From Rathayibacter sp. VKM Ac-2879 (GTDB lineage Bacteria > Actinomycetota > Actinomycetes > Actinomycetales > Microbacteriaceae): 64,000 nucleotides of DNA. The position numbers and the translations under genes are program-made. This document shows positions 1-64,000 of the stretch, piece by piece; the first letter of the stretch is position 1, and every line of letters begins with the position of its first letter. The DNA is taken from positions 620,001 through 684,000 of the forward strand of contig NZ_JADKSO010000002.1 in the NCBI RefSeq assembly GCF_015351245.1. The letters run 5' to 3'. The notes under the pieces were generated by a model. It was not told the DNA's origin and did no database searches. It saw only the letters and a program-made list of their open reading frames with translations.

Positions 1-608
1 TCGGACTCGATGATGTCGAGAATCTCGGGCTCGGCGATGAAGCCGTACTTCACGATCTCGCCGAAGCCGGCGAGGATCTCGTTACGCGGGAGGCTCGTGA
101 GCACGTCGAGGTCAGCCACGACCGCGCGCGGCGCGTGGAAGGCCCCGACGAGGTTCTTGCCCTCGGCGGTGTTGATGCCGGTCTTGCCGCCCACGGCCGC
201 GTCCACCATCCCGAGCACGGTCGTCGGCACCTGCACGAGGTCGACTCCGCGGAGCCAGGTCGCCGCGACGAAGCCGGCGAGGTCGGTGATCGCACCGCCT
301 CCAAAGCCCACGACCACATCCGTGCGGGTGAAGTCGCTCTGCCCCATGACCTGCCAGCAGAAGGCTGCGACCTCGACGCGCTTCGCCGCCTCCGCGTCGG
401 GCACCTCGGCGAGCAGCACCTCGTAGCGCTCGAGGAGGCTCTCGCGGATCTGTGCCGCGAGCACCGCCAGAGTCGGCGGGTGCACGATCAGCACCTTGGC
501 CGCGCGCGGCCCGATCGCGTCGGCGAGCCCGTCGAGGAGGCCACGGCCGACGTGGATGTCATAGCCGTTCTCTCCGCTGACGGTGAGGGCGGTGGTGCCG
601 TCGTTCAT
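1..608 (-). CDS. aroB: 3-dehydroquinate synthase, 3' end cut by window
   Basis: AroB makes 3-dehydroquinate from DAHP, the second shikimate-pathway step, in the cytosol with NAD+ and a divalent metal. The minus-strand frame from the ATG at 608 gives 202 residues before the window edge. It shows the family NAD-binding segment GFGGGAITDLAGF near residue 100, followed by VPTTVLGMVDAAVGGKTGIN. The lysine-containing GGKTGIN segment is typical of the family. The C-terminal metal-binding domain lies outside the window. The start overlaps the aroK stop by four bases (ATGA), so the two are probably translationally coupled and part of one aro operon running leftwards. Confidence 0.95.
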   Translation of the reverse strand, partial: MNDGTTALTVSGENGYDIHVGRGLLDGLADAIGPRAAKVLIVHPPTLAVLAAQIRESLLERYEVLLAEVPDAEAAKRVEVAAFCWQVMGQSDFTRTDVVVGFGGGAITDLAGFVAATWLRGVDLVQVPTTVLGMVDAAVGGKTGINTAEGKNLVGAFHAPRAVVADLDVLTSLPRNEILAGFGEIVKYGFIAEPEILDIIES

Positions 609-1198
609 GACTGTCTTCCGCTCGGGCGGCCGGAGGCGGCCGCCGGGTGTGATGGTGCAGGGGGTCGAGGAGCGCCGGCCTCGCGGGCGCGCACCCACTC
701 GGCGATCTCGGACGCGATAAGGGTGATCGGGCGCCGGGAGGTGTCGACGACGGTGTCGGCCAGGGCCTCGTACACGGGGCGCCGCTCCTCGAGGATCCGC
801 ACCCAGTCCGACACCCCGCCCGTCACGAGCGGGCGCGCGCCTCCGCCGAGTCGCCCGGCGACGGCCTCGGCGGTGGTCGTGAGCAGCACGACCGGCGCGG
901 AGGCGAGTTCGGCGCGGGTGCGCTCGTCGAGCACCGCTCCCCCGCCCAGGCTCAGCACGATGTCGCGGCGGAGGAGGCGCTCGACCACGCGGCGCTCCTC
1001 GCGGCGGAACGCGGCCTCGCCGTGAACCTGGAAGTAGAGCGCGATCGGGCCATGCTGTCGCACGAACTCGACGTCGGAGTCGGCGAACCCTCCCGCGAGA
1101 GCCTTCGCGACCCGCTTGCCGATCGTCGTCTTGCCGGAGCCCATCGGTCCGATGAAGACGACTCGTGGGCGGGTCGCGTCGGTATCGTGACCGGCCAT
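605..1198 (-). CDS. aroK: shikimate kinase
   Basis: This enzyme phosphorylates shikimate at the 3-hydroxyl using ATP. The 197-residue protein has the Walker A loop GPMGSGKT near residues 17-24, the DSD metal/shikimate motif near 42, the FRREE shikimate-binding arginine near 65, the LSLGGGAV glycine motif near 84, and an RPLV lid arginine. It is somewhat longer than the usual 165-175 residues because of a Pro/Ala-rich C-terminal tail after residue 170. It sits 25 bp after aroC and overlaps aroB by 4 bp, so it belongs to the aroE-aroC-aroK-aroB transcription unit. Confidence 0.96.
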   Translation of the reverse strand: MAGHDTDATRPRVVFIGPMGSGKTTIGKRVAKALAGGFADSDVEFVRQHGPIALYFQVHGEAAFRREERRVVERLLRRDIVLSLGGGAVLDERTRAELASAPVVLLTTTAEAVAGRLGGGARPLVTGGVSDWVRILEERRPVYEALADTVVDTSRRPITLIASEIAEWVRAREAGAPRPPAPSHPAAASGRPSGRQS

Positions 1199-1223
1199 CA
1201 GCGCAGCACCGCCGGGCGCGGCA

Positions 1224-2441
1224 TCACGCGAGTCCGAGCGCCGGGTCGCTCTCGGCGACCGTGCGCAGCTCGTCGGGGATCGCGGCGAGATAGCCCTGGA
1301 GGTTGCGCCGCGTCTCGTTCACGCTGTCGCCGCCGAACTTCTCGAGCACGGCGTTCGCGAGGACGAGGGCGACCATCGCCTCCGCGACCACTCCCGAGGC
1401 AGGCACGGCGCAGACGTCGGAGCGCTGGTGATGCGCGCCGGCAGCCTCGCCCGTGGCCACGTCGACGGTGCGCAGGGCGTGCGGGACGGTGGCGATGGGC
1501 TTCATTCCCGCCCGCACCCGCAGGACCGTGCCGGTGCTCATTCCGCCCTCGGTGCCGCCGGCGCGATCGCTCGAGCGGGCGATGCCTCCCGCGCCCTGGA
1601 ACAGCTCGTCGTGCGCCTCGGAGCCGCGTCGCGTGGTGGTCAGGAACCCGTCGCCGACCTCCACGCCCTTGATCGCCTGGATGCCCATCAGCGCGGCGGC
1701 GAGCTGCGCGTCGAGACGGCGGTCCCAGTGCACGTAGGAGCCGAGCCCGGGCGGGAGGCCGTAGGCCAGGACCTCGACGACGCCGCCGAGGGTGTCGCCG
1801 TCCTCGTGGGCGCGATCCACCTCGGCGACCATGAGGGCGCTCGTCACGGCGTCGTGGCAGCGCAGCGGGTCGGCATCGAGCGAGTCGACGTCGCCCGGGA
1901 GCGGCAGAGGGGCGCCCTCGGGGACGCGGACCGGTCCGATGGCGAGAGTGTGGCTGACGAGAGTGATACCCAGCTCGGCGAGGAAGCGGCGGGCGAGCGC
2001 CCCGAGCGCGACGCGGGCCGCCGTCTCGCGAGCAGAGGCGCGCTCGAGCACATTGCGCGACTCTGCGAATCCGTACTTCTGCATGCCGACCAGGTCGGCG
2101 TGTCCCGGGCGCGGACGGGTGAGAGCGGCACCGCGTCCCTTGGGCAGCCTCTCAGGGTCGCGGGGCTCGGCCGACATCACGTCGACCCAGCGCGGCCACT
2201 CCGTGTTGCCGATGCGCAGCGCGATGGGGCTCCCCATCGTGGCGCCGTGGCGGATTCCGGACGAGATGGTGAGCTCGTCCTGCTCGAAGTTCATCCGGGC
2301 ACCGCGACCGTAGCCGAGCTTGCGCCGAGCCAGGTCGGTGCGGACGTCGTCGAGGGAGACGGTGACGCCCGCCGGAAGTCCTTCGAGGACGGCGACGAGT
2401 TCGGGACCGTGGGATTCCCCGGCCGTGAGCCAACGGAGCAT
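1224..2441 (-). CDS. aroC: chorismate synthase
   Basis: AroC converts EPSP to chorismate with reduced FMN. I chose the ATG at 2441 (405 residues, [15 protein letters not shown]...), because the signature [18 protein letters not shown] must be at the extreme N terminus. The open frame upstream to 2681 only reads antisense into aroE. Other family motifs are [14 protein letters not shown] near residue 105, [13 protein letters not shown] near 125, and GGMSTG around 300. Full length fits actinobacterial AroC. The gene follows aroE after 47 bp and precedes aroK, consistent with one shikimate operon. The Shine-Dalgarno sequence is weak (GGG just before the ATG). Confidence 0.96.
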
Positions 2442-2488
2442 CCCACGATTCTGGCACACGGATTCTGACGGACGCTCCGGGCGGGCTC

Positions 2489-3349
2489 TCAGACCGCGTC
2501 GGCCGGAGGGACGATCGCGCGCATCGCGGCGAGCACCTCGTCCTCGGACGGCAGCGGCACGGTCGGGTCGCCACCGACGAACACACGCACCTGCACCAGC
2601 GCCTGGTGCAGCAGCATCCCGAAGCCCGAGACCACGGGCGAGCCGACAGCCGACCAGCGCAGAGCGAGACTGCTCGGCCACGGCGCGTACGCGACGTCGA
2701 AGAGCGTCGAAGAGGAGGCCACCTGGGGTGGCACCGCGAGCGTCGCCGCCGATCCCCCGGGGAGGGTCGAGATCACGAGGGGCGCGAGCGGCAGCTCGCC
2801 CCAGCGGGCGAAGGGACGCACCTCGAGCGCGACGCCGAGGGCCGCCGCGACCGAGGCGAGCGGCGCCGCACGCTCGGGGCTGCGGACCACGGCCGAGACC
2901 TGCGCGGCTCCCAGCTGGGCGGCCGCCGCGACGGCGGAGGCGGCGGTCGCTCCCCCTCCCAGTATCTCGACCCGCTCGACCGAGGCGATGCCCGCCTCCG
3001 ACAGCGCTCTCACGATGCCGGCCACATCGGTGTTGAAGCCGCGCAGCCGCAGGTCTCCTCCGTCGCGGTCGATCAGGAGCGTGTTCACCGCGCCGGTCGC
3101 GCGCGCGATGACGTCCTCCTCATCGAGCAGGGGCCGCACCGCGTGCTTGAGCGGCATGGTCAGCGAGAGACCGTGCCACCGCGCGCTCGGGTCGGCGATG
3201 ACGGCGGCGAGCGTCGCCTTCGTCGTCTCGACCGCGGTGTAGCTCCAGTCGAGACCGAGCACCCGATAGGCGGCCGCGTGCAGGGCGGGCGACTTCGAGT
3301 GCGCGATCGGCGAGCCGAGGACCGCGAGGCGACGGCTGCCCGACGTCAC
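2489..3349 (-). CDS. aroE: shikimate dehydrogenase
   Basis: AroE reduces 3-dehydroshikimate to shikimate with NADPH. The GTG at 3349 gives 286 residues and overlaps the mltG stop as GTGA. The longer open frame to 3472 would invade mltG and has no family similarity. The shikimate site is seen as [13 protein letters not shown] at residues 12-24, [10 protein letters not shown] around 70 (catalytic lysine; the usual sequence is VTxPxK) and GAVNTL near 95. The nucleotide-binding loop is [10 protein letters not shown] near 135. It heads the aro genes while being coupled to the cell-wall gene mltG, a linkage common in actinobacteria. Confidence 0.94.
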
Positions 3350-4656
3350 TGGTACTCCGGGTGGTCCCGCATCCACGCCTGCCACTGGGCGACCGCGGCG
3401 TTGTGCTCGGCGTCGGTGGTCGAGTAGACCGTCTCGCCGGTCTCGAGGTTCACCGTCACGAAGTACAGCCACGTGCCGTCCGCCGGATGCAACACCGCGT
3501 CGATCGCGACGTCCCCGGGGTTCGAGATGGGACCGGGTGGGAGGCCGTCGTGCTGATAGGTGTTGTAGGGATTGCTCGCGTCGTCCCGCTCGGCGTCGGT
3601 CGTCGTCACGCGATCGGTCGCCCCCGTGCCGTAGGCGACGGTCGCGTCCGACTGCAGTCGCATGCCCTGGTCGAGACGGTTCTGGAACACCCGCGCGACC
3701 TTCGGGAAGTCCTCGGCCACGCGAGCCTCCCGCTGGACGAGCGAGGCGAACACGATCGTCCGATAGCGGTTCTCGACGGGCACCCCGGCTGTGTCGAGCG
3801 ACTGGTAGGTGCGGGTCACGAGGGTCTGGAGGATGTCGTGCGCCGACGTCCCGTCATTGATGTCATAAGTGGCCGGGAACAGGAAGCCCTCGAGGCTCGT
3901 CGCCTCCGCGGGCAAGCCGAAGGAGCCGTAGTCGGCCGCCGCCGCTTCGAGATCGGAGAGCGCCACTCCGCTGCCGTCGGCGATGAGGGGCAGGGCGTCC
4001 TTGAGAGCCGTCCCCTCGGGGATCACGAAGGTGTTGGCAAGCCGGGTGGTCGGGTTCAGGAGCGCCGAGAGGGCGGCCTTCGAGCTCATCTCGGCCTTGA
4101 GCGAGTAGGCCCCCGGCTGGAAGACGGGCTCGGGGCTCTGAGCGACCAGCAGGGCGTAGAACGGGTCGTACGACTTGATGACGCCGTCCGTGACGAGGTT
4201 CTTCGCGATGTCGCTCCCGGCGTCGCCCTCGTGGATCGTGAAGACGACGTCAGAGGTGCCGGTCCCGGTGTAGTCGGTGGCCTCGGGCTCCGCGAAGAGC
4301 GCGCGGACGGGATCCAAGAAGATCGCCACGGCGAGGGTCACGAGAGCGAGGAAGACTCCCAGCGCGAGGAGGCCGCCGATCAGCCCGCGGCGACTGCGGC
4401 GCCTTGTCGCGCCTCGGGAGCCTCGGCGGCCACGCGAGGCGGATTCCGCCTCAGCACGCGCCGCCGCGAGGGCTTCGCCGCGCTCACGGGCCTCGGGGAC
4501 GTCCGGCCCGGAGAAGAGCTGGCCGAACGGATCGGACTCGTGCGGAGTGGTCGATCCGGGCTCAGTCGAGGCGGTGCTCGCCTCGGGGCTCTGCGGCGTC
4601 GACCGCTCGGACTCGGCGGCGCGGGCGGCGCGGCGGCTCGGGGGGACGTCGGTCAC
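3346..4656 (-). CDS. mltG: endolytic murein transglycosylase MltG
   Basis: This is a membrane-anchored lytic transglycosylase that cuts nascent glycan strands and sets their length. The 436-residue protein has a charged cytoplasmic N terminus of about 90 residues, one membrane segment at roughly 91-113 (LIGGLLALGVFLALVTLAVA) and an extracytoplasmic YceG-like domain. The catalytic block is ASLVQREARVAEDFPKVARV near residue 305; its glutamate is the presumed catalytic acid. SNPYNTYQHDGLPPGPI near 360 is the second conserved block. The GTG start at 4656 has an AGGA-type ribosome site and lies 95 bp inside ruvX. Confidence 0.93.
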   Translation of the reverse strand: MTDVPPSRRAARAAESERSTPQSPEASTASTEPGSTTPHESDPFGQLFSGPDVPEARERGEALAAARAEAESASRGRRGSRGATRRRSRRGLIGGLLALGVFLALVTLAVAIFLDPVRALFAEPEATDYTGTGTSDVVFTIHEGDAGSDIAKNLVTDGVIKSYDPFYALLVAQSPEPVFQPGAYSLKAEMSSKAALSALLNPTTRLANTFVIPEGTALKDALPLIADGSGVALSDLEAAAADYGSFGLPAEATSLEGFLFPATYDINDGTSAHDILQTLVTRTYQSLDTAGVPVENRYRTIVFASLVQREARVAEDFPKVARVFQNRLDQGMRLQSDATVAYGTGATDRVTTTDAERDDASNPYNTYQHDGLPPGPISNPGDVAIDAVLHPADGTWLYFVTVNLETGETVYSTTDAEHNAAVAQWQAWMRDHPEYQ

Positions 4657-5140
4657 GGAGGAGTCCTTCGTTCGGTTCGAGCGGCACGCCGGCCGGGGTG
4701 CCGCTCGAACGCTCGGAATCGATGGCGTGCTGCAGGATCACCACGGCGGCGACCTGGTCGATCACGGCGCGAGAGCCGCGAGTGGTGCGTCCGGAGCGAT
4801 GCAGCGCGCTCTGGGCGGTCACCGTCGAGAGTCTCTCGTCGACGAGCCGGACCGGAGCGGCGGGCACCGCGGCGGCCAGTCGTCCGGCGAACTCCCGAGC
4901 GTCCTCTGTCGAGGCCGTCTCGGCGCCCGACAGCGACAGCGGGAGTCCCACGATGATCGCCTGGGCATCGTACTCGGCCGCTAGGGCCGCGATCCTGGCG
5001 ATGTCGGAGGAACCCGCTGAGTCTTCTGCCCGGGCGACGGTCTCGATCGGGACGGCGAGCAGCCCGTCGGCGTCGCAGCGGGCGACCCCGATGCGGGTCC
5101 TCCCCACATCGACGCCGAGGCGCACGCCGAACCGCTGCAT
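4562..5140 (-). CDS. ruvX: RuvX/YqgF-family Holliday junction resolvase-like nuclease
   Basis: YqgF/RuvX proteins have an RNase H-like fold and act in 16S rRNA maturation and/or recombination. The core is recognisable from GVDVGRTRIGVARCDADG at the N terminus (first acidic residue in GVDVG), IIVGLPLSLSG near 63, and VRLVDERLSTVTA near 98. At 192 residues it is longer than the usual 140-165; roughly the last 40 residues are Arg/Pro-rich and overlap the start of mltG out of frame. The ATG at 5140 directly abuts the alaS stop, so alaS-ruvX-mltG-aro probably forms one transcript. Confidence 0.9.
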   Translation of the reverse strand: MQRFGVRLGVDVGRTRIGVARCDADGLLAVPIETVARAEDSAGSSDIARIAALAAEYDAQAIIVGLPLSLSGAETASTEDAREFAGRLAAAVPAAPVRLVDERLSTVTAQSALHRSGRTTRGSRAVIDQVAAVVILQHAIDSERSSGTPAGVPLEPNEGLLRDRRPPEPPRRPRRRVRAVDAAEPRGEHRLD

Positions 5141-7798
5141 TCAGCTGGCCGCTTCCTGTGCGACCGCCTCGAGCGCCGCAGCGATGGCCGACACATCCGA
5201 GCCGCCGCCCTGGGCGAGGTCGTCCTTGCCGCCTCCGCCGCCGCCGAGCACGCCCGCGGCGCGCTTGGCCAGCGCGCCGGCCTTGCGCCCCTGATCGCGC
5301 GCGGCCTGGTTCGTGGCCACGATCACCGCGGGCTTGCCCGAGACGTCGGCCGCGAGCGCGACGACGGCCGCCTCGTTGCCGAGGCGCTCGCGCACCGAGG
5401 TCACCAGCGAGCGGAGTTCGTCGGTGGAGCTCACGGTGCCGACGTTCTCGGCGACGACGGTGACGCCGCCGATCGTCCGACGCTGTGCCGCGATCGCGGG
5501 GACACGATCGGCCAGCGCGCGCGCCTCGAAGGCGGCGAGCTTCTTTTCGGCCGCCTTCAGGTTCGCGACAAGCTCGGCGATGCGCTCCGGGAGCTGCTCG
5601 CGCGGGGTCTTCAGCGACGAGGAGATCGTGCTGACCAGGGCACGCTCGGCCGCGAGGTCCTGGAACGCCTCCCGACCCACGAGCGACTCCACACGGCGGT
5701 TCGTCGAACCGACGGACGACTCGCTGACCAGGCTGATGAGCCCGACCTCGGAGGAGCGGTCGACGTGCGTCCCGGCGCACAGCTCGCGCGACCACGGGCC
5801 GCCGATGTCGACGACGCGCACGACTTCGCCGTACTTCTCGCCGAAGAGCGCCATCGCGCCGAGAGCCTTCGCCTCGTCGAGCGGGAGCTCGCGCGTGACG
5901 ACCTCGAGGTTGTCACGGATCGCGGTATTCGCGATGTCCTCGATCTCGCTGCGGGTCTCAGGCGAGAGGGCCTGATTCCACGAGAAGTCGAGCCGGAGAT
6001 AGCCGGCCTTGTTGTACGAGCCCGACTGGTGGGCCTGCGGGCCGAGCACTTGGCGGAGCGCCGCATGGATGAGGTGCGTGCCCGAGTGAGCCTGACGGGC
6101 TCCGCGGCGCCAGTCGCGATCGACGACCGAGGTGGCGGCGTCTCCGACTCCCACCTCACCGCTGGCGACCTGCACCGTGTGGCTGACGAGCCCCTTGACG
6201 GGCTTCTGCACGTCGAGGACCTCGAGGTCGAAGCCGGAGCCGGTGATGCGACCGGCGTCCGCCTCCTGGCCGCCCGATTCGGCGTAGAGCGATGTGGCCT
6301 CGAGGATCACCTCGGCGATGTCGCCGGCGACCGCCTTCGTCACGGAGTGGCCGCCCACGATGAGGCCCACGATGCGCGACTCGGTATCGAGCACGTCGTA
6401 GCCGGTGAAGAGGGTCTCGCCGCGCGCACGGAAGTCGGCGTACACCGAGAGGTCGGCCAGCGCCGACTTCTTGGACTTCGCGTCGGCCTTCGCCCGCGAG
6501 CGCTGCGCGGACATCAGGGAGTCGAATGCGCTGCGGTCGACGGCGAGCCCCGACTCCTCGGCGATCTCGAGGGTGAGGTCGATCGGGAAGCCGAAGGTGT
6601 CGTGCAGGAGGAACGCGGTGTCTCCCGGGAGGGTGTCCACCCCCGCCCTCTGCGTCTTGTGCACCGCGAGGTCGAGAATCTCGGTGCCGGCGGCGAGAGT
6701 GCGCAGGAACGCCTCCTCTTCGCCGTAGGCGCTCGTCGAGAGCCGATCGAACTCGACCGCCACCTCGGGGTAGGCAGCCGACATGGCGTCGCGGGAGGCC
6801 GTGAACAGCTCGGGGAACGTCGCGGCATCCACCCCGAGCAGGCGCATCGCGCGCACCGTGCGGCGCATGAGGCGGCGCAGGATGTAGCCCCGACCCTCGT
6901 TCGACGGAGTGACGCCGTCCGACAGCAGCATGAGAGAGGAGCGCACGTGGTCGGCGATGACGCGCATCCGCACGTCGTCCTCGTGCACGGCGCCGTAGCG
7001 GCGACCCGAGAGCTCCGCCGCCCGGTCGAGGACCGGACGCACCTGATCGATCTCGTACATGTTCTCGACGCCCTGCTTGAGGAATGCGACGCGCTCGAGC
7101 CCCATGCCGGTGTCGATGTTCTTGCGCGGCAGCTCGCCGAGGATGTCGAAGTCGACCTTGCTCGTGCCCTCGCCGCGGAGGTACTGCATGAAGACGAGGT
7201 TCCAGATCTCGACGTAGCGATCATCGTCCGTGGCCGGGCCGCCGTCGATGCCGTAGGCGGGGCCGCGGTCGAAGAAGATCTCGGAGCAGGGGCCGGCAGG
7301 CCCGGGCTGGCCCGTCGACCAGTAGTTGGTGTCCTTGTCGAGGCGCTGGATGCGATGGTCGGGCAGGCCGGCGATCTTCTTCCAGAGTGCGATCGCCTCG
7401 TCGTCGTCCTTGTAGACGGTGACCCAGAGGTCCTTCTCGTCGAAGCCCAGGCCGCCGTCGCGCTCGGCGCCCGTGAGGAGCTCCCACGCGTAGCCGATCG
7501 CTCCCTCCTTGAAGTAGTCGCCGAACGAGAAGTTGCCGTTCATCTGGAAGAACGTGCCGTGGCGGGGGGTCTTGCCGACCTCTTCGATGTCGTTCGTGCG
7601 GATGCACTTCTGCACGCTCGTGGCGCGCGGATACGGCGCGGGGACGACTCCGGTGAGGTAGGGCACGAAGGGCACCATGCCGGCGACGGTGAAGAGAAGG
7701 CTCGGGTCCTCGCTCACGAGGGAGGCGGAGGGCACCACGGTATGGCCGCGGCTTCCGAAGAAGTCGAGCCAGCGGGTGCGGATGTCGGCGGTCTGCAT
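5141..7798 (-). CDS. alaS: alanyl-tRNA synthetase
   Basis: AlaS is a class II synthetase charging tRNA-Ala, with an editing domain that hydrolyses Ser/Gly-tRNA-Ala. The 885-residue protein begins with the usual class II core (RTRWLDFFGSRGHTVVPSAS, FFQMNGNFSFGDYFK). The editing site shows HSGTHLIHAAL near residue 578 (HxxxH) and CAGTHVDRS near 680. The C terminus is the Gly-rich DHHA1-type domain, including the GGGGGGKDDLAQGGG block near residue 850 that is typical of AlaS. Length and order of domains are normal. Upstream on the same strand lie small membrane-protein genes. Confidence 0.97.
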   Translation of the reverse strand: MQTADIRTRWLDFFGSRGHTVVPSASLVSEDPSLLFTVAGMVPFVPYLTGVVPAPYPRATSVQKCIRTNDIEEVGKTPRHGTFFQMNGNFSFGDYFKEGAIGYAWELLTGAERDGGLGFDEKDLWVTVYKDDDEAIALWKKIAGLPDHRIQRLDKDTNYWSTGQPGPAGPCSEIFFDRGPAYGIDGGPATDDDRYVEIWNLVFMQYLRGEGTSKVDFDILGELPRKNIDTGMGLERVAFLKQGVENMYEIDQVRPVLDRAAELSGRRYGAVHEDDVRMRVIADHVRSSLMLLSDGVTPSNEGRGYILRRLMRRTVRAMRLLGVDAATFPELFTASRDAMSAAYPEVAVEFDRLSTSAYGEEEAFLRTLAAGTEILDLAVHKTQRAGVDTLPGDTAFLLHDTFGFPIDLTLEIAEESGLAVDRSAFDSLMSAQRSRAKADAKSKKSALADLSVYADFRARGETLFTGYDVLDTESRIVGLIVGGHSVTKAVAGDIAEVILEATSLYAESGGQEADAGRITGSGFDLEVLDVQKPVKGLVSHTVQVASGEVGVGDAATSVVDRDWRRGARQAHSGTHLIHAALRQVLGPQAHQSGSYNKAGYLRLDFSWNQALSPETRSEIEDIANTAIRDNLEVVTRELPLDEAKALGAMALFGEKYGEVVRVVDIGGPWSRELCAGTHVDRSSEVGLISLVSESSVGSTNRRVESLVGREAFQDLAAERALVSTISSSLKTPREQLPERIAELVANLKAAEKKLAAFEARALADRVPAIAAQRRTIGGVTVVAENVGTVSSTDELRSLVTSVRERLGNEAAVVALAADVSGKPAVIVATNQAARDQGRKAGALAKRAAGVLGGGGGGKDDLAQGGGSDVSAIAAALEAVAQEAAS

Positions 7799-7851
7799 GG
7801 GTTCCGTTACGTGTTCGGTCGGTGACGACGCGGATGTCGGGCGGCGGGGCG

Positions 7852-8043
7852 TCAGCCCTCGCCGATGGCGGCCTTCAGCTCAGCCTCGCGCTGGTGGTAC
7901 CCCTCGGAGACGGCGTCGCCGAGCTCCCGGGCCGTGCGGTTGATGTCCTCGAAGAAGCGCGCTCCGGCCGGGGTGCGCGACACCTGATGGGCGAGGGCGA
8001 AACCGAGACCGATCCCGACGACGATGAGGGCGAGGTTCTTCAC
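7852..8043 (-). CDS. small single-span membrane protein, conserved type beside alaS
   Basis: This 63-residue protein starts at a GTG (8043) preceded by a good ribosome site, GGAAGGAA with about eight bases of spacing. Residues 4-20 (LALIVVGIGLGFALAHQ) form one hydrophobic segment that could be a signal anchor. The rest is a short amphipathic tail (FFEDINRTARELGDAV...) that may be helical. I recognise no catalytic motif and cannot assign a function. It lies 53 bp upstream of alaS in the same direction and 67 bp after the DUF948-like gene, and is probably cotranscribed with both. The longer frame to 8274 is an antisense artefact. Confidence 0.7.
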   Translation of the reverse strand: MKNLALIVVGIGLGFALAHQVSRTPAGARFFEDINRTARELGDAVSEGYHQREAELKAAIGEG

Positions 8044-8110
8044 GGAGGGTTCCTTCCACGCGGTGCGAGGGGCGCGACGGCCCTCTCGATTGTAGGGCGC
8101 GATGCCGCCG

Positions 8111-8521
8111 CTACTTCGAGGAGCGCCTGCGGGTCCGAGTGGAGGGGCGCGTTGCGCGCCCGCCGCTGCCGTTCGCGCGGCCGGCGACGAGCACGGCGCG
8201 CACGCCCGCGGTGAAGCCTGCGAGCTTGATGAGGGGGCCGCCCACCGTCGCCGCGGTGAGTGCGACGAGCGCATTGACGTTGCCGGTGACCTCGGCGACG
8301 TCCTTCGTGATCGTGTCGACCCGGGCGAGCTGCTGGTTCGCCTCGCGGAGGGTCGACGCCGACTCGTCGAGGATCGGGGTCAGGCCGTCGCTGGCCTGCT
8401 TGATCGCGGCGCTTGTGCTGTCGAAGACGCGTCCGAGCTTCCAGAGCGGGATCGCGGCGATCGCGACCAGGATCGCGAACACCCCCGCGGCGATGAGCCC
8501 TGCGATGTCTCCACCGGTCAC
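8111..8521 (-). CDS. DUF948-like membrane protein
   Basis: The GTG at 8521 follows GGAGG by five bases and gives 136 residues. Residues 4-26 form a membrane anchor (GGDIAGLIAAGVFAILVAIAA). A long helical stretch follows (about 30-85, many Asp/Thr/Ala) resembling DUF948 proteins, which are predicted coiled-coil, methyl-accepting-like envelope proteins of unknown role. A second hydrophobic, Ala/Val-rich stretch covers about 78-105, and the C terminus is very basic (RPSTRTRRRSSK). Its position between the small membrane proteins and alaS is frequent in Microbacteriaceae. Function is unknown. Confidence 0.75.
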   Translation of the reverse strand: MTGGDIAGLIAAGVFAILVAIAAIPLWKLGRVFDSTSAAIKQASDGLTPILDESASTLREANQQLARVDTITKDVAEVTGNVNALVALTAATVGGPLIKLAGFTAGVRAVLVAGRANGSGGRATRPSTRTRRRSSK

Positions 8522-8640
8522 GGTGACCTCCGTTCGACGCCGCCCGGTGCGGCACTCCAGCCTAGCGACGCGGCGGCGGGCGTCGTGAGGACGAGGAGCG
8601 GAGGCTGCGAGGCGGGCAAGCGACGGGCCGGGCCGACATT

Positions 8641-8841
8641 TTAGGTCCAGACCCCGTCCGTGCCTGCGGTCTGCTTCGTGCGTGACGGCGTCCGCTTCGG
8701 CCCGACGACCGCCATCGAGGCGAGGCGTGCGATGACGGCGAACACACCGGAGAAAGCGGGCTGCCCGATCACGAGAGTCATGACGCTGAGAACGGCGCCG
8801 ATGAGGAAGGCCGTGAGGCCGGATGCTCGCGCGATCGACAT
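8641..8841 (-). CDS. possible 66-residue membrane protein
   Basis: The ATG at 8841 is preceded by GGGAGGG at close spacing. The product is a hydrophobic protein (MSIARASGLTAFLIGAVLS...) with one or two membrane segments at about 8-28 and 30-45, then a basic tail ending VWT. It resembles no family I can name. The good ribosome site and the strand shared with its neighbours support a real gene. The short length and lack of known relatives keep the call tentative. Confidence 0.5.
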   Translation of the reverse strand: MSIARASGLTAFLIGAVLSVMTLVIGQPAFSGVFAVIARLASMAVVGPKRTPSRTKQTAGTDGVWT

Positions 8842-9031
8842 GATCCCTCCCCTCTCCGCGGCCGGCGTCGATGGTCCACGCCGCGATGGCACCCGTCGCG
8901 ATGGCGCTGACGACGATGGTCGGCGAGACGGCAGGAGAGTCCGAGAACGACTCGGGGGGACACTCCCGATGCATCGGATCGCTTGCCCGCGGCGAGGAGC
9001 CGTGAGGGTGACGTCCGGCAGTGCCCAGGAT

Positions 9032-9070
9032 GCACAGAAGGCCCCGGCGCAGTGCCGGGGCCTTCTGTGC
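9032..9070 (-). terminator. perfect hairpin terminator after rpsD
   Basis: A perfect 17-bp inverted repeat, GCACAGAAGGCCCCGGC with its complement, encloses a five-base loop 30 bp past the rpsD stop. There is no T tract, as usual for actinobacterial intrinsic terminators, so it may work in either direction. Confidence 0.85.
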
Positions 9071-9099
9071 TGAGCGGTCGTGACCGCGTCAGAAATGGA

Positions 9100-9729
9100 T
9101 CAGCGAGCCGCGTAGTACTCGACGACGAGCTGGACTTCGCAGGTCACGGGGACCTCTGCACGCTTCGGGCGACGCACGAGCGTCGCCTGGAGCTTGTCGA
9201 TCTCGACCTCGAGGTAGCCCGGGGTCTTGGGGAGCACGTCGACGTGTCCACCGGCGGCCGCGACCTGGAAGGGCTCGGTGCCCTCGGAGCGGGTCTTCAC
9301 GTGGATGACCTGACCGGGCTTGACGCGGAACGAGGGGCGGTCGACCGTCTTGCCGTCGACCATGATGTGGCGGTGCGTGACGAACTGGCGCGCCTGCGCG
9401 GTGGTGCGGGCGAAGCCCGAGCGCAGGACGAGCGCGTCGAGGCGCATCTCGAGGAGCTCGACCAGGTTCTCACCGGTCAGGCCCTGGGTGCGGCGCGCCT
9501 CCTGGAAGGCGATGCGCAGCTGCTTCTCGCGGATGCCGTACTGGGCACGCAGACGCTGCTTCTCACGCAGGCGGACCGCGTAGTCGGAGTCGGCCTTGCG
9601 CTTCGAGCGGCCGTGCTCGCCGGGGGCGTAGGGGCGCTTCTCGAGGTAGCGCGCGGCCTTCGGGGTCAGGGGAATGCCGAGGGCGCGCGAGAGGCGCGTC
9701 TTCGAACGGGTACGGGACGTGGTCGACAC
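9100..9729 (-). CDS. rpsD: 30S ribosomal protein S4
   Basis: S4 binds 16S rRNA early and nucleates 30S body assembly. The 209-residue protein (VSTTSRTRSKTRLSRALGIP...) has the S4 N-terminal region and the S4 RNA-binding domain around residues 98-160 (LRLDALVLRSGFARTTAQAR, HRHIMVDGKTV). The GTG start at 9729 has a GAAGGA ribosome site. Here rpsD stands alone rather than in the alpha operon beside rpoA, as in many Microbacteriaceae. A candidate promoter about 180 bp upstream implies a long 5' leader. A strong hairpin follows the gene. Confidence 0.97.
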   Translation of the reverse strand: MSTTSRTRSKTRLSRALGIPLTPKAARYLEKRPYAPGEHGRSKRKADSDYAVRLREKQRLRAQYGIREKQLRIAFQEARRTQGLTGENLVELLEMRLDALVLRSGFARTTAQARQFVTHRHIMVDGKTVDRPSFRVKPGQVIHVKTRSEGTEPFQVAAAGGHVDVLPKTPGYLEVEIDKLQATLVRRPKRAEVPVTCEVQLVVEYYAAR

Positions 9730-9910
9730 TGTGGTCCTTCCAAGGTCTGAGAGGTTCGGTCGCAGCTCTCGTCCGCCACTCCGGGAGGAGGGCGGGCGCC
9801 GCGGTCGTGTCCGCTCGCGGGTGCGAGGGAAGGGTGACCGCAGTGGCGAACTGCGCGATTCAGAGGGATGCGCTGCGTCACTCGGCTACAGAGCGGTGGG
9901 CAACCTCGTA

Positions 9911-9939
9911 AGACTATCAGGCCACGGGCCCACCGTCAT
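9911..9939 (-). promoter_or_regulatory. candidate rpsD promoter
   Basis: On the minus strand ATGACG (9939-9934) lies 17 bases before TAGTCT (9916-9911), a good sigma70-type match. It overlaps the rarA 3' end. Initiation near 9904 would leave a leader of about 175 nt before the rpsD GTG, long enough for translational feedback. Confidence 0.55.
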
Positions 9940-11351
9940 CCTCGCGATCCGCGGACGATCCGGAGCAGCTTCGCGAGCCGCGCCGAGACGTCGCGCTCGT
10001 TTCCGTGCTCGGTCGGCGAGTAGTAGCGCGCATCGCGCAGCGAGTCGGGCAAGTATTGCTGCTCGAGCACTCCGAGCTCGGCGTCGTGCGGGTAGCGGTA
10101 GCCCTTGCCATGCCCCAGGCGCTTGGCCCCCGGGTAGTGCGCGTCGCGCAGGTGCGCGGGCACGCGGCCCGCCTTTCCCGCGCGCACGTCGGCGATCGCC
10201 GCATCGATCGCCGCGTAGGAGGCGTTGGACTTGGGCGCGGTGGCGAGGTGCACGACCGCTTGCGCCAGGGGGATGCGCCCCTCCGGCATCCCGATGAGCT
10301 GGACCGCATCAGCGGCGGCGATGGCGACGACGAGCGCCTGCGGGTCGGCCATACCGATGTCCTCCGACGCCGAGACGATGATGCGGCGGGCGATGAAGCG
10401 CGGATCCTCGCCCGCCTCGATCATGCGCGCGAGGTAGTGCAGCGCCGCGTCGACGTCCGAACCGCGGATTGACTTGATGAACGCGCTGATGACGTCGTAG
10501 TGCTCGTCGCCGTTGCGGTCGTAGCGCAGGAGCGCGCGGTCCACGGCGCGCGCGACGACCTCGACGGTGACCACGGGAAGCCCGGGCTCGGCGGACTCCT
10601 GCTCCTCGTCGGCCTCCTCGCCGGTGCCCGCGTCGGCGGAGGCACGCGCGACCCGGTCGGCCTCACGCGCCTCCGACCTCGCCGACGTCGCCGCGGCCTC
10701 GAGCGCGGTGAGTGCTCGGCGAGCATCGCCGGACGCGAGCCGCACGATGCTCGCCCGCGCCTCCGCGTCGAGCACGACGGAGTCGCGCAGGCCCCGCTCG
10801 TCATGCAGCGCGCGATCGACGAGCATCCCGAGATCCTCGTCGCCGAGCGGCTCGAGCGTCAGGAGGAGGGAGCGCGAGAGCAGCGGCGCGATGACCGAGA
10901 AGGACGGGTTCTCGGTCGTCGCCGCGATGAGGATGACCCAGCCGTTCTCGACTCCGGGCAGCAGCGCATCTTGCTGCGCCTTCGTGAAACGATGGATCTC
11001 GTCGAGGAACAGCACCGTGGAGGTGCCGTAGAGGTCGCGCGTCGACAGCGCCTCCTCCATCACCTGACGGACGTCTTTGACGCCCGCCGTCACGGCCGAG
11101 AGCTCGACGAAGCGCCGCCCGCTCGAATGGGCGACCGCCTGGGCGAGCGTCGTCTTCCCCGTGCCGGGCGGCCCCCAGAGGATCACCGAGACCGCTCCGC
11201 GCTCGCCCGTCGTGTCGGCCGCGAGGGCCACGAGCGGCGAACCGGGGGTGAGCAGGTGTCGCTGCCCCGCGACCTCCTCGAGGCCGCGCGGGCGCATCCG
11301 GACGGCGAGAGGCGTCGCCCCCGAGCGGAGCCCGGCCTGCTGCATGGTCAT
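9936..11351 (-). CDS. rarA: replication-associated recombination protein A (MgsA/RarA AAA+ ATPase)
   Basis: RarA is a clamp-loader-like AAA+ ATPase acting at stalled forks. I start it at the ATG at 11351 ([20 protein letters not shown]..., 471 residues), since family similarity begins there. The open frame further upstream runs antisense through the cyclophilin gene. Walker A is [13 protein letters not shown] near residue 55, Walker [10 protein letters not shown] near 115, and AATTENPSF near 145 is the sensor 1 region. An acidic/Ala-rich insertion lies around 250-275. The C-terminal tetramerisation domain contains [14 protein letters not shown]. It is transcribed away from the cyclophilin gene and towards rpsD. 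Confidence 0.95.
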
Positions 11352-11409
11352 GCGACCAGCGTAACGACGGGGTCCGACACTCCAGGAGGCTGCGGCTGCG
11401 GAGCGGCGT

Positions 11410-11439
11410 TTGTTCCGCCAGGAGCGAGTCTCGTAGGCT
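11410..11439 (+). promoter_or_regulatory. candidate promoter of the cyclophilin gene
   Basis: TTGTTC at 11410-11415 and TAGGCT at 11434-11439 are separated by 18 bases. TAGGCT is a typical actinobacterial -10 (TANNNT). The start site would be near 11446, giving about a 56-nt leader before the GTG at 11502. Confidence 0.45.
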
Positions 11440-11501
11440 TCACGCGGCCTGCGACCGCGGGCCGACGCGCCATGGCGCGAGGCGAGACGGCGGAGGAACA
11501 C

Positions 11502-12290
11502 GTGGCCCAGGGCAAGTCGAATGATCGCGAGGCGCGCACCCGCCTCCGTGCCTACCAGGCCCGCCAGAGTCTGCACCGCTCGCAGGTGAGGCGCCGCGTC
11601 CGCGACAACGTGATCGCGGTCGTCGTCGGAGTGGTCGTCATCACTCTGGCCGTCCTCGCCCAGCTCTTCTACTTCTCGGGCGGGCCGGGCACTCCGGAGG
11701 CGGCACCCACCGCGAGCGACACCGCCTCGCCCACGCCCGCCGCGACCGGCGCCAACACGGGCGACGTCCCCTCGAGCGACACCGCGGAGGGCCGCGACTG
11801 GACGGGCACTCTGACTGTCGGAAGCGACGCGCTCGGCGTCACGCTCGACGGCGCGGCAGCCCCGCAGGCCACCTCTGTCGTCCTCTCGCTCGCGAAGGCC
11901 GGCTTCTACGACGGCCTCGCGTGCCACCGCCTCACGACCCAGGGTCTCTACGTGCTCCAGTGCGGCGACCCCAACGGCGACGGCACCGGCGGCCCCGGCT
12001 ACAGCTACGGTCCCGTCGAGAACGCGCCGGCCGACGGCGTCTACCCCGCGGGGACCATCGCAATGGCACGGCAGTCGGGCAACGGCTACAGCCAGGGCAG
12101 CCAGTTCTTCATCGTCTACCAAGACACGACGCTCCCCGCCGATGCCGCCGGCGGCTACACCGTCGTCGGTCAGGTCACCTCGGGCCTCGACTCGCTGATC
12201 AGCGATGTCGTCTCGAAGGGCACGGCCGACGGTTCAGGAGACGGCGCGCCCGCCGAGCCCGTGAAGATCTCGTCCTTCACGCTGCAGTGA
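11502..12290 (+). CDS. membrane-anchored cyclophilin-type peptidyl-prolyl isomerase
   Basis: This gene encodes a cyclophilin that isomerises X-Pro bonds, probably on the outer face of the membrane. The GTG at 11502 has GGAGG five bases upstream and gives 262 residues. A basic N terminus ([20 protein letters not shown]) precedes a membrane span at about 43-62. A Thr/Ala/Pro-rich linker (about 65-100) leads into the cyclophilin domain, with [13 protein letters not shown] near 165, [19 protein letters not shown] near 192 and a [11 protein letters not shown] block. Some active-site residues differ from CypA ([12 protein letters not shown] in place of HRIIPGFMxQ), so activity may be altered. It is divergent from rarA. 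Confidence 0.92.
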
Positions 12291-12296
12291 CGATCG

Positions 12297-12330
12297 CCCG
12301 TCACGGCCGCGCTGTCGGGGTCGTGACGGG
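12297..12330 (+). terminator. candidate terminator after the cyclophilin gene
   Basis: CCCGTCACG (12297-12305) and CGTGACGGG (12322-12330) form a perfect 9-bp stem with a 16-base loop, seven bases after the cyclophilin stop. There is no T tract. Confidence 0.55.
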
Positions 12331-12573
12331 AGACAGCCGAGCGACCCCGCGGAGCCGTCGCACCCGAGCCGCCGCTCGGCCGGCACGAACCGCCCGGGCG
12401 GGGAGTGCAATAGGCTGATCGTCACTGCCCGTTCGCGGCCGAGCGCGGTCTTCGGCTCCCGCCGTCGCGCCGAACCGGCCGACGGAACAGCGGGCACCGA
12501 ATGATCGGGGCCGGACGAGGACCGCCCGGCACCGAATAGCACGACATCGAACAGCAAGGTGAGGCTCCGAGCG

Positions 12574-13797
12574 ATGAGTGACCAGCAGCCGTGGGGACGG
12601 GTCGGCGACGACGGGACGGTCTACGTTCGCGTCGGCGACGGGGAGCGCGAGGTCGGCCAGTACCCCGATGCGACTCCCGAAGAGGCGCTCGCCTATTACG
12701 AGCGCAAGTACACCGAGCTCGCCGGGCAGGTCTCACTGCTCGAGCAGCGCGCCCAGCGCGGCGCGCCAGCGGGCGACGTCGCACGCGCCGTCCACTCGCT
12801 TTCGGCCTCGATCGCCGAGGCCCACGCGGTCGGCGATCTGGAGGCACTTCAGTCGCGCATCAGCGCACTGGGCGGCTCGGTCGAGGATCTGACCGAGCAG
12901 CAGGCCGCCGAGAGCAAGGCCGCCCTGGCCGAGGCGCTCGCCTACCGCGAGGCGATCGTGGCCGAGGCCGAGGCGCTCGCCTCCGTCGACCCCGCCAAGA
13001 CGCAGTGGAAGCAGGCGAGCGCGGCAATCGACGAGCTCTTCGCGCGCTGGCAGAACCATCAGCAGCAGGGTCCGCGCCTGCCCAAGAACGAGGCCAATGA
13101 GCTCTGGCGCCGCTTCCGCAGCGCTCGGACGACCATCGAGCAGAACCGCAAGGCGTTCTTCGCCGATCTCGACTCGGCGCACCGCGAGGCCAAGCAGGCC
13201 AAGCAGTCGCTGATCGACCAGGCGGAGGCTCTCGTGGCCAAGGGTGCCGACGCGATCCCCGACTACCGGGCGCTGCTCGATCGCTGGCGGGTCGCAGGAC
13301 GCGCGGGCAAGAGGTTCGACGACGCTCTGTGGGCGAGGTTCAAGGCGGCGGGAGACGCGATCTACGGCGCCAAGGCCGAGATCGTGGCGCAGGAGAGCGT
13401 CGAGTACACCGAGAACCTCGACACAAAGCTCGCCCTCCTGGAGGAGGCGGAGCCGCTGCTCGAGGAGACGGACCGCGAGAAGGCCAAGCGCGTGCTCCTC
13501 TCGATCCAGGAGCGCTGGGATGCGATCGGTCGCGTCCCGCGCGAGCAGGTGCGCACCGTCGAGGACCGCCTCCGCAAGGTCGAGGCGCACGTACGCAAGC
13601 TCGATGAGGAGCACTGGAACCGCAGCAACCCCGAGCGCAAGGCACGCTCAGAGGGCCTGGCGTCGCAGCTCACCGCCGCGATCCAGAAGCTGCAGGACGA
13701 GCTCGATGAGGCGACTGCCCGCGGAGATGCAGCGGCCATCGCGCAGGCCCAGGAGGCGCTCGACGCGCGCAAGGTCTGGCTCGACGCGCTCGGCTGA
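12574..13797 (+). CDS. DUF349 domain protein
   Basis: The product is a 407-residue, mostly helical cytoplasmic protein made of DUF349 repeats: WQNHQQQGPRLPKNEANELW near 150, then DALWARFKAAGDAIY near 250, and IQERWDAIGRVPREQ near 310. DUF349 proteins have no settled function; they often sit beside rel in actinobacteria, as here. The ATG at 12574 is preceded by AAGGTGAGG. The region 12331-12573 holds a possible TAGGCT -10 at 12411-12416 and nothing else I can see. Coiled-coil character is evident in the first 150 residues (QLLEQR/AQRG and E/A-rich stretches). Confidence 0.9.
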   Translation: MSDQQPWGRVGDDGTVYVRVGDGEREVGQYPDATPEEALAYYERKYTELAGQVSLLEQRAQRGAPAGDVARAVHSLSASIAEAHAVGDLEALQSRISALGGSVEDLTEQQAAESKAALAEALAYREAIVAEAEALASVDPAKTQWKQASAAIDELFARWQNHQQQGPRLPKNEANELWRRFRSARTTIEQNRKAFFADLDSAHREAKQAKQSLIDQAEALVAKGADAIPDYRALLDRWRVAGRAGKRFDDALWARFKAAGDAIYGAKAEIVAQESVEYTENLDTKLALLEEAEPLLEETDREKAKRVLLSIQERWDAIGRVPREQVRTVEDRLRKVEAHVRKLDEEHWNRSNPERKARSEGLASQLTAAIQKLQDELDEATARGDAAAIAQAQEALDARKVWLDALG

Positions 13798-13880
13798 GCG
13801 AGCCCCCTCCCCAGGGGCCCACTGTCCACAGATCCACTGAGCACGCCCCGGAGGGGAATCGCGTCGGCCACGATGGCCGC

Positions 13881-14420
13881 ATGACGCGACTCCCCTCCGT
13901 TCTCGTTCCCGGTGACTTCCCCCTGGCTGAGCTCTGCGCCGCTCGTCTCGACGGCGAGCTGATCGCTCTCGACGAGGGCTTCCTCGTCATCGATCTGCCG
14001 CTCGGGCCGGCCGAGCGCCTCTCCTCGTTGCGCGCACTCCTGCCGCCCGGCACCGTCGCCGATCGGCTCACCGCGGCCTGGGTGCACGGGGCTCTTGCCG
14101 TTCCGCCCGCCGTGCACAGTGCCTCGCTCGGCCGGCGGCCCCGGCTGCTCCCGCCCCTCCGCGGGCGGTTGCGCCTGCACGAGGTGCAGCTCGGTGAGGG
14201 CGATGTGGTGTCGCTTGGGGGCGCACTGGTCACGTCGCCCGTGCGCACCCTGATCGACTTGGCACGCACCGCGGACGATGCCCGTCATCTCCGCGCCACG
14301 GCCGAGGCGACCGGGGTCGGCCTCGAGCAGGCGCTCACCCACCTCGCCACGGGCACGCCGATCGCCGGCCGCCGTCAAGCCGAGCAACGCCTCCGTGCGG
14401 CCCTGGCTCCGCCGACCGCC
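13881..14420 (+). CDS. AbiEi-antitoxin-like protein, no in-frame stop at expected end
   Basis: The first 180 residues (MTRLPSVLVPGDFPLAELCA...) resemble small actinobacterial proteins annotated as type IV AbiEi-family antitoxins. These have a winged-helix-like N terminus and a middle segment ending in VTSPVRTLIDLARTADDARH. No AbiEii-like toxin is adjacent, so a toxin-antitoxin role is unsupported. The reading frame does not stop where expected: it runs on through sequence antisense to rel until 16970. The other two frames have stops at 14432 (TGA) and 14440 (TAG), which suggests a frameshift near the 3' end. The end given is simply the last base before rel. A CACGAT -10 six bases before the ATG suggests leaderless expression. 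Confidence 0.6.
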
Positions 14421-16670
14421 TCAGCCCGCGCTGACCCGGTAGACGTCGTAGACGGCGTCAATCCTCCGCACCGCGTTGAGCACGCGGTCGAGGTGGGTGG
14501 TGTCGCCCATCTCGAAGACGAAGCGACTGATCGCCAGGCGGTCGCTCGAGGTCGAGACCGTCGCCGAGAGAATGTTCACGTGATGCTCCGAGAGGACACG
14601 CGTGACGTCGCTCAGCAGACCCGAGCGGTCGAGGGCCTCGACCTGGATCTGCACCAGGAAGATGCTCTTCGACGAGGGCGCCCACTCGACGTCGACGATC
14701 CGCTCGGGTTCCTTGAGCAGATCCTGCACGTTGTGGCAGCTCGCCTGATGCACCGAGACGCCGGCACCGCGGGTGACGAACCCGACGATCTGGTCACCCG
14801 GCACCGGAGTGCAGCACTTGGCGAGCTTCACCAGGATGTCGGGAGCGCCCTTCACGAGGACGCCGGACTCGCTGCTGCGGCTGCGGAGGCGCGGTGCCCG
14901 CGGGAGGGTGACCTCGTTCTCGTCCGACTCAGGATCGCCCTGGATGGAGGAGACGACCTTCTCGAGCACCGACTGCGTCGAGACGTGCCCCTCGCCGACC
15001 GCGGCGTAGAGTGCCTCGACGTCGTTGTACCGCAGCTGGCTCGCCACCTCGGTGAAGGTGTCCTGGCTCATGAGCTTCTGCAGCGGCAAGTTCTGCTTGC
15101 GCATCGCTCGCGCGATCGAGTCTTTGCCCTGCTCGATCGCCTCGTCGCGCCGCTCCTTCGTGAACCACTGACGGATCTTGTTGCGCGCGCGGGGGCTCTG
15201 CACGAAGTTGAGCCAGTCCTGGCTCGGGCCAGAGTCCGGGTTCTTCGAGGTGAAGACCTCGACGACGTCGCCGGTCGTGAGCGTCGACTCGAGCGGAACG
15301 AGGCGCCCGTTGACCTTCGCGCCCATCGTCCGGTGGCCGACCTCGGTGTGCACGGCGTAGGCGAAGTCGACCGGTGTCGCTCCCGTCGGCAAACCGATCA
15401 CACGGCCCTTGGGCGTGAAGACGTAGACCTCCTTGGCGCCGATCTCGAAGCGGAGGGAGTCGAGGAATTCGTTCGGGTCCGTCGTCTCGGACTGCCAGTC
15501 CGAGAGGTGGGCGAGCCAGGCGAGATCGGTGTCGTGGGAACCGGAGGAGGGCACCTTTCCGGTGGCCATCTGCTCCTTGTACTTCCAGTGCGCCGCGATG
15601 CCGAACTCGGCGTGCTGATGCATCTCGTTGGTGCGGATCTGGATCTCGACCGCGCGACCCTTCGGGCCGACGACGGTCGTGTGCAGCGACTGGTAGAGGT
15701 TGAACTTCGGAGTCGCGATGTAGTCCTTGAAGCGGCCGGGCATCGGCGTCCAGCGCGCGTGGATCGAGCCGAGGACGGCGTAACAGTCGCGCACGGAGTT
15801 GACGAGTACGCGGATACCCACCAGGTCGTAGATCTCGTCGAACTCGCGACCGCGGACGACCATCTTCTGGTAGATCGAGTAGTACTGCTTGGGCCGGCCG
15901 ACGACGCGGCCCCGGATCCTACCGACGCGCAGATCCTCGCTGATGAGGTCGATGACGTTCTGGACGAACTCCTCGCGCTGCGGGGTGCGCCGCTTCACCA
16001 GGCTCTCGATCTCGTTGTAGATCTTCGGATAGAGCACCGCGAACGAGAGGTCCTCAAGCTCCCACTTGATCGCCTGGATGCCCAGACGATGCGCCAGGGG
16101 CGCGTAGATCTCGAGGGTCTCGGTGGCCTTCCTCGAGGCGGACTCTGCGGGCACGAATCCCCAGGTGCGAGCGTTGTGAAGCCGGTCGGCGAGCTTGATG
16201 ATGAGGACGCGGATGTCCTTCGACATCGCGACGATCATCTTGCGGACGGTCTCGGCCTGCGCGCTGTCGCCGTACTTGACCTTGTCGAGCTTGGTCACGC
16301 CGTCGACGAGCATGGCGACCTCGTCGCCGAAGTCGGCCCGCAGCTCGTCGAGCTGGTAGTCGGTGTCCTCCACGGTGTCGTGGAGGAGGGCGGCGGCGAT
16401 GGTCTTCGAGCCGATCCCCAGATCGGCGAGGATCTGCGCGACGGCCAGCGGGTGCGTGATGTACGGCTCGCCGCTGCGGCGCTTCTGACCGGCGTGAGCG
16501 CGCTCCGCGACGGAGTACGCCCGCTCGATGAGCGCGATATCGCTCTTGGGGTGATGCATGCGCACGGTGCGCACGAGAGTGTCGACCGCTCCGGAGGGCT
16601 GCGCTCGCGAGAAGATCCGAGGGACCAGCCTGCGCAGGGCGGCGGTCGAGGACGTCGTCGTTTCCGTCAC
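14421..16670 (-). CDS. rel: bifunctional (p)ppGpp synthase/hydrolase Rel
   Basis: Rel makes and degrades the stringent-response alarmone. The 749-residue protein has an intact hydrolase HD domain (ITHPLAVAQIL near 70, HDTVEDT near 95, KLADRLHNART near 165) and a synthetase domain (FKDYIATPKFNLYQSLHTTV near 300, EIQIRTNEMHQHAEFGIAAH near 330). The TGS region follows around 395-460 (VYVFTPKGRVIGLPTGATPV), and a C-terminal ACT domain covers about 670-749 (RSGLLSDVTRVLSEHHVNIL). The motifs indicate both activities. The GTG start at 16670 has GGAG eight bases upstream. It lies downstream of the secDF genes on the same strand and converges with the AbiEi-like gene. Confidence 0.96.
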   Translation of the reverse strand: MTETTTSSTAALRRLVPRIFSRAQPSGAVDTLVRTVRMHHPKSDIALIERAYSVAERAHAGQKRRSGEPYITHPLAVAQILADLGIGSKTIAAALLHDTVEDTDYQLDELRADFGDEVAMLVDGVTKLDKVKYGDSAQAETVRKMIVAMSKDIRVLIIKLADRLHNARTWGFVPAESASRKATETLEIYAPLAHRLGIQAIKWELEDLSFAVLYPKIYNEIESLVKRRTPQREEFVQNVIDLISEDLRVGRIRGRVVGRPKQYYSIYQKMVVRGREFDEIYDLVGIRVLVNSVRDCYAVLGSIHARWTPMPGRFKDYIATPKFNLYQSLHTTVVGPKGRAVEIQIRTNEMHQHAEFGIAAHWKYKEQMATGKVPSSGSHDTDLAWLAHLSDWQSETTDPNEFLDSLRFEIGAKEVYVFTPKGRVIGLPTGATPVDFAYAVHTEVGHRTMGAKVNGRLVPLESTLTTGDVVEVFTSKNPDSGPSQDWLNFVQSPRARNKIRQWFTKERRDEAIEQGKDSIARAMRKQNLPLQKLMSQDTFTEVASQLRYNDVEALYAAVGEGHVSTQSVLEKVVSSIQGDPESDENEVTLPRAPRLRSRSSESGVLVKGAPDILVKLAKCCTPVPGDQIVGFVTRGAGVSVHQASCHNVQDLLKEPERIVDVEWAPSSKSIFLVQIQVEALDRSGLLSDVTRVLSEHHVNILSATVSTSSDRLAISRFVFEMGDTTHLDRVLNAVRRIDAVYDVYRVSAG

Positions 16671-16747
16671 GCGGGCATCTCCATCGCCCCATTATCGCGC
16701 GTGCGGGAGCCCCCGATGACCGTTCCGCCGGAGGCGGACGCGCGGCG

Positions 16748-17089
16748 TCAGTCGATGCGGCCCGGTCGCCCGGCGTCATCGATGGCCGACCCGCCAGCCG
16801 CGACCCACGCGCTCATGCCGCCGGTGACGCTTGCGCTCTCGAAGCCTGCCGCCTCGAGCGCCTGCGCCACCCGTTCGGAGCGCATGCCGAGGTGGCAGAC
16901 CACCAGGATCGACGCATCGGCCGGCAGCTCGTCGAGCCGAGCACCGAGCTGCCCCATCGGGAGGTGGTGAGCCTCCGGCGCGTGGCCGAGGGCCCACTCG
17001 TGCGGCTCACGCACGTCGAGCAGCCAGACCTCGTCGCGCTCGACGAGACCGATGGCCTCCGCGGCCGGGACCTGCGTGACCTCGGTCAC
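16748..17089 (-). CDS. rhodanese-domain sulfurtransferase
   Basis: This is a 113-residue single-domain rhodanese. It starts with the usual AEAIGLVERDEVWLLDVREP segment and has the active loop CHLGMRS near residue 65, where the cysteine would carry the persulfide. The glycine-rich end is VTGGMSAWVAAGG. The physiological sulfur donor and acceptor are not evident. The start overlaps the secF stop by four bases, so it is translationally coupled to the protein-export genes; that coupling may be only genomic convenience. Confidence 0.9.
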   Translation of the reverse strand: MTEVTQVPAAEAIGLVERDEVWLLDVREPHEWALGHAPEAHHLPMGQLGARLDELPADASILVVCHLGMRSERVAQALEAAGFESASVTGGMSAWVAAGGSAIDDAGRPGRID

Positions 17090-18105
17090 GACGCCTCCGA
17101 AGAGCCCGCCGCCGCGGGGGTCATGGCCCGCGCCCGCGCCGACTCGACCCGCTTGTCGCGCTTGGCGATCTCGCTCTCGCGGCTTCGCAGCTGGGCGTAC
17201 AGGGGCGCCGCGACGAAGATCGTCGAGTAGGTGCCCACGATGATGCCGATGAGCAGGGCGAGCGAGATGTCGCGGAGCGTTCCGGCCCCGAGCACGAAGG
17301 CACCGATCACGAGGATCGCCGCCACTGGCAACGCGGCCACCACCGAGGTGTTGATCGAGCGCACGAGCGTCTGGTTCTCGGCCAGGTTCACGGTCTGGGC
17401 GAAGGTGCGGGTGGTGCTGCCCATCGCCTCCGCCGTGTTCTCACGGATCTTGTCGAAGACCACGACCGTGTCGTAGAGCGAGTAGCCGAGAATCGTGAGC
17501 AGGCCGATGACCGCCGCGGGCGACACCTCCGTGCCCGTGATGCCATAGACGCCCGCCACGATCACGAGGTCGTGCAGCAGCGCGACGATGGCGGCGAGCG
17601 ACATCTTCCACGTGCGGAAGTACGCCCACATCGCCAGTGCCGCGAGCACCACGAAGATCACGAGACCGCGAATGGCCTGCTGCGTGACGTCACTCCCCCA
17701 CGCCGCGCCGATGAACGAGGACGTGACCTTGTCGGAGTCGACCCCATACGCCGTCGCAAGCGAGTTGCGGATCGCGGCCGTCTGATCGGTCGAGAGCTGC
17801 CCCGTCTGCACACGGATCGAGTCGTCGCCGACGACGGACACCCGCGGCACGGTCGCGGGATCGACACTCGTCACCGCATCGGTCGCGGTGCCCTGATCGA
17901 GGCTCGACGGAGTCGAGACCGTGAACTCCGATCCGCCCGTGAACTCGATACTGAAGTTGAACCCGCCCCTCGCCACCGTGCCGAGCACCGTGATGAGGAT
18001 CAGCACAAGCGAGATCAGATACCAGGTACGTCGGCGACCGACGAAGTCGATCGAGCGCGCACCGGTGTAGAGGTCGTTTCCGAACTGCGAGAAGCTGGCC
18101 ATCAC
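17086..18105 (-). CDS. secF: protein translocase subunit SecF
   Basis: SecF works with SecD and YajC as a proton-driven accessory to SecYEG export. The 339-residue protein has a first membrane span at about 29-48 and the periplasmic-type P4 region starting FSIEFTGGSEFTV near 51. Five further spans follow from about 135, including ALLHDLVIVAGVYGITG and GLLTILGYSLYDTVVVFDKI, which hold the conserved acidic positions. The GTG at 18105 and the ATG at 18102 are both possible starts; either overlaps the secD stop. Confidence 0.95.
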   Translation of the reverse strand: MMASFSQFGNDLYTGARSIDFVGRRRTWYLISLVLILITVLGTVARGGFNFSIEFTGGSEFTVSTPSSLDQGTATDAVTSVDPATVPRVSVVGDDSIRVQTGQLSTDQTAAIRNSLATAYGVDSDKVTSSFIGAAWGSDVTQQAIRGLVIFVVLAALAMWAYFRTWKMSLAAIVALLHDLVIVAGVYGITGTEVSPAAVIGLLTILGYSLYDTVVVFDKIRENTAEAMGSTTRTFAQTVNLAENQTLVRSINTSVVAALPVAAILVIGAFVLGAGTLRDISLALLIGIIVGTYSTIFVAAPLYAQLRSRESEIAKRDKRVESARARAMTPAAAGSSEAS

Positions 18106-19826
18106 GCGTCCTTCCCGTTCGAATCAGTGGAGTCTCGCGTGCCGGCCGCCTCGGCGGCCTTGCGCTCGGCGATGGTCTGGCGCCGGGCCGCCTCGCGGGC
18201 CGCCGCCGTGCGCTTGCCGGCGATCACCTGGTCCTGCGGGCGGAACGCCGCTCGCCCGCGGTAGACGGCACCGAGTGCTCGCGGGTCGAGACCGGAGGCA
18301 CGGTGTCCGTCGGCGAAGAAGGGTCTCGTCGCGAGAAGCTGCAGCATGGGGTGGGTGAAGAGCGAGACGACGATGAGGTCGATGATCGTCGTGATCCCCA
18401 GCGTCAGCGCGAAGCCGCGCACGCTACCCACGGCGAGCCAGAACAGGACCACGGCGGCGAGCAGGTTCACCATGTCAGAGGCGAAGATCGTGCGCAACGC
18501 GCGTCGCCAGCCCGACTCGACCGCCGACTCCAGGCCGCGTCCGTCACGCAGTTCGTCGCGGATGCGCTCGAAGTAGACGATGAAGGAGTCTGCCGTGATG
18601 CCGATCGACACGATCAATCCCGCGACTCCGGCGAGCGAGAGCCGCAGACCCTCCCGCCAGGACAGCAGGGTGATCACCAGGTAGGTGACGACGGCCGCGA
18701 CGACGAGCGAGGCGATGGTGATCGAGCCGAGCACGCGGTACTGCACGATGGAGTAGACGATGACGAGGATCAGACCGATGAGCCCCGCGAGCAGGCCGCT
18801 CGCGAGCTGGGCCGATCCCAGCGTCGCCGAGATGCTGTCGGAACTCTGTACCTGGAAGCCGATCGGGAGCGCGCCGTACTTGAGCTGATCGGCGAGGGTC
18901 TTGGATGACTCCTGGGTGAAGGAGCCCGAGATCTGGGCGTTGCCGTCGGTGATCGCGGCGTTGGTCGAGGGAGCCGAGATGACTCGGCCGTCGAGCACGA
19001 TCGCGAACTGGTTCTGCGAGCCCTTGAGGGCGACCAGCCGCGAGGTCACGTCGCCGAAAGCCTTGGTGCCCTGCGCGTCGAACGAGAGGTTGACCGCCCA
19101 GGTGCCGGTGCTGGCTCCCGAGGAGGTCGTCATCAGGCCGTTGGAGGCGTCGGAGATGTCCTCGCCGGTGATCTCGACGGGGCCGAGGATGTACTTCGCC
19201 GTGCCCGAGGTGTCGCACGTGATGAGCGGCTGGTCGGCCGGGGCGAGGTTGGGGTCTTGGCTGTTGAGGTAGGCACAGTCGAAGGAGCTGTACTGGGCCT
19301 CGAGCGCCGGGGTCACGTAGGCGAGGTCGCTCGCGTTGGTCGGCGAGGAGGTCGGCACGGTCGAGAGCGAGGGATCCAGCGGCGTCGGGGACGGGGACGA
19401 GGTCGCGTCGCCTCCGACGGCACTGTTCGTCGCCTGGCTCGCGACGAGGACGGGGCGGAAGTCGAGCTTCGCGGACGCCTCGATGCGCTGCAGAGTCTCG
19501 TCGTCCGGGGTTCCGGGGATGGAGACGACGATGTTGCTGGAGCCTTGCGTCGTGATCTCGGCCTCGGAGACTCCCGAGGCGTCGATCCGCTGGCGGATGA
19601 TCGAGACGGCCTGGGTCAGCTGCTCGGACGATACGGTCTCACCGTCGTCGAGCTGGGGCTGGAGCACGATCTGCGTGCCGCCCTCGAGGTCGAGGGCGAG
19701 CTTCGGGGTCCAGGACCCGCCGCCCCAGATCACAGCGGCGGCGTTGAGTCCGATGAGGGCGAGGATCAGGACACCGAGCCAGCTCAGTGAACGCCGGGCC
19801 TTCCGGACGGGGGTTGATGCGGCCAC
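18102..19826 (-). CDS. secD: protein translocase subunit SecD
   Basis: SecD is the larger RND-like export accessory subunit. The 574-residue protein has an N-terminal span at about 15-34 (LGVLILALIGLNAAAVIWG), the P1 motif KLALDLEGGTQIVLQ near 42, and a Ser/Thr/Pro-rich low-complexity insert at about 135-170 typical of actinobacterial SecD. Five C-terminal spans follow, with ITADSFIVYFERIRDEL near 410. The C terminus (after 510) is long and basic (AAAREAARRQTIAERKAAEA). Its GTG start lies 101 bp after yajC. Confidence 0.95.
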   Translation of the reverse strand: MAASTPVRKARRSLSWLGVLILALIGLNAAAVIWGGGSWTPKLALDLEGGTQIVLQPQLDDGETVSSEQLTQAVSIIRQRIDASGVSEAEITTQGSSNIVVSIPGTPDDETLQRIEASAKLDFRPVLVASQATNSAVGGDATSSPSPTPLDPSLSTVPTSSPTNASDLAYVTPALEAQYSSFDCAYLNSQDPNLAPADQPLITCDTSGTAKYILGPVEITGEDISDASNGLMTTSSGASTGTWAVNLSFDAQGTKAFGDVTSRLVALKGSQNQFAIVLDGRVISAPSTNAAITDGNAQISGSFTQESSKTLADQLKYGALPIGFQVQSSDSISATLGSAQLASGLLAGLIGLILVIVYSIVQYRVLGSITIASLVVAAVVTYLVITLLSWREGLRLSLAGVAGLIVSIGITADSFIVYFERIRDELRDGRGLESAVESGWRRALRTIFASDMVNLLAAVVLFWLAVGSVRGFALTLGITTIIDLIVVSLFTHPMLQLLATRPFFADGHRASGLDPRALGAVYRGRAAFRPQDQVIAGKRTAAAREAARRQTIAERKAAEAAGTRDSTDSNGKDA

Positions 19827-19927
19827 CCAGGGCTCAGCTTTCTCTTCGGTCGACGGTGATCGGTCCGGGGATGCCCGAACAGGGAGAAGGGCGGGCGAGC
19901 GCTCCTGCGCTCTGCCCGCCCCAGAGA

Positions 19928-20332
19928 CTACTGCGCGTCGGGGCGCCGATCGCGCTCCGCGGGGTCGACCAGCGGGTCGCGGTGTGCCGCGTCGCGTTCG
20001 CCGAACTCCGGCGCGTCGCTCGAGACGACCTGCTCGTCCGGTTCGTCGGCGACGACGACGACAGCGTTCTCGCTCGGGTCGATGAGGCGCCCGATCGCCT
20101 GACGGTGGATCGTCAGGAGCGTGCCGGGCGTGGTCTCGATGATGATCTTGTTCGCGTCCTCATCGATCGAGACGACGGTGCCGAACAGGCCGGAACCCGT
20201 CATGAGCTCGACGCCGGGGACGAGGTTGTTCTTCATGTTCTCCGCGTCACGCTGACGCTTCTTGTTGTTGCGGAACATGAAGATGATCATCACGGCGAGC
20301 AGCAGGACGAGCAGGATGATCGTCGGATCCAT
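19928..20332 (-). CDS. yajC: preprotein translocase subunit YajC
   Basis: YajC is the small partner of SecDF. The 134-residue protein has one N-terminal span (TIILLVLLLAVMIIFMF, 3-19), then the family block KNNLVPGVELMTGSGLFGTV near 34 and IIIETTPGTLLTIHRQAIGR near 62. An acidic tail of about 40 residues follows. It leads the yajC-secD-secF-rhodanese run and may be transcribed from a promoter embedded at the ruvB stop. Confidence 0.94.
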   Translation of the reverse strand: MDPTIILLVLLLAVMIIFMFRNNKKRQRDAENMKNNLVPGVELMTGSGLFGTVVSIDEDANKIIIETTPGTLLTIHRQAIGRLIDPSENAVVVVADEPDEQVVSSDAPEFGERDAAHRDPLVDPAERDRRPDAQ

Positions 20333-20420
20333 GGGTGAGCCTTCCGAAGTGGGTTGGCGATCCCCCGCGCGGCGTCAGCGCCGGTCGTGAGCGGATCGAG
20401 CGGCCCGTCGGGCCTTGAAG

Positions 20421-20426
20421 ATTATA
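20421..20426 (-). promoter_or_regulatory. consensus -10 (TATAAT) for yajC-secDF
   Basis: A perfect TATAAT reads on the minus strand here and includes the TAA stop of ruvB. Initiation near 20414 would give an 80-nt leader before yajC. I see no good -35. A GGCCC-GTC-GGGCC hairpin (20402-20414) lies just downstream. Confidence 0.5.
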
Positions 20427-21462
20427 GGTCATCCCCGAACAACGACTGCTGAGACGCTCCGCTTCCCTGCGGGTCGAGACCGAAGTGCCGGTAAGCGGCG
20501 GACGTCGCGACACGGCCGCGCGGTGTGCGAGTGAGCAGGCCGATGCGCACGAGGAACGGCTCGACGACCGCTTCGACCGTCTCGGCCTCCTCCCCCACCG
20601 AGACGGCGAGGGTGTTGAGGCCCACCGGTCCGCCGTCGAAACGGGTCAGCACGATCTCCATGACGGCACGGTCGAGCCGGTCGAGGCCGAGGGCATCGAC
20701 GTCGTAGAGCTCCAATGCCGCTCGCACCGCGGTGACGTCGGCGCGCCCGCCGTGCACGAGCGCGAAGTCGCGCACGCGGCGGAGGAGACGGTTGGCGATG
20801 CGCGGGGTGCCACGACAGCGTCCGGCGATCTCGGCCACGGCCTCCGCGTCGATGTCGAGCTCGAGCAGGCGCGCCGCGCGAGCAAGGACCTGCCGCAGCT
20901 CGTCCTCGGCATAGAACTCGAGGTGGGCGGTGAAGCCGAAGCGGTCCCGCAGAGGGTTCGGGAGCAGGCCAGAGCGCGTCGTCGCGCCGACGAGCGTGAA
21001 CGGGGCGAGATCGAGTGGCACCGAGGTCGCTCCCGCGCCCTTGCCGACCATGATGTCGATCCGGAAGTCTTCCATCGCCAAATAGAGCATCTCTTCGGCC
21101 GAGCGCGCCATGCGATGGATCTCGTCGATGAACAGGATCTCGCCCGGCAGGAGGGAGGACAGGACGGCCGCGAGATCGCCGGCATGCTGGATCGCTGGGC
21201 CGCTCGACAGCCGCAGCGGCGAGGAGCTCTCTTCGGCGACGATCATGGCGAGGGTGGTCTTGCCGAGCCCTGGTGGGCCGGCGAGCAGGATGTGATCGGG
21301 CGTGCGGCCTTGCATCGCGGCAGCCTTGAGCAGCAGCTCGAGCTGACCACGCACTTTCCGCTGGCCGACGAACTCGCTGAGGCTCCGGGGGCGCAGCGCC
21401 CCCTCGAAGGCGATCTCGGCCTCGGAGGCGACCTCCGGTCCGAGCAGTTCGTCGCCGTTCAC
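20422..21462 (-). CDS. ruvB: Holliday junction branch-migration ATPase RuvB
   Basis: RuvB is the hexameric AAA+ motor of the RuvABC resolvasome. The 346-residue protein has Walker [13 protein letters not shown] near 60, Walker [17 protein letters not shown] near 110, and [20 protein letters not shown] near 157 (sensor 1 and arginine finger). The winged-helix C terminus contains [20 protein letters not shown]. The gene order ruvC-ruvA-ruvB with 4-bp overlaps is the usual operon. The stop codon forms part of the downstream yajC promoter candidate. Confidence 0.97.
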
Positions 21463-22064
21463 GAGCGCGCCGCCGGACCGAGGCGCGCGAGGGCGAGGCG
21501 GAGCAGCGCCTGCACGTTCGCGGCGTCCGAGGCCTGCGCATCGAGCAGGATGTCATCGACGACGTCGGCGGCCGTGCGCTCAGGCCAGCCGAGGCCGACG
21601 AGCGCCGAGAGCACGCTCTGCGCGGCGCTGGCCGCAGGACCGGAGCCGCGAGCGGCGCGCGGCCGCACGGCGAGCTTGCCCGCGAGCGACAGGACGATGA
21701 GCTTCGCGGTCTTCGGCCCGATACCGCTCACCTTGCGGAACACGGCGTCGTCCTCGTCCGCGACCGCCTGGGCGATCCGATCGGGCTCGACCGCGCCGAG
21801 CACGCCGAGCGCCGACTTCGGGCCGACGCCCGTGACGTCGATGAGGAGCTCGAAGATCTCGAGCTGCTCCACGTCGGGGAAGCCGTAGAGGGTGAGCGAG
21901 TCCTCGCGGACGACGAGCACTGTGCTCACCGTGGTCTCGTCGCCCACACGCATCTCGAGCGCGTGCTGCGGAGTCACGTTGACGGCGTAGCCGACGCCGT
22001 GGACGTCGAGCACGGCGAGACTCCCGCGGGCGGAGAGGAGGGTGCCGCGGAGAGAGGAGATCAC
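21459..22064 (-). CDS. ruvA: Holliday junction DNA helicase subunit RuvA
   Basis: RuvA tetramers clamp the four-way junction and load RuvB. The 201-residue protein has the N-terminal OB domain ([20 protein letters not shown]...[10 protein letters not shown]) and tandem helix-hairpin-helix motifs ([18 protein letters not shown] near 72, [20 protein letters not shown] near 110). A C-terminal domain follows a short Ala/Gly linker ([17 protein letters not shown]). It overlaps ruvC and ruvB by four bases each. Confidence 0.96.
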
Positions 22065-22642
22065 CGCGTCAGTCTAGATGCTCGAACAGGCGTTCGAGTG
22101 GAGGCCTCCGCGGCGCGCCACGCGCGTTGCGCCGCCGTCTCCCCGCCCGAGGGATCGGGCGCGGTCGCGAGAGGAGCACGCCACGCGTGGCACACCGCAA
22201 GGGCGAGGGCGTCGGCCGCGTCGGCGGGAGTCGGCGGCGTGTCGAGGCGCAGCACACGCTGGATCATCGCGGTCACCTGGCGCTTGTCGGCCGCGCCATA
22301 GCCGGTGACTGCGGCCTTCACCTCGCTCGGAGTGTGCATGCCGACGGGGAGCGAGCGACGAGCGGCTGCGACGAGCGCCACTCCGCTGATCTGGGCGATG
22401 CCCATCACGGTGCGCACGTTGCTCTGGGCGAACACTCGCTCGATCGCGACGGCGTCGGGACGGTGTTCGTCGAGCAGCGCCTCGATCCCGTCGCCGAGGG
22501 CGAGGAGGCGACGTTCTAGCGAGTCGTCTGCCGGTGTCCGGAGCACGCTCACGTGCACCAGAGTGGCGCGGCGGTCGCGAGCGACGTCGATGATGCCGAC
22601 TCCGCAGCGGGTGAGCCCGGGGTCGATCCCGAGGACGCGCAT
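22061..22642 (-). CDS. ruvC: crossover junction endodeoxyribonuclease RuvC
   Basis: RuvC nicks Holliday junctions symmetrically. The 193-residue protein carries the four acidic residues of the family: Asp7 in [11 protein letters not shown], Glu in [13 protein letters not shown] near 67, and the two aspartates of [14 protein letters not shown] near 142. [19 protein letters not shown] near 105 is the usual substrate-binding segment. The Arg-rich tail after residue 160 is not conserved. It follows yebC by 36 bp and leads the ruvCAB operon. Confidence 0.96.
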
Positions 22643-22678
22643 CAGCGCGCTCCCGGGGAGCCGTCCGGGCTCACCCGG

Positions 22679-23440
22679 TCACTCCTCGTCCTCGAGCTCG
22701 GCGCGGACCTCGGGCGTGATGTCGAGGTTGGTGTACACGTTCTGCACGTCGTCCGAGTCCTCGAGCGCGTCTATCAGGCGGAATACCTTGCGCGCCGTCT
22801 CGGCATCGGCCTCGACCTGGAGCGAGGCGACGAACTCGACGTCGGCCGAGTCATAGTCGATGCCCGCCTCCTGCAGCGCCGACCGGGCAGGGACGAGCTC
22901 GCTCGGCTCGGTACGGACCTCGAAGCTCTCGCCGTGATCGATCACGTCGTCCACGCCGAAGTCGAGTACGGCACCGAGGACGTCGTCCTCCGTCACGTCC
23001 GCGCCGTGCGGGACGCTGATGACTCCCTTGCGGGCGAAGTTGTAGGCGACGCTGCCCGGGTCGGCCATGGTGCCGCCGTTGCGCGTCATCGCGGTGCGGA
23101 CATCGGCGGCGGCACGGTTCTTGTTGTCTGTGAGGCACTCGACGAGCAGGGCGATGCCGTTCGGGCCGTACGCCTCATACATGATCGTCGTGTAGTCGAT
23201 GACCTCGCCCGTGAGGCCCGCGCCGCGCTTGATCGCACGATCGATGTTGTCGTTGGGGACCGAGGTCTTCTTGGCCTTCTGCACGGCGTCCACGAGCGTC
23301 GGGTTGCCGGAGAGATCGGCTCCGCCGATCTTGGCCGCCACCTCGATGTTCTTGATCAGCTTGGCGAACGACTTCGCGCGACGCGAGTCTTTGATCGCCT
23401 TCTGGTGCTTGGTCGTGGCCCACTTGGAATGCCCGGACAC
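22679..23440 (-). CDS. YebC/PmpR-family transcriptional/translation factor
   Basis: This 253-residue protein begins with the diagnostic [20 protein letters not shown] and has [15 protein letters not shown] near 75 and [19 protein letters not shown] near 95. Members of the family act as DNA-binding regulators or, for some, as factors that relieve ribosome stalling; which applies here cannot be told from sequence. Domain order and length are normal. It is the first gene of the yebC-ruvCAB run. Confidence 0.94.
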
Positions 23441-23534
23441 GGTGCTCCCTCGGAAAGTTCGTTTCGTGCGACTCCCGCAGGTGCCGCTGATAGCTAGGCC
23501 AGTGTAATCGAGCCGCGCCCGACCCAGCCCGGCC

Positions 23535-24395
23535 CTACTTCAGCAGACGCGACAGTACGCGGTCGGCGAGAGGTCTGCCGCCCGTCTGACAGCTCGGGCA
23601 GTACTGGAGGCTGGAGTCGGCGAAGGTGACCTGTCGGACCGTGTCTCCGCAGATCGGGCACGGCTCGCCGGTGCGACCGTGTACCCGCATACCGAGCTTC
23701 TTCTCGCGCTTGAGGTCTGCCGCGTGCAGCCCTTCGGCGCGGGCGAGCGCCTCCTCGAGCGTGGAGCGCAAGGCGGCGTAGAGCCGATCGAGCTCGTCGG
23801 GAGGGATCGACGCCGGCCTGAACGGGGACATCCGGGCGACGTGCAAGATCTCGTCGGAGTAGGCGTTGCCGATGCCCGCGATGCGCGACTGGTCCCGCAG
23901 CACCCCCTTCAGCTGTGCCCTGCCCGCCGAGGCGAGGATCGCGCCGAAGACCTCCTTCGTGAAGGCGGGGTCGAGGGGATCGGGGCCGAGGCGTGCGACG
24001 CCGGGCACCTCCGCCGGGTCGGCGACGATCGAGAGCGCGAGACTCTTCTTGGTGCCCGCCTCGGTGACGTCGAAACCGGAGCCGTCGTCGAGGGTGAGGC
24101 GCGCGGCGAGCGGACCGCGACCGGGCCTGACAGGAGCTGCGGGGCGCTCTGGCCGCCAGCGCACCCACCCGGCGCGCGCGAGATGCAGCAGCACGTGCGC
24201 GTCGCCGATCGCGAAGTCGAGGAACTTGCCATGGCGACTCACCCCGTGCACGATCTCGCCGGCGAGCGCGGACGGGGGGATCGCCACTGTCTTGAGCGCC
24301 GAGATCGCGACGATGTCGAGGCGCTCGAGGACGCGACCGGCCAGGCGCGCGCCCAGGTCGAGCGCCAGCGCCTGGACCTCCGGGAGTTCGGGCAT
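23535..24395 (-). CDS. Fpg/Nei-family DNA glycosylase
   Basis: Fpg/Nei enzymes excise oxidised bases with the N-terminal proline after Met removal. I therefore place the start at the ATG at 24395 ([19 protein letters not shown], 286 residues), not at the upstream in-frame ATG that would bury the proline. The catalytic glutamates in PELPE, the HGKFLDF lysine near 58, [13 protein letters not shown] near 175 and the C-terminal zinc finger (CPIC...CPSC) are present. It is not in the usual polA/rnc context of MutM, so it is probably the second actinobacterial paralogue; substrate preference is unknown. Confidence 0.88.
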
Positions 24396-24449
24396 GCTCC
24401 CACTCTGCCGGGCACCTCCGACATCGTCCACCCAAATACGGGTCGAACG

Positions 24450-25103
24450 TCAGACGCCGAAGCGGACCGCCGCGACCTTCCGCAGGAACAGCTCGTGGAA
24501 GCGGTAGTCGCCCGTGATCTCCGGATGGAACGCCGTGCCCAGGAGGTTGCCCTGTTCGACCGCGACGACGCGGCCGTCGGCCACGGTCGCGAGCGCGGTC
24601 GCCCGCTCCCCCACCTCCTCGACGACGGGGGCCCGGATGAAGACGGCGTGCATCGGAGGATCTCCGATCGCCGGCACCTCCAGCTCGGTCTCGAAGGAGT
24701 CGAGCTGGTTGCCGAACGCGTTGCGGCGCACCGCCACGTCGATTCCGCCGAAGCTGCGCTGCCCGTCGATGCGGTCGAGCACCCGATCGGCGAGCATGAT
24801 GAGCCCCGCGCAGGTGCCGTAGACGGGCAGGCCCGCCCGGATGGCCGAGACGATCGGCTCCGCGAGGCCGAACAGTCGTGAAAGCTTGTCCATCACCGTC
24901 GACTCCCCGCCGGGGATCACGAGACCCGCGACGGAGGCGAGCTCCTCCGGCCGCCGGACGAGGATGACCTCGGCTCCGAGCTCGCGCAGCACGTGGGCGT
25001 GCTCGCGGAAGTCGCCCTGGAGCGCGAGGACGCCGACCCGGAGTCCTTCGAGAGACTCCCGAGTCTCGCCCTCCCCCGCGAGGGGCGCGGTGCTACCAGC
25101 CAC
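24450..25103 (-). CDS. pdxT: pyridoxal 5'-phosphate synthase glutaminase subunit PdxT
   Basis: PdxT hydrolyses glutamine and channels ammonia to PdxS for PLP synthesis. The GTG at 25103 gives 217 residues and overlaps pdxS by 11 bp. The class I amidotransferase features are [13 protein letters not shown] near 20, [13 protein letters not shown] near 55, the nucleophile GTCAGLIML near 88, and [16 protein letters not shown] near 185 with the His and Glu of the triad. The longer frame upstream lies antisense within pdxS and was rejected. Confidence 0.93.
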
Positions 25104-26010
25104 GCTCGGAGAGGCGGTGGGGCGCGGGCACGTCGGCCACGTTGATGCCGACCATCGCCTCGCCCAGACCGCGCGACGCCTCCGCGATGACCTTGGCGTC
25201 GTCGTAGAAGGTGGTCGCCTTGACGATCGCCGCCGCACGCTTGGCGGGGTCGCCCGACTTGAAGACTCCCGAGCCGACGAACACACCGTCGGCGCCGAGC
25301 TGCATCATCAGGGCCGCGTCGGCCGGAGTCGCGACTCCGCCCGCGGTGAAGAGGACGACGGGCAGCTTTCCGGTCTGGGCGATCTCCGCGACCAGGTCGT
25401 ACGGGGCCTGGAGCTCCTTGGCGGCGACGTAGAGCTCGTCCTTCGTCATCGCCTTGAGACGGTTGACCTCGGCCGAGATGGTGCGGATGTGCTTGGTCGC
25501 CTCCGAGACGTCGCCGGTGCCTGCCTCGCCCTTCGAGCGGATCATCGCGGCGCCCTCGGTGATGCGACGCAGTGCCTCACCGAGATTGGTCGCCCCGCAG
25601 ACGAAGGGGACGGTGAACTTCCACTTGTCGATGTGGTTCACGTAGTCGGCGGGTGAGAGCACCTCGGACTCGTCGATGTAGTCGACGCCGAGCTGTTCGA
25701 GGATCTGCGCCTCGACGAAGTGGCCGATGCGCGCCTTCGCCATGACGGGGATCGAGACGGCCGAGACGATGCCGTCGATGAGATCGGGGTCGCTCATCCG
25801 CGCGACGCCGCCCTGCGAGCGGATGTCGGCGGGCACGCGCTCGAGCGCCATGACGGCGACGGCGCCTGCGTCCTCCGCGATGCGGGCCTGCTCGGCGTTG
25901 ACGACGTCCATGATGACGCCGCCCTTGAGCATCTCGGCGAGACCGCGCTTGACGCGGCTCGAGCCGAACTGCTCCGAGGCGGACGAGGACGAGGTGGTGG
26001 TGTCGGTCAT
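25093..26010 (-). CDS. pdxS: pyridoxal 5'-phosphate synthase lyase subunit PdxS
   Basis: PdxS condenses ribose 5-phosphate, glyceraldehyde 3-phosphate and ammonia into PLP. The ATG at 26010 has AGGA nine bases upstream and gives 305 residues. The (beta/alpha)8 barrel shows [20 protein letters not shown] near 25, [20 protein letters not shown] near 100 and [20 protein letters not shown] near 160. The lysines in MLKGG and RLKAM match those used for Schiff bases. The Ser/Thr-rich first 17 residues are the usual variable N terminus. Confidence 0.96.
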
Positions 26011-26106
26011 GTTCGCGAGTCCTGTTCTGTGCGGCGTCTCACGCCGACGTCTGCGCGCGGCGTCTCCCGCCGTCGGCGCCGTCAAGTCTACGAGATGGCG
26101 GGGGCG

Positions 26107-26646
26107 CTACTCGGTCGGCCAGGCGGAGGCGATGCTCTCGCGGACGTCGCCGAGCAGCTGAGGCAGCGCCTTGGTGCGGGCGATGATCGGGAAGAAGTTG
26201 GCGTCGGTCGCCCAGCGCGGCACCACATGCTGGTGCAGGTGCGCGGCGATGCCGGCTCCCGCGACCGCCCCTTGGTTCATCCCGAGATTGAAGCCGTCAT
26301 TGTTCGACACGGAGCGGACCACGCGCATGGCCGTCTGGGTGAGCGCTCCGATCTCGGCCACTTCTTCGGCGGTGGCCTCGTCGTAGAGCGGGATGTGCCG
26401 ATACGGGCAGACGAGGAGGTGCCCCGAGTTGTACGGGAAGAGATTGAGGAGCACGTAGGCGTGCTCGCCCCGGGCGACGATGAGCGCCTCCTCATCGCTG
26501 AGGGTGGGCGCGACGCAGAAGGGACAGTCGTGCTCGCCCGGCTGCCCTTTCTGGATGTAGACCATCCGGTGCGGCGTCCACAGGCGCTGGAACTCGTCCG
26601 GCACTCCGGCGAGGTGCGAGCCGTCCTCGGGGAGGACCTCCTCCAC
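26107..26646 (-). CDS. HIT-family nucleotide phosphorylase/hydrolase
   Basis: This 179-residue protein has the histidine triad HLHQHVVPRW near 140 and the N-terminal HDCPFC zinc-type motif, like the actinobacterial HIT proteins related to diadenosine tetraphosphate phosphorylases. ARGEHAYVLLNLFPYNSGHL near 60 is also typical. The GTG at 26646 lies three bases upstream of the thrS stop, so it is translationally coupled to thrS. A role in dinucleotide clearance near an aminoacyl-tRNA synthetase is plausible but inferred. Confidence 0.9.
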   Translation of the reverse strand: MEEVLPEDGSHLAGVPDEFQRLWTPHRMVYIQKGQPGEHDCPFCVAPTLSDEEALIVARGEHAYVLLNLFPYNSGHLLVCPYRHIPLYDEATAEEVAEIGALTQTAMRVVRSVSNNDGFNLGMNQGAVAGAGIAAHLHQHVVPRWATDANFFPIIARTKALPQLLGDVRESIASAWPTE

Positions 26647-26648
26647 GC

Positions 26649-28652
26649 TCAGACCTGCGCCTTCGTGGCGATCGCCTCGCGGACACGCGCGACCGCGTCG
26701 GCGACGGGGATCCCGTTCTCCTGCGTGCCATCGCGGAAGCGGAAGCTGACGGCGCCCGCGTCGCGGTCCTTCTCGCCGACGATGATCTGGAAGGGCACCT
26801 TCTGCAGGGTCGCGTTGCGGATCTTCTTCTGCATCCGATCGCTGGAGGAGTCGATCTCGGCGCGGACGCCGGAGCGCTTGAGCTCGCCGACGACCTCCTC
26901 CAGGAAGGGCAGGTACTCGTCGGCGATCGGGATGCCCACGACCTGCACGGGCGAAAGCCAGACGGGGAACGCGCCCGCATAGTGCTCGGTGAGGATCGCG
27001 AAGAAGCGCTCGATCGAACCGAAGAGCGCGCGGTGGATCATCACCGGCCGCTTCTTCGAGCCGTCCGACGCCGTGTACTCGAGCTCGAAACGCTCGGGCT
27101 GGTTGAAGTCGAGCTGGATCGTGGACATCTGCCAGGTCCGGCCGATGGCGTCGCGCGCCTGCACCGAGATCTTCGGACCGTAGAACGCGGCTCCTCCCGG
27201 GTCGGGGACCAGCTCGAGCCCGGAGGCGACGGCGACCGAGCGCAGCGACTCGATCGCCTCCTCCCATTGCTCGGGCGCACCGACGAACTTGGGGTTGCCC
27301 TCCTCGTTGGTGGACAGCTCGAGGTAGAAATCGTGGAGCCCGTAGTCGCGGAGCACCTGCAGCACGAACTCGAGGTTGCGGGTCAGCTCGGCGGCCACAT
27401 CCTCCTGCGTGACGTAGATGTGCGCGTCATCTTGCGTGAGCCCGCGCACGCGCGTGAGTCCCTGCAGGGTGCCGCTCTTCTCATAGCGGTAGACCGTGCC
27501 GAATTCGGCCAGCCGGAGGGGCAGCTCGCGATAGCTGCGTCCGCGCGAGCGGAAGATCAGGTTGTGGAACGGGCAGTTCATGGGCTTGAGGTAGTAGTCC
27601 TGGCCCTGGCGGGTGACGTTCCCGTCCTCGTCCCGCAGCTCGTCGAGGTGCATCGGGGGGAACATCCCCTCGGAATACCACTGGAGGTGTCCGCTCGTCG
27701 TGAAGAGGTCGCCCTTGGTGATGTGCGGGGTGTAGACGAGCTCGTAGTCGTGGGCGAGCAGCTGCTCGCGCATGTACTGCTCGATCTCGTAGCGGATGAT
27801 GCCGCCCTTGGGGTGGAACACCGCCAACCCCGAGCCGATCTCGTCGGGGAACGAGAACAGGTCGAGCTCGTGACCGAGCTTGCGGTGGTCACGGCGGGCC
27901 GCCTCCTCGAGCCGTGCCTGGTGCGCGCGCAGCTCGTCCTTGGTCGGCCACGCCGTGCCGTAGACACGCTGCAGCTGGGGGTTCTTCTCGGAACCGCGCC
28001 AGTAGGCCGCGGCGATGCGGGTGAGGGCGTAGCCGTTGCCGATCATGCGGGTGTTCGGGAGGTGCGGCCCGCGGCAGAGGTCTTTCCACACGGTCTCGCC
28101 CGAACGCGGGTCGACGTTGTCGTAGATCGTGAGCTCGGCTCCGCCGACCTCGACGCTCTCCTCGTTGGCGCCACCGCCCTTGAGCCCGATGAGCTCGAGC
28201 TTGAACGGCTCGGAGGCGAGCTCGGCGCGAGCCTCGTCCTCGGTGACGACGCGGCGGACGAAACGCTGACCCTGGCGGACGATGCGGTCCATCGCCTTCT
28301 CGAGCGCCTTCAGCGACTCGGGGGTGAACGGCTCCTCGACGCCGAAGTCGTAGTAGAAGCCGTCGGTGACGGGCGGGCCGATACCCAGCCTGGCCGCGGG
28401 GTTGATCTGCTGCACGGCCTGCGCGAGCACGTGCGCAGCAGAGTGACGAAGGATGGCGAGACCGTCGGGCGAGGAGATCAGTACCGGCTCGATGCGGTCA
28501 CCCGGAACGACGTCGGCCGCGAGGTCCTTGAGCTCGCCGTTGACGCGGATCGCAACGACGGCACGGTCGCTGAAGTGCGTGAATCCTGTTCCGGCCTCGG
28601 TCACCACCGACGGGAACTCGGTCTCGACGGGATGCGACGGTTCGTTCGACAC
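26649..28652 (-). CDS. thrS: threonyl-tRNA synthetase
   Basis: ThrS is a class II synthetase. The GTG at 28652 has GAGGAG nine bases upstream and gives 667 residues. The editing domain shows [13 protein letters not shown] near 90 (HxxxH). The catalytic core has [20 protein letters not shown]-type motif 1 sequence, motif 2 in [13 protein letters not shown] and [16 protein letters not shown], and the zinc cysteine in [18 protein letters not shown]. The anticodon-binding domain ends the protein. I see no T-box or other leader structure in the 56 bp before the next gene. Confidence 0.96.
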
Positions 28653-28708
28653 GCGCGGACACTCCTCTATGCTCGGTTGACCACTCGACTGTAGCGGCGC
28701 GCCGACGG

Positions 28709-28969
28709 TCACCCGAGCAGGGGCGGCCGATGATCGTCGCCGGCAGCAATCGCCTCGAGGACTCGGGTCGAGAGCGCGCCGAGGGCTGCCGCCGTCTCAG
28801 GAGGCCCCGAGCCGGCGAGGAGGAGGCCGCTGCGCTCGAGGTGATGCCGGAGGATCCGCTCGAGCTCTCGCGGGAGCGCGTCCGCGACGAGGGCGCCCTG
28901 AAGGGACGCCAGCACCGCGACGAGGGCGAGCGCATCGGGTATCGAGAGGGGGGAGCTGTCGCGGTCCAT
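28709..28969 (-). CDS. small helical protein of unknown function
   Basis: This 86-residue protein ([20 protein letters not shown]...) is predicted cytoplasmic and helical. It has [20 protein letters not shown] in the middle and a run of Ala/Leu at the C terminus. No family motif is recognisable. It lies 57 bp upstream of thrS on the same strand. Either the ATG at 28969 or the GTG at 28975 could start it. Confidence 0.5.
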
Positions 28970-29026
28970 GGTCACCCGCCGATCCCGGGTCCGCTGGGCG
29001 GCTCCCGTCGAAAAACGTTTCCGGCT

Positions 29027-29497
29027 CTAGAGGTCGCGGGCGAAACAGATCGAGAGCTCGCCGCCGACGTAGGCGCCGAAGAGGGGGATCTCCGTGTAGC
29101 CCTCACGCGAGTAGAAGCGAACGGCGTCGGGTTGGGCCGTTCCGGTCTCGAGCACGAGCCGGGAGGCGCCGAGGCCGCGGGCGCGTTCCTCGAGCGCGCG
29201 GAGCACCGCTGTGGCGACGCCCGATCCCCGTGCGGTCGGATCGACGAACATCCGCTTGATCTCGATCGCGCCCGCGCCGAGCACTTGCGGCTCGAGCGGC
29301 CTCAGTCCACCGCAGGCGACGGCGGTCCCCGTCTCGTCCCGTGCGACGACGAAGACGGGCACGTCGAAGGCGCTCGGGGGCACGCCCGGCTCGTGGTCGT
29401 CGCTCCCGTACCGCGCGTCGAGCTCGCGGCGTTGCGCTGCTCGCAGACGCTCGGCCTCGGCATCCGTCCAGGGCACCTCGTCGATGCTCCAGTTCAT
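29027..29497 (-). CDS. GNAT-family N-acetyltransferase
   Basis: This 156-residue protein shows the acetyl-CoA fold: VPVFVVARDETGTAVACGGL as beta strands, then IEIKRMFVDPTARGSGVATA near 80 (motif A, with R-G-S-G-V-A as the pyrophosphate loop), and the C-terminal RFYSREGYTEIPLFG. The acceptor substrate cannot be predicted. It is divergent from the DUF2510 gene at 29652. Confidence 0.88.
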   Translation of the reverse strand: MNWSIDEVPWTDAEAERLRAAQRRELDARYGSDDHEPGVPPSAFDVPVFVVARDETGTAVACGGLRPLEPQVLGAGAIEIKRMFVDPTARGSGVATAVLRALEERARGLGASRLVLETGTAQPDAVRFYSREGYTEIPLFGAYVGGELSICFARDL

Positions 29498-29639
29498 GGG
29501 CGTCCTCTCGTCTCACCGCGGTCGCGGCGCGATGCAAGGGAGGGGACTGTGGATCGGCGTTGCCCCCCGCGTCGCATCCGATCCGTCCATTGTGCCTCTC
29601 CGACGAGGCGCCCGCATCGGCCGTCCGAGAGGCGGCATT

Positions 29640-29645
29640 TAGACT
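29640..29645 (+). promoter_or_regulatory. -10 for a leaderless DUF2510 transcript
   Basis: TAGACT lies six bases before the ATG at 29652, so initiation at about +7 would fall on the start codon. No ribosome site is present. Confidence 0.45.
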
Positions 29646-29651
29646 CGGCGC

Positions 29652-30113
29652 ATGCCCGACGACTCCGCCGCCACGCCCGCCCCCGGCTGGTACCCCGACC
29701 CAGGCGCCGTGGAGACGCTCGGCGGTAGGGGGCACGACGGTACGGAACGCTACTGGGACGGCACGGCGTGGACGGATCGCTCACGACCCGCGACGGTCCC
29801 CGCCTACGGCACGCCACAGTCCGCGCCGAGCGACGCTGCCGAGCTCTACGCCTATCCCTCGGCGCCTTCGTCGGCCGCGTCCCGCAATCCGCTCGCGATC
29901 GCGAGTCTCGTGTTGGGACTCGTGAGCCTGCTGTTCAACCCGATCCTCGTGCCGTCGATCCTCGCGATCGCATTCGGAGTGCGAGGGCGCCGTAGCGCCG
30001 CGCAGCTCGGAGGCGGCGGCGGCCTGGCGATCGGAGGACTCGTGACGGGCATCGTAGGCGCCGTCACCGGGATCATCAGCATCCTCGCCGGGCTTTCCGG
30101 GCTCTCCGGCTGA
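29652..30113 (+). CDS. DUF2510-DUF4190 membrane protein
   Basis: The 153-residue protein has an N-terminal DUF2510 motif (APGWYPDPGAVETLGG... RYWDGTAWTDRSR), common in actinobacterial membrane proteins. A Ser/Ala/Pro linker is followed by a DUF4190 region with two membrane segments at about 84-105 and 120-150 (LAIASLVLGLVSLLFNPILV; GGLVTGIVGAVTGIISIL). Function is unknown. It ends six bases before the MFS gene, so the two are likely cotranscribed. Confidence 0.85.
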   Translation: MPDDSAATPAPGWYPDPGAVETLGGRGHDGTERYWDGTAWTDRSRPATVPAYGTPQSAPSDAAELYAYPSAPSSAASRNPLAIASLVLGLVSLLFNPILVPSILAIAFGVRGRRSAAQLGGGGGLAIGGLVTGIVGAVTGIISILAGLSGLSG

Positions 30114-30118
30114 ACCCG

Positions 30119-31354
30119 GTGCCGCGCAGTTCCCCGGCGTCTCCGACCGCGCGCCGACGCGCCCCGTGGCTGTTCGTCGTCGCCGTCGCGCTCGTCGCGC
30201 TGATCCTCCGCGGACCGATCGTGGCGCTCGCGCCGGTGATCGACTCGGTGCGCGCCGACCTCGCGCTCTCCTCAGGCCAGGCCGGCATTCTGACGAGCAT
30301 CCCCGTGCTGTGCTTCGCGCTCGCGACACCGCTCGCCCTCCTGGTGATCCGCCGGGCGGGCCCGGACGCCGCGGTGAGCGCGACGGTCCTGGGGGTCGCG
30401 TTCGGCACCGTCCTCCGTTCCTCCGGAGACCTCGTGGCGGTGATCGCCGGCACCGTCGTCATCGGTGTCGGCATCACGGTCGGCAACGTGGTCCTGCCCG
30501 TCGTCATCCGGCGCGACGTGCGACCCGAGCGGGTCGACCTCACGACGGGCGTCTACACGGCGGCGCTCAACATCGGCTCGACGATCACCTCCCTCGGAAC
30601 AGCTCCTCTCGCGCTGGCCCTCGGGTGGCGGGCGGCGCTCGCGGCCTGGTCGGTGCTCACAGCACTCGCCCTTCTGGGGTGGCTCCTCGCTGTCGGGCCG
30701 GCGCGGGCGCTGCGTCCCGCCGCGCGCGCTCCGCGGAACGAGAGCGCCTCCTCCGCCCCCGCTCCTCGGATCTGGCGCAGCGCCACGGTGCTCGCCCTGG
30801 CGGTGTGCTTCTCGAGCCAGGCCTTCTCCTACTACGGCGTCACGGCGTGGCTGCCCTCGCTGCTGGTCGACCGCAACGGCTTCTCGGTGGAGGCCGCGGG
30901 AGCAAGCTCCTCCGTCTTCCAGCTCGCCGCTGTGGCCGGCGCGCTCGGCGTTCCCCTCCTCGTCCGCCGTGTCGGTCCGCTCGGGAGCATCCTCGTGGTG
31001 GGCGTGCTCTGGTGCTGCGTCCCCGCGGGCCTGCTTCTGGCTCCGCAGCTCTGGGCGCTGTGGTGCACGCTGGGAGGCATTGCGCAGGGCGGCGGATTCA
31101 CGACCGTTTTCGTGCTCGTCGTGCGGCTCTCGCGCTCGGACGCACACGCGTCCCGACTCTCGGCCACGGTGCAGGGCATCGGCTACGCGGTCGCTGCCAC
31201 GGCGCCCACGGTGGTCGGATTCGCGCACGACACGAGCGGAGGCTGGGATGCTCCGCTCGCCGTCGTCCTCGGGGCCACGTGCTCCTTCCTCTTCTTCGGC
31301 GCCCTCGCCGCGATCCGCCAGAGGCGGCGCCCCGTGGAGGCGGAGGCGCGCTGA
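30119..31354 (+). CDS. MFS transporter, CynX/NimT-like
   Basis: This 411-residue protein has 12 predicted membrane spans (first at about 17-38: FVVAVALVALILRGPIVAL). The layout resembles the CynX/NimT cluster of the major facilitator superfamily, which moves cyanate, nitroimidazoles or similar small molecules; the substrate here is unknown. ILTSIPVLCFALATPLALLV and GNVVLPVVIRRDVRPERVDL are typical loops. The GTG start at 30119 follows the previous stop by five bases. Confidence 0.85.
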   Translation: MPRSSPASPTARRRAPWLFVVAVALVALILRGPIVALAPVIDSVRADLALSSGQAGILTSIPVLCFALATPLALLVIRRAGPDAAVSATVLGVAFGTVLRSSGDLVAVIAGTVVIGVGITVGNVVLPVVIRRDVRPERVDLTTGVYTAALNIGSTITSLGTAPLALALGWRAALAAWSVLTALALLGWLLAVGPARALRPAARAPRNESASSAPAPRIWRSATVLALAVCFSSQAFSYYGVTAWLPSLLVDRNGFSVEAAGASSSVFQLAAVAGALGVPLLVRRVGPLGSILVVGVLWCCVPAGLLLAPQLWALWCTLGGIAQGGGFTTVFVLVVRLSRSDAHASRLSATVQGIGYAVAATAPTVVGFAHDTSGGWDAPLAVVLGATCSFLFFGALAAIRQRRRPVEAEAR

Positions 31355-31413
31355 GCCGACCGTCGCACGACCGGGGGCGGCGTCAAGGGGCTCATTCCCC
31401 TCGACGTGCCCCG

Positions 31414-31419
31414 TAGCGT
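31414..31419 (+). promoter_or_regulatory. -10 for a leaderless BrkB-type gene transcript
   Basis: TAGCGT lies six bases before the ATG at 31426. No Shine-Dalgarno sequence is present, so a leaderless start is likely. Confidence 0.4.
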
Positions 31420-31425
31420 GAGCGC

Positions 31426-32520
31426 ATGGCCGAGAAGAGCACGACCCGAGAGAAGACCGCGCCCGAGCCGAACGACGCCCGCAAACCTGACGACATCGGC
31501 GACATCACGAAGCGCTCGTGGATCTACGTCCTCAAGAAGACCGGTCGCGAGTTCGGTGCGGATCAGTGCACCGACCTCGCCGCGGCCCTTACCTATTACG
31601 CGGTGCTCGCCCTCTTCCCTGCCCTGCTCGCGATCGTCTCGGTGCTCGGCCTGTTCGGGCAGGCGCAGGCGACCACCGATCTCGTGCTGGATCTGGTCGG
31701 CACTCTCGCCTCCTCGCAGGTCGTCGAGCTGCTGCGCGACCCGATCCAGGCGCTGACCGACTCCTCGGCCGCGGGGATCGCCTTCGTCACCGGAGTCGTC
31801 GGCGCGATCTGGTCCGCCTCCGGCTATGTGGGTGCTTTCGGGCGCGCGATGAATCGCATCTACCAGATCGACGAGGGCCGCCCGTTCTGGAAGCTGCGTC
31901 CGACGATGCTCGGCGTCACCGTGGTCACCGTCGTCCTCGTCGTCGTTGCTGCCCTGATCCTGGTGCTCAGCGGCCCGGTGGCGGGGGCGGTCGGCGATGT
32001 GGTCGGGCTGGGTCCGGCCGCGGTGACGGCCTGGAACATCGCCAAGTGGCCCGTTCTCGTCGTGATAGCGGTGCTCGTCGTCGCGATCCTCTACTACTGG
32101 GCGCCGAACATCCGCCAGCCGAAGTTCCGCTGGATCAGCATGGGATCGGTGCTCGCCCTCGTGATCTGGCTGCTGGCCTCGACCGGCTTCGGCTTCTACG
32201 TGGCCAACTTCTCGAACTACAACACGACCTACGGCTCGCTCGGCGCGGTGATCGTGTTCCTCCTCTGGATCTGGATCACCAACATCGCCTTGCTCTTCGG
32301 TGCCGAGTTCGACGCCGAGCTCGAACGCGGCAGGGAGCTGCAAGCGGGCATCGAGGCGGAGGAGACGATCCAGCTGCCGCCGCGCGACACGGCCGCCAGC
32401 GACAAGAAGGCGGCGGCTCGCGCCAAGGATGTGCGCGACGGGCGCTGGTTGCGCCTCGCGAGCGAGAACCGTGGCGACGCCGAGGCGGCGAAGGCCGACC
32501 ACGACGCCGCGAAGGCCTGA
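31426..32520 (+). CDS. YihY/BrkB-family membrane protein
   Basis: The 364-residue protein has a soluble N terminus, then the family signature DLAAALTYYAVLALFPALLA near 52 and five or six further membrane spans to residue 285 (FVTGVVGAIWSASGYVGAFG, ALVIWLLASTGFGFYVANFS). The cytoplasmic C terminus is charged (DTAASDKKAAARAKDVRDGR). YihY/BrkB proteins were once annotated as ribonuclease BN; the function is unknown. It is separated from the upstream MFS gene by 71 bp. Confidence 0.9.
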   Translation: MAEKSTTREKTAPEPNDARKPDDIGDITKRSWIYVLKKTGREFGADQCTDLAAALTYYAVLALFPALLAIVSVLGLFGQAQATTDLVLDLVGTLASSQVVELLRDPIQALTDSSAAGIAFVTGVVGAIWSASGYVGAFGRAMNRIYQIDEGRPFWKLRPTMLGVTVVTVVLVVVAALILVLSGPVAGAVGDVVGLGPAAVTAWNIAKWPVLVVIAVLVVAILYYWAPNIRQPKFRWISMGSVLALVIWLLASTGFGFYVANFSNYNTTYGSLGAVIVFLLWIWITNIALLFGAEFDAELERGRELQAGIEAEETIQLPPRDTAASDKKAAARAKDVRDGRWLRLASENRGDAEAAKADHDAAKA

Positions 32521-32521
32521 G

Positions 32522-32668
32522 TCAGCTCTCGGCGTCCCGCAGCACGAGGTCACACGCCGCGCGCTCGTCGTCCCGCTCGACTCCGTACTCGGCGACTGGC
32601 ACAGGCTCGAGCGGAGGGATGCGCACTCCGTCGAGGGAGGACTGTCGCGCCAGGTCGGATGCACTCAC
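32522..32668 (-). CDS. possible 48-residue small protein
   Basis: A GTG at 32668 opens a 48-codon frame ([20 protein letters not shown]...) rich in G/C at third positions, as expected for a coding frame here, ending 2 bp past the brkB-type stop. There is no clear ribosome site and no known family. The remainder of 32669-32820 contains a possible TACGCT -10 at 32761 for the downstream permease. Confidence 0.3.
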
Positions 32669-32820
32669 GGAGCCGGACCAGGCGCCCGGCGGGGGCCTCC
32701 CTGAGAAGACTCACGTCATCTGTCGTGCGACACGGCCGCGTCTTCGCGACGAGCCACCCTTACGCTGGCGGGCATGCCGTCGCGCCCGCCACGGCTTCGC
32801 CCCGCGAGGAGGAGTCCACC

Positions 32821-34380
32821 GTGACCCGGAGCCACGCCGACGAGACCGGTCCGACCGGACAGACCACGCCGGTCCAGCCGGACTACTCGAACGAGCAGGA
32901 GGGCTACCACAAGGGCCTGAAACCCCGGCAGCTCCAGATGATCGCCATCGGAGGCGCCATCGGCACCGGACTGTTCTTGGGCGCGGGCGGGCGGTTGGCC
33001 TCGGCGGGTCCCTCGCTGATCATCGTGTACGCGGTCTGCGGAGTCTTCGCCTACCTGATCCTTCGCGCTCTCGGCGAGCTCGTGCTGCACAGGCCGAGCT
33101 CCGGCTCCTTCATCTCCTACGCCCGCGAGTTCCTCGGCGAGAAGGCGGCCTTCGTGGCCGGCTGGATGTACTTCCTGAACTGGGCGATGACCTCGATCGC
33201 CGATGTCACCGCCGTCGCCCTGTACGTGAGGTACTGGTCCCTCTTCTCGGCCGTGCCGCAATGGCTCCTCGCCCTGATCGCGCTCGTGGTCGTCCTCTCG
33301 CTCAACCTCGTCTCGGTGAAGGTGTTCGGCGAGCTCGAGTTCTGGTTCGCGCTCATCAAGGTCACCGCCCTTGTCGTGTTCCTCGTGATCGGCATCGTCG
33401 TCCTGGCCGCCGGCTGGCCGCTGCACTCGGGTGGAGTCGCGGTCGACCCGGGCATCAGCCTGTGGAACGACAACGGCGGCCTGTTCCCCGGCGGGCTCAT
33501 CGCGAGCGTGCTGGTCGTGCAGGGTGTGGTCTTCGCCTACTCCGGTGTCGAGCTGGTCGGAACCGCGGCGGGTGAGACGGCCGAGCCAGCCACGGTGATC
33601 CCGCGCGCGATCAACTCGGTGATCCTCCGGATCGCCGTGTTCTACGTCGGCTCGGTGCTGCTGCTGGCGCTCGTGCTGCCCTACACGGCGTACTCGAAGG
33701 CCGAGAGCCCCTTCGTCACCTTCTTCTCGGCCCTCGGCGACGGCTCGTCCGGCGAGATCGCCGGCTCGATCATGAACTTCGTCGTGCTGACCGCGGCGCT
33801 CTCGAGCATCAACGCCGGCCTCTACTCGACGGGCCGGATCCTCCGCTCCATGGCGCTCAACGGCTCCGCTCCCCGCTTCACGGGCAAAATGAACGCGCAG
33901 GGTGTGCCGTTCGGAGGCATCCTGCTCACGGCGAGCATCACTCTCGTCGGCATCGTGCTCAACCTCTTCGTGCCCGCGCAGGCGTTCGAGATCGTCCTCA
34001 ACGTCTCCGCCCTGGGCATCGTCACCGGCTGGGGCATGATCGTGCTCTGCCAGATGCAGCTGCAGCGCTGGGCGTCGCAAGGCCGACTGCAGCGTCCCTC
34101 GTTCCGGATGCCCGGCGCGCCCGTCACCTCGTGGCTCACGCTCGCGTTCCTCGTGATCGTCGTCGTCCTGATCGCGGTCGACTTCCCCACCGGTACCTGG
34201 ACGGTCGGCATCGTCGCCGTGATCGGGGTTCCCGCCCTCGTGATCGGCTGGCGCATCGCCCGTCCGCGGATCCTCGAGATCGCCGCCGCTCGCGAGGGCT
34301 TCACGGGGGCGTTTCCCGTCGTCGCAGCGCGAGCGGCGACCGAGGCCAAACGCGAGGACAACGACCGCAGAAAGCCCTAG
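32821..34380 (+). CDS. ansP: amino acid permease, AnsP-like (L-asparagine)
   Basis: This APC-family proton symporter has 519 residues from a GTG at 32821 with GAGGAGGAG upstream. The core starts [20 protein letters not shown] (about 29), then [20 protein letters not shown] near 95, [19 protein letters not shown] near 118 and [20 protein letters not shown] near 250. These segments resemble enterobacterial AnsP closely, so asparagine is the most likely substrate. Twelve spans are predicted. Its TAG stop lies inside the CCTAGC target duplication of the IS481-type cassette that follows. Confidence 0.82.
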
Positions 34381-34381
34381 C
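34376..34381 (+). repeat. target duplication CCTAGC, left copy
   Basis: A six-base direct repeat, identical to 35962-35967, flanks the cassette. It fits the NCTAGN target of IS481. It contains the TAG stop codon of ansP. Confidence 0.75.
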
Positions 34382-34434
34382 TGTTGCAGGGCAGGAGGGT
34401 GCTGACGCGCGCACTCGAGGGGCAGAGGGCAGGA

Positions 34435-35010
34435 TTACTGAAGTATGCGGTCGACGAGTTCGTTAACGGCGGCGTCGACAGACAATCCCGTGTCGAGTGG
34501 CGCCGTGAGGTGGTCGAGCATCAATCCGTCGATGGCGTAGTGGAACAGGGCGATCTCGGTTCGTCCTCCGGGCAGGCCAGAAGCGTCGTTGAAGGCGACA
34601 TCCTCCTGAAATGCTCGCTGTCGCCACGTTCCGAGCGTCGCGGCAATTGCGGGGCGTCGAGCAGCCTCTAGCCGCAGCTCGAAGAGGGCAAGCGACACAT
34701 GCGGGTCAGCGCTGAGTCGTCGCACGACGTCTCGCAGGTAGTCGGCAAAGAGAGCCCGGTCGGCAGACCGAGCGCCACGGGAAGGACCGATCTCGGGATC
34801 GGGTGCGAGTCGCTCTCCAATGCGGTCAACGAGTGCGGAGATCAGATCGTCGCGGGTCGGGAAGTAATTCGACGCGGTACCCCGTGGCGTGCCGGCTGCG
34901 GCATCGACAGCTCGGTGGGTGAGCCCGCGGGCTCCTTCCCGAGCGAGCACGCGGATCCCGGCGTCGGCGAGAGCGGAGCGTCGTTCGTCGTTGCGGGCCA
35001 TGTCGCCCAT
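34435..35010 (-). CDS. TetR/AcrR-family transcriptional regulator
   Basis: The 191-residue protein has an N-terminal helix-turn-helix (ADAGIRVLAREGARGLTHRA then GTPRGTASNYFPTRDDLI, about residues 15-60) and a ligand-binding C-terminal domain resembling TetR_C members (ALFHYAIDGLMLDHLTAPLD). The ATG at 35010 and the ATG at 35001 are the likeliest starts; TTG at 35019 is less so. It is divergent from the reductase gene at 35073 over a palindromic intergenic region, implying that it represses that gene and itself. It lies inside the IS481-type cassette. The effector is unknown. Confidence 0.88.
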   Translation of the reverse strand: MGDMARNDERRSALADAGIRVLAREGARGLTHRAVDAAAGTPRGTASNYFPTRDDLISALVDRIGERLAPDPEIGPSRGARSADRALFADYLRDVVRRLSADPHVSLALFELRLEAARRPAIAATLGTWRQRAFQEDVAFNDASGLPGGRTEIALFHYAIDGLMLDHLTAPLDTGLSVDAAVNELVDRILQ

Positions 35011-35030
35011 GCTAGCCAAACCACGACTGC

Positions 35031-35059
35031 TGTTGTAGTTTAACTACGACAAATGTCGT
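35031..35059. promoter_or_regulatory. double palindrome, probable TetR operator
   Basis: Two adjoining palindromes lie between the divergent genes. GTAGTT-T-AACTAC occupies 35035-35047 and ACGACA-AA-TGTCGT occupies 35046-35059, overlapping by two bases. Their position 14 bp before the reductase start and 21 bp before the TetR start fits autorepression. Confidence 0.6.
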
Positions 35060-35072
35060 GATTGGAGACATC

Positions 35073-35648
35073 ATGCGAGAACTCATCTATTACGTCGCCG
35101 TCAGCATCGACGGTTATATCGCCGACCCGACGGGCAGGTTCGATGCGTTCCTGGCCGAAGGCGATCATGCGTCGGTGGTGTTCGGCGAGTATGCAGATGC
35201 GCTACCAGCGCATGCACATGCAGCGCTGGGCACCGAACCGCCAAGAACACGATTCGACACGGTGATCATGGGGTGGAAGACACTCACACCCGCACTCGAT
35301 ATCGGCATCACCAGCCCCTACCCTCACCTGCGTCAGATCGTCGCGAGCCGCCAGCCACGCGACGTCGACCCGGCGATCATCCTCACTGACGATCCGCGCG
35401 CCACGGTCCGCAACCTGAAGCGAGAAGACGGCCTGGACGTCTGGCTCTGCGGCGGTGGCGAGCTTGCAGGCACGCTTCTGCCCGAGATCGATCGCCTCGT
35501 CATCAAACGCAATCCCGTCGTCTTCGGCTCTGGCATCTCCCTGTTCGGCGGTGCCCCCTACGAGCCGTCCGCGTTCGCTCTGACCGAAACCCGCTCCTTC
35601 ACGTCGGGTGTCGTGATCGAGGAGTACGTTGCCAGTGACAGAGCATGA
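35073..35648 (+). CDS. dihydrofolate reductase-like (RibD C-terminal domain) protein
   Basis: This 191-residue protein (MRELIYYVAVSIDGYIADPT) has the RibD_C/DHFR fold: the N-terminal substrate loop VSIDGYIAD, VIMGWKTLTPALDI near 70 and the NADPH-binding loop VWLCGGGELAGTLLPEIDRL near 130. Members reduce pterins, pyrimidines or drugs; the substrate is not known. I chose the ATG at 35073 because GGAGA lies five bases before it. Being divergent from TetR and inside a cassette suggests an inducible detoxification role (inference). Confidence 0.85.
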   Translation: MRELIYYVAVSIDGYIADPTGRFDAFLAEGDHASVVFGEYADALPAHAHAALGTEPPRTRFDTVIMGWKTLTPALDIGITSPYPHLRQIVASRQPRDVDPAIILTDDPRATVRNLKREDGLDVWLCGGGELAGTLLPEIDRLVIKRNPVVFGSGISLFGGAPYEPSAFALTETRSFTSGVVIEEYVASDRA

Positions 35649-35685
35649 GTACCGTGATCGTGCACAGGCCATCTCGCGAAGGCCA

Positions 35686-35966
35686 CCGCACGCCAACGCT
35701 CCGTTGACGCTCGAAGGTCGTCGCCGGCTGATCGAGCGGTGTCGCACACGTCCGATCGCTCATGTCGCCGCCGAGAGGGGTATCTCCCGCGCGACCGCGC
35801 CCAAGTGGGTCAACCGTTACCGGAAGTTCGGAGCGAGAACGCGCCGACCGTCTCCTGCTCTGGACCTGCACGACGACTACCACCGCCCCCTGGCGCGCAC
35901 GAGGGGCAACCACCCGCGACGGCAGCGCCCGCCTCTGTCGACAACGTCCTGGCCTCATACACCTAG
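35686..35966 (+). pseudogene. IS481-family transposase remnant, catalytic domain deleted
   Basis: Residues NAPLTLEGRRRLIERCRTRP and ISRATAPKWVNRYRKFG match the N-terminal helix-turn-helix of IS481 transposases. The frame then falls into the C-terminal tail in another phase, ending QPPATAAPASVDNVLASYT-stop at 35966. The DDE catalytic region is absent. The TAG stop is provided by the CCTAGC target duplication. A start codon is not evident, so the gene is dead. Confidence 0.8.
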
Positions 35967-35967
35967 C
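35962..35967 (+). repeat. target duplication CCTAGC, right copy
   Basis: Second copy of the 6-bp repeat at 34376-34381. It lies three bases before the stop of the convergent reductase gene. Confidence 0.75.
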
Positions 35968-35969
35968 GC

Positions 35970-36716
35970 TCACCGACTCCGGACGTAGCGCAGCAGCAGC
36001 GTGTCCTCGGCGGCGAGCACGTGTGCGAGGCGCACGTCGCGAGTGTGCGGGGAGTCGCTGCGGGCGAGCCGCCCCGACGTCCCGGCCTCGAGGGACGGGC
36101 TGACCGTCAGGCACAGCTCGTCGACCGCGTCGGCGGCCAGCAGCGCTCCGACGAGTCCCGGCCCTCCCTCGCAGTGCACCCGAGCGAGGCCCCGCTCCGC
36201 AAGACGGTCCAGGAGCAGAGGGACGTCGAGGGCCTCCTCGCCGCAGAGGAGGACATCGGCGACCGTGGCCAGCTCGGCACGGCGACGCTCCGGAGACGTC
36301 GCCGTCGTGACGACGATCGGTCGCACCGGCGCCCGAGTGAACAGCTCAGCCCGCGGATCGAGGTCGAGCGAGTTCGACACGACCGCCAAGACAGGGTGCG
36401 GAGCGAGGCCCGCGGCCACCCGCGCCTCGCTCGCCTCCTCCCCCAGCACCATCGGACCGTAGCCCTCCGCCCGGATCGTGCCCGCCGCGACGAGCACCAC
36501 GTCGCACAGGCGACGCAGGAGCTCGAAGACCCGCAGGTCGGCAGGACCGCCGAGCGACCCCGACACTCCGTCACGGACGATGGCTCCGTCCACACTCGAG
36601 ACGAAGTTCACGCGGAGCCAGCGCTCGCCCAGCCCGTCGGAGTAGAGCGCCAGGAGTGCGTCGTCGTCGATGTCCGGCTCGTCCCGGGGGCGCAGGAGAT
36701 CGATCGGGACGTTCAC
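35970..36716 (-). CDS. pyrimidine reductase-family protein (RibD C-terminal domain)
   Basis: The 248-residue protein shows the RibD_C fold: WLRVNFVSSVDGAIVRDGVS near 33, LRRLCDVVLVAAGTIRAEGYG near 68 and the nucleotide-binding RVHCEGGPGLVGALLAADAV near 178. It may reduce a pyrimidine-type intermediate. No deaminase domain is fused, so it is not a full RibD. It overlaps the FolP2-like gene by four bases, suggesting one pathway. Confidence 0.85.
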   Translation of the reverse strand: MNVPIDLLRPRDEPDIDDDALLALYSDGLGERWLRVNFVSSVDGAIVRDGVSGSLGGPADLRVFELLRRLCDVVLVAAGTIRAEGYGPMVLGEEASEARVAAGLAPHPVLAVVSNSLDLDPRAELFTRAPVRPIVVTTATSPERRRAELATVADVLLCGEEALDVPLLLDRLAERGLARVHCEGGPGLVGALLAADAVDELCLTVSPSLEAGTSGRLARSDSPHTRDVRLAHVLAAEDTLLLRYVRSR

Positions 36717-37585
36717 TCGTGCGGCTCCACGTTGTGGCGGAGGTAGGCGGGGGCCCGCCAGCCGAGCACCGCCTCCGTGAGCCGGACGGCGTCGACGGCC
36801 TGTCGCACGTCGTGCATCCGCACGATCCTGGCCCCGTTGAGGATGCAGATGACCGCCGCGGCGAGCGATCCCTCCAGCCTCTGCCCCTGGGGGCGATCGA
36901 GCGTCTCGCCGATGAAGTCCTTGTTCGACACGGCCGCGAGCACCGGGTAGCCGAGGGCGACGACCTCCCCGAGCCTCCGCGTCAGCTCGAGAGTGTGCAG
37001 AGTGTTCTTGTTGAGGTCGTGCCCGGGGTCCACGATGATGCGCTCCGCCGGGACCCCCGCGGCCAGCGCACGACCGACACGCTCGCTGAGGTGGGCGATC
37101 ACTGCCGCGACGACGTCGTCGTATTCGGGCCTCTCGGGCTCGCTGCGCGGCTCCCCCAGGCTGTGCGTGATCACGAGCTGCGCGTCGGAGGCGGCCACCA
37201 CCTCGAGCATGCGCGGGTCGTGCAGTCCGCTGGTGTCGTTGACGACGGAGGCGCCCTCGGCGATGCTCGAACGCGCCACCTCGGCGCGGGTCGTGTCGAC
37301 CGAGACTGAGACGTCGCTCCTGGCAGCGATGCCCGCGACGACCGGGACCACCCGGTCGAGTTCCTCCTGCACCGATACCGCCGGCCCGCGTCCGAACGGC
37401 ACGCCTCCGATGTCGACCCAGTCGGCGCCCTGCTCGGCCGCGCGCACGGCGGCCTCGATCGCCCGCTCGAGCGCGAAGGTCGATCCCTTGTCGTAGAAGG
37501 AGTCGGGCGTGCGATTCACGACCGCCATCACGGCGACCTGTCGCTCGAAGTCGAATTCTCGTCCGCCGATCCTGCGCGTCGTCAT
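36713..37585 (-). CDS. dihydropteroate synthase homologue, FolP2 type
   Basis: This 290-residue TIM barrel belongs to the DHPS family: MAVVNRTPDSFYDKGSTF near 18, then DWVDIGGVPFGRGP and VSVDTTRAEVARSS. It has the features of mycobacterial FolP2 rather than the canonical FolP1: VNRTPDSFYDKG, PGHDLNKNTLHTLEL near 202 and ALGYPVLAAVSNKDFIGETL near 222. FolP2 proteins have not been shown to replace DHPS, so activity is uncertain. GGGAGGG six bases before the ATG at 37585 supports the start. It is coupled to the RibD_C-type reductase. Confidence 0.85.
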   Translation of the reverse strand: MTTRRIGGREFDFERQVAVMAVVNRTPDSFYDKGSTFALERAIEAAVRAAEQGADWVDIGGVPFGRGPAVSVQEELDRVVPVVAGIAARSDVSVSVDTTRAEVARSSIAEGASVVNDTSGLHDPRMLEVVAASDAQLVITHSLGEPRSEPERPEYDDVVAAVIAHLSERVGRALAAGVPAERIIVDPGHDLNKNTLHTLELTRRLGEVVALGYPVLAAVSNKDFIGETLDRPQGQRLEGSLAAAVICILNGARIVRMHDVRQAVDAVRLTEAVLGWRAPAYLRHNVEPHE

Positions 37586-37602
37586 GGGCGTCCCTCCCGG
37601 TC

Positions 37603-37634
37603 GGTGAGCCGGGAGAACGCCGGCGTCGCTCACC
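37603..37634 (-). terminator. possible hairpin between GNAT and folP2-like genes
   Basis: GGTGAGC (37603-37609) and GCTCACC (37628-37634) form a 7-bp stem with an 18-base loop immediately after the GNAT stop. Confidence 0.35.
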
Positions 37635-38210
37635 CTAGACGAGCGGGGCGGGAGGCGGCTGGAGCGGCCCGCCCTCGAGGAGCACCTGGAAGAGCACGTG
37701 ATCCTGCCACTCACCCGCGATCCGCAGGTAGCGGCGGGCGACGCCGATTCGCTCGAAGCCGTTGCGGACGAGCACCGTCTGCGAGCCGACGTTGTGCAGG
37801 AGCGTGCCCGCCTGCACTCGGTGCAGGCGCACCTCGTCGCGAGCGAGCCGGAGCGTCTCGTGGACGGCTCGTGTCATCAGTCCCCTGCCTTGCAGCCGAC
37901 TGTCGAGCCAGTACCCCAGGTCGGCGCTGTCGAAGACGCCGCGCACGATGTTGCCGAGGGTGATTCTCCCGACGATCGCTCCCTCGCTCTCGAGAACGAG
38001 CGGCAGGTGGACTCCGGAGCGCCACTCGGCGAGCATGTCGGCGACCGCCTCCGACTGCCCGTCCGCCTCGAAGAAGCGGGTCGAGCGCAGCGGTTCCCAC
38101 GGCGCGAGGTGGCCGCGGTTGCGTCGGTAGGCGGAGGCGAGCGCGGGGCCGTCCTCGCGAGTGAGGAGACGCAGGGTGGTGCTCGTGTCGAGGAGGATCG
38201 GCGCGGTCAC
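37635..38210 (-). CDS. GNAT-family acetyltransferase, RimJ-like
   Basis: The 191-residue protein matches the RimJ/RimL type: LRLLTREDGPALASAYRRNR, VGRITLGNIVRGVFDSADLG near 82, YWLDSRLQGRGLMTRAVHET near 101 (CoA loop) and VGSQTVLVRNGFERIGVARR near 142. Such proteins acetylate ribosomal protein N termini or small molecules; the acceptor is unknown. It starts at a GTG (38210). Confidence 0.87.
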   Translation of the reverse strand: MTAPILLDTSTTLRLLTREDGPALASAYRRNRGHLAPWEPLRSTRFFEADGQSEAVADMLAEWRSGVHLPLVLESEGAIVGRITLGNIVRGVFDSADLGYWLDSRLQGRGLMTRAVHETLRLARDEVRLHRVQAGTLLHNVGSQTVLVRNGFERIGVARRYLRIAGEWQDHVLFQVLLEGGPLQPPPAPLV

Positions 38211-38251
38211 CTTGTGAGGATAACGCCGGCCAGTGCGCGGCTGGGGTCCCC

Positions 38252-38287
38252 TGGGCCTACGAGAAAGACTGGCCCTACGAGAAAGAC
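38252..38287 (+). repeat. 18-bp tandem duplication
   Basis: CCTACGAGAAAGAC occurs at 38256-38269 and 38274-38287 with an 18-bp period. It borders the terminator of the tRNA cluster and duplicates its T-rich exit tract on the minus strand. Confidence 0.6.
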
Positions 38288-38310
38288 CCCCGGTTGGAGC
38301 CGGGGGTCTT
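38283..38310 (-). terminator. terminator of the minus-strand tRNA cluster
   Basis: AAGACCCCCGG and CCGGGGGTCTT form an 11-bp stem around a six-base loop, followed on the minus strand by TTTCTC. It lies three bases past the tRNA-Val CCA end. Confidence 0.8.
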
Positions 38311-38312
38311 CA

Positions 38313-38387
38313 TGGTGGGCGATACTGGGATCGAACCAGTGACCTCTTCCGTGTCAGGGAAGCGCGCTACCGCTGCGCCAATCGCCC
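38313..38387 (-). tRNA. tRNA-Val(GAC), CCA encoded
   Basis: The 75-nt cloverleaf starts GGGCGATTGGCGCAGC and ends ATCGCCCACCA. The anticodon stem is CTTCC/GGAAG with loop CTGACAC (anticodon GAC). The T arm GGTTCGATCC is present. Confidence 0.95.
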
Positions 38388-38426
38388 GCTGCTCCGTAAA
38401 GGAGCGCCTCGTTCGGTGAACGATCG

Positions 38427-38497
38427 AGGTGGATACGGGATTCGAACCCGTGTATACGGCTTTGCAGGCCGCTGCCTCGCCTCTCGGCCAATCCACC
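38427..38497 (-). tRNA. tRNA-Cys(GCA)
   Basis: 71 nt, with acceptor GGTGGAT/ATCCACC, anticodon loop CTGCAAA (anticodon GCA), T arm GGGTTCGAATCCC and discriminator U, as expected for cysteine. The CCA is not encoded. Confidence 0.94.
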
Positions 38498-38592
38498 GTG
38501 TACGGGATTCGGTGTCGGCGGCCCGAAGGCCGACCAGGTGGGAGGTATCCGAGGATACGTCCCGATGACGACGGTCCGAGAACCGGCGTTCG

Positions 38593-38664
38593 AGCGGATG
38601 ACGAGATTCGAACTCGCGACCCTCACCTTGGCAAGGTGATGCGCTACCGCTGCGCCACATCCGC
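38593..38664 (-). tRNA. tRNA-Gly(GCC)
   Basis: 72 nt, with acceptor GCGGATG/CATCCGC, anticodon loop TTGCCAA (GCC), T arm GAGTTCGAATCTC and discriminator U. The CCA is not encoded. It is the first gene of the minus-strand tRNA cluster. Confidence 0.94.
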
Positions 38665-38728
38665 ATGTAGGTCGTGCTGGTCTTGCTGTCTCGCCTCGGC
38701 GCTTTCGCTCCCCGGCTCGACCTAGAAG

Positions 38729-38758
38729 ACTGTATCCGACGGCCGTACGAGATTCCAA
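38729..38758 (-). promoter_or_regulatory. promoter of the Gly-Cys-Val tRNA cluster
   Basis: On the minus strand TTGGAA (38758-38753), an 18-base spacer and TACAGT (38734-38729) lie about 65 bases upstream of tRNA-Gly. Confidence 0.55.
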
Positions 38759-38885
38759 ATCGAGCGGAGGCGGATGTCGTCACCGAACGCTCGTCCCCCG
38801 CCCTTCCGCGCGGCGCAGACTCCTCCCCTGCCGTTCACCCGGGCGTGGCGCGCACGAATGGTCGGTGCGCACCCCGAGCATCCGC

Positions 38886-38891
38886 TACGAT
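38886..38891 (+). promoter_or_regulatory. -10 of the forward tRNA-Val gene
   Basis: TACGAT lies 44 bases before the mature 5' end of tRNA-Val(CAC). I see no clear -35. The rest of 38665-38935 shows no feature beyond the two divergent promoters. Confidence 0.45.
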
Positions 38892-38935
38892 CGTCTCTCG
38901 GGTCGTCCCGAACGTCCCCCCTGGAGCATCAGCCC

Positions 38936-39011
38936 GGGCGATTGGCGCAGTTGGTAGCGCGCTTCCTTCACACGGAAGAGGTCATCGGTTCGAGTCCGGT
39001 ATCGCCCACCA
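38936..39011 (+). tRNA. tRNA-Val(CAC), CCA encoded
   Basis: The 76-nt cloverleaf starts GGGCGATTGGCGCAGTT and ends ATCGCCCACCA. The anticodon stem CTTCC/GGAAG has loop TTCACAC (CAC). It is nearly identical to tRNA-Val(GAC) 550 bp away in inverted orientation. Confidence 0.95.
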
Positions 39012-39106
39012 GTACCCGAGACATGCCAGTACCCGAGAGGTGCGGCACCTCGCGGCCTCAGCCGGTCGGAGGAACGCCTGCCCCACGTGGCCGGCGGGGC
39101 CGCGTC

Positions 39107-40471
<1,365 letters not shown>

Positions 40472-40580
40472 GGGTCACTCCATGCGGTCGCGGGCGGTTC
40501 GCGTCGATCCTTCCACGCGCACGCCCAGCTCGCGGGCGGCAGGATGACCCCATGACGGAGACGAGCACGGTGACGACACT

Positions 40581-41042
40581 ATGGCGGTGACGAGCGCGGG
40601 AATCCTGTTGCACCGGGAGGTCGACGGGCGGCTCCATGTGTTCCTCGGGCGGATGGGTGGTCCGCTGTGGACTCGGCGTCCGCGCGCGTGGTCGATCCCG
40701 AAAGGCATGTACGGGCCGGAGGAGACACCGTTCGACGCCGCGAGGCGGGAGTTCGAGGAGGAGATCGGCGTTCCGGCTCCCGACGTCGACTACACCCCGC
40801 TCGGCGCGTTCCGGCAGAACTCGCGCAAGATCGTGACCGTGTTCGCGGGCCCCGGCGACGATCAGACGCGATTTGTCTCGAGCAATGCTTTCGAGCTCGA
40901 ATGGCCTCGCGGTTCAGGCGTCATGCATTCCTACTCCGAGATCGAGACGGCCAGCTGGATTCCCCTCGAGGAGGCACGCGAGCTGCTGGTCGCCGGGCAG
41001 GTCCCCGCGCTCGACGCCTTGGCCGCGCTGCTCGCCTCCTAG
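40581..41042 (+). CDS. NUDIX hydrolase
   Basis: The 153-residue protein starts MAVTSAGILLHREVDGRL and contains a NUDIX box, GMYGPEETPFDAARREFEEE with the following IG, at about 42-64, which carries the metal-binding glutamates. Members hydrolyse nucleoside-diphosphate-linked compounds; the substrate is not known. Its TAG stop lies inside the CCTAGG duplication that bounds the downstream IS481-type cassette. Confidence 0.9.
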   Translation: MAVTSAGILLHREVDGRLHVFLGRMGGPLWTRRPRAWSIPKGMYGPEETPFDAARREFEEEIGVPAPDVDYTPLGAFRQNSRKIVTVFAGPGDDQTRFVSSNAFELEWPRGSGVMHSYSEIETASWIPLEEARELLVAGQVPALDALAALLAS

Positions 41043-41043
41043 G
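41038..41043 (+). repeat. target duplication CCTAGG, left copy
   Basis: Six-base direct repeat identical to 43194-43199, of NCTAGN type. It contains the NUDIX TAG stop. Confidence 0.8.
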
Positions 41044-41887
41044 TGTACTGACCGGGGACGTTGATCAATCGCGAGAAAGGCGGCCGGTTTCCGCAAGCTG
41101 AATGCGGGCGGTGGTGGTTGTAGTAATGCAGTCACTCGCCCCGTTCTCCGCGGCACTGAGCCTCGGAGGTGTAGCAACGGGGGTATGCCCAGCCGTCCCC
41201 CAGGGTGCGGTGAAACCGTTCGATCTTGCCGTCGGTCTGAGGTCGGTAGGGGCGGGTGCGCTTGTGTGTGATGCTGAGCTCCGCGCAGGTGTCTCGCCAA
41301 AGATGTGCCGTTGTCGGAGAGGACACGCTCGACGGTGACGCCGCGCTGGTTGAACCACTCGACAGCTCTGACGAGGACGGCGGTGACGCCGGTCTCGTTG
41401 TCGTGTATCTCGGCGTAGGCGACGCGTGAGTGGTCGTCGATCACCGTATGAACGTGGGCCTTGCCCATGAGTGGGCTGCTGTATTTGTTACGAGGCTTGT
41501 CCGGTGTTGCCGCGCGGTTCCTCTCGCCCTGTGGTCGGTCGACGTGCGACAGGCGGTTCAGGTGGACGGTGGTGAGGATGCGATGAGCTGTCGACGGCGC
41601 GATGCCCAGTCGGTAGGCGAGCTGCACGGACCCTCGCGCAATCGGAGGCGCAGAGTGATGCAACGCCATGTGGTCTTCGCATCGGTTTTGTTCGGTGAGC
41701 GGTGAGGTCGCGAGGAGCGGTCCTGCATCGACTCGCTATTCCGGTAGCGGCCGGCCCAACATTTGACCGTGGGCCAAGAGACCTGGAAGCGGGCGGCGAC
41801 CTCGCTGATCGGCCAGGTCTCGTCAACGACGAGTCGGGCGACTTTTAGTCGGCGGTGCGGGGTGAGTGCGGCGTCGGAGTGGGACAC
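41044..41887 (-). pseudogene. IS481-family transposase relic with deletion and frameshifts
   Basis: The relic starts with SDAALTPHRRLKVARLVVDE and RYRNSESMQDRSSRPHRSPN (helix-turn-helix, from 41887). It shifts frame near 41670, giving AYRLGIAPSTAHRILTTVHL and TPDKPRNKYSSPLMGKAHVH, then VTVERVLSDNGT. It shifts again near 41330 to HKRTRPYRPQTDGKIERFHR and once more to the tail SRLINVPGQYT. About 40 residues that normally include the first catalytic aspartate are missing between LSHVDRPQGER and NRAATPDK. The second Asp (LSDNG) and the Glu (GKIERF) survive. The TAG stop is in the target repeat. Confidence 0.85.
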
Positions 41888-41928
41888 AGGGGCTCTATTT
41901 CTTCAGTTCTCGGGAACGGCAACGGGTG

Positions 41929-42597
41929 TCAGATGTGCGCGCGGTCTGGCACTTCAAGGGCAAGGAGGAGCGCGACGATGCCGAGTAAAACTCCCGTGGT
42001 GCGCCGCTGCCAGATCGCCCATTGGGGGCGAGGGGCGAGGAAGCTGGCGAGAGACCCCGCAGCGACCACGATGAGCGCATTCACGGTAAGGCTGACGACG
42101 ATCTGAAGCAGTCCGAGCGTGACGCCCTGCACGATGGGGTGACCGCGCTGAGGATCGATGAAGTGCGGGATGACGGTCAGGTACATGATCGCGACTTTTG
42201 GGTTGAGCAGGTTGGTGACCAGCCCCATCCGGAAGAGACGACTGGTGCTATCACGGGGCAGGTCACGGATCTCGAAGACACCTCGCCCGTCGGGACGCAG
42301 CGCTTGCCAGGCCAAATAGGCAAGGTAGGCGACGCCTGCAGTCTTGAGCCCAATAAACAGCCACGGAACGGCCACGAATACAACAGCCAGGCCGAGGTTG
42401 GCCATCAGCATGTACACAACGAATCCCAAACCCGTCCCCGCCAAGGAGACCAGGCCGGCACGGCGACCTTGACTAATACTGCGTGACGCGAGGTAGATCA
42501 TGTTCGGACCCGGGGTGAGAACCATCGTCAAGGCGGTGAGAATCATGGCGACGGCTGCCATCGCCGAGATGGGTGGAATCAAGGAGGTAGGAGGCAC
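41929..42597 (-). CDS. LysE-family amino acid exporter
   Basis: The 222-residue protein (from GTG at 42597) has six predicted spans and the LysE/RhtB signature ALTMVLTPGPNMIYLASRS near 21-40, followed by GTGLGFVVYMLMANLGLAV near 54. The C-terminal spans include PKVAIMYLTVIPHFI near 135. LysE members export basic or small neutral amino acids or homoserine lactones; the substrate is unknown. The 25-bp gap to the divergent CGNR gene must contain both promoters. Upstream GGGAG is very close to the GTG, so the start is somewhat uncertain. The gene is in cassette 2. Confidence 0.85.
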   Translation of the reverse strand: MPPTSLIPPISAMAAVAMILTALTMVLTPGPNMIYLASRSISQGRRAGLVSLAGTGLGFVVYMLMANLGLAVVFVAVPWLFIGLKTAGVAYLAYLAWQALRPDGRGVFEIRDLPRDSTSRLFRMGLVTNLLNPKVAIMYLTVIPHFIDPQRGHPIVQGVTLGLLQIVVSLTVNALIVVAAGSLASFLAPRPQWAIWQRRTTGVLLGIVALLLALEVPDRAHI

Positions 42598-42612
42598 GCT
42601 CCCACCATGATG

Positions 42613-42618
42613 TAATAC
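42613..42618 (+). promoter_or_regulatory. -10 of leaderless CGNR transcript
   Basis: TAATAC ends four bases before the ATG at 42623. The gap to the LysE start is only 25 bp, so the CGNR mRNA probably lacks a leader. Confidence 0.45.
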
Positions 42619-42622
42619 CTTT

Positions 42623-43147
42623 ATGCATCTCAACCCTTACGGGGAGTACGCGGTCCTCCTCGCACAGTCACTCGCGAACGACTGGCCCGGCGACCGGACA
42701 CGGGTCATCGAACGAACTCGAGAATTTGGCATGACGATGCCCTTCCCTGAACGGCCGGACGATTACACCCGCTGCCGTGTGGTGCTGGACGGCTGGTTGA
42801 CAGTCGTCGACGCTGCGACGCCGGAGGATCGGGCGGCCATTCTTAACGAGCACATGGCCAGCGCTTCGGCCTACCCGCGCTTGACCGACCACAACGGCGA
42901 GGGTTGGCACCTGCACTACCGCGACGTCGATAACGACCTTCAGCGCGTCCTGCGAGCTGTCTTCATGGTCGGCACCGCTCTTCACTTGACCACTCGAGGC
43001 ATGTCGCGCCTCGGGCGTTGCGCCGCGGAGCCGTGCACGAACGTCGTCGTAGACGTGTCCCGCAATGGCACCCAGCGGTACTGCTCACCTCGGTGCGGCA
43101 GCAGGGATGCCGTTAGGCGCCACCGAGCCCGACTGCAACGCTCCTGA
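42623..43147 (+). CDS. CGNR zinc-finger protein (ABATE type)
   Basis: The 174-residue protein has an all-helical N-terminal region (MHLNPYGEYAVLLAQSLAND) like ABATE domains and a C-terminal CGNR zinc finger: RCAAEPCTNVVVDVS, then TQRYCSPRCGSRDAVRRHRA, with four cysteines. The family is thought to be transcriptional regulators. Here the usual CGNR reads CGSR. Divergent arrangement with the exporter over 25 bp suggests that it controls LysE (inference). It carries lower-GC codons than the host genes, consistent with horizontal acquisition. Confidence 0.85.
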   Translation: MHLNPYGEYAVLLAQSLANDWPGDRTRVIERTREFGMTMPFPERPDDYTRCRVVLDGWLTVVDAATPEDRAAILNEHMASASAYPRLTDHNGEGWHLHYRDVDNDLQRVLRAVFMVGTALHLTTRGMSRLGRCAAEPCTNVVVDVSRNGTQRYCSPRCGSRDAVRRHRARLQRS

Positions 43148-43152
43148 TCTGG

Positions 43153-43189
43153 CTGACCGGTCCCCTTTCTAACTAACGTGTCCGGTCAG
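43153..43189 (+). terminator. hairpin formed from the cassette 2 right end
   Basis: CTGACCGG (43153-43160) and CCGGTCAG (43182-43189) give an 8-bp stem with a 21-base loop just after the CGNR stop. The right arm is the core of the terminal inverted repeat, so the end doubles as a possible terminator. Confidence 0.45.
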
Positions 43190-43193
43190 CACA

Positions 43194-43199
43194 CCTAGG
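43194..43199 (+). repeat. target duplication CCTAGG, right copy
   Basis: Second copy of the 6-bp repeat at 41038-41043, 12 bp from the stop of the convergent PAP2/kinase gene. Confidence 0.8.
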
Positions 43200-43211
43200 G
43201 GAGGCACGTCG

Positions 43212-44795
43212 TCAGTCCGCCGAGGCGTAGACGCGCAGGCCTCGCGGCACGATCCGCACCGTGGCCTCGTCGAATCCACCGTTCCCCTCGCGCGCGTCCG
43301 GGTCGAACCGTTCGGTCTCGCCGTCGTGCGCCCATTCGGGATCCGCTCCGCGGGCGCGGCGCGTGCCCACCGTCATCTCGGGGGTCGAGAACGCCTCGAC
43401 GACAGGTGTCCGCCACCCTGGCACGCGACGAAGGAGCGGAGTCGCGGTGCGGCCGAGGACGAGCGCGAACGCCCCGCGAGTGCGCGGTGTCCTGCCGGAG
43501 TGCAGGATCCGCACGTCGAGGCGTCCGTCGTCGAGGCGACGGCGCGCGAGCGGAGTCGCGGTCTCAGGGTGACCGCGGTTCACCCCCACGAAGTACGACC
43601 AGACACGATCGGTCCGTCCCTCGCGGCGCAGCTCGAACGGGTCGGTCCGACGCACGACCGTCAGGGCGGCGATCACCGCCGCCAACGGCTTGCCGATCCG
43701 TTTCTCGCGCTTCTCGCGCGCCGCGACGAACTCGGGGTACACACCGATCGACACCGTGTTGAGCACGGTGATCGGCTCGCCTCCCACCGTGACGACCTCG
43801 GCGACGTCCACATCCCGACGCTCGCCGACCGACGCTGCGTGGAGTGCGTCCTCGACGGTGAGCAGCCCGAGCGCCTTGGCGAAGTGGTTCATCGTTCCTC
43901 CCGGCAGAACGAGAAGGGTCATCCCCTCCGCGCGTGCGAGCGCCGCGCCGACCGCCACGGTGCCGTCGCCGCCGTAGACGCCCAGCACCGTCGACGTGCT
44001 GGAGCGCGAGCGGACGACCTCGGCCAGCTCCTCCCCTTCGGCGAGGCGGTGAACGTGCGCCCGGGGATACCGGGCGCGCAGGAGCGGCTCCGGGTCGGGC
44101 CGGTGCGAGTCACGCCCCGCGTGGGGATTGAGCACGACGAGCAGCTCCGAGCCGTCGCCGAGCGGACGGCGATCCACAGGCGGTAGAGCAGCTCGCTCGG
44201 AGACGGGGATGCGCCGGGGATGCGCCGGCAGCGCGACCCGCCCGACCACGGCGACAGCCGCTCCGAGCGCGGCGCCACCGACGACGTCCGAGAGCCAGTG
44301 CACGCCCGTGTGCAGCCGCGAGAAGGCGACCGCGGCGGCAAGAGGCGCGAGGGCTGCGCCGGCGCGAGGCGACTCGAGTGCCACTCCGGTCGCGAAGGCG
44401 GCGGCGCTCGCCGCGTGACCGGAGGGGAAGGAGGGCGAGGTGGGGAGGTGGGCGAGACGGCGACCGATGGGCACGTCGACGACGAGCGGACGAACTCCTC
44501 CGAACAGCTGCTTCCCCACGAGGTTCGCCGCCGCGCTGGCGATGGCGAGGGACGCCGTGCCCCGCACCGCCTCCCGCGGACGCCCCGCGAGGACCAGCAG
44601 GACACCGAGCCCCATCCAGAGCACACCGTGGTCGGCGGCCCGCGACAGCGAGACGAGCGCGCCGTCGACGAGCGTGGAGGGGTGTCGCGCGTTCAGCCTC
44701 CGCGCCACCCGGGCATCGGCGCGGCGCACGACCCGGGGAACCACGAAGAAGCGGCGGAGCAGAACGATCGGGGGTCGGTTTCCGCGCAGCAGCAT
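43212..44795 (-). CDS. PAP2 phosphatase-diacylglycerol kinase fusion protein
   Basis: The 527-residue protein joins two lipid enzymes. The N-terminal PAP2 domain has multiple membrane spans and all three signatures: KQLFGGVRP near 99 (KX6RP), PSGHAA near 125 and SRLHTGVHWLSD near 155. The C-terminal diacylglycerol kinase catalytic domain begins ELLVVLNPHAGRD near 218 and has GVYGGDGTVAVG near 272 and LLVLPGGTMNHFAKALGL near 297. It may both dephosphorylate and phosphorylate lipid or undecaprenyl substrates. The ATG at 44795 removes a 46-codon antisense extension. Confidence 0.88.
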   Translation of the reverse strand: MLLRGNRPPIVLLRRFFVVPRVVRRADARVARRLNARHPSTLVDGALVSLSRAADHGVLWMGLGVLLVLAGRPREAVRGTASLAIASAAANLVGKQLFGGVRPLVVDVPIGRRLAHLPTSPSFPSGHAASAAAFATGVALESPRAGAALAPLAAAVAFSRLHTGVHWLSDVVGGAALGAAVAVVGRVALPAHPRRIPVSERAALPPVDRRPLGDGSELLVVLNPHAGRDSHRPDPEPLLRARYPRAHVHRLAEGEELAEVVRSRSSTSTVLGVYGGDGTVAVGAALARAEGMTLLVLPGGTMNHFAKALGLLTVEDALHAASVGERRDVDVAEVVTVGGEPITVLNTVSIGVYPEFVAAREKREKRIGKPLAAVIAALTVVRRTDPFELRREGRTDRVWSYFVGVNRGHPETATPLARRRLDDGRLDVRILHSGRTPRTRGAFALVLGRTATPLLRRVPGWRTPVVEAFSTPEMTVGTRRARGADPEWAHDGETERFDPDAREGNGGFDEATVRIVPRGLRVYASAD

Positions 44796-44838
44796 GCACC
44801 CCAGCGTAGGAGGCGGCACCTGGGACGGGTGCGCCGCT

Positions 44839-45516
44839 CTAGACCTCGCCGAACCCCGACTCGACCAGCTTGGCGAGGCGCTCGACCGCCTCCTCGGCCT
44901 GCGGGCCCGTCGCCGACAGGACGACGTCATCACCGCGATCCAGCCCCAGGGACATCACTCCGAGGAGACTGGTCGCGTCCTTGCCATTCGCATCGATCCG
45001 TGCGTCGAAGGTCGTCGCGAGAGTGACGAAGTCGGCCGCAGGCCGGGCATGCAGCCCGTTCGGATTCACGAGGGTCGCCGTGCGCCGAACGGCCGGTCCG
45101 CGGACGGGCGCCGACACGTCCTGGGCCTTTGCGGAGGCGCCGCGCGCCGATTCGGCAGCGGACACCACCTCGTCGAGCCCCGCTCCCGTCCCGGCCGTCA
45201 CCGCCGCGGCGACCGCGCCCTCGACGAGGGGGGCGTCGACGAGGCGCACGCGCTCGCGCGCCGCCTCCTCGAGGAACTCGATCGCCGTCTCGGCTGTCAT
45301 GATCGCGGAGCCGAGATCGCAGAGGACGACGACGCCCTCGCCCGAGTCGGCCTCCGCCAACGCCGCGCTGATGCGGTCGAAGCTCGTGCCGATCCCCCCG
45401 TCGTCCGTTCCTCCCGCCGCCACCAGAGTGACCGAGGCGGCCATCTGTTCGGCCAGTTCGACGAGTCCCTCCGCGAGCCGCGCGCTGTGCGAGACGAAGA
45501 CGAGCCCGACGCTCAC
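44839..45516 (-). CDS. dhaM: dihydroxyacetone kinase phosphotransfer subunit DhaM with HPr domain
   Basis: DhaM relays phosphate from the PTS to the DhaL-bound nucleotide. The GTG at 45516 overlaps the dhaL stop. The 225-residue protein has the EIIA-Man-like domain (VGLVFVSHSARLAEGLVELA, phosphorylated His near 10) and a C-terminal HPr domain with TLVNPNGLHARPAADFVTLA near 150, the phosphorylated His lying in GLHARP. No PTS EI domain is fused. The linker is Ala-rich (SAAESARGASAKAQDVSAP). Confidence 0.92.
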   Translation of the reverse strand: MSVGLVFVSHSARLAEGLVELAEQMAASVTLVAAGGTDDGGIGTSFDRISAALAEADSGEGVVVLCDLGSAIMTAETAIEFLEEAARERVRLVDAPLVEGAVAAAVTAGTGAGLDEVVSAAESARGASAKAQDVSAPVRGPAVRRTATLVNPNGLHARPAADFVTLATTFDARIDANGKDATSLLGVMSLGLDRGDDVVLSATGPQAEEAVERLAKLVESGFGEV

Positions 45517-46160
45517 GCGCCCGCCTCGGTCGCCGCGCGGAGCATCAACACGGTCGAGACGCTCCCGGGATCGCGGTGTCCGATCGCCCGTTCCCCGAGG
45601 TAGCTGGCCCGTCCTTTCCGAGCGACGAGGGGATCCGTCGACGCCGCTCCAGACTGGGCCGCCTCGGCCGCAGCCTCGAGGACCTCGCGCGGCGACGCTC
45701 CGCGCTCGGCGGCGGAGGCAGCGGCCTCGACCGCGGGGCTCCACGCGTCGACCATGGTCTTGTCGCCGACCTCGGCCTTTCCTCTCAGGACGATGCCGTC
45801 GCGAGCGGCCGTCAGGAGCGCCACCACGTCCTCGCTCGCGAGCGACTCCCTGCCCGCGATCGCCGCCGACGCCCTGAGGAAGGCGGTGCCGAACAGCGGC
45901 CCGGAGGCTCCGCCGACCGTCGAGATGAGGGTCGTCGCGACCATCTTCAGAACGTCGGACGGGGCGCCCGCCGGTGCCCCGTCGAGCGTGGCGAGGACCG
46001 CCTGGAACCCCCGGTCCATGTTCTCGCCGTGGTCGCCGTCTCCGATCGCCCGGTCGAGAGTGATGAGCTCGACCCGGTGCTCGGAGAAGGCCGCGGCAGC
46101 CGCGCGGATCCACGCGGCCGCCCATTCGCCGTCGAGCGTCTGCTCCCGTGCGTCCTGCAT
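45513..46160 (-). CDS. dhaL: dihydroxyacetone kinase ADP-binding subunit DhaL
   Basis: DhaL carries ADP/ATP permanently bound and receives phosphate from DhaM. The ATG at 46160 has AGGAGAGGA upstream, giving 215 residues. The metal-binding DRAIGDGDHGENMDRGFQAV near 37 and VGDKTMVDAWSPAVEAA near 128 are as expected, as is GGASGPLFGTAFL near 78. It is coupled with dhaM. Confidence 0.93.
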   Translation of the reverse strand: MQDAREQTLDGEWAAAWIRAAAAAFSEHRVELITLDRAIGDGDHGENMDRGFQAVLATLDGAPAGAPSDVLKMVATTLISTVGGASGPLFGTAFLRASAAIAGRESLASEDVVALLTAARDGIVLRGKAEVGDKTMVDAWSPAVEAAASAAERGASPREVLEAAAEAAQSGAASTDPLVARKGRASYLGERAIGHRDPGSVSTVLMLRAATEAGA

Positions 46161-46228
46161 GATCGTCCTCTCCTGTCCGGCCGCTCGCGCCACCGTGGTC
46201 TGCGTCGTCCTGTCGCCGTCCGAGGCGA

Positions 46229-47230
46229 TCAGCGTCCCCACCTCAGCGCGGCCGTCTGCACCGGCGCGTCCCAGAGCTCGGTGAGCGCATCGTCGAGCCT
46301 GAGCACAGAAAGCGAGAAGCCCTGCATCTCGAGCGAGGTCGTGTAGTTGCCGACCAGACTGCGCGTGACCGTGATGCCCTTCTCTGCCAAGGCTTCCGCG
46401 GCGCGGCGATAGGCGATGTAGAGCTCGATCTGCGGAGTGCCACCCATACCGTTTATGAAGAGCAGCACCCGGTCTCCGGAGGCGAACGGCAGGTCCTCGA
46501 GAATCGGCGCGAGGATGCGGTCCACGATCCGGTCGGCCGGCTCGAGAGGGATCTTCTCGCGTCCGGGCTCGCCGTGGATCCCGATCCCGATCTCGATCTC
46601 GTCCTCGCCCAGCTCGAAGCTCGGCTCGCCCGCGTGCGGGACGATGCACGGGGTGAGGGCGACCCCCATCGAGCGCACCTGGCCGTTGACGATCGAGGCG
46701 ACGGCCGCCACCTCGTCGAGGGAGTCGCCGCGCTCGGCGGCAGCGCCCGCGATCTTCTCGACGAGCACCGTGCCCGCGACACCTCGACGACCGGCCGTGT
46801 ACAGGGAGTCCTTGACGGCCACGTCGTCGTCGATCACCACGGACCGCACCTCGATGCCCTCGGCGGCCGCGAGCTCGGCGGCCGTCTCGAAGTTGAGGAC
46901 GTCTCCCGTGTAGTTCTTCACGAGGTGCAGCACACCGGCGCCGGCGTGCACGGCCTGCGTGGCGGCGACGATCGGATCGGGAGTCGGCGAAGTGAACACG
47001 GGGCCGGGTACGGCCGCGTCGAGCATCCCGAAGCCCACGAAACCGGCGTGCAGGGGCTCGTGCCCGCTGCCTCCGCCGCTGACGATGCCGACCTTGCCGG
47101 CGCGCGGAACGCCCGCGCGCACCACGAACAACGGATCCTTCTCGACTCGGACCAGATCGGCGTGCGCGAGGCCGAACCCGGCCACCGACTCCGCGACGAC
47201 GTTCTTCGGGTCGTTGATGAGCTTCTTCAT
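46229..47230 (-). CDS. dhaK: dihydroxyacetone kinase subunit DhaK
   Basis: DhaK binds dihydroxyacetone covalently via a histidine and hands it to DhaL for phosphorylation. The ATG at 47230 ([20 protein letters not shown]) has GGAGGAG upstream and gives 333 residues. [20 protein letters not shown] near 50 is the substrate loop. [14 protein letters not shown] near 215 contains the covalent histidine. The operon dhaK-dhaL-dhaM feeds dihydroxyacetone into glycolysis. Confidence 0.94.
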
Positions 47231-47319
47231 CGAGGTCTCCTCCGGGTCGGACCACTGCGCGGGTGCCCCTCGCCTGCCGGGCCGGGGCCGACAGGCCCTC
47301 GGCGGATCCGGCCCGGATG

Positions 47320-47360
47320 TTCGGGTCCCGAAGTGGATCGCCGTCCGCACCGTTGCGGAC
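47320..47360 (-). promoter_or_regulatory. two palindromes upstream of dhaK
   Basis: TTCGGG-T-CCCGAA occupies 47320-47332, and GTCCGCA-CCGT-TGCGGAC occupies 47343-47360, about 90-130 bp upstream of dhaK. They may be operator sites for an unlinked regulator. No DhaR-like gene is nearby. Confidence 0.45.
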
Positions 47361-47404
47361 AGCGATGCCACGTTACGCCTTACATCGGCGGGCGAGGCAG
47401 GGCC

Positions 47405-48463
47405 TCAGGCACGATGTCGCGTCGCCTCCGCCCACGCCGAGAGTTTGGCCGTCGCGGCACCGGAGTCGACGGCCGCGGCCGCGCGATCGAGTGCGTCGCG
47501 GAACCGGTCGAGGATCGCCGTACGGATGAGGTCGGGGTCACGAGCGAGGTCGTAGGCGATGAGCCCAGCCGCCGCATTGAGGAGCACGATGTCGCGCACG
47601 GCGCCCTCCTCGCCCGCGAGCACCGCGCGGACGACGCCCGCGTTGTAGTTCGCGTCGCGACCGAGAAGATCGTCGATACTCGCCCGTCGCAGGCCCAGGT
47701 CGCGCGGATCGAGGTCGTGCTCGACGACGGACCCGCGGGACACCTCCCAGATGTGGCTGTGCCCCGTCGTGGTGAGCTCGTCGAGCCCATCGTCGCCGCG
47801 GAAGACGAGGGCGGTCGCCCCGCGGGTCTGGAACACGCCCACGAAGAGCGGGACGCGGTCGAGGTGCGCGACGCCGACGGCCGACGCCTCCGGCCGCGCC
47901 GGGTTGCAGAGCGGGCCGAGGAAGTTGAACACCGTCGGGACACCCAGCTCGCTCCGGACGGCTCCCGCGTGCCGGAAACCGGGATGGAACATCGCAGCGA
48001 AGACGAAGCCGATGCCGGTGGAGCGGAACACCTCCGCCACCCTCTCGGGCGAGATGCTGAGATCCACGCCCAGGGCCGCGAGCACGTCCGAGGAGCCGGA
48101 CGACGAGGACGCCGCCTTGTTGCCGTGCTTGATGACGGGGGTCCCGGCCGCGGCGGCGATGATCGCCGCCGTCGACGAGATGTTCACCGTCCCGAAGCGA
48201 TCCCCGCCGGTCCCCACGATGTCCAGGGCCATCGGATCCACGTCCAAGGGCAGCGCATGCTCGAGGATCGCGTCGCGGAACCCCACGATCTCGTCGACCG
48301 TCTCGCCCTTGGCGCGGAGCGCGATCAGCATTCCCGCGAGCTGCGCGGGAGTCGCCTCCCCGCGCATCACCTGCTCCATCGCCCAGGTCGCCTGGAAGAC
48401 GCTGAGATCGGAGGACTCCAAGAGAGTGCTGAGAAGGGACGGCCAGGACAGGGTTTCCGACAT
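47405..48463 (-). CDS. trpD: anthranilate phosphoribosyltransferase
   Basis: TrpD adds phosphoribosyl to anthranilate in tryptophan synthesis. The ATG at 48463 gives 352 residues. [20 protein letters not shown] near 80 is the PRPP-binding motif, [20 protein letters not shown] near 113 the second, and [20 protein letters not shown] near 160 the anthranilate side. It stands alone, apart from other trp genes, beside the respiratory cluster, as in other actinobacteria. It is divergent from ctaE over 77 bp. Confidence 0.93.
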
Positions 48464-48527
48464 GGCTCTCAGATTATGTGACGAGGATCGCCGCGCGGGA
48501 AGTGCGAGTCGCCCTCCGGGCATCGGC

Positions 48528-48533
48528 CATAAT
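48528..48533 (+). promoter_or_regulatory. -10 of leaderless ctaE-qcrCAB transcript
   Basis: CATAAT lies seven bases before the GTG at 48541, so transcription would start at the start codon. No ribosome site is visible. Confidence 0.5.
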
Positions 48534-48540
48534 GGTCTGT

Positions 48541-49170
48541 GTGACGAGCACTTCTCTCTCCCCCACGGCCAGCGCGCCCGTAGTGAACCGACCCAACCCG
48601 GTCGCGGTCGGAACGATCGTCTGGCTGGGCAGCGAGGTCATGTTCTTCGCCGGCCTGTTCGCGATCTACTTCACCCTTCGCAGCACCTCTCCGGAGCTGT
48701 GGTCGGCCGAGACCAGCATCCTCAACGTGCCCTACGCGAGCGTGAACACGGTGATCCTGGTCGCGTCGTCGTTCACGTGCCAGTTCGGGGTGTTCGCCGC
48801 CGAGCGCCTTCAGCCGCGTGCCACGGGCCTCAGCCCCATGAAGTGGGGCATGGTCGAGTGGTTCTTCCTCACCTACGCCCTGGGCGCGATCTTCGTGTCG
48901 GGCCAGGTCTTCGAGTACGCGACCCTCGTCTCCGAGGGCGTGAGCCTCTCGAGCAACGCCTACGGCTCGGCCTTCTACCTCACGACCGGCTTCCACGCTC
49001 TGCACGTGACCGGCGGCCTCATCGCCTTCCTCCTCGTCATCGGCCGTGGCTTCGCCGTCAAGAACTTCGGCCACAAAGAGGCGACCAGCGCGATCGTCGT
49101 GTCCTACTACTGGCACTTCGTCGATGTGGTCTGGGTCGGCCTGTTCTTCGTCATCTACTTCCTGAAGTGA
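48541..49170 (+). CDS. ctaE: cytochrome c oxidase subunit III
   Basis: CtaE is subunit III of the aa3 oxidase. The GTG at 48541 gives 209 residues with five membrane spans: [20 protein letters not shown] near 22, [20 protein letters not shown] near 105 and [20 protein letters not shown] near 145 are the family segments. An in-frame ATG at 48532 is possible, but the GTG sits where a leaderless message would begin. It leads the ctaE-qcrC-qcrA-qcrB operon. Confidence 0.94.
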
Positions 49171-49223
49171 CGCGCGCACCGATGAATCGCCAGTCCCCCG
49201 AACCCCGCAGGAAGGTTGCCTCG

Positions 49224-50030
49224 ATGGCCTCCCCGAAGTCGAAGAGCCGTGTCAAGAAGGGTCGTCGTCACCCCCTCGCCACGCTGGCCCTGATCGCGAT
49301 CGGCCTGGGCCTCACCGGCGGCGCCTACGCGGCCGTCGGAGTCGCCACCTCTGCCTCCGCCGAGACCTCGGCGACGAGCCAGCAGACCATCGAGGAGGGC
49401 TCCAAGCTCTTCGCGGCGAACTGCGCCACCTGCCACGGGCTCTCGGCCACCGGCACCGGCAGCGCGCCGTCGCTGGTCGGCGTCGGAGCGGCCTCCGTCG
49501 ACTTCCAGGTCGGCACAGGCCGCATGCCGATGCAGATGCAGGGCCCTCAGGCTCTCGAGAAGCCGGTCCAGTTCACCGACGACCAGATCGCGGCGCTCGC
49601 GGCCTACGTCGCCTCTCTGGCCCCCGGCCCGGCGATCCCCGAGGGCCAGGTCCTCGACGGACAGGGCGACACCGCGAAGGGCGCGGAGCTCTTCCGCATC
49701 AACTGCGCGATGTGCCACAACGTCGCAGGCGCCGGCGGCGCGCTCACCGAGGGCAAGTTCGCTCCCCCTCTGGGTGGCGTCACCCCCGCGCACATCTACG
49801 AGGCGATGGTCACCGGACCGCAGAACATGCCGGTCTTCAACGACCTCAACATCTCCCCTGAGGACAAGCGCGACATCATCTCGTACCTCAAGTACATCGA
49901 TGCCAACCCGTCTCCCGGCGGATTCGCGCTCGGTTCTCTCGGACCGGTCGCGGAGGGCCTCTTCCTCTGGATCTTCGGGCTCGGCGCGATCGTCGCCCTG
50001 ACGGTGTGGATCACCGCGCGATCCAACTGA
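49224..50030 (+). CDS. qcrC: diheme cytochrome c subunit QcrC of the bc1 complex
   Basis: QcrC brings two heme c groups and links bc1 to the oxidase, replacing soluble cytochrome c. The ATG at 49224 with AGGAAGG upstream gives 268 residues. There is a signal/membrane segment at about 13-45 (HPLATLALIAIGLGLTGGAY). The two heme sites are CATCH near 70 and CAMCH near 170. A C-terminal membrane anchor (GLFLWIFGLGAIVALTVWI) ends the protein, placing the hemes outside. Confidence 0.95.
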   Translation: MASPKSKSRVKKGRRHPLATLALIAIGLGLTGGAYAAVGVATSASAETSATSQQTIEEGSKLFAANCATCHGLSATGTGSAPSLVGVGAASVDFQVGTGRMPMQMQGPQALEKPVQFTDDQIAALAAYVASLAPGPAIPEGQVLDGQGDTAKGAELFRINCAMCHNVAGAGGALTEGKFAPPLGGVTPAHIYEAMVTGPQNMPVFNDLNISPEDKRDIISYLKYIDANPSPGGFALGSLGPVAEGLFLWIFGLGAIVALTVWITARSN

Positions 50031-50104
50031 CTTCCTCAGCGCCCTGATCGGCGCGACTTCCCTTCGGCACCGAACGGCGCCCGCACGGCGTGAAAAGGAG
50101 AACC

Positions 50105-51163
50105 ATGGCAGAGCACGATGAGGGTGGCAGCGACCTCGCCACCTCGTCGGCCACCGGGCACGGGACGGCTTCGGCCGGCACCGCGGTCGTGACGCGGGAC
50201 CGCGTCCAAGACCCGGGCCTCCCGCCGCACCGCCCCCGGATGACCGACCTCGACCCCAAGGTCGAGAAGCGTGCCGAGCGCACGGTGTACACGCTCTTCT
50301 ACCTCTCCTTCGCGGGCTCGATCTTCGCCGTGGCCGCCTACATGGCGTTCCCCATCACCGACGACATCTCCTCCGTTCGCATGAACACGCTGTTCATCGG
50401 ACTCGGCATGTCGCTCGCGCTCCTCGCTCTCGGCATCGCGGCGGTGCACTGGGGCAAGCAGCTGATGTCTGATCACGAGGGCATCGACATCCGCCACCCC
50501 GTCCGTAGCGCAGAGCCCACCCGCGCCCGTGCGATCGAGATCTTCGACCAGGCCGACAAGGAGTCCGGCTTCGGCCGTCGCTCGCTCGTCAGGAACAGCC
50601 TGATCGCCTCCCTCGTGGTGTTCCCGCTCCCCGCGGTCATCCTGTTCCGCGGTCTCGGGCCGCAGGACGAGAACCCGGTCGCGCTCCTCAAGACGACCCT
50701 GTGGAAGGAGGGCACCCGGCTCACGCTCGACCCCTCCGGCGCGCCGATCCTGGCGTCAGACGTCACTCTCGGGTCGGCCTTCCACGTGATCCCGGAGGGA
50801 CTGCTCGAGGCGGAGGGCATGCTCGAGGAGAAGGCCAAGGCGGCCGTCCTCCTCATGCGTCTGAAGCCGGAAGACCTCATCGTCAGTGAGGGTCGCGAGA
50901 CCTGGAACTACGACGGAATCGTCGCCTACTCCAAGATCTGCACGCACGTCGGCTGCCCCGTGGCACTGTACGAGCAGCAGACCCACCACCTGCTGTGCCC
51001 GTGCCACCAGTCGCAGTTCGACATCACGCGCGAGGCCGCCGTCATCTTCGGCCCGGCGAAGCGTCCGCTTCCGCAGCTCCCCATCACCGTCGACGCCGAT
51101 GGCTACCTGGTCGCCCGCAGCGACTTCACGGAGCCCGTCGGGCCGTCCTTCTGGGAGCGATGA
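50105..51163 (+). CDS. qcrA: Rieske iron-sulfur subunit QcrA
   Basis: QcrA is the Rieske protein of the bc1 complex. The ATG at 50105 (AAAAGGAGAACC upstream) gives 352 residues. Three membrane spans in the N-terminal part (TLFYLSFAGSIFAVAAYMAF; TLFIGLGMSLALLALGIAAV; LIASLVVFPLPAVILFRGLG) are typical of actinobacterial QcrA. The 2Fe-2S ligands are in CTHVGCPV near 282 and CPCHQSQFD near 301. The start at 50090 (GTG) is less likely. Confidence 0.95.
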   Translation: MAEHDEGGSDLATSSATGHGTASAGTAVVTRDRVQDPGLPPHRPRMTDLDPKVEKRAERTVYTLFYLSFAGSIFAVAAYMAFPITDDISSVRMNTLFIGLGMSLALLALGIAAVHWGKQLMSDHEGIDIRHPVRSAEPTRARAIEIFDQADKESGFGRRSLVRNSLIASLVVFPLPAVILFRGLGPQDENPVALLKTTLWKEGTRLTLDPSGAPILASDVTLGSAFHVIPEGLLEAEGMLEEKAKAAVLLMRLKPEDLIVSEGRETWNYDGIVAYSKICTHVGCPVALYEQQTHHLLCPCHQSQFDITREAAVIFGPAKRPLPQLPITVDADGYLVARSDFTEPVGPSFWER

Positions 51164-51166
51164 GAC

Positions 51167-52822
51167 ATGTCCACCACCACACCCTCCCATCCCTCCTCGT
51201 CCGCCGCTGAATCGGATGACGGGGTCATCCTGGGCACCGGAAAGATCCAGAAGGGCTTCGTCGGGGCGGCTTCGAACTACATCGATGAGCGCACGAGCAT
51301 CTCGGCGGTCGTCAAGGAGTTCGGTCGTAAGATCTTCCCCGATCACTGGTCGTTCCTGCTCGGCGAGGTTGCTCTTTACAGTTTCGTCATCATCCTCCTG
51401 TCGGGCACCTTCCTGACCTTCTTCTTCCAGGCCTCGATGGTCGAGACGCACTACGAGGGCAACTACCTGCCACTCAAGGGCATCGAGATGTCGGCGGCGA
51501 TGAACTCCGCGCTCGACATCTCGTTCGACATCCGCGGCGGTCTGCTGATGCGCCAGATCCACCACTGGGCGGCCCTGCTGTTCGTGGCGTCCATCGGCCT
51601 CCACATGCTCCGCATCTTCTTCACCGGAGCCTTCCGCAAGCCGCGCGAGCTCAACTGGGTCATTGGCTTCGTGCTCTTCATCCTCGCGATGGCCGAGGGA
51701 TTCACGGGCTACTCCCTCCCCGACGATCTCCTTTCCGGAAACGGTCTGCGGATCATCGACGGAATGGTCAAGGGCATCCCCCTGGTGGGCACGTGGATCT
51801 CGTTCCTCGTCTTCGGCGGAGAGTTCCCGGGCACCGACATAGTCGGACGCCTCTACACCCTGCACATCCTGCTCCTGCCTGCACTGGTGCTCGCGTTCAT
51901 CGCGCTCCACCTCGTGTTCGTGGTCGTGCACAAGCACACACAGTTCCCGGGAGCAGGCAAGACCGAGCAGAACGTGGTCGGTTACCCCGTGCTCCCCGTC
52001 TACGCGGCCAAGGCCGGCGGATTCTTCTTCATCGTCTTCGGCGTCGTGGTCCTCATCGCCTCGCTCTTCACGATCAACCCGATCTGGAACTACGGCCCGT
52101 ACGACCCTTCCCCCGTCTCGGCGGGTACGCAGCCCGACTGGTACATCGGCTTCGCCGATGGTGCGCTACGCCTGATCCCGCCGGGACTCGAGTGGGCCAT
52201 CCCCGGTGTCGGGACTCTGTCCTTCAACATCCTGATCCCGCTCGTCGGCCTCGGATTGTTCATCGCCGTGGTCCTCCTCTACCCGTTCCTCGAGGCGTGG
52301 ATCACGGGCGACAAGCGGGAGCACCACCTGCTCGACCGCCCGCGGAACGCGGCAACCCGGACCTCCATCGGTGCGGCGGGAGTCACCTTCTACGCGGGTC
52401 TGTGGGCGGCGGCATCGTCGGACATCATCGCGACCCACTTCCACCTCACGATGGAGGGCGTCATCCACGCCCTGCAGTTCGTGGTCATCGTCGGTCCGTT
52501 CATCGCCTACTTCATCACCAAGCGCATTTGTCTCGCGCTGCAGAAGAAGGACCGGGAGATCGCCCTTCACGGTTTCGAGTCCGGACGCATCGTCCGCCTC
52601 CCCGGCGGCGAGTTCATCGAGGTGCACCAGCAGCTTGACGAGTACGAGCGCTGGAAGCTGGTCAGCCAGGACGAGTACGAGCCGCTGATGATCCGCCCGG
52701 ATTCGCGCGGTCGGATCACCGCCCCGCAGCGCGTCCGTGCCGGCCTCTCGCGCTGGTTCTTCGAGGACCGCATCACCCCCGTCACACAGAAGGAGCTCGA
52801 GAGCTCGCACAGCGAGCACTGA
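51167..52822 (+). CDS. qcrB: cytochrome b subunit QcrB
   Basis: QcrB is the quinol-oxidising diheme cytochrome b. The 551-residue protein has the b-type core spans: HWSFLLGEVALYSFVIILLS near 63, RQIHHWAALLFVASIGLHML near 130 and LPALVLAFIALHLVFVVVHK near 235 (heme-ligand histidines). It ends with a soluble cytoplasmic region of roughly 130 residues, as in actinobacteria. It starts three bases after qcrA. A strong hairpin follows the gene. Confidence 0.96.
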   Translation: MSTTTPSHPSSSAAESDDGVILGTGKIQKGFVGAASNYIDERTSISAVVKEFGRKIFPDHWSFLLGEVALYSFVIILLSGTFLTFFFQASMVETHYEGNYLPLKGIEMSAAMNSALDISFDIRGGLLMRQIHHWAALLFVASIGLHMLRIFFTGAFRKPRELNWVIGFVLFILAMAEGFTGYSLPDDLLSGNGLRIIDGMVKGIPLVGTWISFLVFGGEFPGTDIVGRLYTLHILLLPALVLAFIALHLVFVVVHKHTQFPGAGKTEQNVVGYPVLPVYAAKAGGFFFIVFGVVVLIASLFTINPIWNYGPYDPSPVSAGTQPDWYIGFADGALRLIPPGLEWAIPGVGTLSFNILIPLVGLGLFIAVVLLYPFLEAWITGDKREHHLLDRPRNAATRTSIGAAGVTFYAGLWAAASSDIIATHFHLTMEGVIHALQFVVIVGPFIAYFITKRICLALQKKDREIALHGFESGRIVRLPGGEFIEVHQQLDEYERWKLVSQDEYEPLMIRPDSRGRITAPQRVRAGLSRWFFEDRITPVTQKELESSHSEH

Positions 52823-52832
52823 CTCCTCCCTT

Positions 52833-52870
52833 CGAAGGGCCCGGACGCGACTTGTCGTCCGGGCCCTTCG
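52833..52870 (+). terminator. terminator after qcrB
   Basis: CGAAGGGCCCGGAC and GTCCGGGCCCTTCG pair perfectly over 14 bp around a 10-base loop, 10 bp after the qcrB stop. This ends the ctaE-qcrCAB unit. Confidence 0.88.
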
Positions 52871-52968
52871 GCATGTGTCCGTCCCTCCGGAGTCGTGCCT
52901 CGGTCACCTCGCCACTCTCGCCGATGCCGCCCGCACTCAAAGGCGCGCAGAAGAACGCCAGCCAGGTC

Positions 52969-53391
52969 TCATCGGTGACGGCGCACCCCTTTGAGGACCC
53001 GGTCCACCTGGTTCTTGGCGCCGTGAACGGCCACGCCGACGAGGTCGAGGTCGTCACCCGCCGCTGCCGCCACAATCTCGCGGTTCGCCGCGTCGTGCCC
53101 GGTGGCGAACATCCCCGCATCGAAGACGGCGATGTCGAGTTCCCGAGCGACGGCCCGGGATCGGACACCTCGCAAGTCCTCTCGGTCGCCTTCGAGGACC
53201 ATGATGGGCTGTCCGAGCAGCGGCCGGTACACCGTACCGTCCGCGTCGACGTACGGGGCGCCGGCAAGGCGGGGGTCGGCGGCCACGCCGCTCGCAAGGA
53301 ACGCGGCGACATTGGCCACCTGCCACGGCTCGAGATCGTCGCGCAGGACGAGAGCTACACGGGTCGGGAATCGGACGGGTTCATCGGTCAT
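52969..53391 (-). CDS. DUF2000-family protein
   Basis: The 140-residue protein (MTDEPVRFPTRVALVLRDDL) has the DUF2000 features LEPWQVANVAAFLASGVAAD near 19 and GQPIMVLEGDREDLRGVRSR near 53. The family is thought to bind small molecules; function is unproven. It is divergent, over 49 bp, from an AraC-family regulator, a recurring pairing that suggests regulation by it. Confidence 0.85.
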   Translation of the reverse strand: MTDEPVRFPTRVALVLRDDLEPWQVANVAAFLASGVAADPRLAGAPYVDADGTVYRPLLGQPIMVLEGDREDLRGVRSRAVARELDIAVFDAGMFATGHDAANREIVAAAAGDDLDLVGVAVHGAKNQVDRVLKGVRRHR

Positions 53392-53440
53392 GACCTGATG
53401 ATCGCGTGACGATGACACTGATGTCTTGTACGTTCCTCGC

Positions 53441-54229
53441 ATGACGGACGCGACCTCCCTCCGCGCGTGGCACCCCTCGGTACCGGGGGTGCGTGAGGTC
53501 CTCCACGCCCGGATGACCGATCATGCCTACCCGGCTCACGCGCATGCCGACTGGGCCCTCATGCTCGTCGACGTCGGTGCGGTCGTCTACGACCTCGGAG
53601 GCAGAGAGCGGATCGCCGACTCCTCGACGGCGACGCTGCTGCCGCCCGGCGTCGCCCATGACGGCCGCGCTGCGCCCGGAAGCGACGGGTTCCAGAAGCG
53701 GGTCGCCTACCTCGACGCGACGTGGGCGCCCGAAGATCTCGCTGGCTCCCTCGTCGACCGGCCAGGCCGCTCCGATCTGCTCACCGCGACCCGGCGCGCA
53801 CACCGGGCCCTGGCCACGGCCGGTGAGGAGCTCGCCGCCGAGACCGCGCTGCTCACCCTGGCCGAAAGCATCATCGCCGGATCGAAGACCGCCGCCCCGC
53901 CCGCGGGCAGCGCAGTCCTCGCGAGTCGTCTGCGCGACCTGATCGAGAGCGAAATCGTCCGGGGAGTCACGCTCGCCGAGGCGGCGCGGCTCCTCGGGGC
54001 ACATCCTGGGCACCTCTCGCGGTCGTTCTCCTCGACCTACGGTCTGCCGCCCCACCGCTATCTCACCAGCCGGCGCGTCGACCTCGCACGACGGCTCCTG
54101 CTGAGCGGCTCCCGACCGGCAGCCGTGGCGATCGCCGCCGGCTTCTACGATCAGGCACACTTCACCCGACACTTCCGGCAGGTGATGGGAACCACTCCGA
54201 GTTCTTTCGCCACCTCCGCGACTCGCTGA
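53441..54229 (+). CDS. AraC-family transcriptional regulator
   Basis: The 262-residue protein has an N-terminal cupin-like ligand domain (REVLHARMTDHAYPAHAHAD) and a C-terminal double helix-turn-helix: VTLAEAARLLGAHPGHLSRS near 176 and RPAAVAIAAGFYDQAHFTRH near 227. The ATG at 53441 is used because the in-frame upstream codon at 53426 lies in the probable promoter. It most likely controls the adjacent DUF2000 gene. The effector is unknown. Confidence 0.9.
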   Translation: MTDATSLRAWHPSVPGVREVLHARMTDHAYPAHAHADWALMLVDVGAVVYDLGGRERIADSSTATLLPPGVAHDGRAAPGSDGFQKRVAYLDATWAPEDLAGSLVDRPGRSDLLTATRRAHRALATAGEELAAETALLTLAESIIAGSKTAAPPAGSAVLASRLRDLIESEIVRGVTLAEAARLLGAHPGHLSRSFSSTYGLPPHRYLTSRRVDLARRLLLSGSRPAAVAIAAGFYDQAHFTRHFRQVMGTTPSSFATSATR

Positions 54230-54306
54230 CCGCAGGCGATGTCGCGTCCCGGGCCGAGCCCCTGGCCCGAACGAAGCCGTTCACTTCGGGGCGGCAAAGC
54301 AGAAGA

Positions 54307-54342
54307 ACCGGGTGTGCGGGGAACGAACCCCGCACACCCGGT
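54307..54342. terminator. bidirectional hairpin terminator
   Basis: ACCGGGTGTGCGGGG and its complement form a perfect 15-bp stem with loop AACGAA between the convergent araC-type gene and ctaF. It can serve both. Confidence 0.88.
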
Positions 54343-54362
54343 CCTGAGCCGGAGGCGACGCC

Positions 54363-54779
54363 TCAGCGGGCGAAATACCCGCGATAGTACTCGTACACCC
54401 AGCCGGCGATCGCGACGAGGAAGATGCCGACGGCGATGTAGGTGATCCAGAAGCCGACCGCGAGGCCCAGGAATGCGAGGGCCGCGGAGCCGCCGAGGAT
54501 CAGCGGCCACCAGCTCCACGGGCTGAAGAAGCCCAGCTCGGGGTCTCCGTCGTCGATATCGGCGTCGAGGCGATCCTCGGGGAGCTCAGCGCCCTGCGCC
54601 TTGTGCACGCGTCCCACGTAGAACGCGATGAACGCGCCGAGCACCGAGGAGAGGAAGATCGCCACGGCGCCGACCCACTCCACCCGGCCGGTGTCGATGA
54701 GCGACCAGACGACGTAGGTGCCGTCGGCGACGAGGAAGAACGCAGCGAGGAGCCAGAACAGATTGACGTTGGCGCGCAT
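54363..54779 (-). CDS. ctaF: actinobacterial cytochrome c oxidase subunit IV
   Basis: CtaF is the small actinobacterial-specific oxidase subunit. The 138-residue protein has four membrane spans (NLFWLLAAFFLVADGTYVVW; VEWVGAVAIFLSSVLGAFIA; WWPLILGGSAALAFLGLAVG; VGIFLVAIAGWVYEYYRGYF). An acidic loop after residue 65 is typical. It is the last gene of the ctaC-ctaD-ctaF run, four bases after ctaD. Confidence 0.92.
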   Translation of the reverse strand: MRANVNLFWLLAAFFLVADGTYVVWSLIDTGRVEWVGAVAIFLSSVLGAFIAFYVGRVHKAQGAELPEDRLDADIDDGDPELGFFSPWSWWPLILGGSAALAFLGLAVGFWITYIAVGIFLVAIAGWVYEYYRGYFAR

Positions 54780-54783
54780 GGCC

Positions 54784-56511
54784 CTACTTCACCGTGCCTT
54801 CGGACTTGTCGTACGTGGGGGCGTCCGGAGCATCCTTCGCCGGGCCGATGCCGACGGGGATGCCGGCCTCGGGGTGGTTGAGGTCGAAGGCCGGAGCCTC
54901 GCTACGGATGCGCGGGATGGACGTGAAGTTGTGGCGGGGAGGAGGGCAGGACGTCGCCCATTCCAGCGAGCGGGAGAAGCCCCACGGATCGTTCACCGTG
55001 ACGCGCGGCGCCTTGCGGGCCGTGATGTACACGTTGAGGAAGAACGGGATGAGCGAGACCGCGAGGATCATCGCGCCGATCGTCGAAAGCTGGTTCATCC
55101 AGGTGAAGCCGTCGCCCGGGAGGTAGCTCGCGTAGCGGCGGGGCATACCCACGACTCCGAGCCAGTGCTGGATGAGGAACGTCGTGTGGAAACCGATGAA
55201 GAGCAGCCAGAAGTGCCACTTTCCGAGGGTCTCGTTGAGCATCTTGCCGGTCCACTTGGGCCACCAGAAGTAGAAGCCCGAGAACATCGCGAAGACGACG
55301 GTGCCGAAGACGACGTAATGGAAGTGAGCCACGACGAAGTAGGTGTCGGACACGTGGAAGTCGAGCGGCGGGGACGCAAGGATGACGCCGGTGAGACCAC
55401 CGAAGGTGAAGGTGATGAGGAAGCCGATCGCCCAGATCATCGGGGTCTCGAACGTCACCGAGCCGCGCCACATCGTTCCGATCCAGTTGAAGATCTTCAC
55501 ACCGGTGGGGACCGCGATGAGCATCGTCATCAGAGAGAAGAACGGCAGCAGCACCGAGCCCGTGACGTACATGTGGTGCGCCCACACCGTGACGGAAAGC
55601 GCTGCGATCGAGATCGTCGCGTAGATGAGGGTCTTGTAGCCGAAGATCGGCTTGCGGCTGAACACCGGGAACACCTCGGACACGATGCCGAAGAACGGCA
55701 GCGCGATGATGTACACCTCGGGGTGCCCGAAGAACCAGAACAGGTGCTGCCAGAGCAGCACGCCACCGTTCGCCGCGTCGTAGACGTGGGCGTCGAACAC
55801 TCTGTCGGCTCCCAGGGCGAACATCGCCGCCGCGAGGACGGGGAACGCGAGGAGCACGAGGATCGACGTCACGAGAATGTTCCACGTGAAGATCGGCATA
55901 CGGAACATCGTCATGCCCGGTGCCCGCATGGTGATGATCGTCGTGATGAAGTTCACCGCGCCGAGGATGGTCCCGAAGCCCGAGAGCGCGAGGCCGAACA
56001 CCCAGAGGTTGCCTCCCAAGCCCGGCGAGAACGTCGTGCTCGACAGCGGCGCGTAGGCGAACCATCCGAACGAGGCCGCGCCCTGAGGCGTGACGAAGCC
56101 GGCGACCGCGATGAGCGAGCCGAAGCTGTACAGCCAGTAGGCGAAGGCGTTCAGTCGCGGGAAGGCGACGTCGGGGGCTCCGATCTGCAGCGGCATGAGC
56201 ACGTTGGCGAAACCGGCGAACAGCGGCGTCGCGAACATCAGCAGCATGATCGTGCCGTGCATCGTGAAGAGCTGGTTGTACTGCTCGCGAGTCTCGACGA
56301 CGGCGAGGCCGGGCTCGAAGAGCTGTGCGCGGATGACGAGGGCCATCACCCCGGCGATGCAGAAGTAGAGGAACGAGGTGATCAGATACATGTACCCGAT
56401 GACCTTGTGGTCGGTCGACGTCATCCAGCGGACGAGGACGTTCGCCTTGCGCTGGACCGGTGGGGTCCCACCGAACGCTCGCGTCGGTGCGGGTGCCGTA
56501 GCGGTGCTCAT
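54784..56511 (-). CDS. ctaD: cytochrome c oxidase subunit I
   Basis: CtaD holds heme a and the heme a3-CuB centre where oxygen is reduced. The 575-residue protein has 12 spans. [20 protein letters not shown] near 84 carries a heme-ligand histidine. [20 protein letters not shown] near 255 holds the His-Tyr pair and CuB ligand. [11 protein letters not shown] near 312 has CuB histidines. [20 protein letters not shown] near 393 has the heme ligands. The N-terminal Thr/Ala-rich and C-terminal Pro/Lys-rich ends are variable. Confidence 0.97.
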
Positions 56512-56517
56512 GCTCCC

Positions 56518-57402
56518 TTACTCCTGGTTCTCGCTGCGGGCCGGCGCGCCGGTGCCGGGCAGGTTCTGGTTGCGGTCGAACTCGGCGCCGAGCTGGCCGG
56601 TCTGGCCGGCGTCGCGCAGGGACTGGATGTAGTCGTCGTACTCGGACTGCGAGACGACCTTGACGTTGAAGAGCATCGCGGAGTGGTACTCGCCGCAGAG
56701 CTCGGCGCACTTGCCGGAGTAGGTCCCCTCCTTGAGGGGCGTGACGTACATGTAGTTCGTCTTGCCGGGGATCATGTCCTTCTTGTAAAGGAAGTCGATG
56801 ACCCAGAAGGAGTGGATCACGTCGCGAGAATCGAGCTGGATCGTGATCTTCTTGCCGACCGGCAGGTAGAGGGTGGGGACCTGAGACTCGACGAGGGCGC
56901 CGTTGGCGTCCTTGCCCTGCTCGTACTGGCCCTGGATGCCGGCCGAGTAGACGTTCTCGTCGACGTAGTTGAAGTCCCACGCCCACTGCTTGCCGTACAC
57001 CTGGATGGTCTCGTCCGGATTGGCGTAGGGCTGCTCGATAGCGGCCTGATCGCGCGCGGTGAAGGCGAAGAATCCGATCACGAGGATCAGCGGGACGATC
57101 GTGTAGAAGATCTCGATCGGCATGTTGTAGCGCAGCTGGACGGGAAGGCCCGTCTGACCCTTGCGACGTCGGTAGACGACGACGGCCCAGATCGTGAGAC
57201 CCCAGGTGATGACGCCCACCGCGAGCAGGACGATCCAGGAGGTGACCCACAGTCCGATGACGCGGTCGACATGGTTCGTCGTCCCCGGCTCGGTGGGGAG
57301 CCAGCCCTGGAGCTGCTCCTGGGTGCAGCCCGCGAGGACGAGGGCGAGGGCTCCTGCGACGGGCACAGCGACCCATCTGCGGATTCGGCGATTGAAGCGC
57401 AC
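56518..57402 (-). CDS. ctaC: cytochrome c oxidase subunit II
   Basis: CtaC binds the CuA centre. The 294-residue protein begins with a lipoprotein signal whose lipobox is LAGC near residue 25 (the modified Cys becomes residue 1 of the mature protein). Two spans follow at about 53-73 (SWIVLLAVGVITWGLTIWAV) and 97-118. The CuA loop KCAELCGEYHSAML near 222 has both cysteines, the histidine and the methionine. The gene is the head of ctaC-ctaD-ctaF. Confidence 0.96.
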   Translation of the reverse strand: MRFNRRIRRWVAVPVAGALALVLAGCTQEQLQGWLPTEPGTTNHVDRVIGLWVTSWIVLLAVGVITWGLTIWAVVVYRRRKGQTGLPVQLRYNMPIEIFYTIVPLILVIGFFAFTARDQAAIEQPYANPDETIQVYGKQWAWDFNYVDENVYSAGIQGQYEQGKDANGALVESQVPTLYLPVGKKITIQLDSRDVIHSFWVIDFLYKKDMIPGKTNYMYVTPLKEGTYSGKCAELCGEYHSAMLFNVKVVSQSEYDDYIQSLRDAGQTGQLGAEFDRNQNLPGTGAPARSENQE

Positions 57403-57540
57403 CGGTGACCTTTCGGAAGACTGGGGACCAGTTCACACGAAACTGTATTAGACCGGCTCTAGCCTACCCTTCCCCTCCGGGCGCCCCGTGCACCCGCGCC
57501 CGCCGGTGACCGCCCGACCTCGAGGTGGTCACGACGAAGA

Positions 57541-57581
57541 ACGGCGCCCGACCCCCGCCGAAGCGGGATGTCGGGCGCCGT
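57541..57581 (-). terminator. nested hairpin terminator after erpA
   Basis: ACGGCGCCCGA and TCGGGCGCCGT pair over 11 bp, enclosing a smaller CCCGC/GCGGG stem. It lies 68 bp past the erpA stop and upstream of ctaC. The remaining 57403-57540 holds the likely ctaC promoter region, in which I see no clear hexamer pair. Confidence 0.8.
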
Positions 57582-57648
57582 CGAGAACGCTCGTGGAGCG
57601 GCGTGTCGCGGCGACGAGAAGACCTCGCCGCCGGGCGCCGAACCGATA

Positions 57649-58014
57649 TCAGTGGAAACTGTCGCCGCAGGCGCAACTGCCGCCCGCGTTGGGGTTGTCG
57701 ATGGTGAAGCCCTGCTTCTGGATGGTGTCCTCGAAGTCGATGGACGCGCCGTCGAGGTAGGGCACGCTCATCTTGTCGACGACGAGGCCGACTCCGTCGA
57801 ACTCGACAGCCGCATCTCCCTCGAGAGTGCGCTCGTCGAAGTAGAGCTGGTAGATGAGTCCCGAGCAGCCGCCGGGCTGGACGGCGACGCGCAGGCGCAG
57901 GTCGTCGCGACCCTCCTGCTCGAGGAGACTCTTTACCTTGGCCGCGGCCGTCGGAGTCATCGAGACGCCGTGCGCCACAGTCGTCTGGTCGGCGGTCAGT
58001 GTCGTGTCGGACAT
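57649..58014 (-). CDS. erpA: iron-sulfur cluster insertion protein ErpA
   Basis: ErpA (HesB/IscA type) delivers Fe-S clusters to apoproteins. The 121-residue protein has the three conserved cysteines: GGCSGLIYQLYFDE near 49 and GGSCACGDSFH at the C terminus. The N-terminal 15 residues are a nonconserved Thr-rich extension. It may supply the Rieske centre of the neighbouring bc1 genes, but it is a general factor. Confidence 0.93.
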   Translation of the reverse strand: MSDTTLTADQTTVAHGVSMTPTAAAKVKSLLEQEGRDDLRLRVAVQPGGCSGLIYQLYFDERTLEGDAAVEFDGVGLVVDKMSVPYLDGASIDFEDTIQKQGFTIDNPNAGGSCACGDSFH

Positions 58015-58107
58015 GTCACTCCTCGGGGGAACGGGCGGAATCGGACGGTGTGCCCTGAGATTCTACGGCTGCAACGGGGGCGGCTGCCGGGGTATTCCGG
58101 ATCCGCC

Positions 58108-59526
58108 TCACTCTCGGTGCCCGGCCGCGCGGAGGAGGAACAGGGCCTCGGTCTGGGCGGCGCGGCGGAACACGCCGAGATGCAGCGACTCGTTCGGACT
58201 GTGGGCTCGCGAATCCGGGTCCTCGACTCCCGTCACCAGGATCTGCGCGGACGGGAACTCGCGGACGAGATCGGCGATGAACGGGATGCTGCCGCCCACG
58301 CTCGTCTCGAGCGGCTCGCGGCCCCACGCGTCGGCCATCGCGCCCTTCACGAGCTCGACGGCCCACCCGGAGGCGTCCACGAGGAACGGCTCGCCGGCGC
58401 TGACGTCGGTGATCTCGAGGTGGGCTCCGAAGGGGGCGTACCGGTGCAGGTGGCTCTGGAGCGCCTCGAAGGCGACGCCCGCCTCCTGCCCAGGAGCGAT
58501 GCGGGCGCTGATCTTCACTCGCACCGACGGGATGAGCGTGTTCGAGGCGTCCACGACGCTCGGCGCATCGATACCCGTGAGGGTGATGGCCGGCTTCGAC
58601 CAGGTGCGCGACAGGATCGGACCGGTGCCGATCGGCGAGACACCGTCGAGCAGACCGGAGTCTCGTCGCAGCTGCTCCTCGCTGGTCTCGGGCACGGCTC
58701 CGTCGTGCTCCGTCAGGCCTTCGACGGCGACCGAGCCGTCCTCCCGCCAGAGAGTCGAGAGGAGGCGCACCGCGGCGAGCATCGCGTCGGGCACCGCACC
58801 GCCGAGCATCCCCGAGTGCGAGGCGTGCTCGAGCGTGCGGACGGTGAGCGTGAAGGTGACGTTGCCACGCAGGCCGACCGTGAGGGCGGGGGTGTCGATG
58901 TCCCAGTTGTCGCTGTCGGCGACGACGATCACGTCAGCCCGCAGAGCGTCGTGATGCTCGCGGAGGAAGGTGGGGAAGGAGCGCGAGCCGAACTCCTCCT
59001 CTCCCTCGATGAAGAGGACGAGGCCGAGGTCGTGCTCGTCGCCGGCCACCTCGCGTAGCGCGCGGACGGCCGTGAGGTGAGAGACGACTCCGGCCTTGTC
59101 GTCGGCCGCGCCGCGCCCGTAGAGGCGGTCTCCGCGCACGGTGGGCTCGAACGGAGGCGTCTCCCAGGCTGACTCCACGCCCTGAGGCTGGACGTCGTGG
59201 TGCGCATAGAGAAGGACCGTGGGCGCGCCGTTGCGAGCCGCGCGCGTCGCGAGCACTGCCGGCTGACCGAGGACATCGGAGTCGCCGATCGTCGAGGCGA
59301 GGATCGACACCTCCTCGAAGGCGCCCGTCTCGCGAGCGAGCGTCGCGATCGCATCCGCGCTGGCGGCGACGCGCGTCGCATCGAAGCCGTCCCACGAGAC
59401 CGACGGGATACGCACGAGACGACCGAGCTCCGCCAGCGAGCGCGGGAGGTCGTCGCGGACCGCGGCGAGGACGGCCTGCTCGGCGGAGGAGAGGGAGGAC
59501 GGCGGAGTCGGAGCGTCGTGAGCCAT
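58108..59526 (-). CDS. M20-family dipeptidase/metallopeptidase
   Basis: The 472-residue zinc peptidase has VLLYAHHDVQPQGVESAWET near 90 (first zinc His and Asp), YGRGAADDKAGVVSHLTAVR near 124, FIEGEEEFGS near 155 (catalytic and ligand Glu) and EHASHSGMLGGAVPDAML near 224 with the lid histidine. Members cleave dipeptides including carnosine. The ATG at 59526 is seven bases after a TAAGAT -10, so the message is likely leaderless. It is divergent from the DUF3043 gene. Confidence 0.93.
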   Translation of the reverse strand: MAHDAPTPPSSLSSAEQAVLAAVRDDLPRSLAELGRLVRIPSVSWDGFDATRVAASADAIATLARETGAFEEVSILASTIGDSDVLGQPAVLATRAARNGAPTVLLYAHHDVQPQGVESAWETPPFEPTVRGDRLYGRGAADDKAGVVSHLTAVRALREVAGDEHDLGLVLFIEGEEEFGSRSFPTFLREHHDALRADVIVVADSDNWDIDTPALTVGLRGNVTFTLTVRTLEHASHSGMLGGAVPDAMLAAVRLLSTLWREDGSVAVEGLTEHDGAVPETSEEQLRRDSGLLDGVSPIGTGPILSRTWSKPAITLTGIDAPSVVDASNTLIPSVRVKISARIAPGQEAGVAFEALQSHLHRYAPFGAHLEITDVSAGEPFLVDASGWAVELVKGAMADAWGREPLETSVGGSIPFIADLVREFPSAQILVTGVEDPDSRAHSPNESLHLGVFRRAAQTEALFLLRAAGHRE

Positions 59527-59531
59527 GGAGG

Positions 59532-59539
59532 TAATCTTA
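59532..59539. promoter_or_regulatory. overlapping divergent -10 elements
   Basis: TAATCT (59532-59537, plus) serves the DUF3043 gene, and TAAGAT (59539-59534, minus) serves the M20 peptidase gene. The two share four base pairs. Confidence 0.45.
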
Positions 59540-59568
59540 AGAGACCCCCGATTCCAAGGACGTTCCCC

Positions 59569-60138
59569 GTGGCCAAGCACCCGACCGCAACAGACACCCC
59601 CGACGACGCCGGCCCCGCCGCGTCCGGCAAGGGACGTCCGACGCCGACCCGGCGCGAGCAGGAGCTGGCCCGCAAGCGCCCCCTCGTGGTCAGCGACCGC
59701 AAGCAGGCGGCTCGCGATGCGAGGGAGAAGGCGGCCACGGCGCGCGAGCAGGCCCGTATCGGACTGGCCGCCGGCGATCAGCGCTACCTGCCCTTGCGCG
59801 ACAAGGGCCCTCAGCGCAGGTTCGTGCGCGACTGGGTCGATGCACGCTTCAGCCTCGGCGAGTTCCTCATCCCGGTGATGGTCGTGGTGCTGCTGCTGAG
59901 CTTCTTCCCTCAGCCCGAGCTGCAGTACGTCACGCTCATCGTCCTGTGGGCGTTCTTCCTCATCGCCGTGATCGACTGCATCCTGCTCGGCCGCCGTATG
60001 CGCCGCAAGCTCGCCGAGCGCTTCGGCGCTGAGCACGTCGAGAAGGGCATCCCGTGGTACGCGGCGATGCGGGCCCTGCAGCTGCGCGTGATGCGCCTCC
60101 CGAAGCCGCAGGTGAAGCGCGGCGCGTTCCCCGCCTGA
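59569..60138 (+). CDS. DUF3043-family membrane protein
   Basis: The 189-residue protein has a basic, Lys/Arg-rich cytoplasmic N terminus (RREQELARKRPLVVSDRKQA) and two spans at about 105-125 and 127-147 (EFLIPVMVVVLLLSFF; YVTLIVLWAFFLIAVIDCIL). It is an actinobacterial family of unknown function. The GTG at 59569 follows an AAGGA ribosome site. It converges with pyrD. Confidence 0.88.
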   Translation: MAKHPTATDTPDDAGPAASGKGRPTPTRREQELARKRPLVVSDRKQAARDAREKAATAREQARIGLAAGDQRYLPLRDKGPQRRFVRDWVDARFSLGEFLIPVMVVVLLLSFFPQPELQYVTLIVLWAFFLIAVIDCILLGRRMRRKLAERFGAEHVEKGIPWYAAMRALQLRVMRLPKPQVKRGAFPA

Positions 60139-60176
60139 TCGACCGGACCGTCGCCGTTCGGACGGCGGCAGACGTG

Positions 60177-61196
60177 TTACCGTCTCGCGCGCAGGCCTCG
60201 GTTGATCGCGCGCGCCCAGAGCGGACCGCGGTAGATGAAGGCCGTGTACCCCTGGACGAGAGTGGCCCCGGCATCCAGGCGCTCCTGCACGTCCCGGGCC
60301 GTGTCCACTCCCCCGACCGAGATCACGCAGAAGCCCGCGGGCACGACGGCACGGATGAGGCGCAGGACCGCGAGCGCACGCTCGGCAAGGGGTGCGCCGG
60401 AGAGGCCGCCCGCTCCTGCCGCCTCGACGACAGCCCGCTCGGTCCGCAGCCCCTCGCGCGACAGGGTCGTGTTGGTGGCGATGATGCCGTCGAGCCCGAG
60501 TCGCACGGCGAGCTGCGCCACCCGGCCCACGTCGTCGTCCGAGAGGTCGGGCGCGATCTTCACGAGCAACGGAGTCGCCTCTGCCGCCTGCTTCACGGCG
60601 ACGAGTAGCGGCTCAAGCCGGTCGATCTCTTGCAGGCCACGCAGGCCGGGAGTATTGGGCGAGCTCACGTTGACCACGAGGTAGTCGGCGAGCGGCGCAA
60701 GCAGGCGAGTGCTGACGAGGTAGTCCTCCGCCGCATCGTCGACGGCGACAACTCGGCTCTTGCCGATGTTCACTCCGATCACGGGACGTCCGCGGGCGCT
60801 TCGGAGCCGGGCGAGGCGAGCGGCCGCCGCTTCGGCGCCGCGATTGTTGAAGCCCATGCGGTTGATGACGGCCCGGTCGGGAACCAGACGGAACAGTCTC
60901 GGCCGCTCGTTGCCCGGCTGGGGACGCGCCGTCAGGGTGCCGACCTCGACGTGGCCGAAGCCCAGGGCGCCGAGGCCGAGCACCGCCGTCGCGTCCTTGT
61001 CGAACCCTGCGGCGACGCCGAACGGAGTCTCGAAGCGCAGGCCGAGCGTCTCGACCGAGAGATCGACGCGAGGCATGGTGATGCGGCGGGCAAACGGCGC
61101 GACCGCTCCGAACGCCCGGATGAGCGGGAAGGCCAGGTGGTGGGCCCGCTCGGGGTCGATGCGGCGGAGGACGGTGCGGAAGAGCAGTGGGTACAC
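60177..61196 (-). CDS. pyrD: dihydroorotate dehydrogenase, quinone-dependent class 2
   Basis: PyrD oxidises dihydroorotate and passes electrons to quinone at the membrane. The GTG at 61196 has GAGG upstream and gives 339 residues. The hydrophobic N-terminal helices (LLFRTVLRRIDPERAHHLAF) that mark class 2 are present. VNVSSPNTPGLRGLQE near 184 carries the catalytic serine, and GFNNRGAEAAAARLA near 115 and KIAPDLSDDDVGRVAQLA near 222 are the FMN and substrate segments. It is seven bases after nrdR. Confidence 0.95.
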   Translation of the reverse strand: MYPLLFRTVLRRIDPERAHHLAFPLIRAFGAVAPFARRITMPRVDLSVETLGLRFETPFGVAAGFDKDATAVLGLGALGFGHVEVGTLTARPQPGNERPRLFRLVPDRAVINRMGFNNRGAEAAAARLARLRSARGRPVIGVNIGKSRVVAVDDAAEDYLVSTRLLAPLADYLVVNVSSPNTPGLRGLQEIDRLEPLLVAVKQAAEATPLLVKIAPDLSDDDVGRVAQLAVRLGLDGIIATNTTLSREGLRTERAVVEAAGAGGLSGAPLAERALAVLRLIRAVVPAGFCVISVGGVDTARDVQERLDAGATLVQGYTAFIYRGPLWARAINRGLRARR

Positions 61197-61203
61197 GCAG
61201 GCC

Positions 61204-61680
61204 TCAGATCTCGTCGGCGCCATGCGGCGCGGCTGCCGGTTCGGCACGCAGAAGGGCGATCGCCGATTCGAAGTCGTCGAGCGAATCGAACGCCTGGTAG
61301 ACGCTTGCAAAGCGCAGGTACGCGACTTCGTCGAGCTCCCGCAGGGGCGGGAGGATCGCGAGGCCGATGTCGTTGGCGTCGATCTGCGAGGCTCCCGTCG
61401 CACGGATGCTCTCCTCGACGCGCTGCGCGAGGACGGCGAGGTCGGAGTCGGTGACGGGTCGGCCCTGGCAAGCCTTGCGCACGCCGCTGACGATCTTCTC
61501 TCTGCTGAAGGGCTCGACGACACCGCTGCGCTTGATGACGACGAGGCTCGCGGTCTCCGTGGTCGAGAACCGGCGCCCGCACGAGGGGCACTGCCTGCGG
61601 CGGCGGATCGAGAGACCGTCGTCGCTGGTGCGCGAGTCGATCACGCGGGAGTCGGGGTGCCGGCAGAAGGGGCAGAACAT
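61204..61680 (-). CDS. nrdR: transcriptional repressor NrdR
   Basis: NrdR represses ribonucleotide reductase genes in response to nucleotides. The 158-residue protein starts with a zinc ribbon ([17 protein letters not shown] ... [13 protein letters not shown]) and has the ATP-cone domain from about residue 49 ([20 protein letters not shown]) with LREL and [20 protein letters not shown]. Its nrd targets are not in the window. Confidence 0.95.
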
Positions 61681-61695
61681 CGGGGCCTCTCGAGG

Positions 61696-63000
61696 TCAGA
61701 CGAAGCGGGCGTCCACGGCGTCGCCGTGAGCGGGCAGCGCCTCGGCGTCGCTGAGCGCGCGGATGTGCGGTGCCACGCGCTCGAGGGCGGCCCGGTCGTA
61801 CGCGACCAGTTGCTGGGGGCGGAGGAAGGTGTACGCGCCGAGGCCGGAGGAGAACCGGGCCTGTCCGAGCGTGGGCAGCACGTGGTTCGAGCCCGCCACG
61901 TAGTCGCCGAGGCTCACCGGCGAGGTGGGGCCGAGGAAGATGGCGCCCGCATTGTGGATCCGAGCCGCGGTCGCCTCCGGATCGACGGTGTGCAGCTCGA
62001 GGTGCTCGGGGCCGTACACGTCGCTGAACGCGCACGCGGTCTCGAGGTCGTCGACGATCACGAGCGCCGATTGCGGGCCATCGAGCGCGACGGCCACGCG
62101 CGCGGCGTGGTGGGTGGAGGCGGCCTGCCGGTCGACCTCGCGGCCGACGGCGGCCGCGAGGTCGGCGCTGTCGGTGACGAGCACGGCGGAGGCGGCCTCG
62201 TCGTGCTCGGCCTGGCTCACGAGGTCCGCGGCGACGAGGCGCGGGTCGGCGGACTCGTCGGCGATCACGAGGATCTCGGTCGGGCCCGCCTCGGAGTCGA
62301 TCCCGACCTGACCCAGGACCTGCCTCTTGGCCGTGGTCACCCAGACATTGCCGGGTCCGGTCACGAGACTGACGGGATCGAGGCCGATCGAGTCGACTCC
62401 GTAGGCGAGCGCGGCGATGGCGCCAGCGCCTCCGATCGCATACACCTCGTCGACGGCGAGCAGGCCCGCCGCGGCGAGGATCGTCGGGTGCACGGAGCCG
62501 CCGAACGCCCTCTGCGGCGGCGAGACGATCGCGATGGAGGTGACTCCCGCGACCTGCGCGGGCACGGCGTTCATGATCACGCTCGAGGGGTAGACGGCCT
62601 TGCCGCCGGGCACGTAGAGGCCGGCGCGGGTGACGGGTTGCCAGCGCTGGGTGACGGTGGCCCCGTCGTCGAGGCGGGTGGTCTGCGGAGGCGGCACCTG
62701 CGCCGCGCTCGCCCGGCGCACACGCCCGATCGCCTCGTCGAGCGCCCGGCGGATGCTCGGGTCGAGCTGCTCGACGGCCTGGGCGATCTGCTCGGCGGGA
62801 ACGCGGAGGTGCGGCGGCCGTACACCGTCGAGGCGTTCGGCCTGTTCGAGCAGCGCCTCGGCGCCCCGCTCTCTGACATCGGCGATGAGCCGGGCGACGA
62901 CCGGCCCGACGTCGGCCGACGTGCCGGGATTGCGCGGCACGAGCGCGAGCAGCTCGACGGCGGAGGGACGACGGCCGCGGAGGTCGAGAGTCTGGATCAT
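61696..63000 (-). CDS. hisD: histidinol dehydrogenase
   Basis: HisD oxidises histidinol to histidine with NAD+ and zinc. The 434-residue protein has GLYVPGGKAVYPSSVIMNAV near 130, ASPPQRAFGGSVHPTILAA-type sequence near 160, the metal-binding EADP-type segment in GPTEILVIADESADPRLVAA near 240, and PEHLELHTVDPEATAARIHN near 330. The signature His-Glu in YGPEHLELH fits. It follows dnaE by 61 bp and precedes nrdR by 15 bp. Confidence 0.96.
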   Translation of the reverse strand: MIQTLDLRGRRPSAVELLALVPRNPGTSADVGPVVARLIADVRERGAEALLEQAERLDGVRPPHLRVPAEQIAQAVEQLDPSIRRALDEAIGRVRRASAAQVPPPQTTRLDDGATVTQRWQPVTRAGLYVPGGKAVYPSSVIMNAVPAQVAGVTSIAIVSPPQRAFGGSVHPTILAAAGLLAVDEVYAIGGAGAIAALAYGVDSIGLDPVSLVTGPGNVWVTTAKRQVLGQVGIDSEAGPTEILVIADESADPRLVAADLVSQAEHDEAASAVLVTDSADLAAAVGREVDRQAASTHHAARVAVALDGPQSALVIVDDLETACAFSDVYGPEHLELHTVDPEATAARIHNAGAIFLGPTSPVSLGDYVAGSNHVLPTLGQARFSSGLGAYTFLRPQQLVAYDRAALERVAPHIRALSDAEALPAHGDAVDARFV

Positions 63001-63061
63001 GGCCTTCTCAGTCTACCGGCGTCTCTCACCGCCCCGACCCCGGCAGAGGCCGGCTCGGAGC

Positions 63062-64000
63062 CTAGTACAGGCAGTGAGGACCCAGCAGGCTCTTCAGCTC
63101 TCCGAACAGGTCGGGGGTGATGCGGACCGCGAAAGGCACTTCGAAGATGCGCGCCGTCTCGCCCTTGATGAGCTTGAGCCGCACCTCCGTCTGCCCGGAG
63201 TGGCGGATGAGCACGTCGCTCAGTTGCGAGACCGTGTCGGTGGTGGCGCGCGATTCCGGCATCGAGACGGTGAGCGGGCCGGAGTCGCCGTCCTGGTTGA
63301 GCTCGGGGGCGAACAGGCTGAACGCGTGCAGGTTCATTCCGTCATCACGCATGCTCACTCGGCCGCGGACCACGACGATGGAGTCGTTGGTGAGGGCGGG
63401 GGCGAACTCCTGGTACGCCTTGCCCATGAACATGCAGGTGATCTCGCCGCCGAAGTCCTCGACCTGGATCATGCCGTACTGGTTGCCCGAGGTCTTCGCC
63501 ATGCGGTGCTGCACGCTGGTAACGAGTCCGGCGACGACGACGGTCTCGCCGTCGGCGACGGTCTCGGAGATCAGGAGGTCGGCGATCGTCGTGCTGTAGT
63601 GCTTGGCCAGCTCCGTTTCGAGCCCGGCGAGCGGGTGATCGGAGACGTAGAGGCCGAGCATGTCGCGCTCGAAGGCGAGTTTGTCGCGTTTGGCCCACTC
63701 CGGTCTCTCCGGCACCTGGGTCGCCGCTTGCGGCTCGTCCCACAGGCTGTCGAAGTCGAAGCCGACCTGGCCGTTGGCCTCGTTGCGCTTCTCGCCCACG
63801 GCCGCCTCGACAGCGTCCTCGTGCACTTCGACGAGAGCACGGCGGGTTGATCCGAGGGAGTCGAAGGCGCCGGCTTTGATCAGCGACTCGATGGTGCGCT
63901 TGTTGGCCACCTGCAGCGGGACCTTGCGGAGGAAGTCGTGGAACGATTCGAAGCGCCCCTTCTCCTCGCGCGCCGCGCGGATGCCGTCGACCACGTTCAT
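63062..64000 (-). CDS. dnaE: DNA polymerase III alpha subunit, C-terminal part
   Basis: The minus-strand frame enters at the window edge and gives the last 312 residues of DnaE. NVVDGIRAAREEKGRFESF and ANKRTIESLIKAGAFDSLG belong to the tandem helix-hairpin-helix region. The OB fold follows from about 145 of this fragment (VVVAGLVTSVQHRMAKTSGN), with KGETARIFEVPFAVRITPDL near the C terminus. The polymerase and PHP domains lie beyond the window. The internal ATG at 64000 is not the gene start. Confidence 0.94.
   Translation of the reverse strand: MNVVDGIRAAREEKGRFESFHDFLRKVPLQVANKRTIESLIKAGAFDSLGSTRRALVEVHEDAVEAAVGEKRNEANGQVGFDFDSLWDEPQAATQVPERPEWAKRDKLAFERDMLGLYVSDHPLAGLETELAKHYSTTIADLLISETVADGETVVVAGLVTSVQHRMAKTSGNQYGMIQVEDFGGEITCMFMGKAYQEFAPALTNDSIVVVRGRVSMRDDGMNLHAFSLFAPELNQDGDSGPLTVSMPESRATTDTVSQLSDVLIRHSGQTEVRLKLIKGETARIFEVPFAVRITPDLFGELKSLLGPHCLY

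Follow-up and report, generated by a model that had tools for sequence, protein, structure and literature searches.

Anatomy of the unit

Within the window (the whole 64-kb stretch of DNA analysed), a 2150-bp unit occupies positions 41044-43193 between two 6-bp CCTAGG direct repeats, at 41038-41043 and 43194-43199, as the first-pass annotation had described. Sequence inspection, a motif search and an inverted-repeat search all identify its left terminal inverted repeat, TGTACTGACCGGGGACGTT (41044-41062, plus strand), and its right one, TGTGCTGACCGGACACGTT (43175-43193, minus strand). The earlier figure of 18 matching inverted positions also holds, by a hand count over the 25 bases inside each repeat. 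In an inverted-repeat search of 40500-43700, the same pair of ends ranks first of 79 pairs, at 25 nt and 88%, a figure that includes the palindromic CCTAGG. The sequence TGTNCTGACCGG occurs without mismatch at two places only in the window, namely the two unit ends. A match of the ends by chance is rejected, given that the exact motif is confined to them and that they form the top-ranked inverted pair.

The terminal inverted repeats start with TGT, as in the IS481 family, judging by the ends published for ISArsp12 and TnRErm46. The flanking repeats form a 6-bp NCTAGN target-site duplication, a form taken as printed for TnRErm46 and not claimed for every IS481 member; they are the evidence that this copy has itself moved. 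As in an IS481 unit transposon, passenger genes, here LysE and CGNR, lie inside both ends. The other cassette in the window, the "first" of the earlier annotation, is also real (34376-35967, repeats CCTAGC).

The left part of the unit holds an IS481-family transposase remnant (41042-41887, minus strand), recognised by Pfam, NCBIfam and alignment. Its pieces match LZ_Tnp_IS481 at 27.6 bits (Pfam cut-off 22.2) and rve at 31.8 bits, slightly below the Pfam cut-off of 32.6; NF033577 matches the first 109-aa piece at 61.9 bits, short of its whole-protein cut-off of 224. The pieces are 59-80% identical to annotated IS481 transposases. Alignment of the remnant with L001 and L002, two IS481 transposases of uninterrupted frame, places frame changes near residues 88 and 242 and a stop near residue 298, bearing out the multiple frameshifts noted at first pass. 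Likewise confirmed is the loss of the segment with the first catalytic Asp: about 39 residues including the Asp of HVDVKK are missing, and the SDNG and KIERFHR motifs are retained, these being presumably the catalytic residues of the enzyme. The window transposase thus lacks a complete DDE triad in one open frame. Because the first Asp block is deleted and the frames are broken, the unit is a non-autonomous derivative and not an active insertion sequence. The TAG stop of the remnant is the CTAG of the left repeat, read on the opposite strand. In the transposase tree, the window remnant and ISArsp12 fall in one well-supported group of eight.

Two intact divergent genes fill the rest, as annotated, and both frames are open. 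The LysE/RhtB-type exporter gene (41929-42597, minus strand) matches Pfam LysE with an E value of 1.4e-32, PF01810 covering residues 36-226 of 234 and so the length of the protein; NCBIfam exporter models match it below their cut-offs. The CGNR zinc-finger regulator gene (42623-43147, plus strand) matches zf-CGNR with an E value of 3.5e-16 and, weakly, ABATE (E 0.0019; 19.2 bits, cut-off 24.4). For LysE, a GTG start at 42597 appears more likely than the TTG at 42633 to which the open frame extends, which leaves 25 bases between the two starts. Around the CGNR start lies a conserved element (42608-42640, plus strand) that comprises an extended -10-like TGATGTAAT, the ATG, and codons 4-6, AAC CCT TAC. 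Conservation at this start is at the level of codon DNA in 81 of 81 sequences, which suggests an operator; the element is a putative promoter and operator of a leaderless gene. Searched viral contigs yielded no relative of the window CGNR.

Comparison of the window with three Agreia pairs gives dN/dS values of 0.09-0.19 for both cargo genes, showing that, as judged from these alignments, LysE and CGNR remained under purifying selection. The exporter's substrate and the regulator's role are family-level guesses, with amino-acid export predicted.

The insertion site in related genomes

The unit follows a host NUDIX gene (40581-41042, plus strand; open frame, Pfam), and its right flank is a gene with PAP2/diacylglycerol-kinase domains (43212-44933, minus strand; open frame, Pfam). 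The CTAG of the left CCTAGG supplies the TAG stop of the NUDIX gene. In the relative L105 the NUDIX gene likewise ends in CTCCTAG; in G216 it ends in frame with CTCCTAG and the site is unoccupied.

Both flanking genes lie on one stretch in eight genomes of the same genus-level group, and neither LysE nor CGNR is found between them in any of the eight, so the pair is an arrival at this site. A pair free of IS traces at this locus, which the first-pass annotation had named as counterevidence, was not encountered in this comparison of flanks. Inheritance of the pair at the site is accordingly rejected within the sampled relatives. A whole-unit search across 15 genomes of the host's genus-level group found the unit in none and partial matches in three; one of these, G217, carries a CGNR relative (67%) and separate IS481-like pieces on other contigs. 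Alignment in G053, G178, G123 and G206, and a reading of the site in G216 and G210, yielded no clean empty site. In three relatives the two flanks enclose a small gene (109-115 aa), and G206 has 68 poorly aligning bases there.

Units with this end type and their printed counterparts

With ends of this type paired within set distance limits, 42 of 50 units are at least 1.8 kb long. Among 20 such units examined, 13 carry regulator and effector genes, at least 13 have an uninterrupted transposase frame, and one clear exchange between cargo and shell was seen. Complete units include L164, L172 and L173. L164 and L165, in one genome, are 99.93% identical over 2864 bp and have two different target repeats, a likeness from which this related cargo-bearing unit is judged to have moved recently. 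L164 and L175 are 97.2% identical over 1730 bases, as far as the transposase start, and show no likeness beyond it, whereas L164 and L168 have cargo and transposase in common at 85%. Elements of this sort, to judge from these relatives, are able to drop or retain their cargo and to swap it.

Units of this kind have been published before: ISArsp12 carries two cargo genes and its ends nearly match these, and the target of TnRErm46 is NCTAGN. According to excerpts of its description, ISArsp12, an IS481-family element on plasmid pA2H1 of Arthrobacter sp. ANT_H2, has ends TGTACTGACCGGACACGTTG and CTAG-centred 6-bp repeats, with the transposase on one side and, on the other, a permease and an ArsR regulator; it is 86% identical to ISPfr21 (PMC6305408). 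On that description it resembles the window unit in ends, CTAG-centred repeats, one-sided transposase and two-gene cargo, but its transposase is uninterrupted and its cargo is different. TnRErm46/ISRe46 of Rhodococcus equi is described in excerpts as an active, IS481-driven unit transposon of 6.9 kb with a resistance gene and NCTAGN repeats, whose CTAG target gives TAG stops to the transposase and to some target genes (PMC6794481). The window unit shares, as far as those excerpts go, the NCTAGN repeats and CTAG-derived stops, and differs in size, ends, activity and cargo. By eye, the ends of the 34376-35967 cassette are nearer than those of the window unit to the TnRErm46 type as excerpted. 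For Corynebacterium striatum, a table in the part of PMC8304765 seen lists IS5564 (IS481 family) and Tn5564 with an efflux-gene cargo; its text pairs Tn5564 with IS1513 instead. Transposases of the IS5564 type are about 65% identical to that of ISArsp12. Searches of open-licence PMC papers yielded no printed IS481 unit with a LysE-CGNR pair; in them "CGNR zinc finger" and "LysE" came up together in a single paper, listed as a Bordetella culture study.

Origin and decay of the window copy

At other sites, in Arthrobacter sp. ISL-28 (L013; target repeats TCTAGG) and Enemella evansiae (L014; GCTAGC), there are complete units with LysE-CGNR and ends of this type; the two are 79.8% identical to each other over 2256 bp. 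They share with the window the pair, its order and orientation, the end type and the target, at a DNA identity of 71-72%. Their transposases have frame breaks but keep all three motifs, and belong to a different clade from the window's, the two clades being strongly separated (AU p 2.5e-76). On this sequence comparison, the LysE-CGNR pair occurs in two different IS481 transposase lineages. In L014 the transposase has one frame change only, which could be a sequencing error.

One possibility would be a single capture of the pair by IS481, the two present shells arising from later recombination between elements. Consistent with this proposal, a LysE tree unites the two IS-borne groups, with support of only 80/71, and the L164/L175 and L164/L168 comparisons show that cargo and shell are exchanged elsewhere. 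The separate transposase clades are at odds with it, as are the cargo junctions: from transposase start to LysE stop, the left junction spans 41 bases in the window unit and 6 in L013 and L014. Two captures are equally simple, and a single one seems to us marginally short of an even chance. An AU test on the cargo gives p 0.00045, but it counts Agreia as non-IS and so leaves one capture versus two unsettled.

Taken in aggregate, the data suggest that the window unit very probably derives from a cargo-bearing IS481-family transposon, or "tIS", as a copy that has decayed and lost its autonomy. The anatomy shows that an ancestor running from left end through transposase, LysE and CGNR to right end inserted into the CTAG at the NUDIX stop codon, duplicating NCTAGN. 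The transposase then decayed, a timing we infer, while both cargo genes, as the comparison shows, were maintained by purifying selection. Against this reading count the want of a clean empty site, the differing left junction and the shortened Agreia LysE of L008. Export of an amino acid or a similar metabolite is the most likely function of the genes that remain, and CGNR may control them locally as a switch, probably autoregulatory, at the 25 bases between the divergent starts. Of the first-pass view, an exporter/regulator module packaged in an IS481 shell, the IS481-type insertion at CTAG, the gene pair and the dead transposase stand; the module was probably not packaged into an already dead shell. 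Since units with these ends are mostly cargo-sized and at least 13 of 20 have uninterrupted transposases, the window copy most likely decayed after being formed.

The nearest of the 20 transposases compared (L163; genome G439, from the family of Arthrobacter sp. ISL-28) is 85% identical, with support of 100/100, and has an open frame of 328 aa. Its likeness to the window, at 83-85%, covers transposase and right part. It was rejected as a cargo-free insertion sequence, as a CGNR 3' stub precedes its right end; the remaining cargo is deleted. Decay, read from these two sequences, runs both ways, leaving cargo without a working transposase in the window and a transposase with a stub in L163.

With both ends in good order, the unit could in principle be mobilised by a related IS481 transposase; the need for a transposase in trans, also proposed at first pass, is a fair inference, and such mobilisation is possible. 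That it is still being moved, like a cargo-bearing MITE, by an intact relative of IS481 type within its own cell is unlikely: TGT.CTGACCGG..ACGTT is kept at both ends, both target repeats are perfect and L163 exemplifies an uninterrupted related transposase elsewhere, but the 15 genomes of the genus-level group yielded no copy of the unit, nor did any near-identical second copy come to light, the three Agreia pairs are mutually just 80-83% identical, and the transposases of the five IS-borne LysE-CGNR units seen are broken or truncated by differing defects, which fits separate decay in place.

Highly improbable is an ordinary resident module beside which an IS481 remnant landed by chance, since, even with no clear IS481 shell at seven of twelve pair-bearing loci (L007, L008, L009, L010, L012, L017 and L031, the last checked for transposase remnants only), both window genes lie between matching ends and target repeats, L013 and L014 show the same layout elsewhere, within different target repeats, the sampled genomes of the host genus lack the pair at the site, and the seemingly shell-free L016 retains a degenerate right end of IS481 type, which scores 51 against at most 24 among 226 controls. 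That remnant makes at least L016 a decayed unit, and the Agreia pairs were dropped as shell-free donors; for L008 the right end is a borderline case, equalled by 2 of 226 controls, and for L007, where 25 of 226 do as well, it is not significant.

A plain insertion sequence is commonly regarded as carrying a transposase and nothing else. Here, one end type sits mostly on units large enough for genes. On the broader reading, about which we are evenly divided, this end-defined IS481 branch in Actinomycetota would be a cassette vehicle, normally carrying a short regulator-effector pair that is swapped at a fixed joint by the transposase start. The same LysE-CGNR pair would have travelled in two shells and stayed as a resident module after shell decay, and the choice of stop codons as targets would make insertion cheap. 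The stages on view are complete units (L164, L172, L173 and others), cargo only (the window), transposase only (L163) and, in Agreia pratensis, a kept pair with one degenerate end. They make testable a spread of regulator-plus-exporter modules through Actinomycetota, settling as resident genes, that would need neither plasmids nor composite transposons. Added here are the pair in two transposase lineages, the two-way decay, the cargo-sized units with exchange and the conservation at the CGNR start. Retention of the complete pair is not universal: the Agreia LysE of L008 is shortened to 207 codons.

The second IS481 unit and its insertion site

The unit at 41038-43199 has all the structural parts of a transposon. 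In order, these are CCTAGG; a first end, which starts with TGTACTGACCGG; the remnant of a transposase; a LysE/RhtB-type exporter gene (LysE); a divergent CGNR zinc-finger regulator gene (CGNR); an end that begins TGTGCTGACCGG in inward reading; and a second CCTAGG. The inverted ends are identical at 18 of 25 positions, as the first-pass annotation had counted, and TGTNCTGACCGG, with zero mismatches, occurs at both ends and nowhere else within the 64-kb window. The annotation had also described, beside two intact genes, a multiply frameshifted transposase that lacks its first catalytic Asp, and alignment to the enzymes of two other units (L001 and L002) bears out this state of the transposase. 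The remnant aligns in three pieces (59-80% identity); its frame shifts at about residues 88 and 242, a stop interrupts it at about residue 298, and about 39 residues, including that Asp, are absent. The LysE and CGNR frames are both open and both matched by Pfam.

ISArsp12 (PMC6305408) has ends nearly those of this unit and its own cargo is also two genes; TnRErm46 (PMC6794481) has the same target and stop-codon use; and Tn5564 (PMC8304765) is listed alongside an IS481-family IS, with an efflux gene as cargo. The window unit is a decayed addition to known cargo-bearing IS481 elements. Neither a LysE-CGNR cargo pair, its two shells (IS481 transposase plus ends) or reciprocal decay, nor cargo exchange or CGNR start-site conservation was found in the open-licence PMC papers searched.

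The left CTAG of the unit is the TAG stop of a NUDIX gene (40581-41042) and, on the opposite strand, the stop of the transposase; use of the target CTAG as transposase stop is printed for TnRErm46 (PMC6794481). The left flank was matched in all 15 genomes sampled, which belong to a single genus-level group of the Agreia family, with weak, partial matches in G214 and G215. In the eight that carry both flanks on one stretch (G053, G178, G123, G206, G209, G211, G212 and G213), LysE and CGNR are both absent between NUDIX and the PAP2/DAGK gene, and the earlier proposal that the pair came packaged in the element withstands this comparison. The two flanking stop codons are 68 bases apart in G206; a small gene of 109-115 aa lies between the flanking genes in G053, G178 and G123; and the NUDIX gene of G216 terminates in the identical CTCCTAG, with the site unoccupied. 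The whole unit was found in none of the 15 genomes (partial matches in 3); in G217 there is a relative of CGNR (67%) and, separately, there are IS481-like pieces. Because the flank survey and the whole-unit search show relatives that lack it, the pair is, as judged from these genomes, an arrival at the NUDIX site.

The first decayed IS481 unit of the window (34376-35967, repeats CCTAGC) contains a TetR gene (34435-35019, minus strand) and a RibD_C gene (35058-35648, plus strand), and a weak HTH match at about 35689-35823 is all that remains of its transposase. For an amino-acid permease gene (32659-34380; AA_permease, 5.6e-109), the left CTAG of this unit serves as the stop codon. Judged by eye, the ends of the unit (TGTTGC.../TGTATG...) resemble the TnRErm46 type more than they resemble the ends of the second unit, which suggests insertions by separate IS481 branches at two stop codons that lie 6.7 kb from each other. 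The stretch between the two units includes four tRNA genes, at 38313-39011 (Val, Cys, Gly, Val).

CTAG is infrequent, at 0.27 per kb across 69 loci. Of 157 such sites, 61 terminate an ORF of 100 aa or longer; when open frames are defined more loosely, 95 of 201 terminate one. Repeats are identical in 20 of 26 units tested, and 15 of these 20 lie at an open-frame end by the looser definition (binomial test against the 47% background, p about 0.011; with two repeated elements removed, 0.008). Stop-codon landing is therefore mostly explained by the target itself, and survival of harmless insertions may supply the remainder.

Cargo and exchange among units with this end type

With at most one mismatch, CTAGNTGTRCTGMCCGGNNACGTT occurs in 39 of 295 genomes sampled from the family of Arthrobacter sp. 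ISL-28, 38 of 197 from that of Enemella evansiae, and 17 of 299 from that of Agreia sp. Leaf210. For the same genome sets, a control with the pattern reversed has none among the matches listed. Pairing adjacent ends that point towards each other, on the same contig and no more than 7 kb apart, gives 50 units, with repeat identity checked in the units read: 42 of at least 1.8 kb, seven of 1.0-1.3 kb and one of 603 bp. A 15-kb limit gives 52, 44 of them at least 1.8 kb.

Twenty units, all from the first family and one of 13 kb, were examined; outside these stand a 1.1-kb unit in G247, a second unit of more than 13 kb in G383, and the G003 unit, which is L013. Regulator and effector genes, recognized by Pfam or close similarity to a scanned unit, are present in 13 of the 20: NmrA and WYL (L162); TetR and a DoxX-like gene under the DoxX_2 cut-off (L164, L165, L168); SDR and TetR (L169, L175); RibD_C next to an unrecognised frame, together with an SDR/TetR half resembling L175 (the 13-kb L170); HxlR and MDMPI (L171); WYL and alpha/beta hydrolase (L172); AraC and glyoxalase (L173); zinc ADH and AraC/DJ-1 (L178); ArsR and permease (L179, identical to L002); and FAD_binding_3 with a weak TetR match (L181). 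The other seven fall outside a clear pattern: L163 (a CGNR stub), L166, L167 (DUF2268, no regulator seen), L174 (MerR; IS481 transposase not found), L176 (no family matched), L177 (MFS and UvrA-like) and L180 (WYL regulator, no effector seen). L001, outside the 20, carries Rrf2 and NAD-binding genes.

L164 and L165 occupy two sites of the same genome, with CCTAGA and GCTAGC as their repeats, and share 99.93% identity; a unit of this type has therefore moved recently. In their first 1730 bases, which end at the transposase start, L164 and L175 are 97.2% identical, and beyond that point they have no similarity; with L168, L164 has both cargo and transposase in common (85%). Comparison of these three units shows cargo exchange between IS481 shells at a joint at the transposase start.

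LysE-CGNR pairs, their shells and their decay

A CGNR protein scan of genome contigs gave 261 relatives. In 12 of the best 80 of these 261, a divergent LysE (62-83% identity) adjoins CGNR; L046 is a distant thirteenth (30%). L013 (Arthrobacter sp. ISL-28) and L014 (Enemella evansiae) are complete units with the window's end type and different target repeats, and L011 and L015 have the right end with CTAG. In Agreia pratensis (L016), a degenerate right end lies 3' of CGNR (score 51; best of 226 control stretches, 24); by the same controls, L008 is borderline and L007 not significant. L007 and L008, which lie on different contigs of the same Agreia sp. Leaf210 genome, are diverged pairs with 82% identity; no similarity beyond the pairs was found in about 5-6 kb of flank per side.

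The transposase is broken or truncated in all five IS-borne pairs (window, L011, L013, L014, L015), the L014 defect being a single frame change and possibly a sequencing error. Among the 20 units retrieved through their paired ends, at least 13 contain an uninterrupted transposase frame of at least 318 residues, a lower bound since the ORF list used can hide a frame. Because each set was obtained in its own way, this contrast is no more than suggestive.

L163 (1170 bp, repeats CCTAGT) combines an open transposase frame of 328 aa with a CGNR gene of which only the 3' part is left, located before the right end; 192 bases from this part and the end are 85% identical to the window. Though plain-IS-like in appearance, L163 is a cargo-deletion derivative. 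The window unit is the reverse: transposase lost, cargo kept. Six comparisons of window LysE and CGNR with the three Agreia pairs give dN/dS of 0.09-0.19, which indicates purifying selection on both window genes, though among the Agreia genes compared the L008 LysE is cut short at 207 codons.

In a tree of 21 transposases, the window and L163 group together (100/100) inside a group of eight that includes ISArsp12; L013 and L014 fall in the other group (n=13). A single grouping of the window, L013 and L014 enzymes was rejected by tree test. The window cargo is nearest to the Agreia pairs (81-82% DNA identity). L011, L013, L014 and L015 have cargo that clusters separately (100/99) and is 71-73% identical to the window, values that take in transposase DNA for L013 and L014. 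Cargo junctions of the window and L013/L014 are unlike on both sides. This may reflect either two captures of LysE-CGNR by separate IS481 shells or one capture with shells swapped later.

The CGNR start region

Codons 4-6 of CGNR are AAC CCT TAC in all 81 sequences (window and 80 loci, L007-L086), which were retrieved with back-translated peptide patterns, including MHLNPYGE, that are said to be degenerate and could introduce some codon bias. CCT makes up 21 of the 536 other Pro codons of these genes (4%), and L125, retrieved by DNA similarity, carries the identical AAC CCT TAC letters. In nearly all 81, an extended -10-like TGNTGTAAT stands 6 bases upstream of the start codon, and this spacing suggests that the CGNR transcript is leaderless. 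The conserved element, codons and TGNTGTAAT together, spans 42608-42640; the start region is a likely promoter and operator. The distant relatives L004 and L006 have its upstream part in common, and not the rest.

Upstream of CGNR, 30 of 68 loci without a close LysE (among L018-L086) show a small ORF, roughly 70-100 aa long, whose signature resembles HEHAW.TES.H.TSEG...YVRC, as counted by eye on mechanically picked divergent frames, another frame having been picked in the rest. This ORF may represent the original partner of these CGNR genes.
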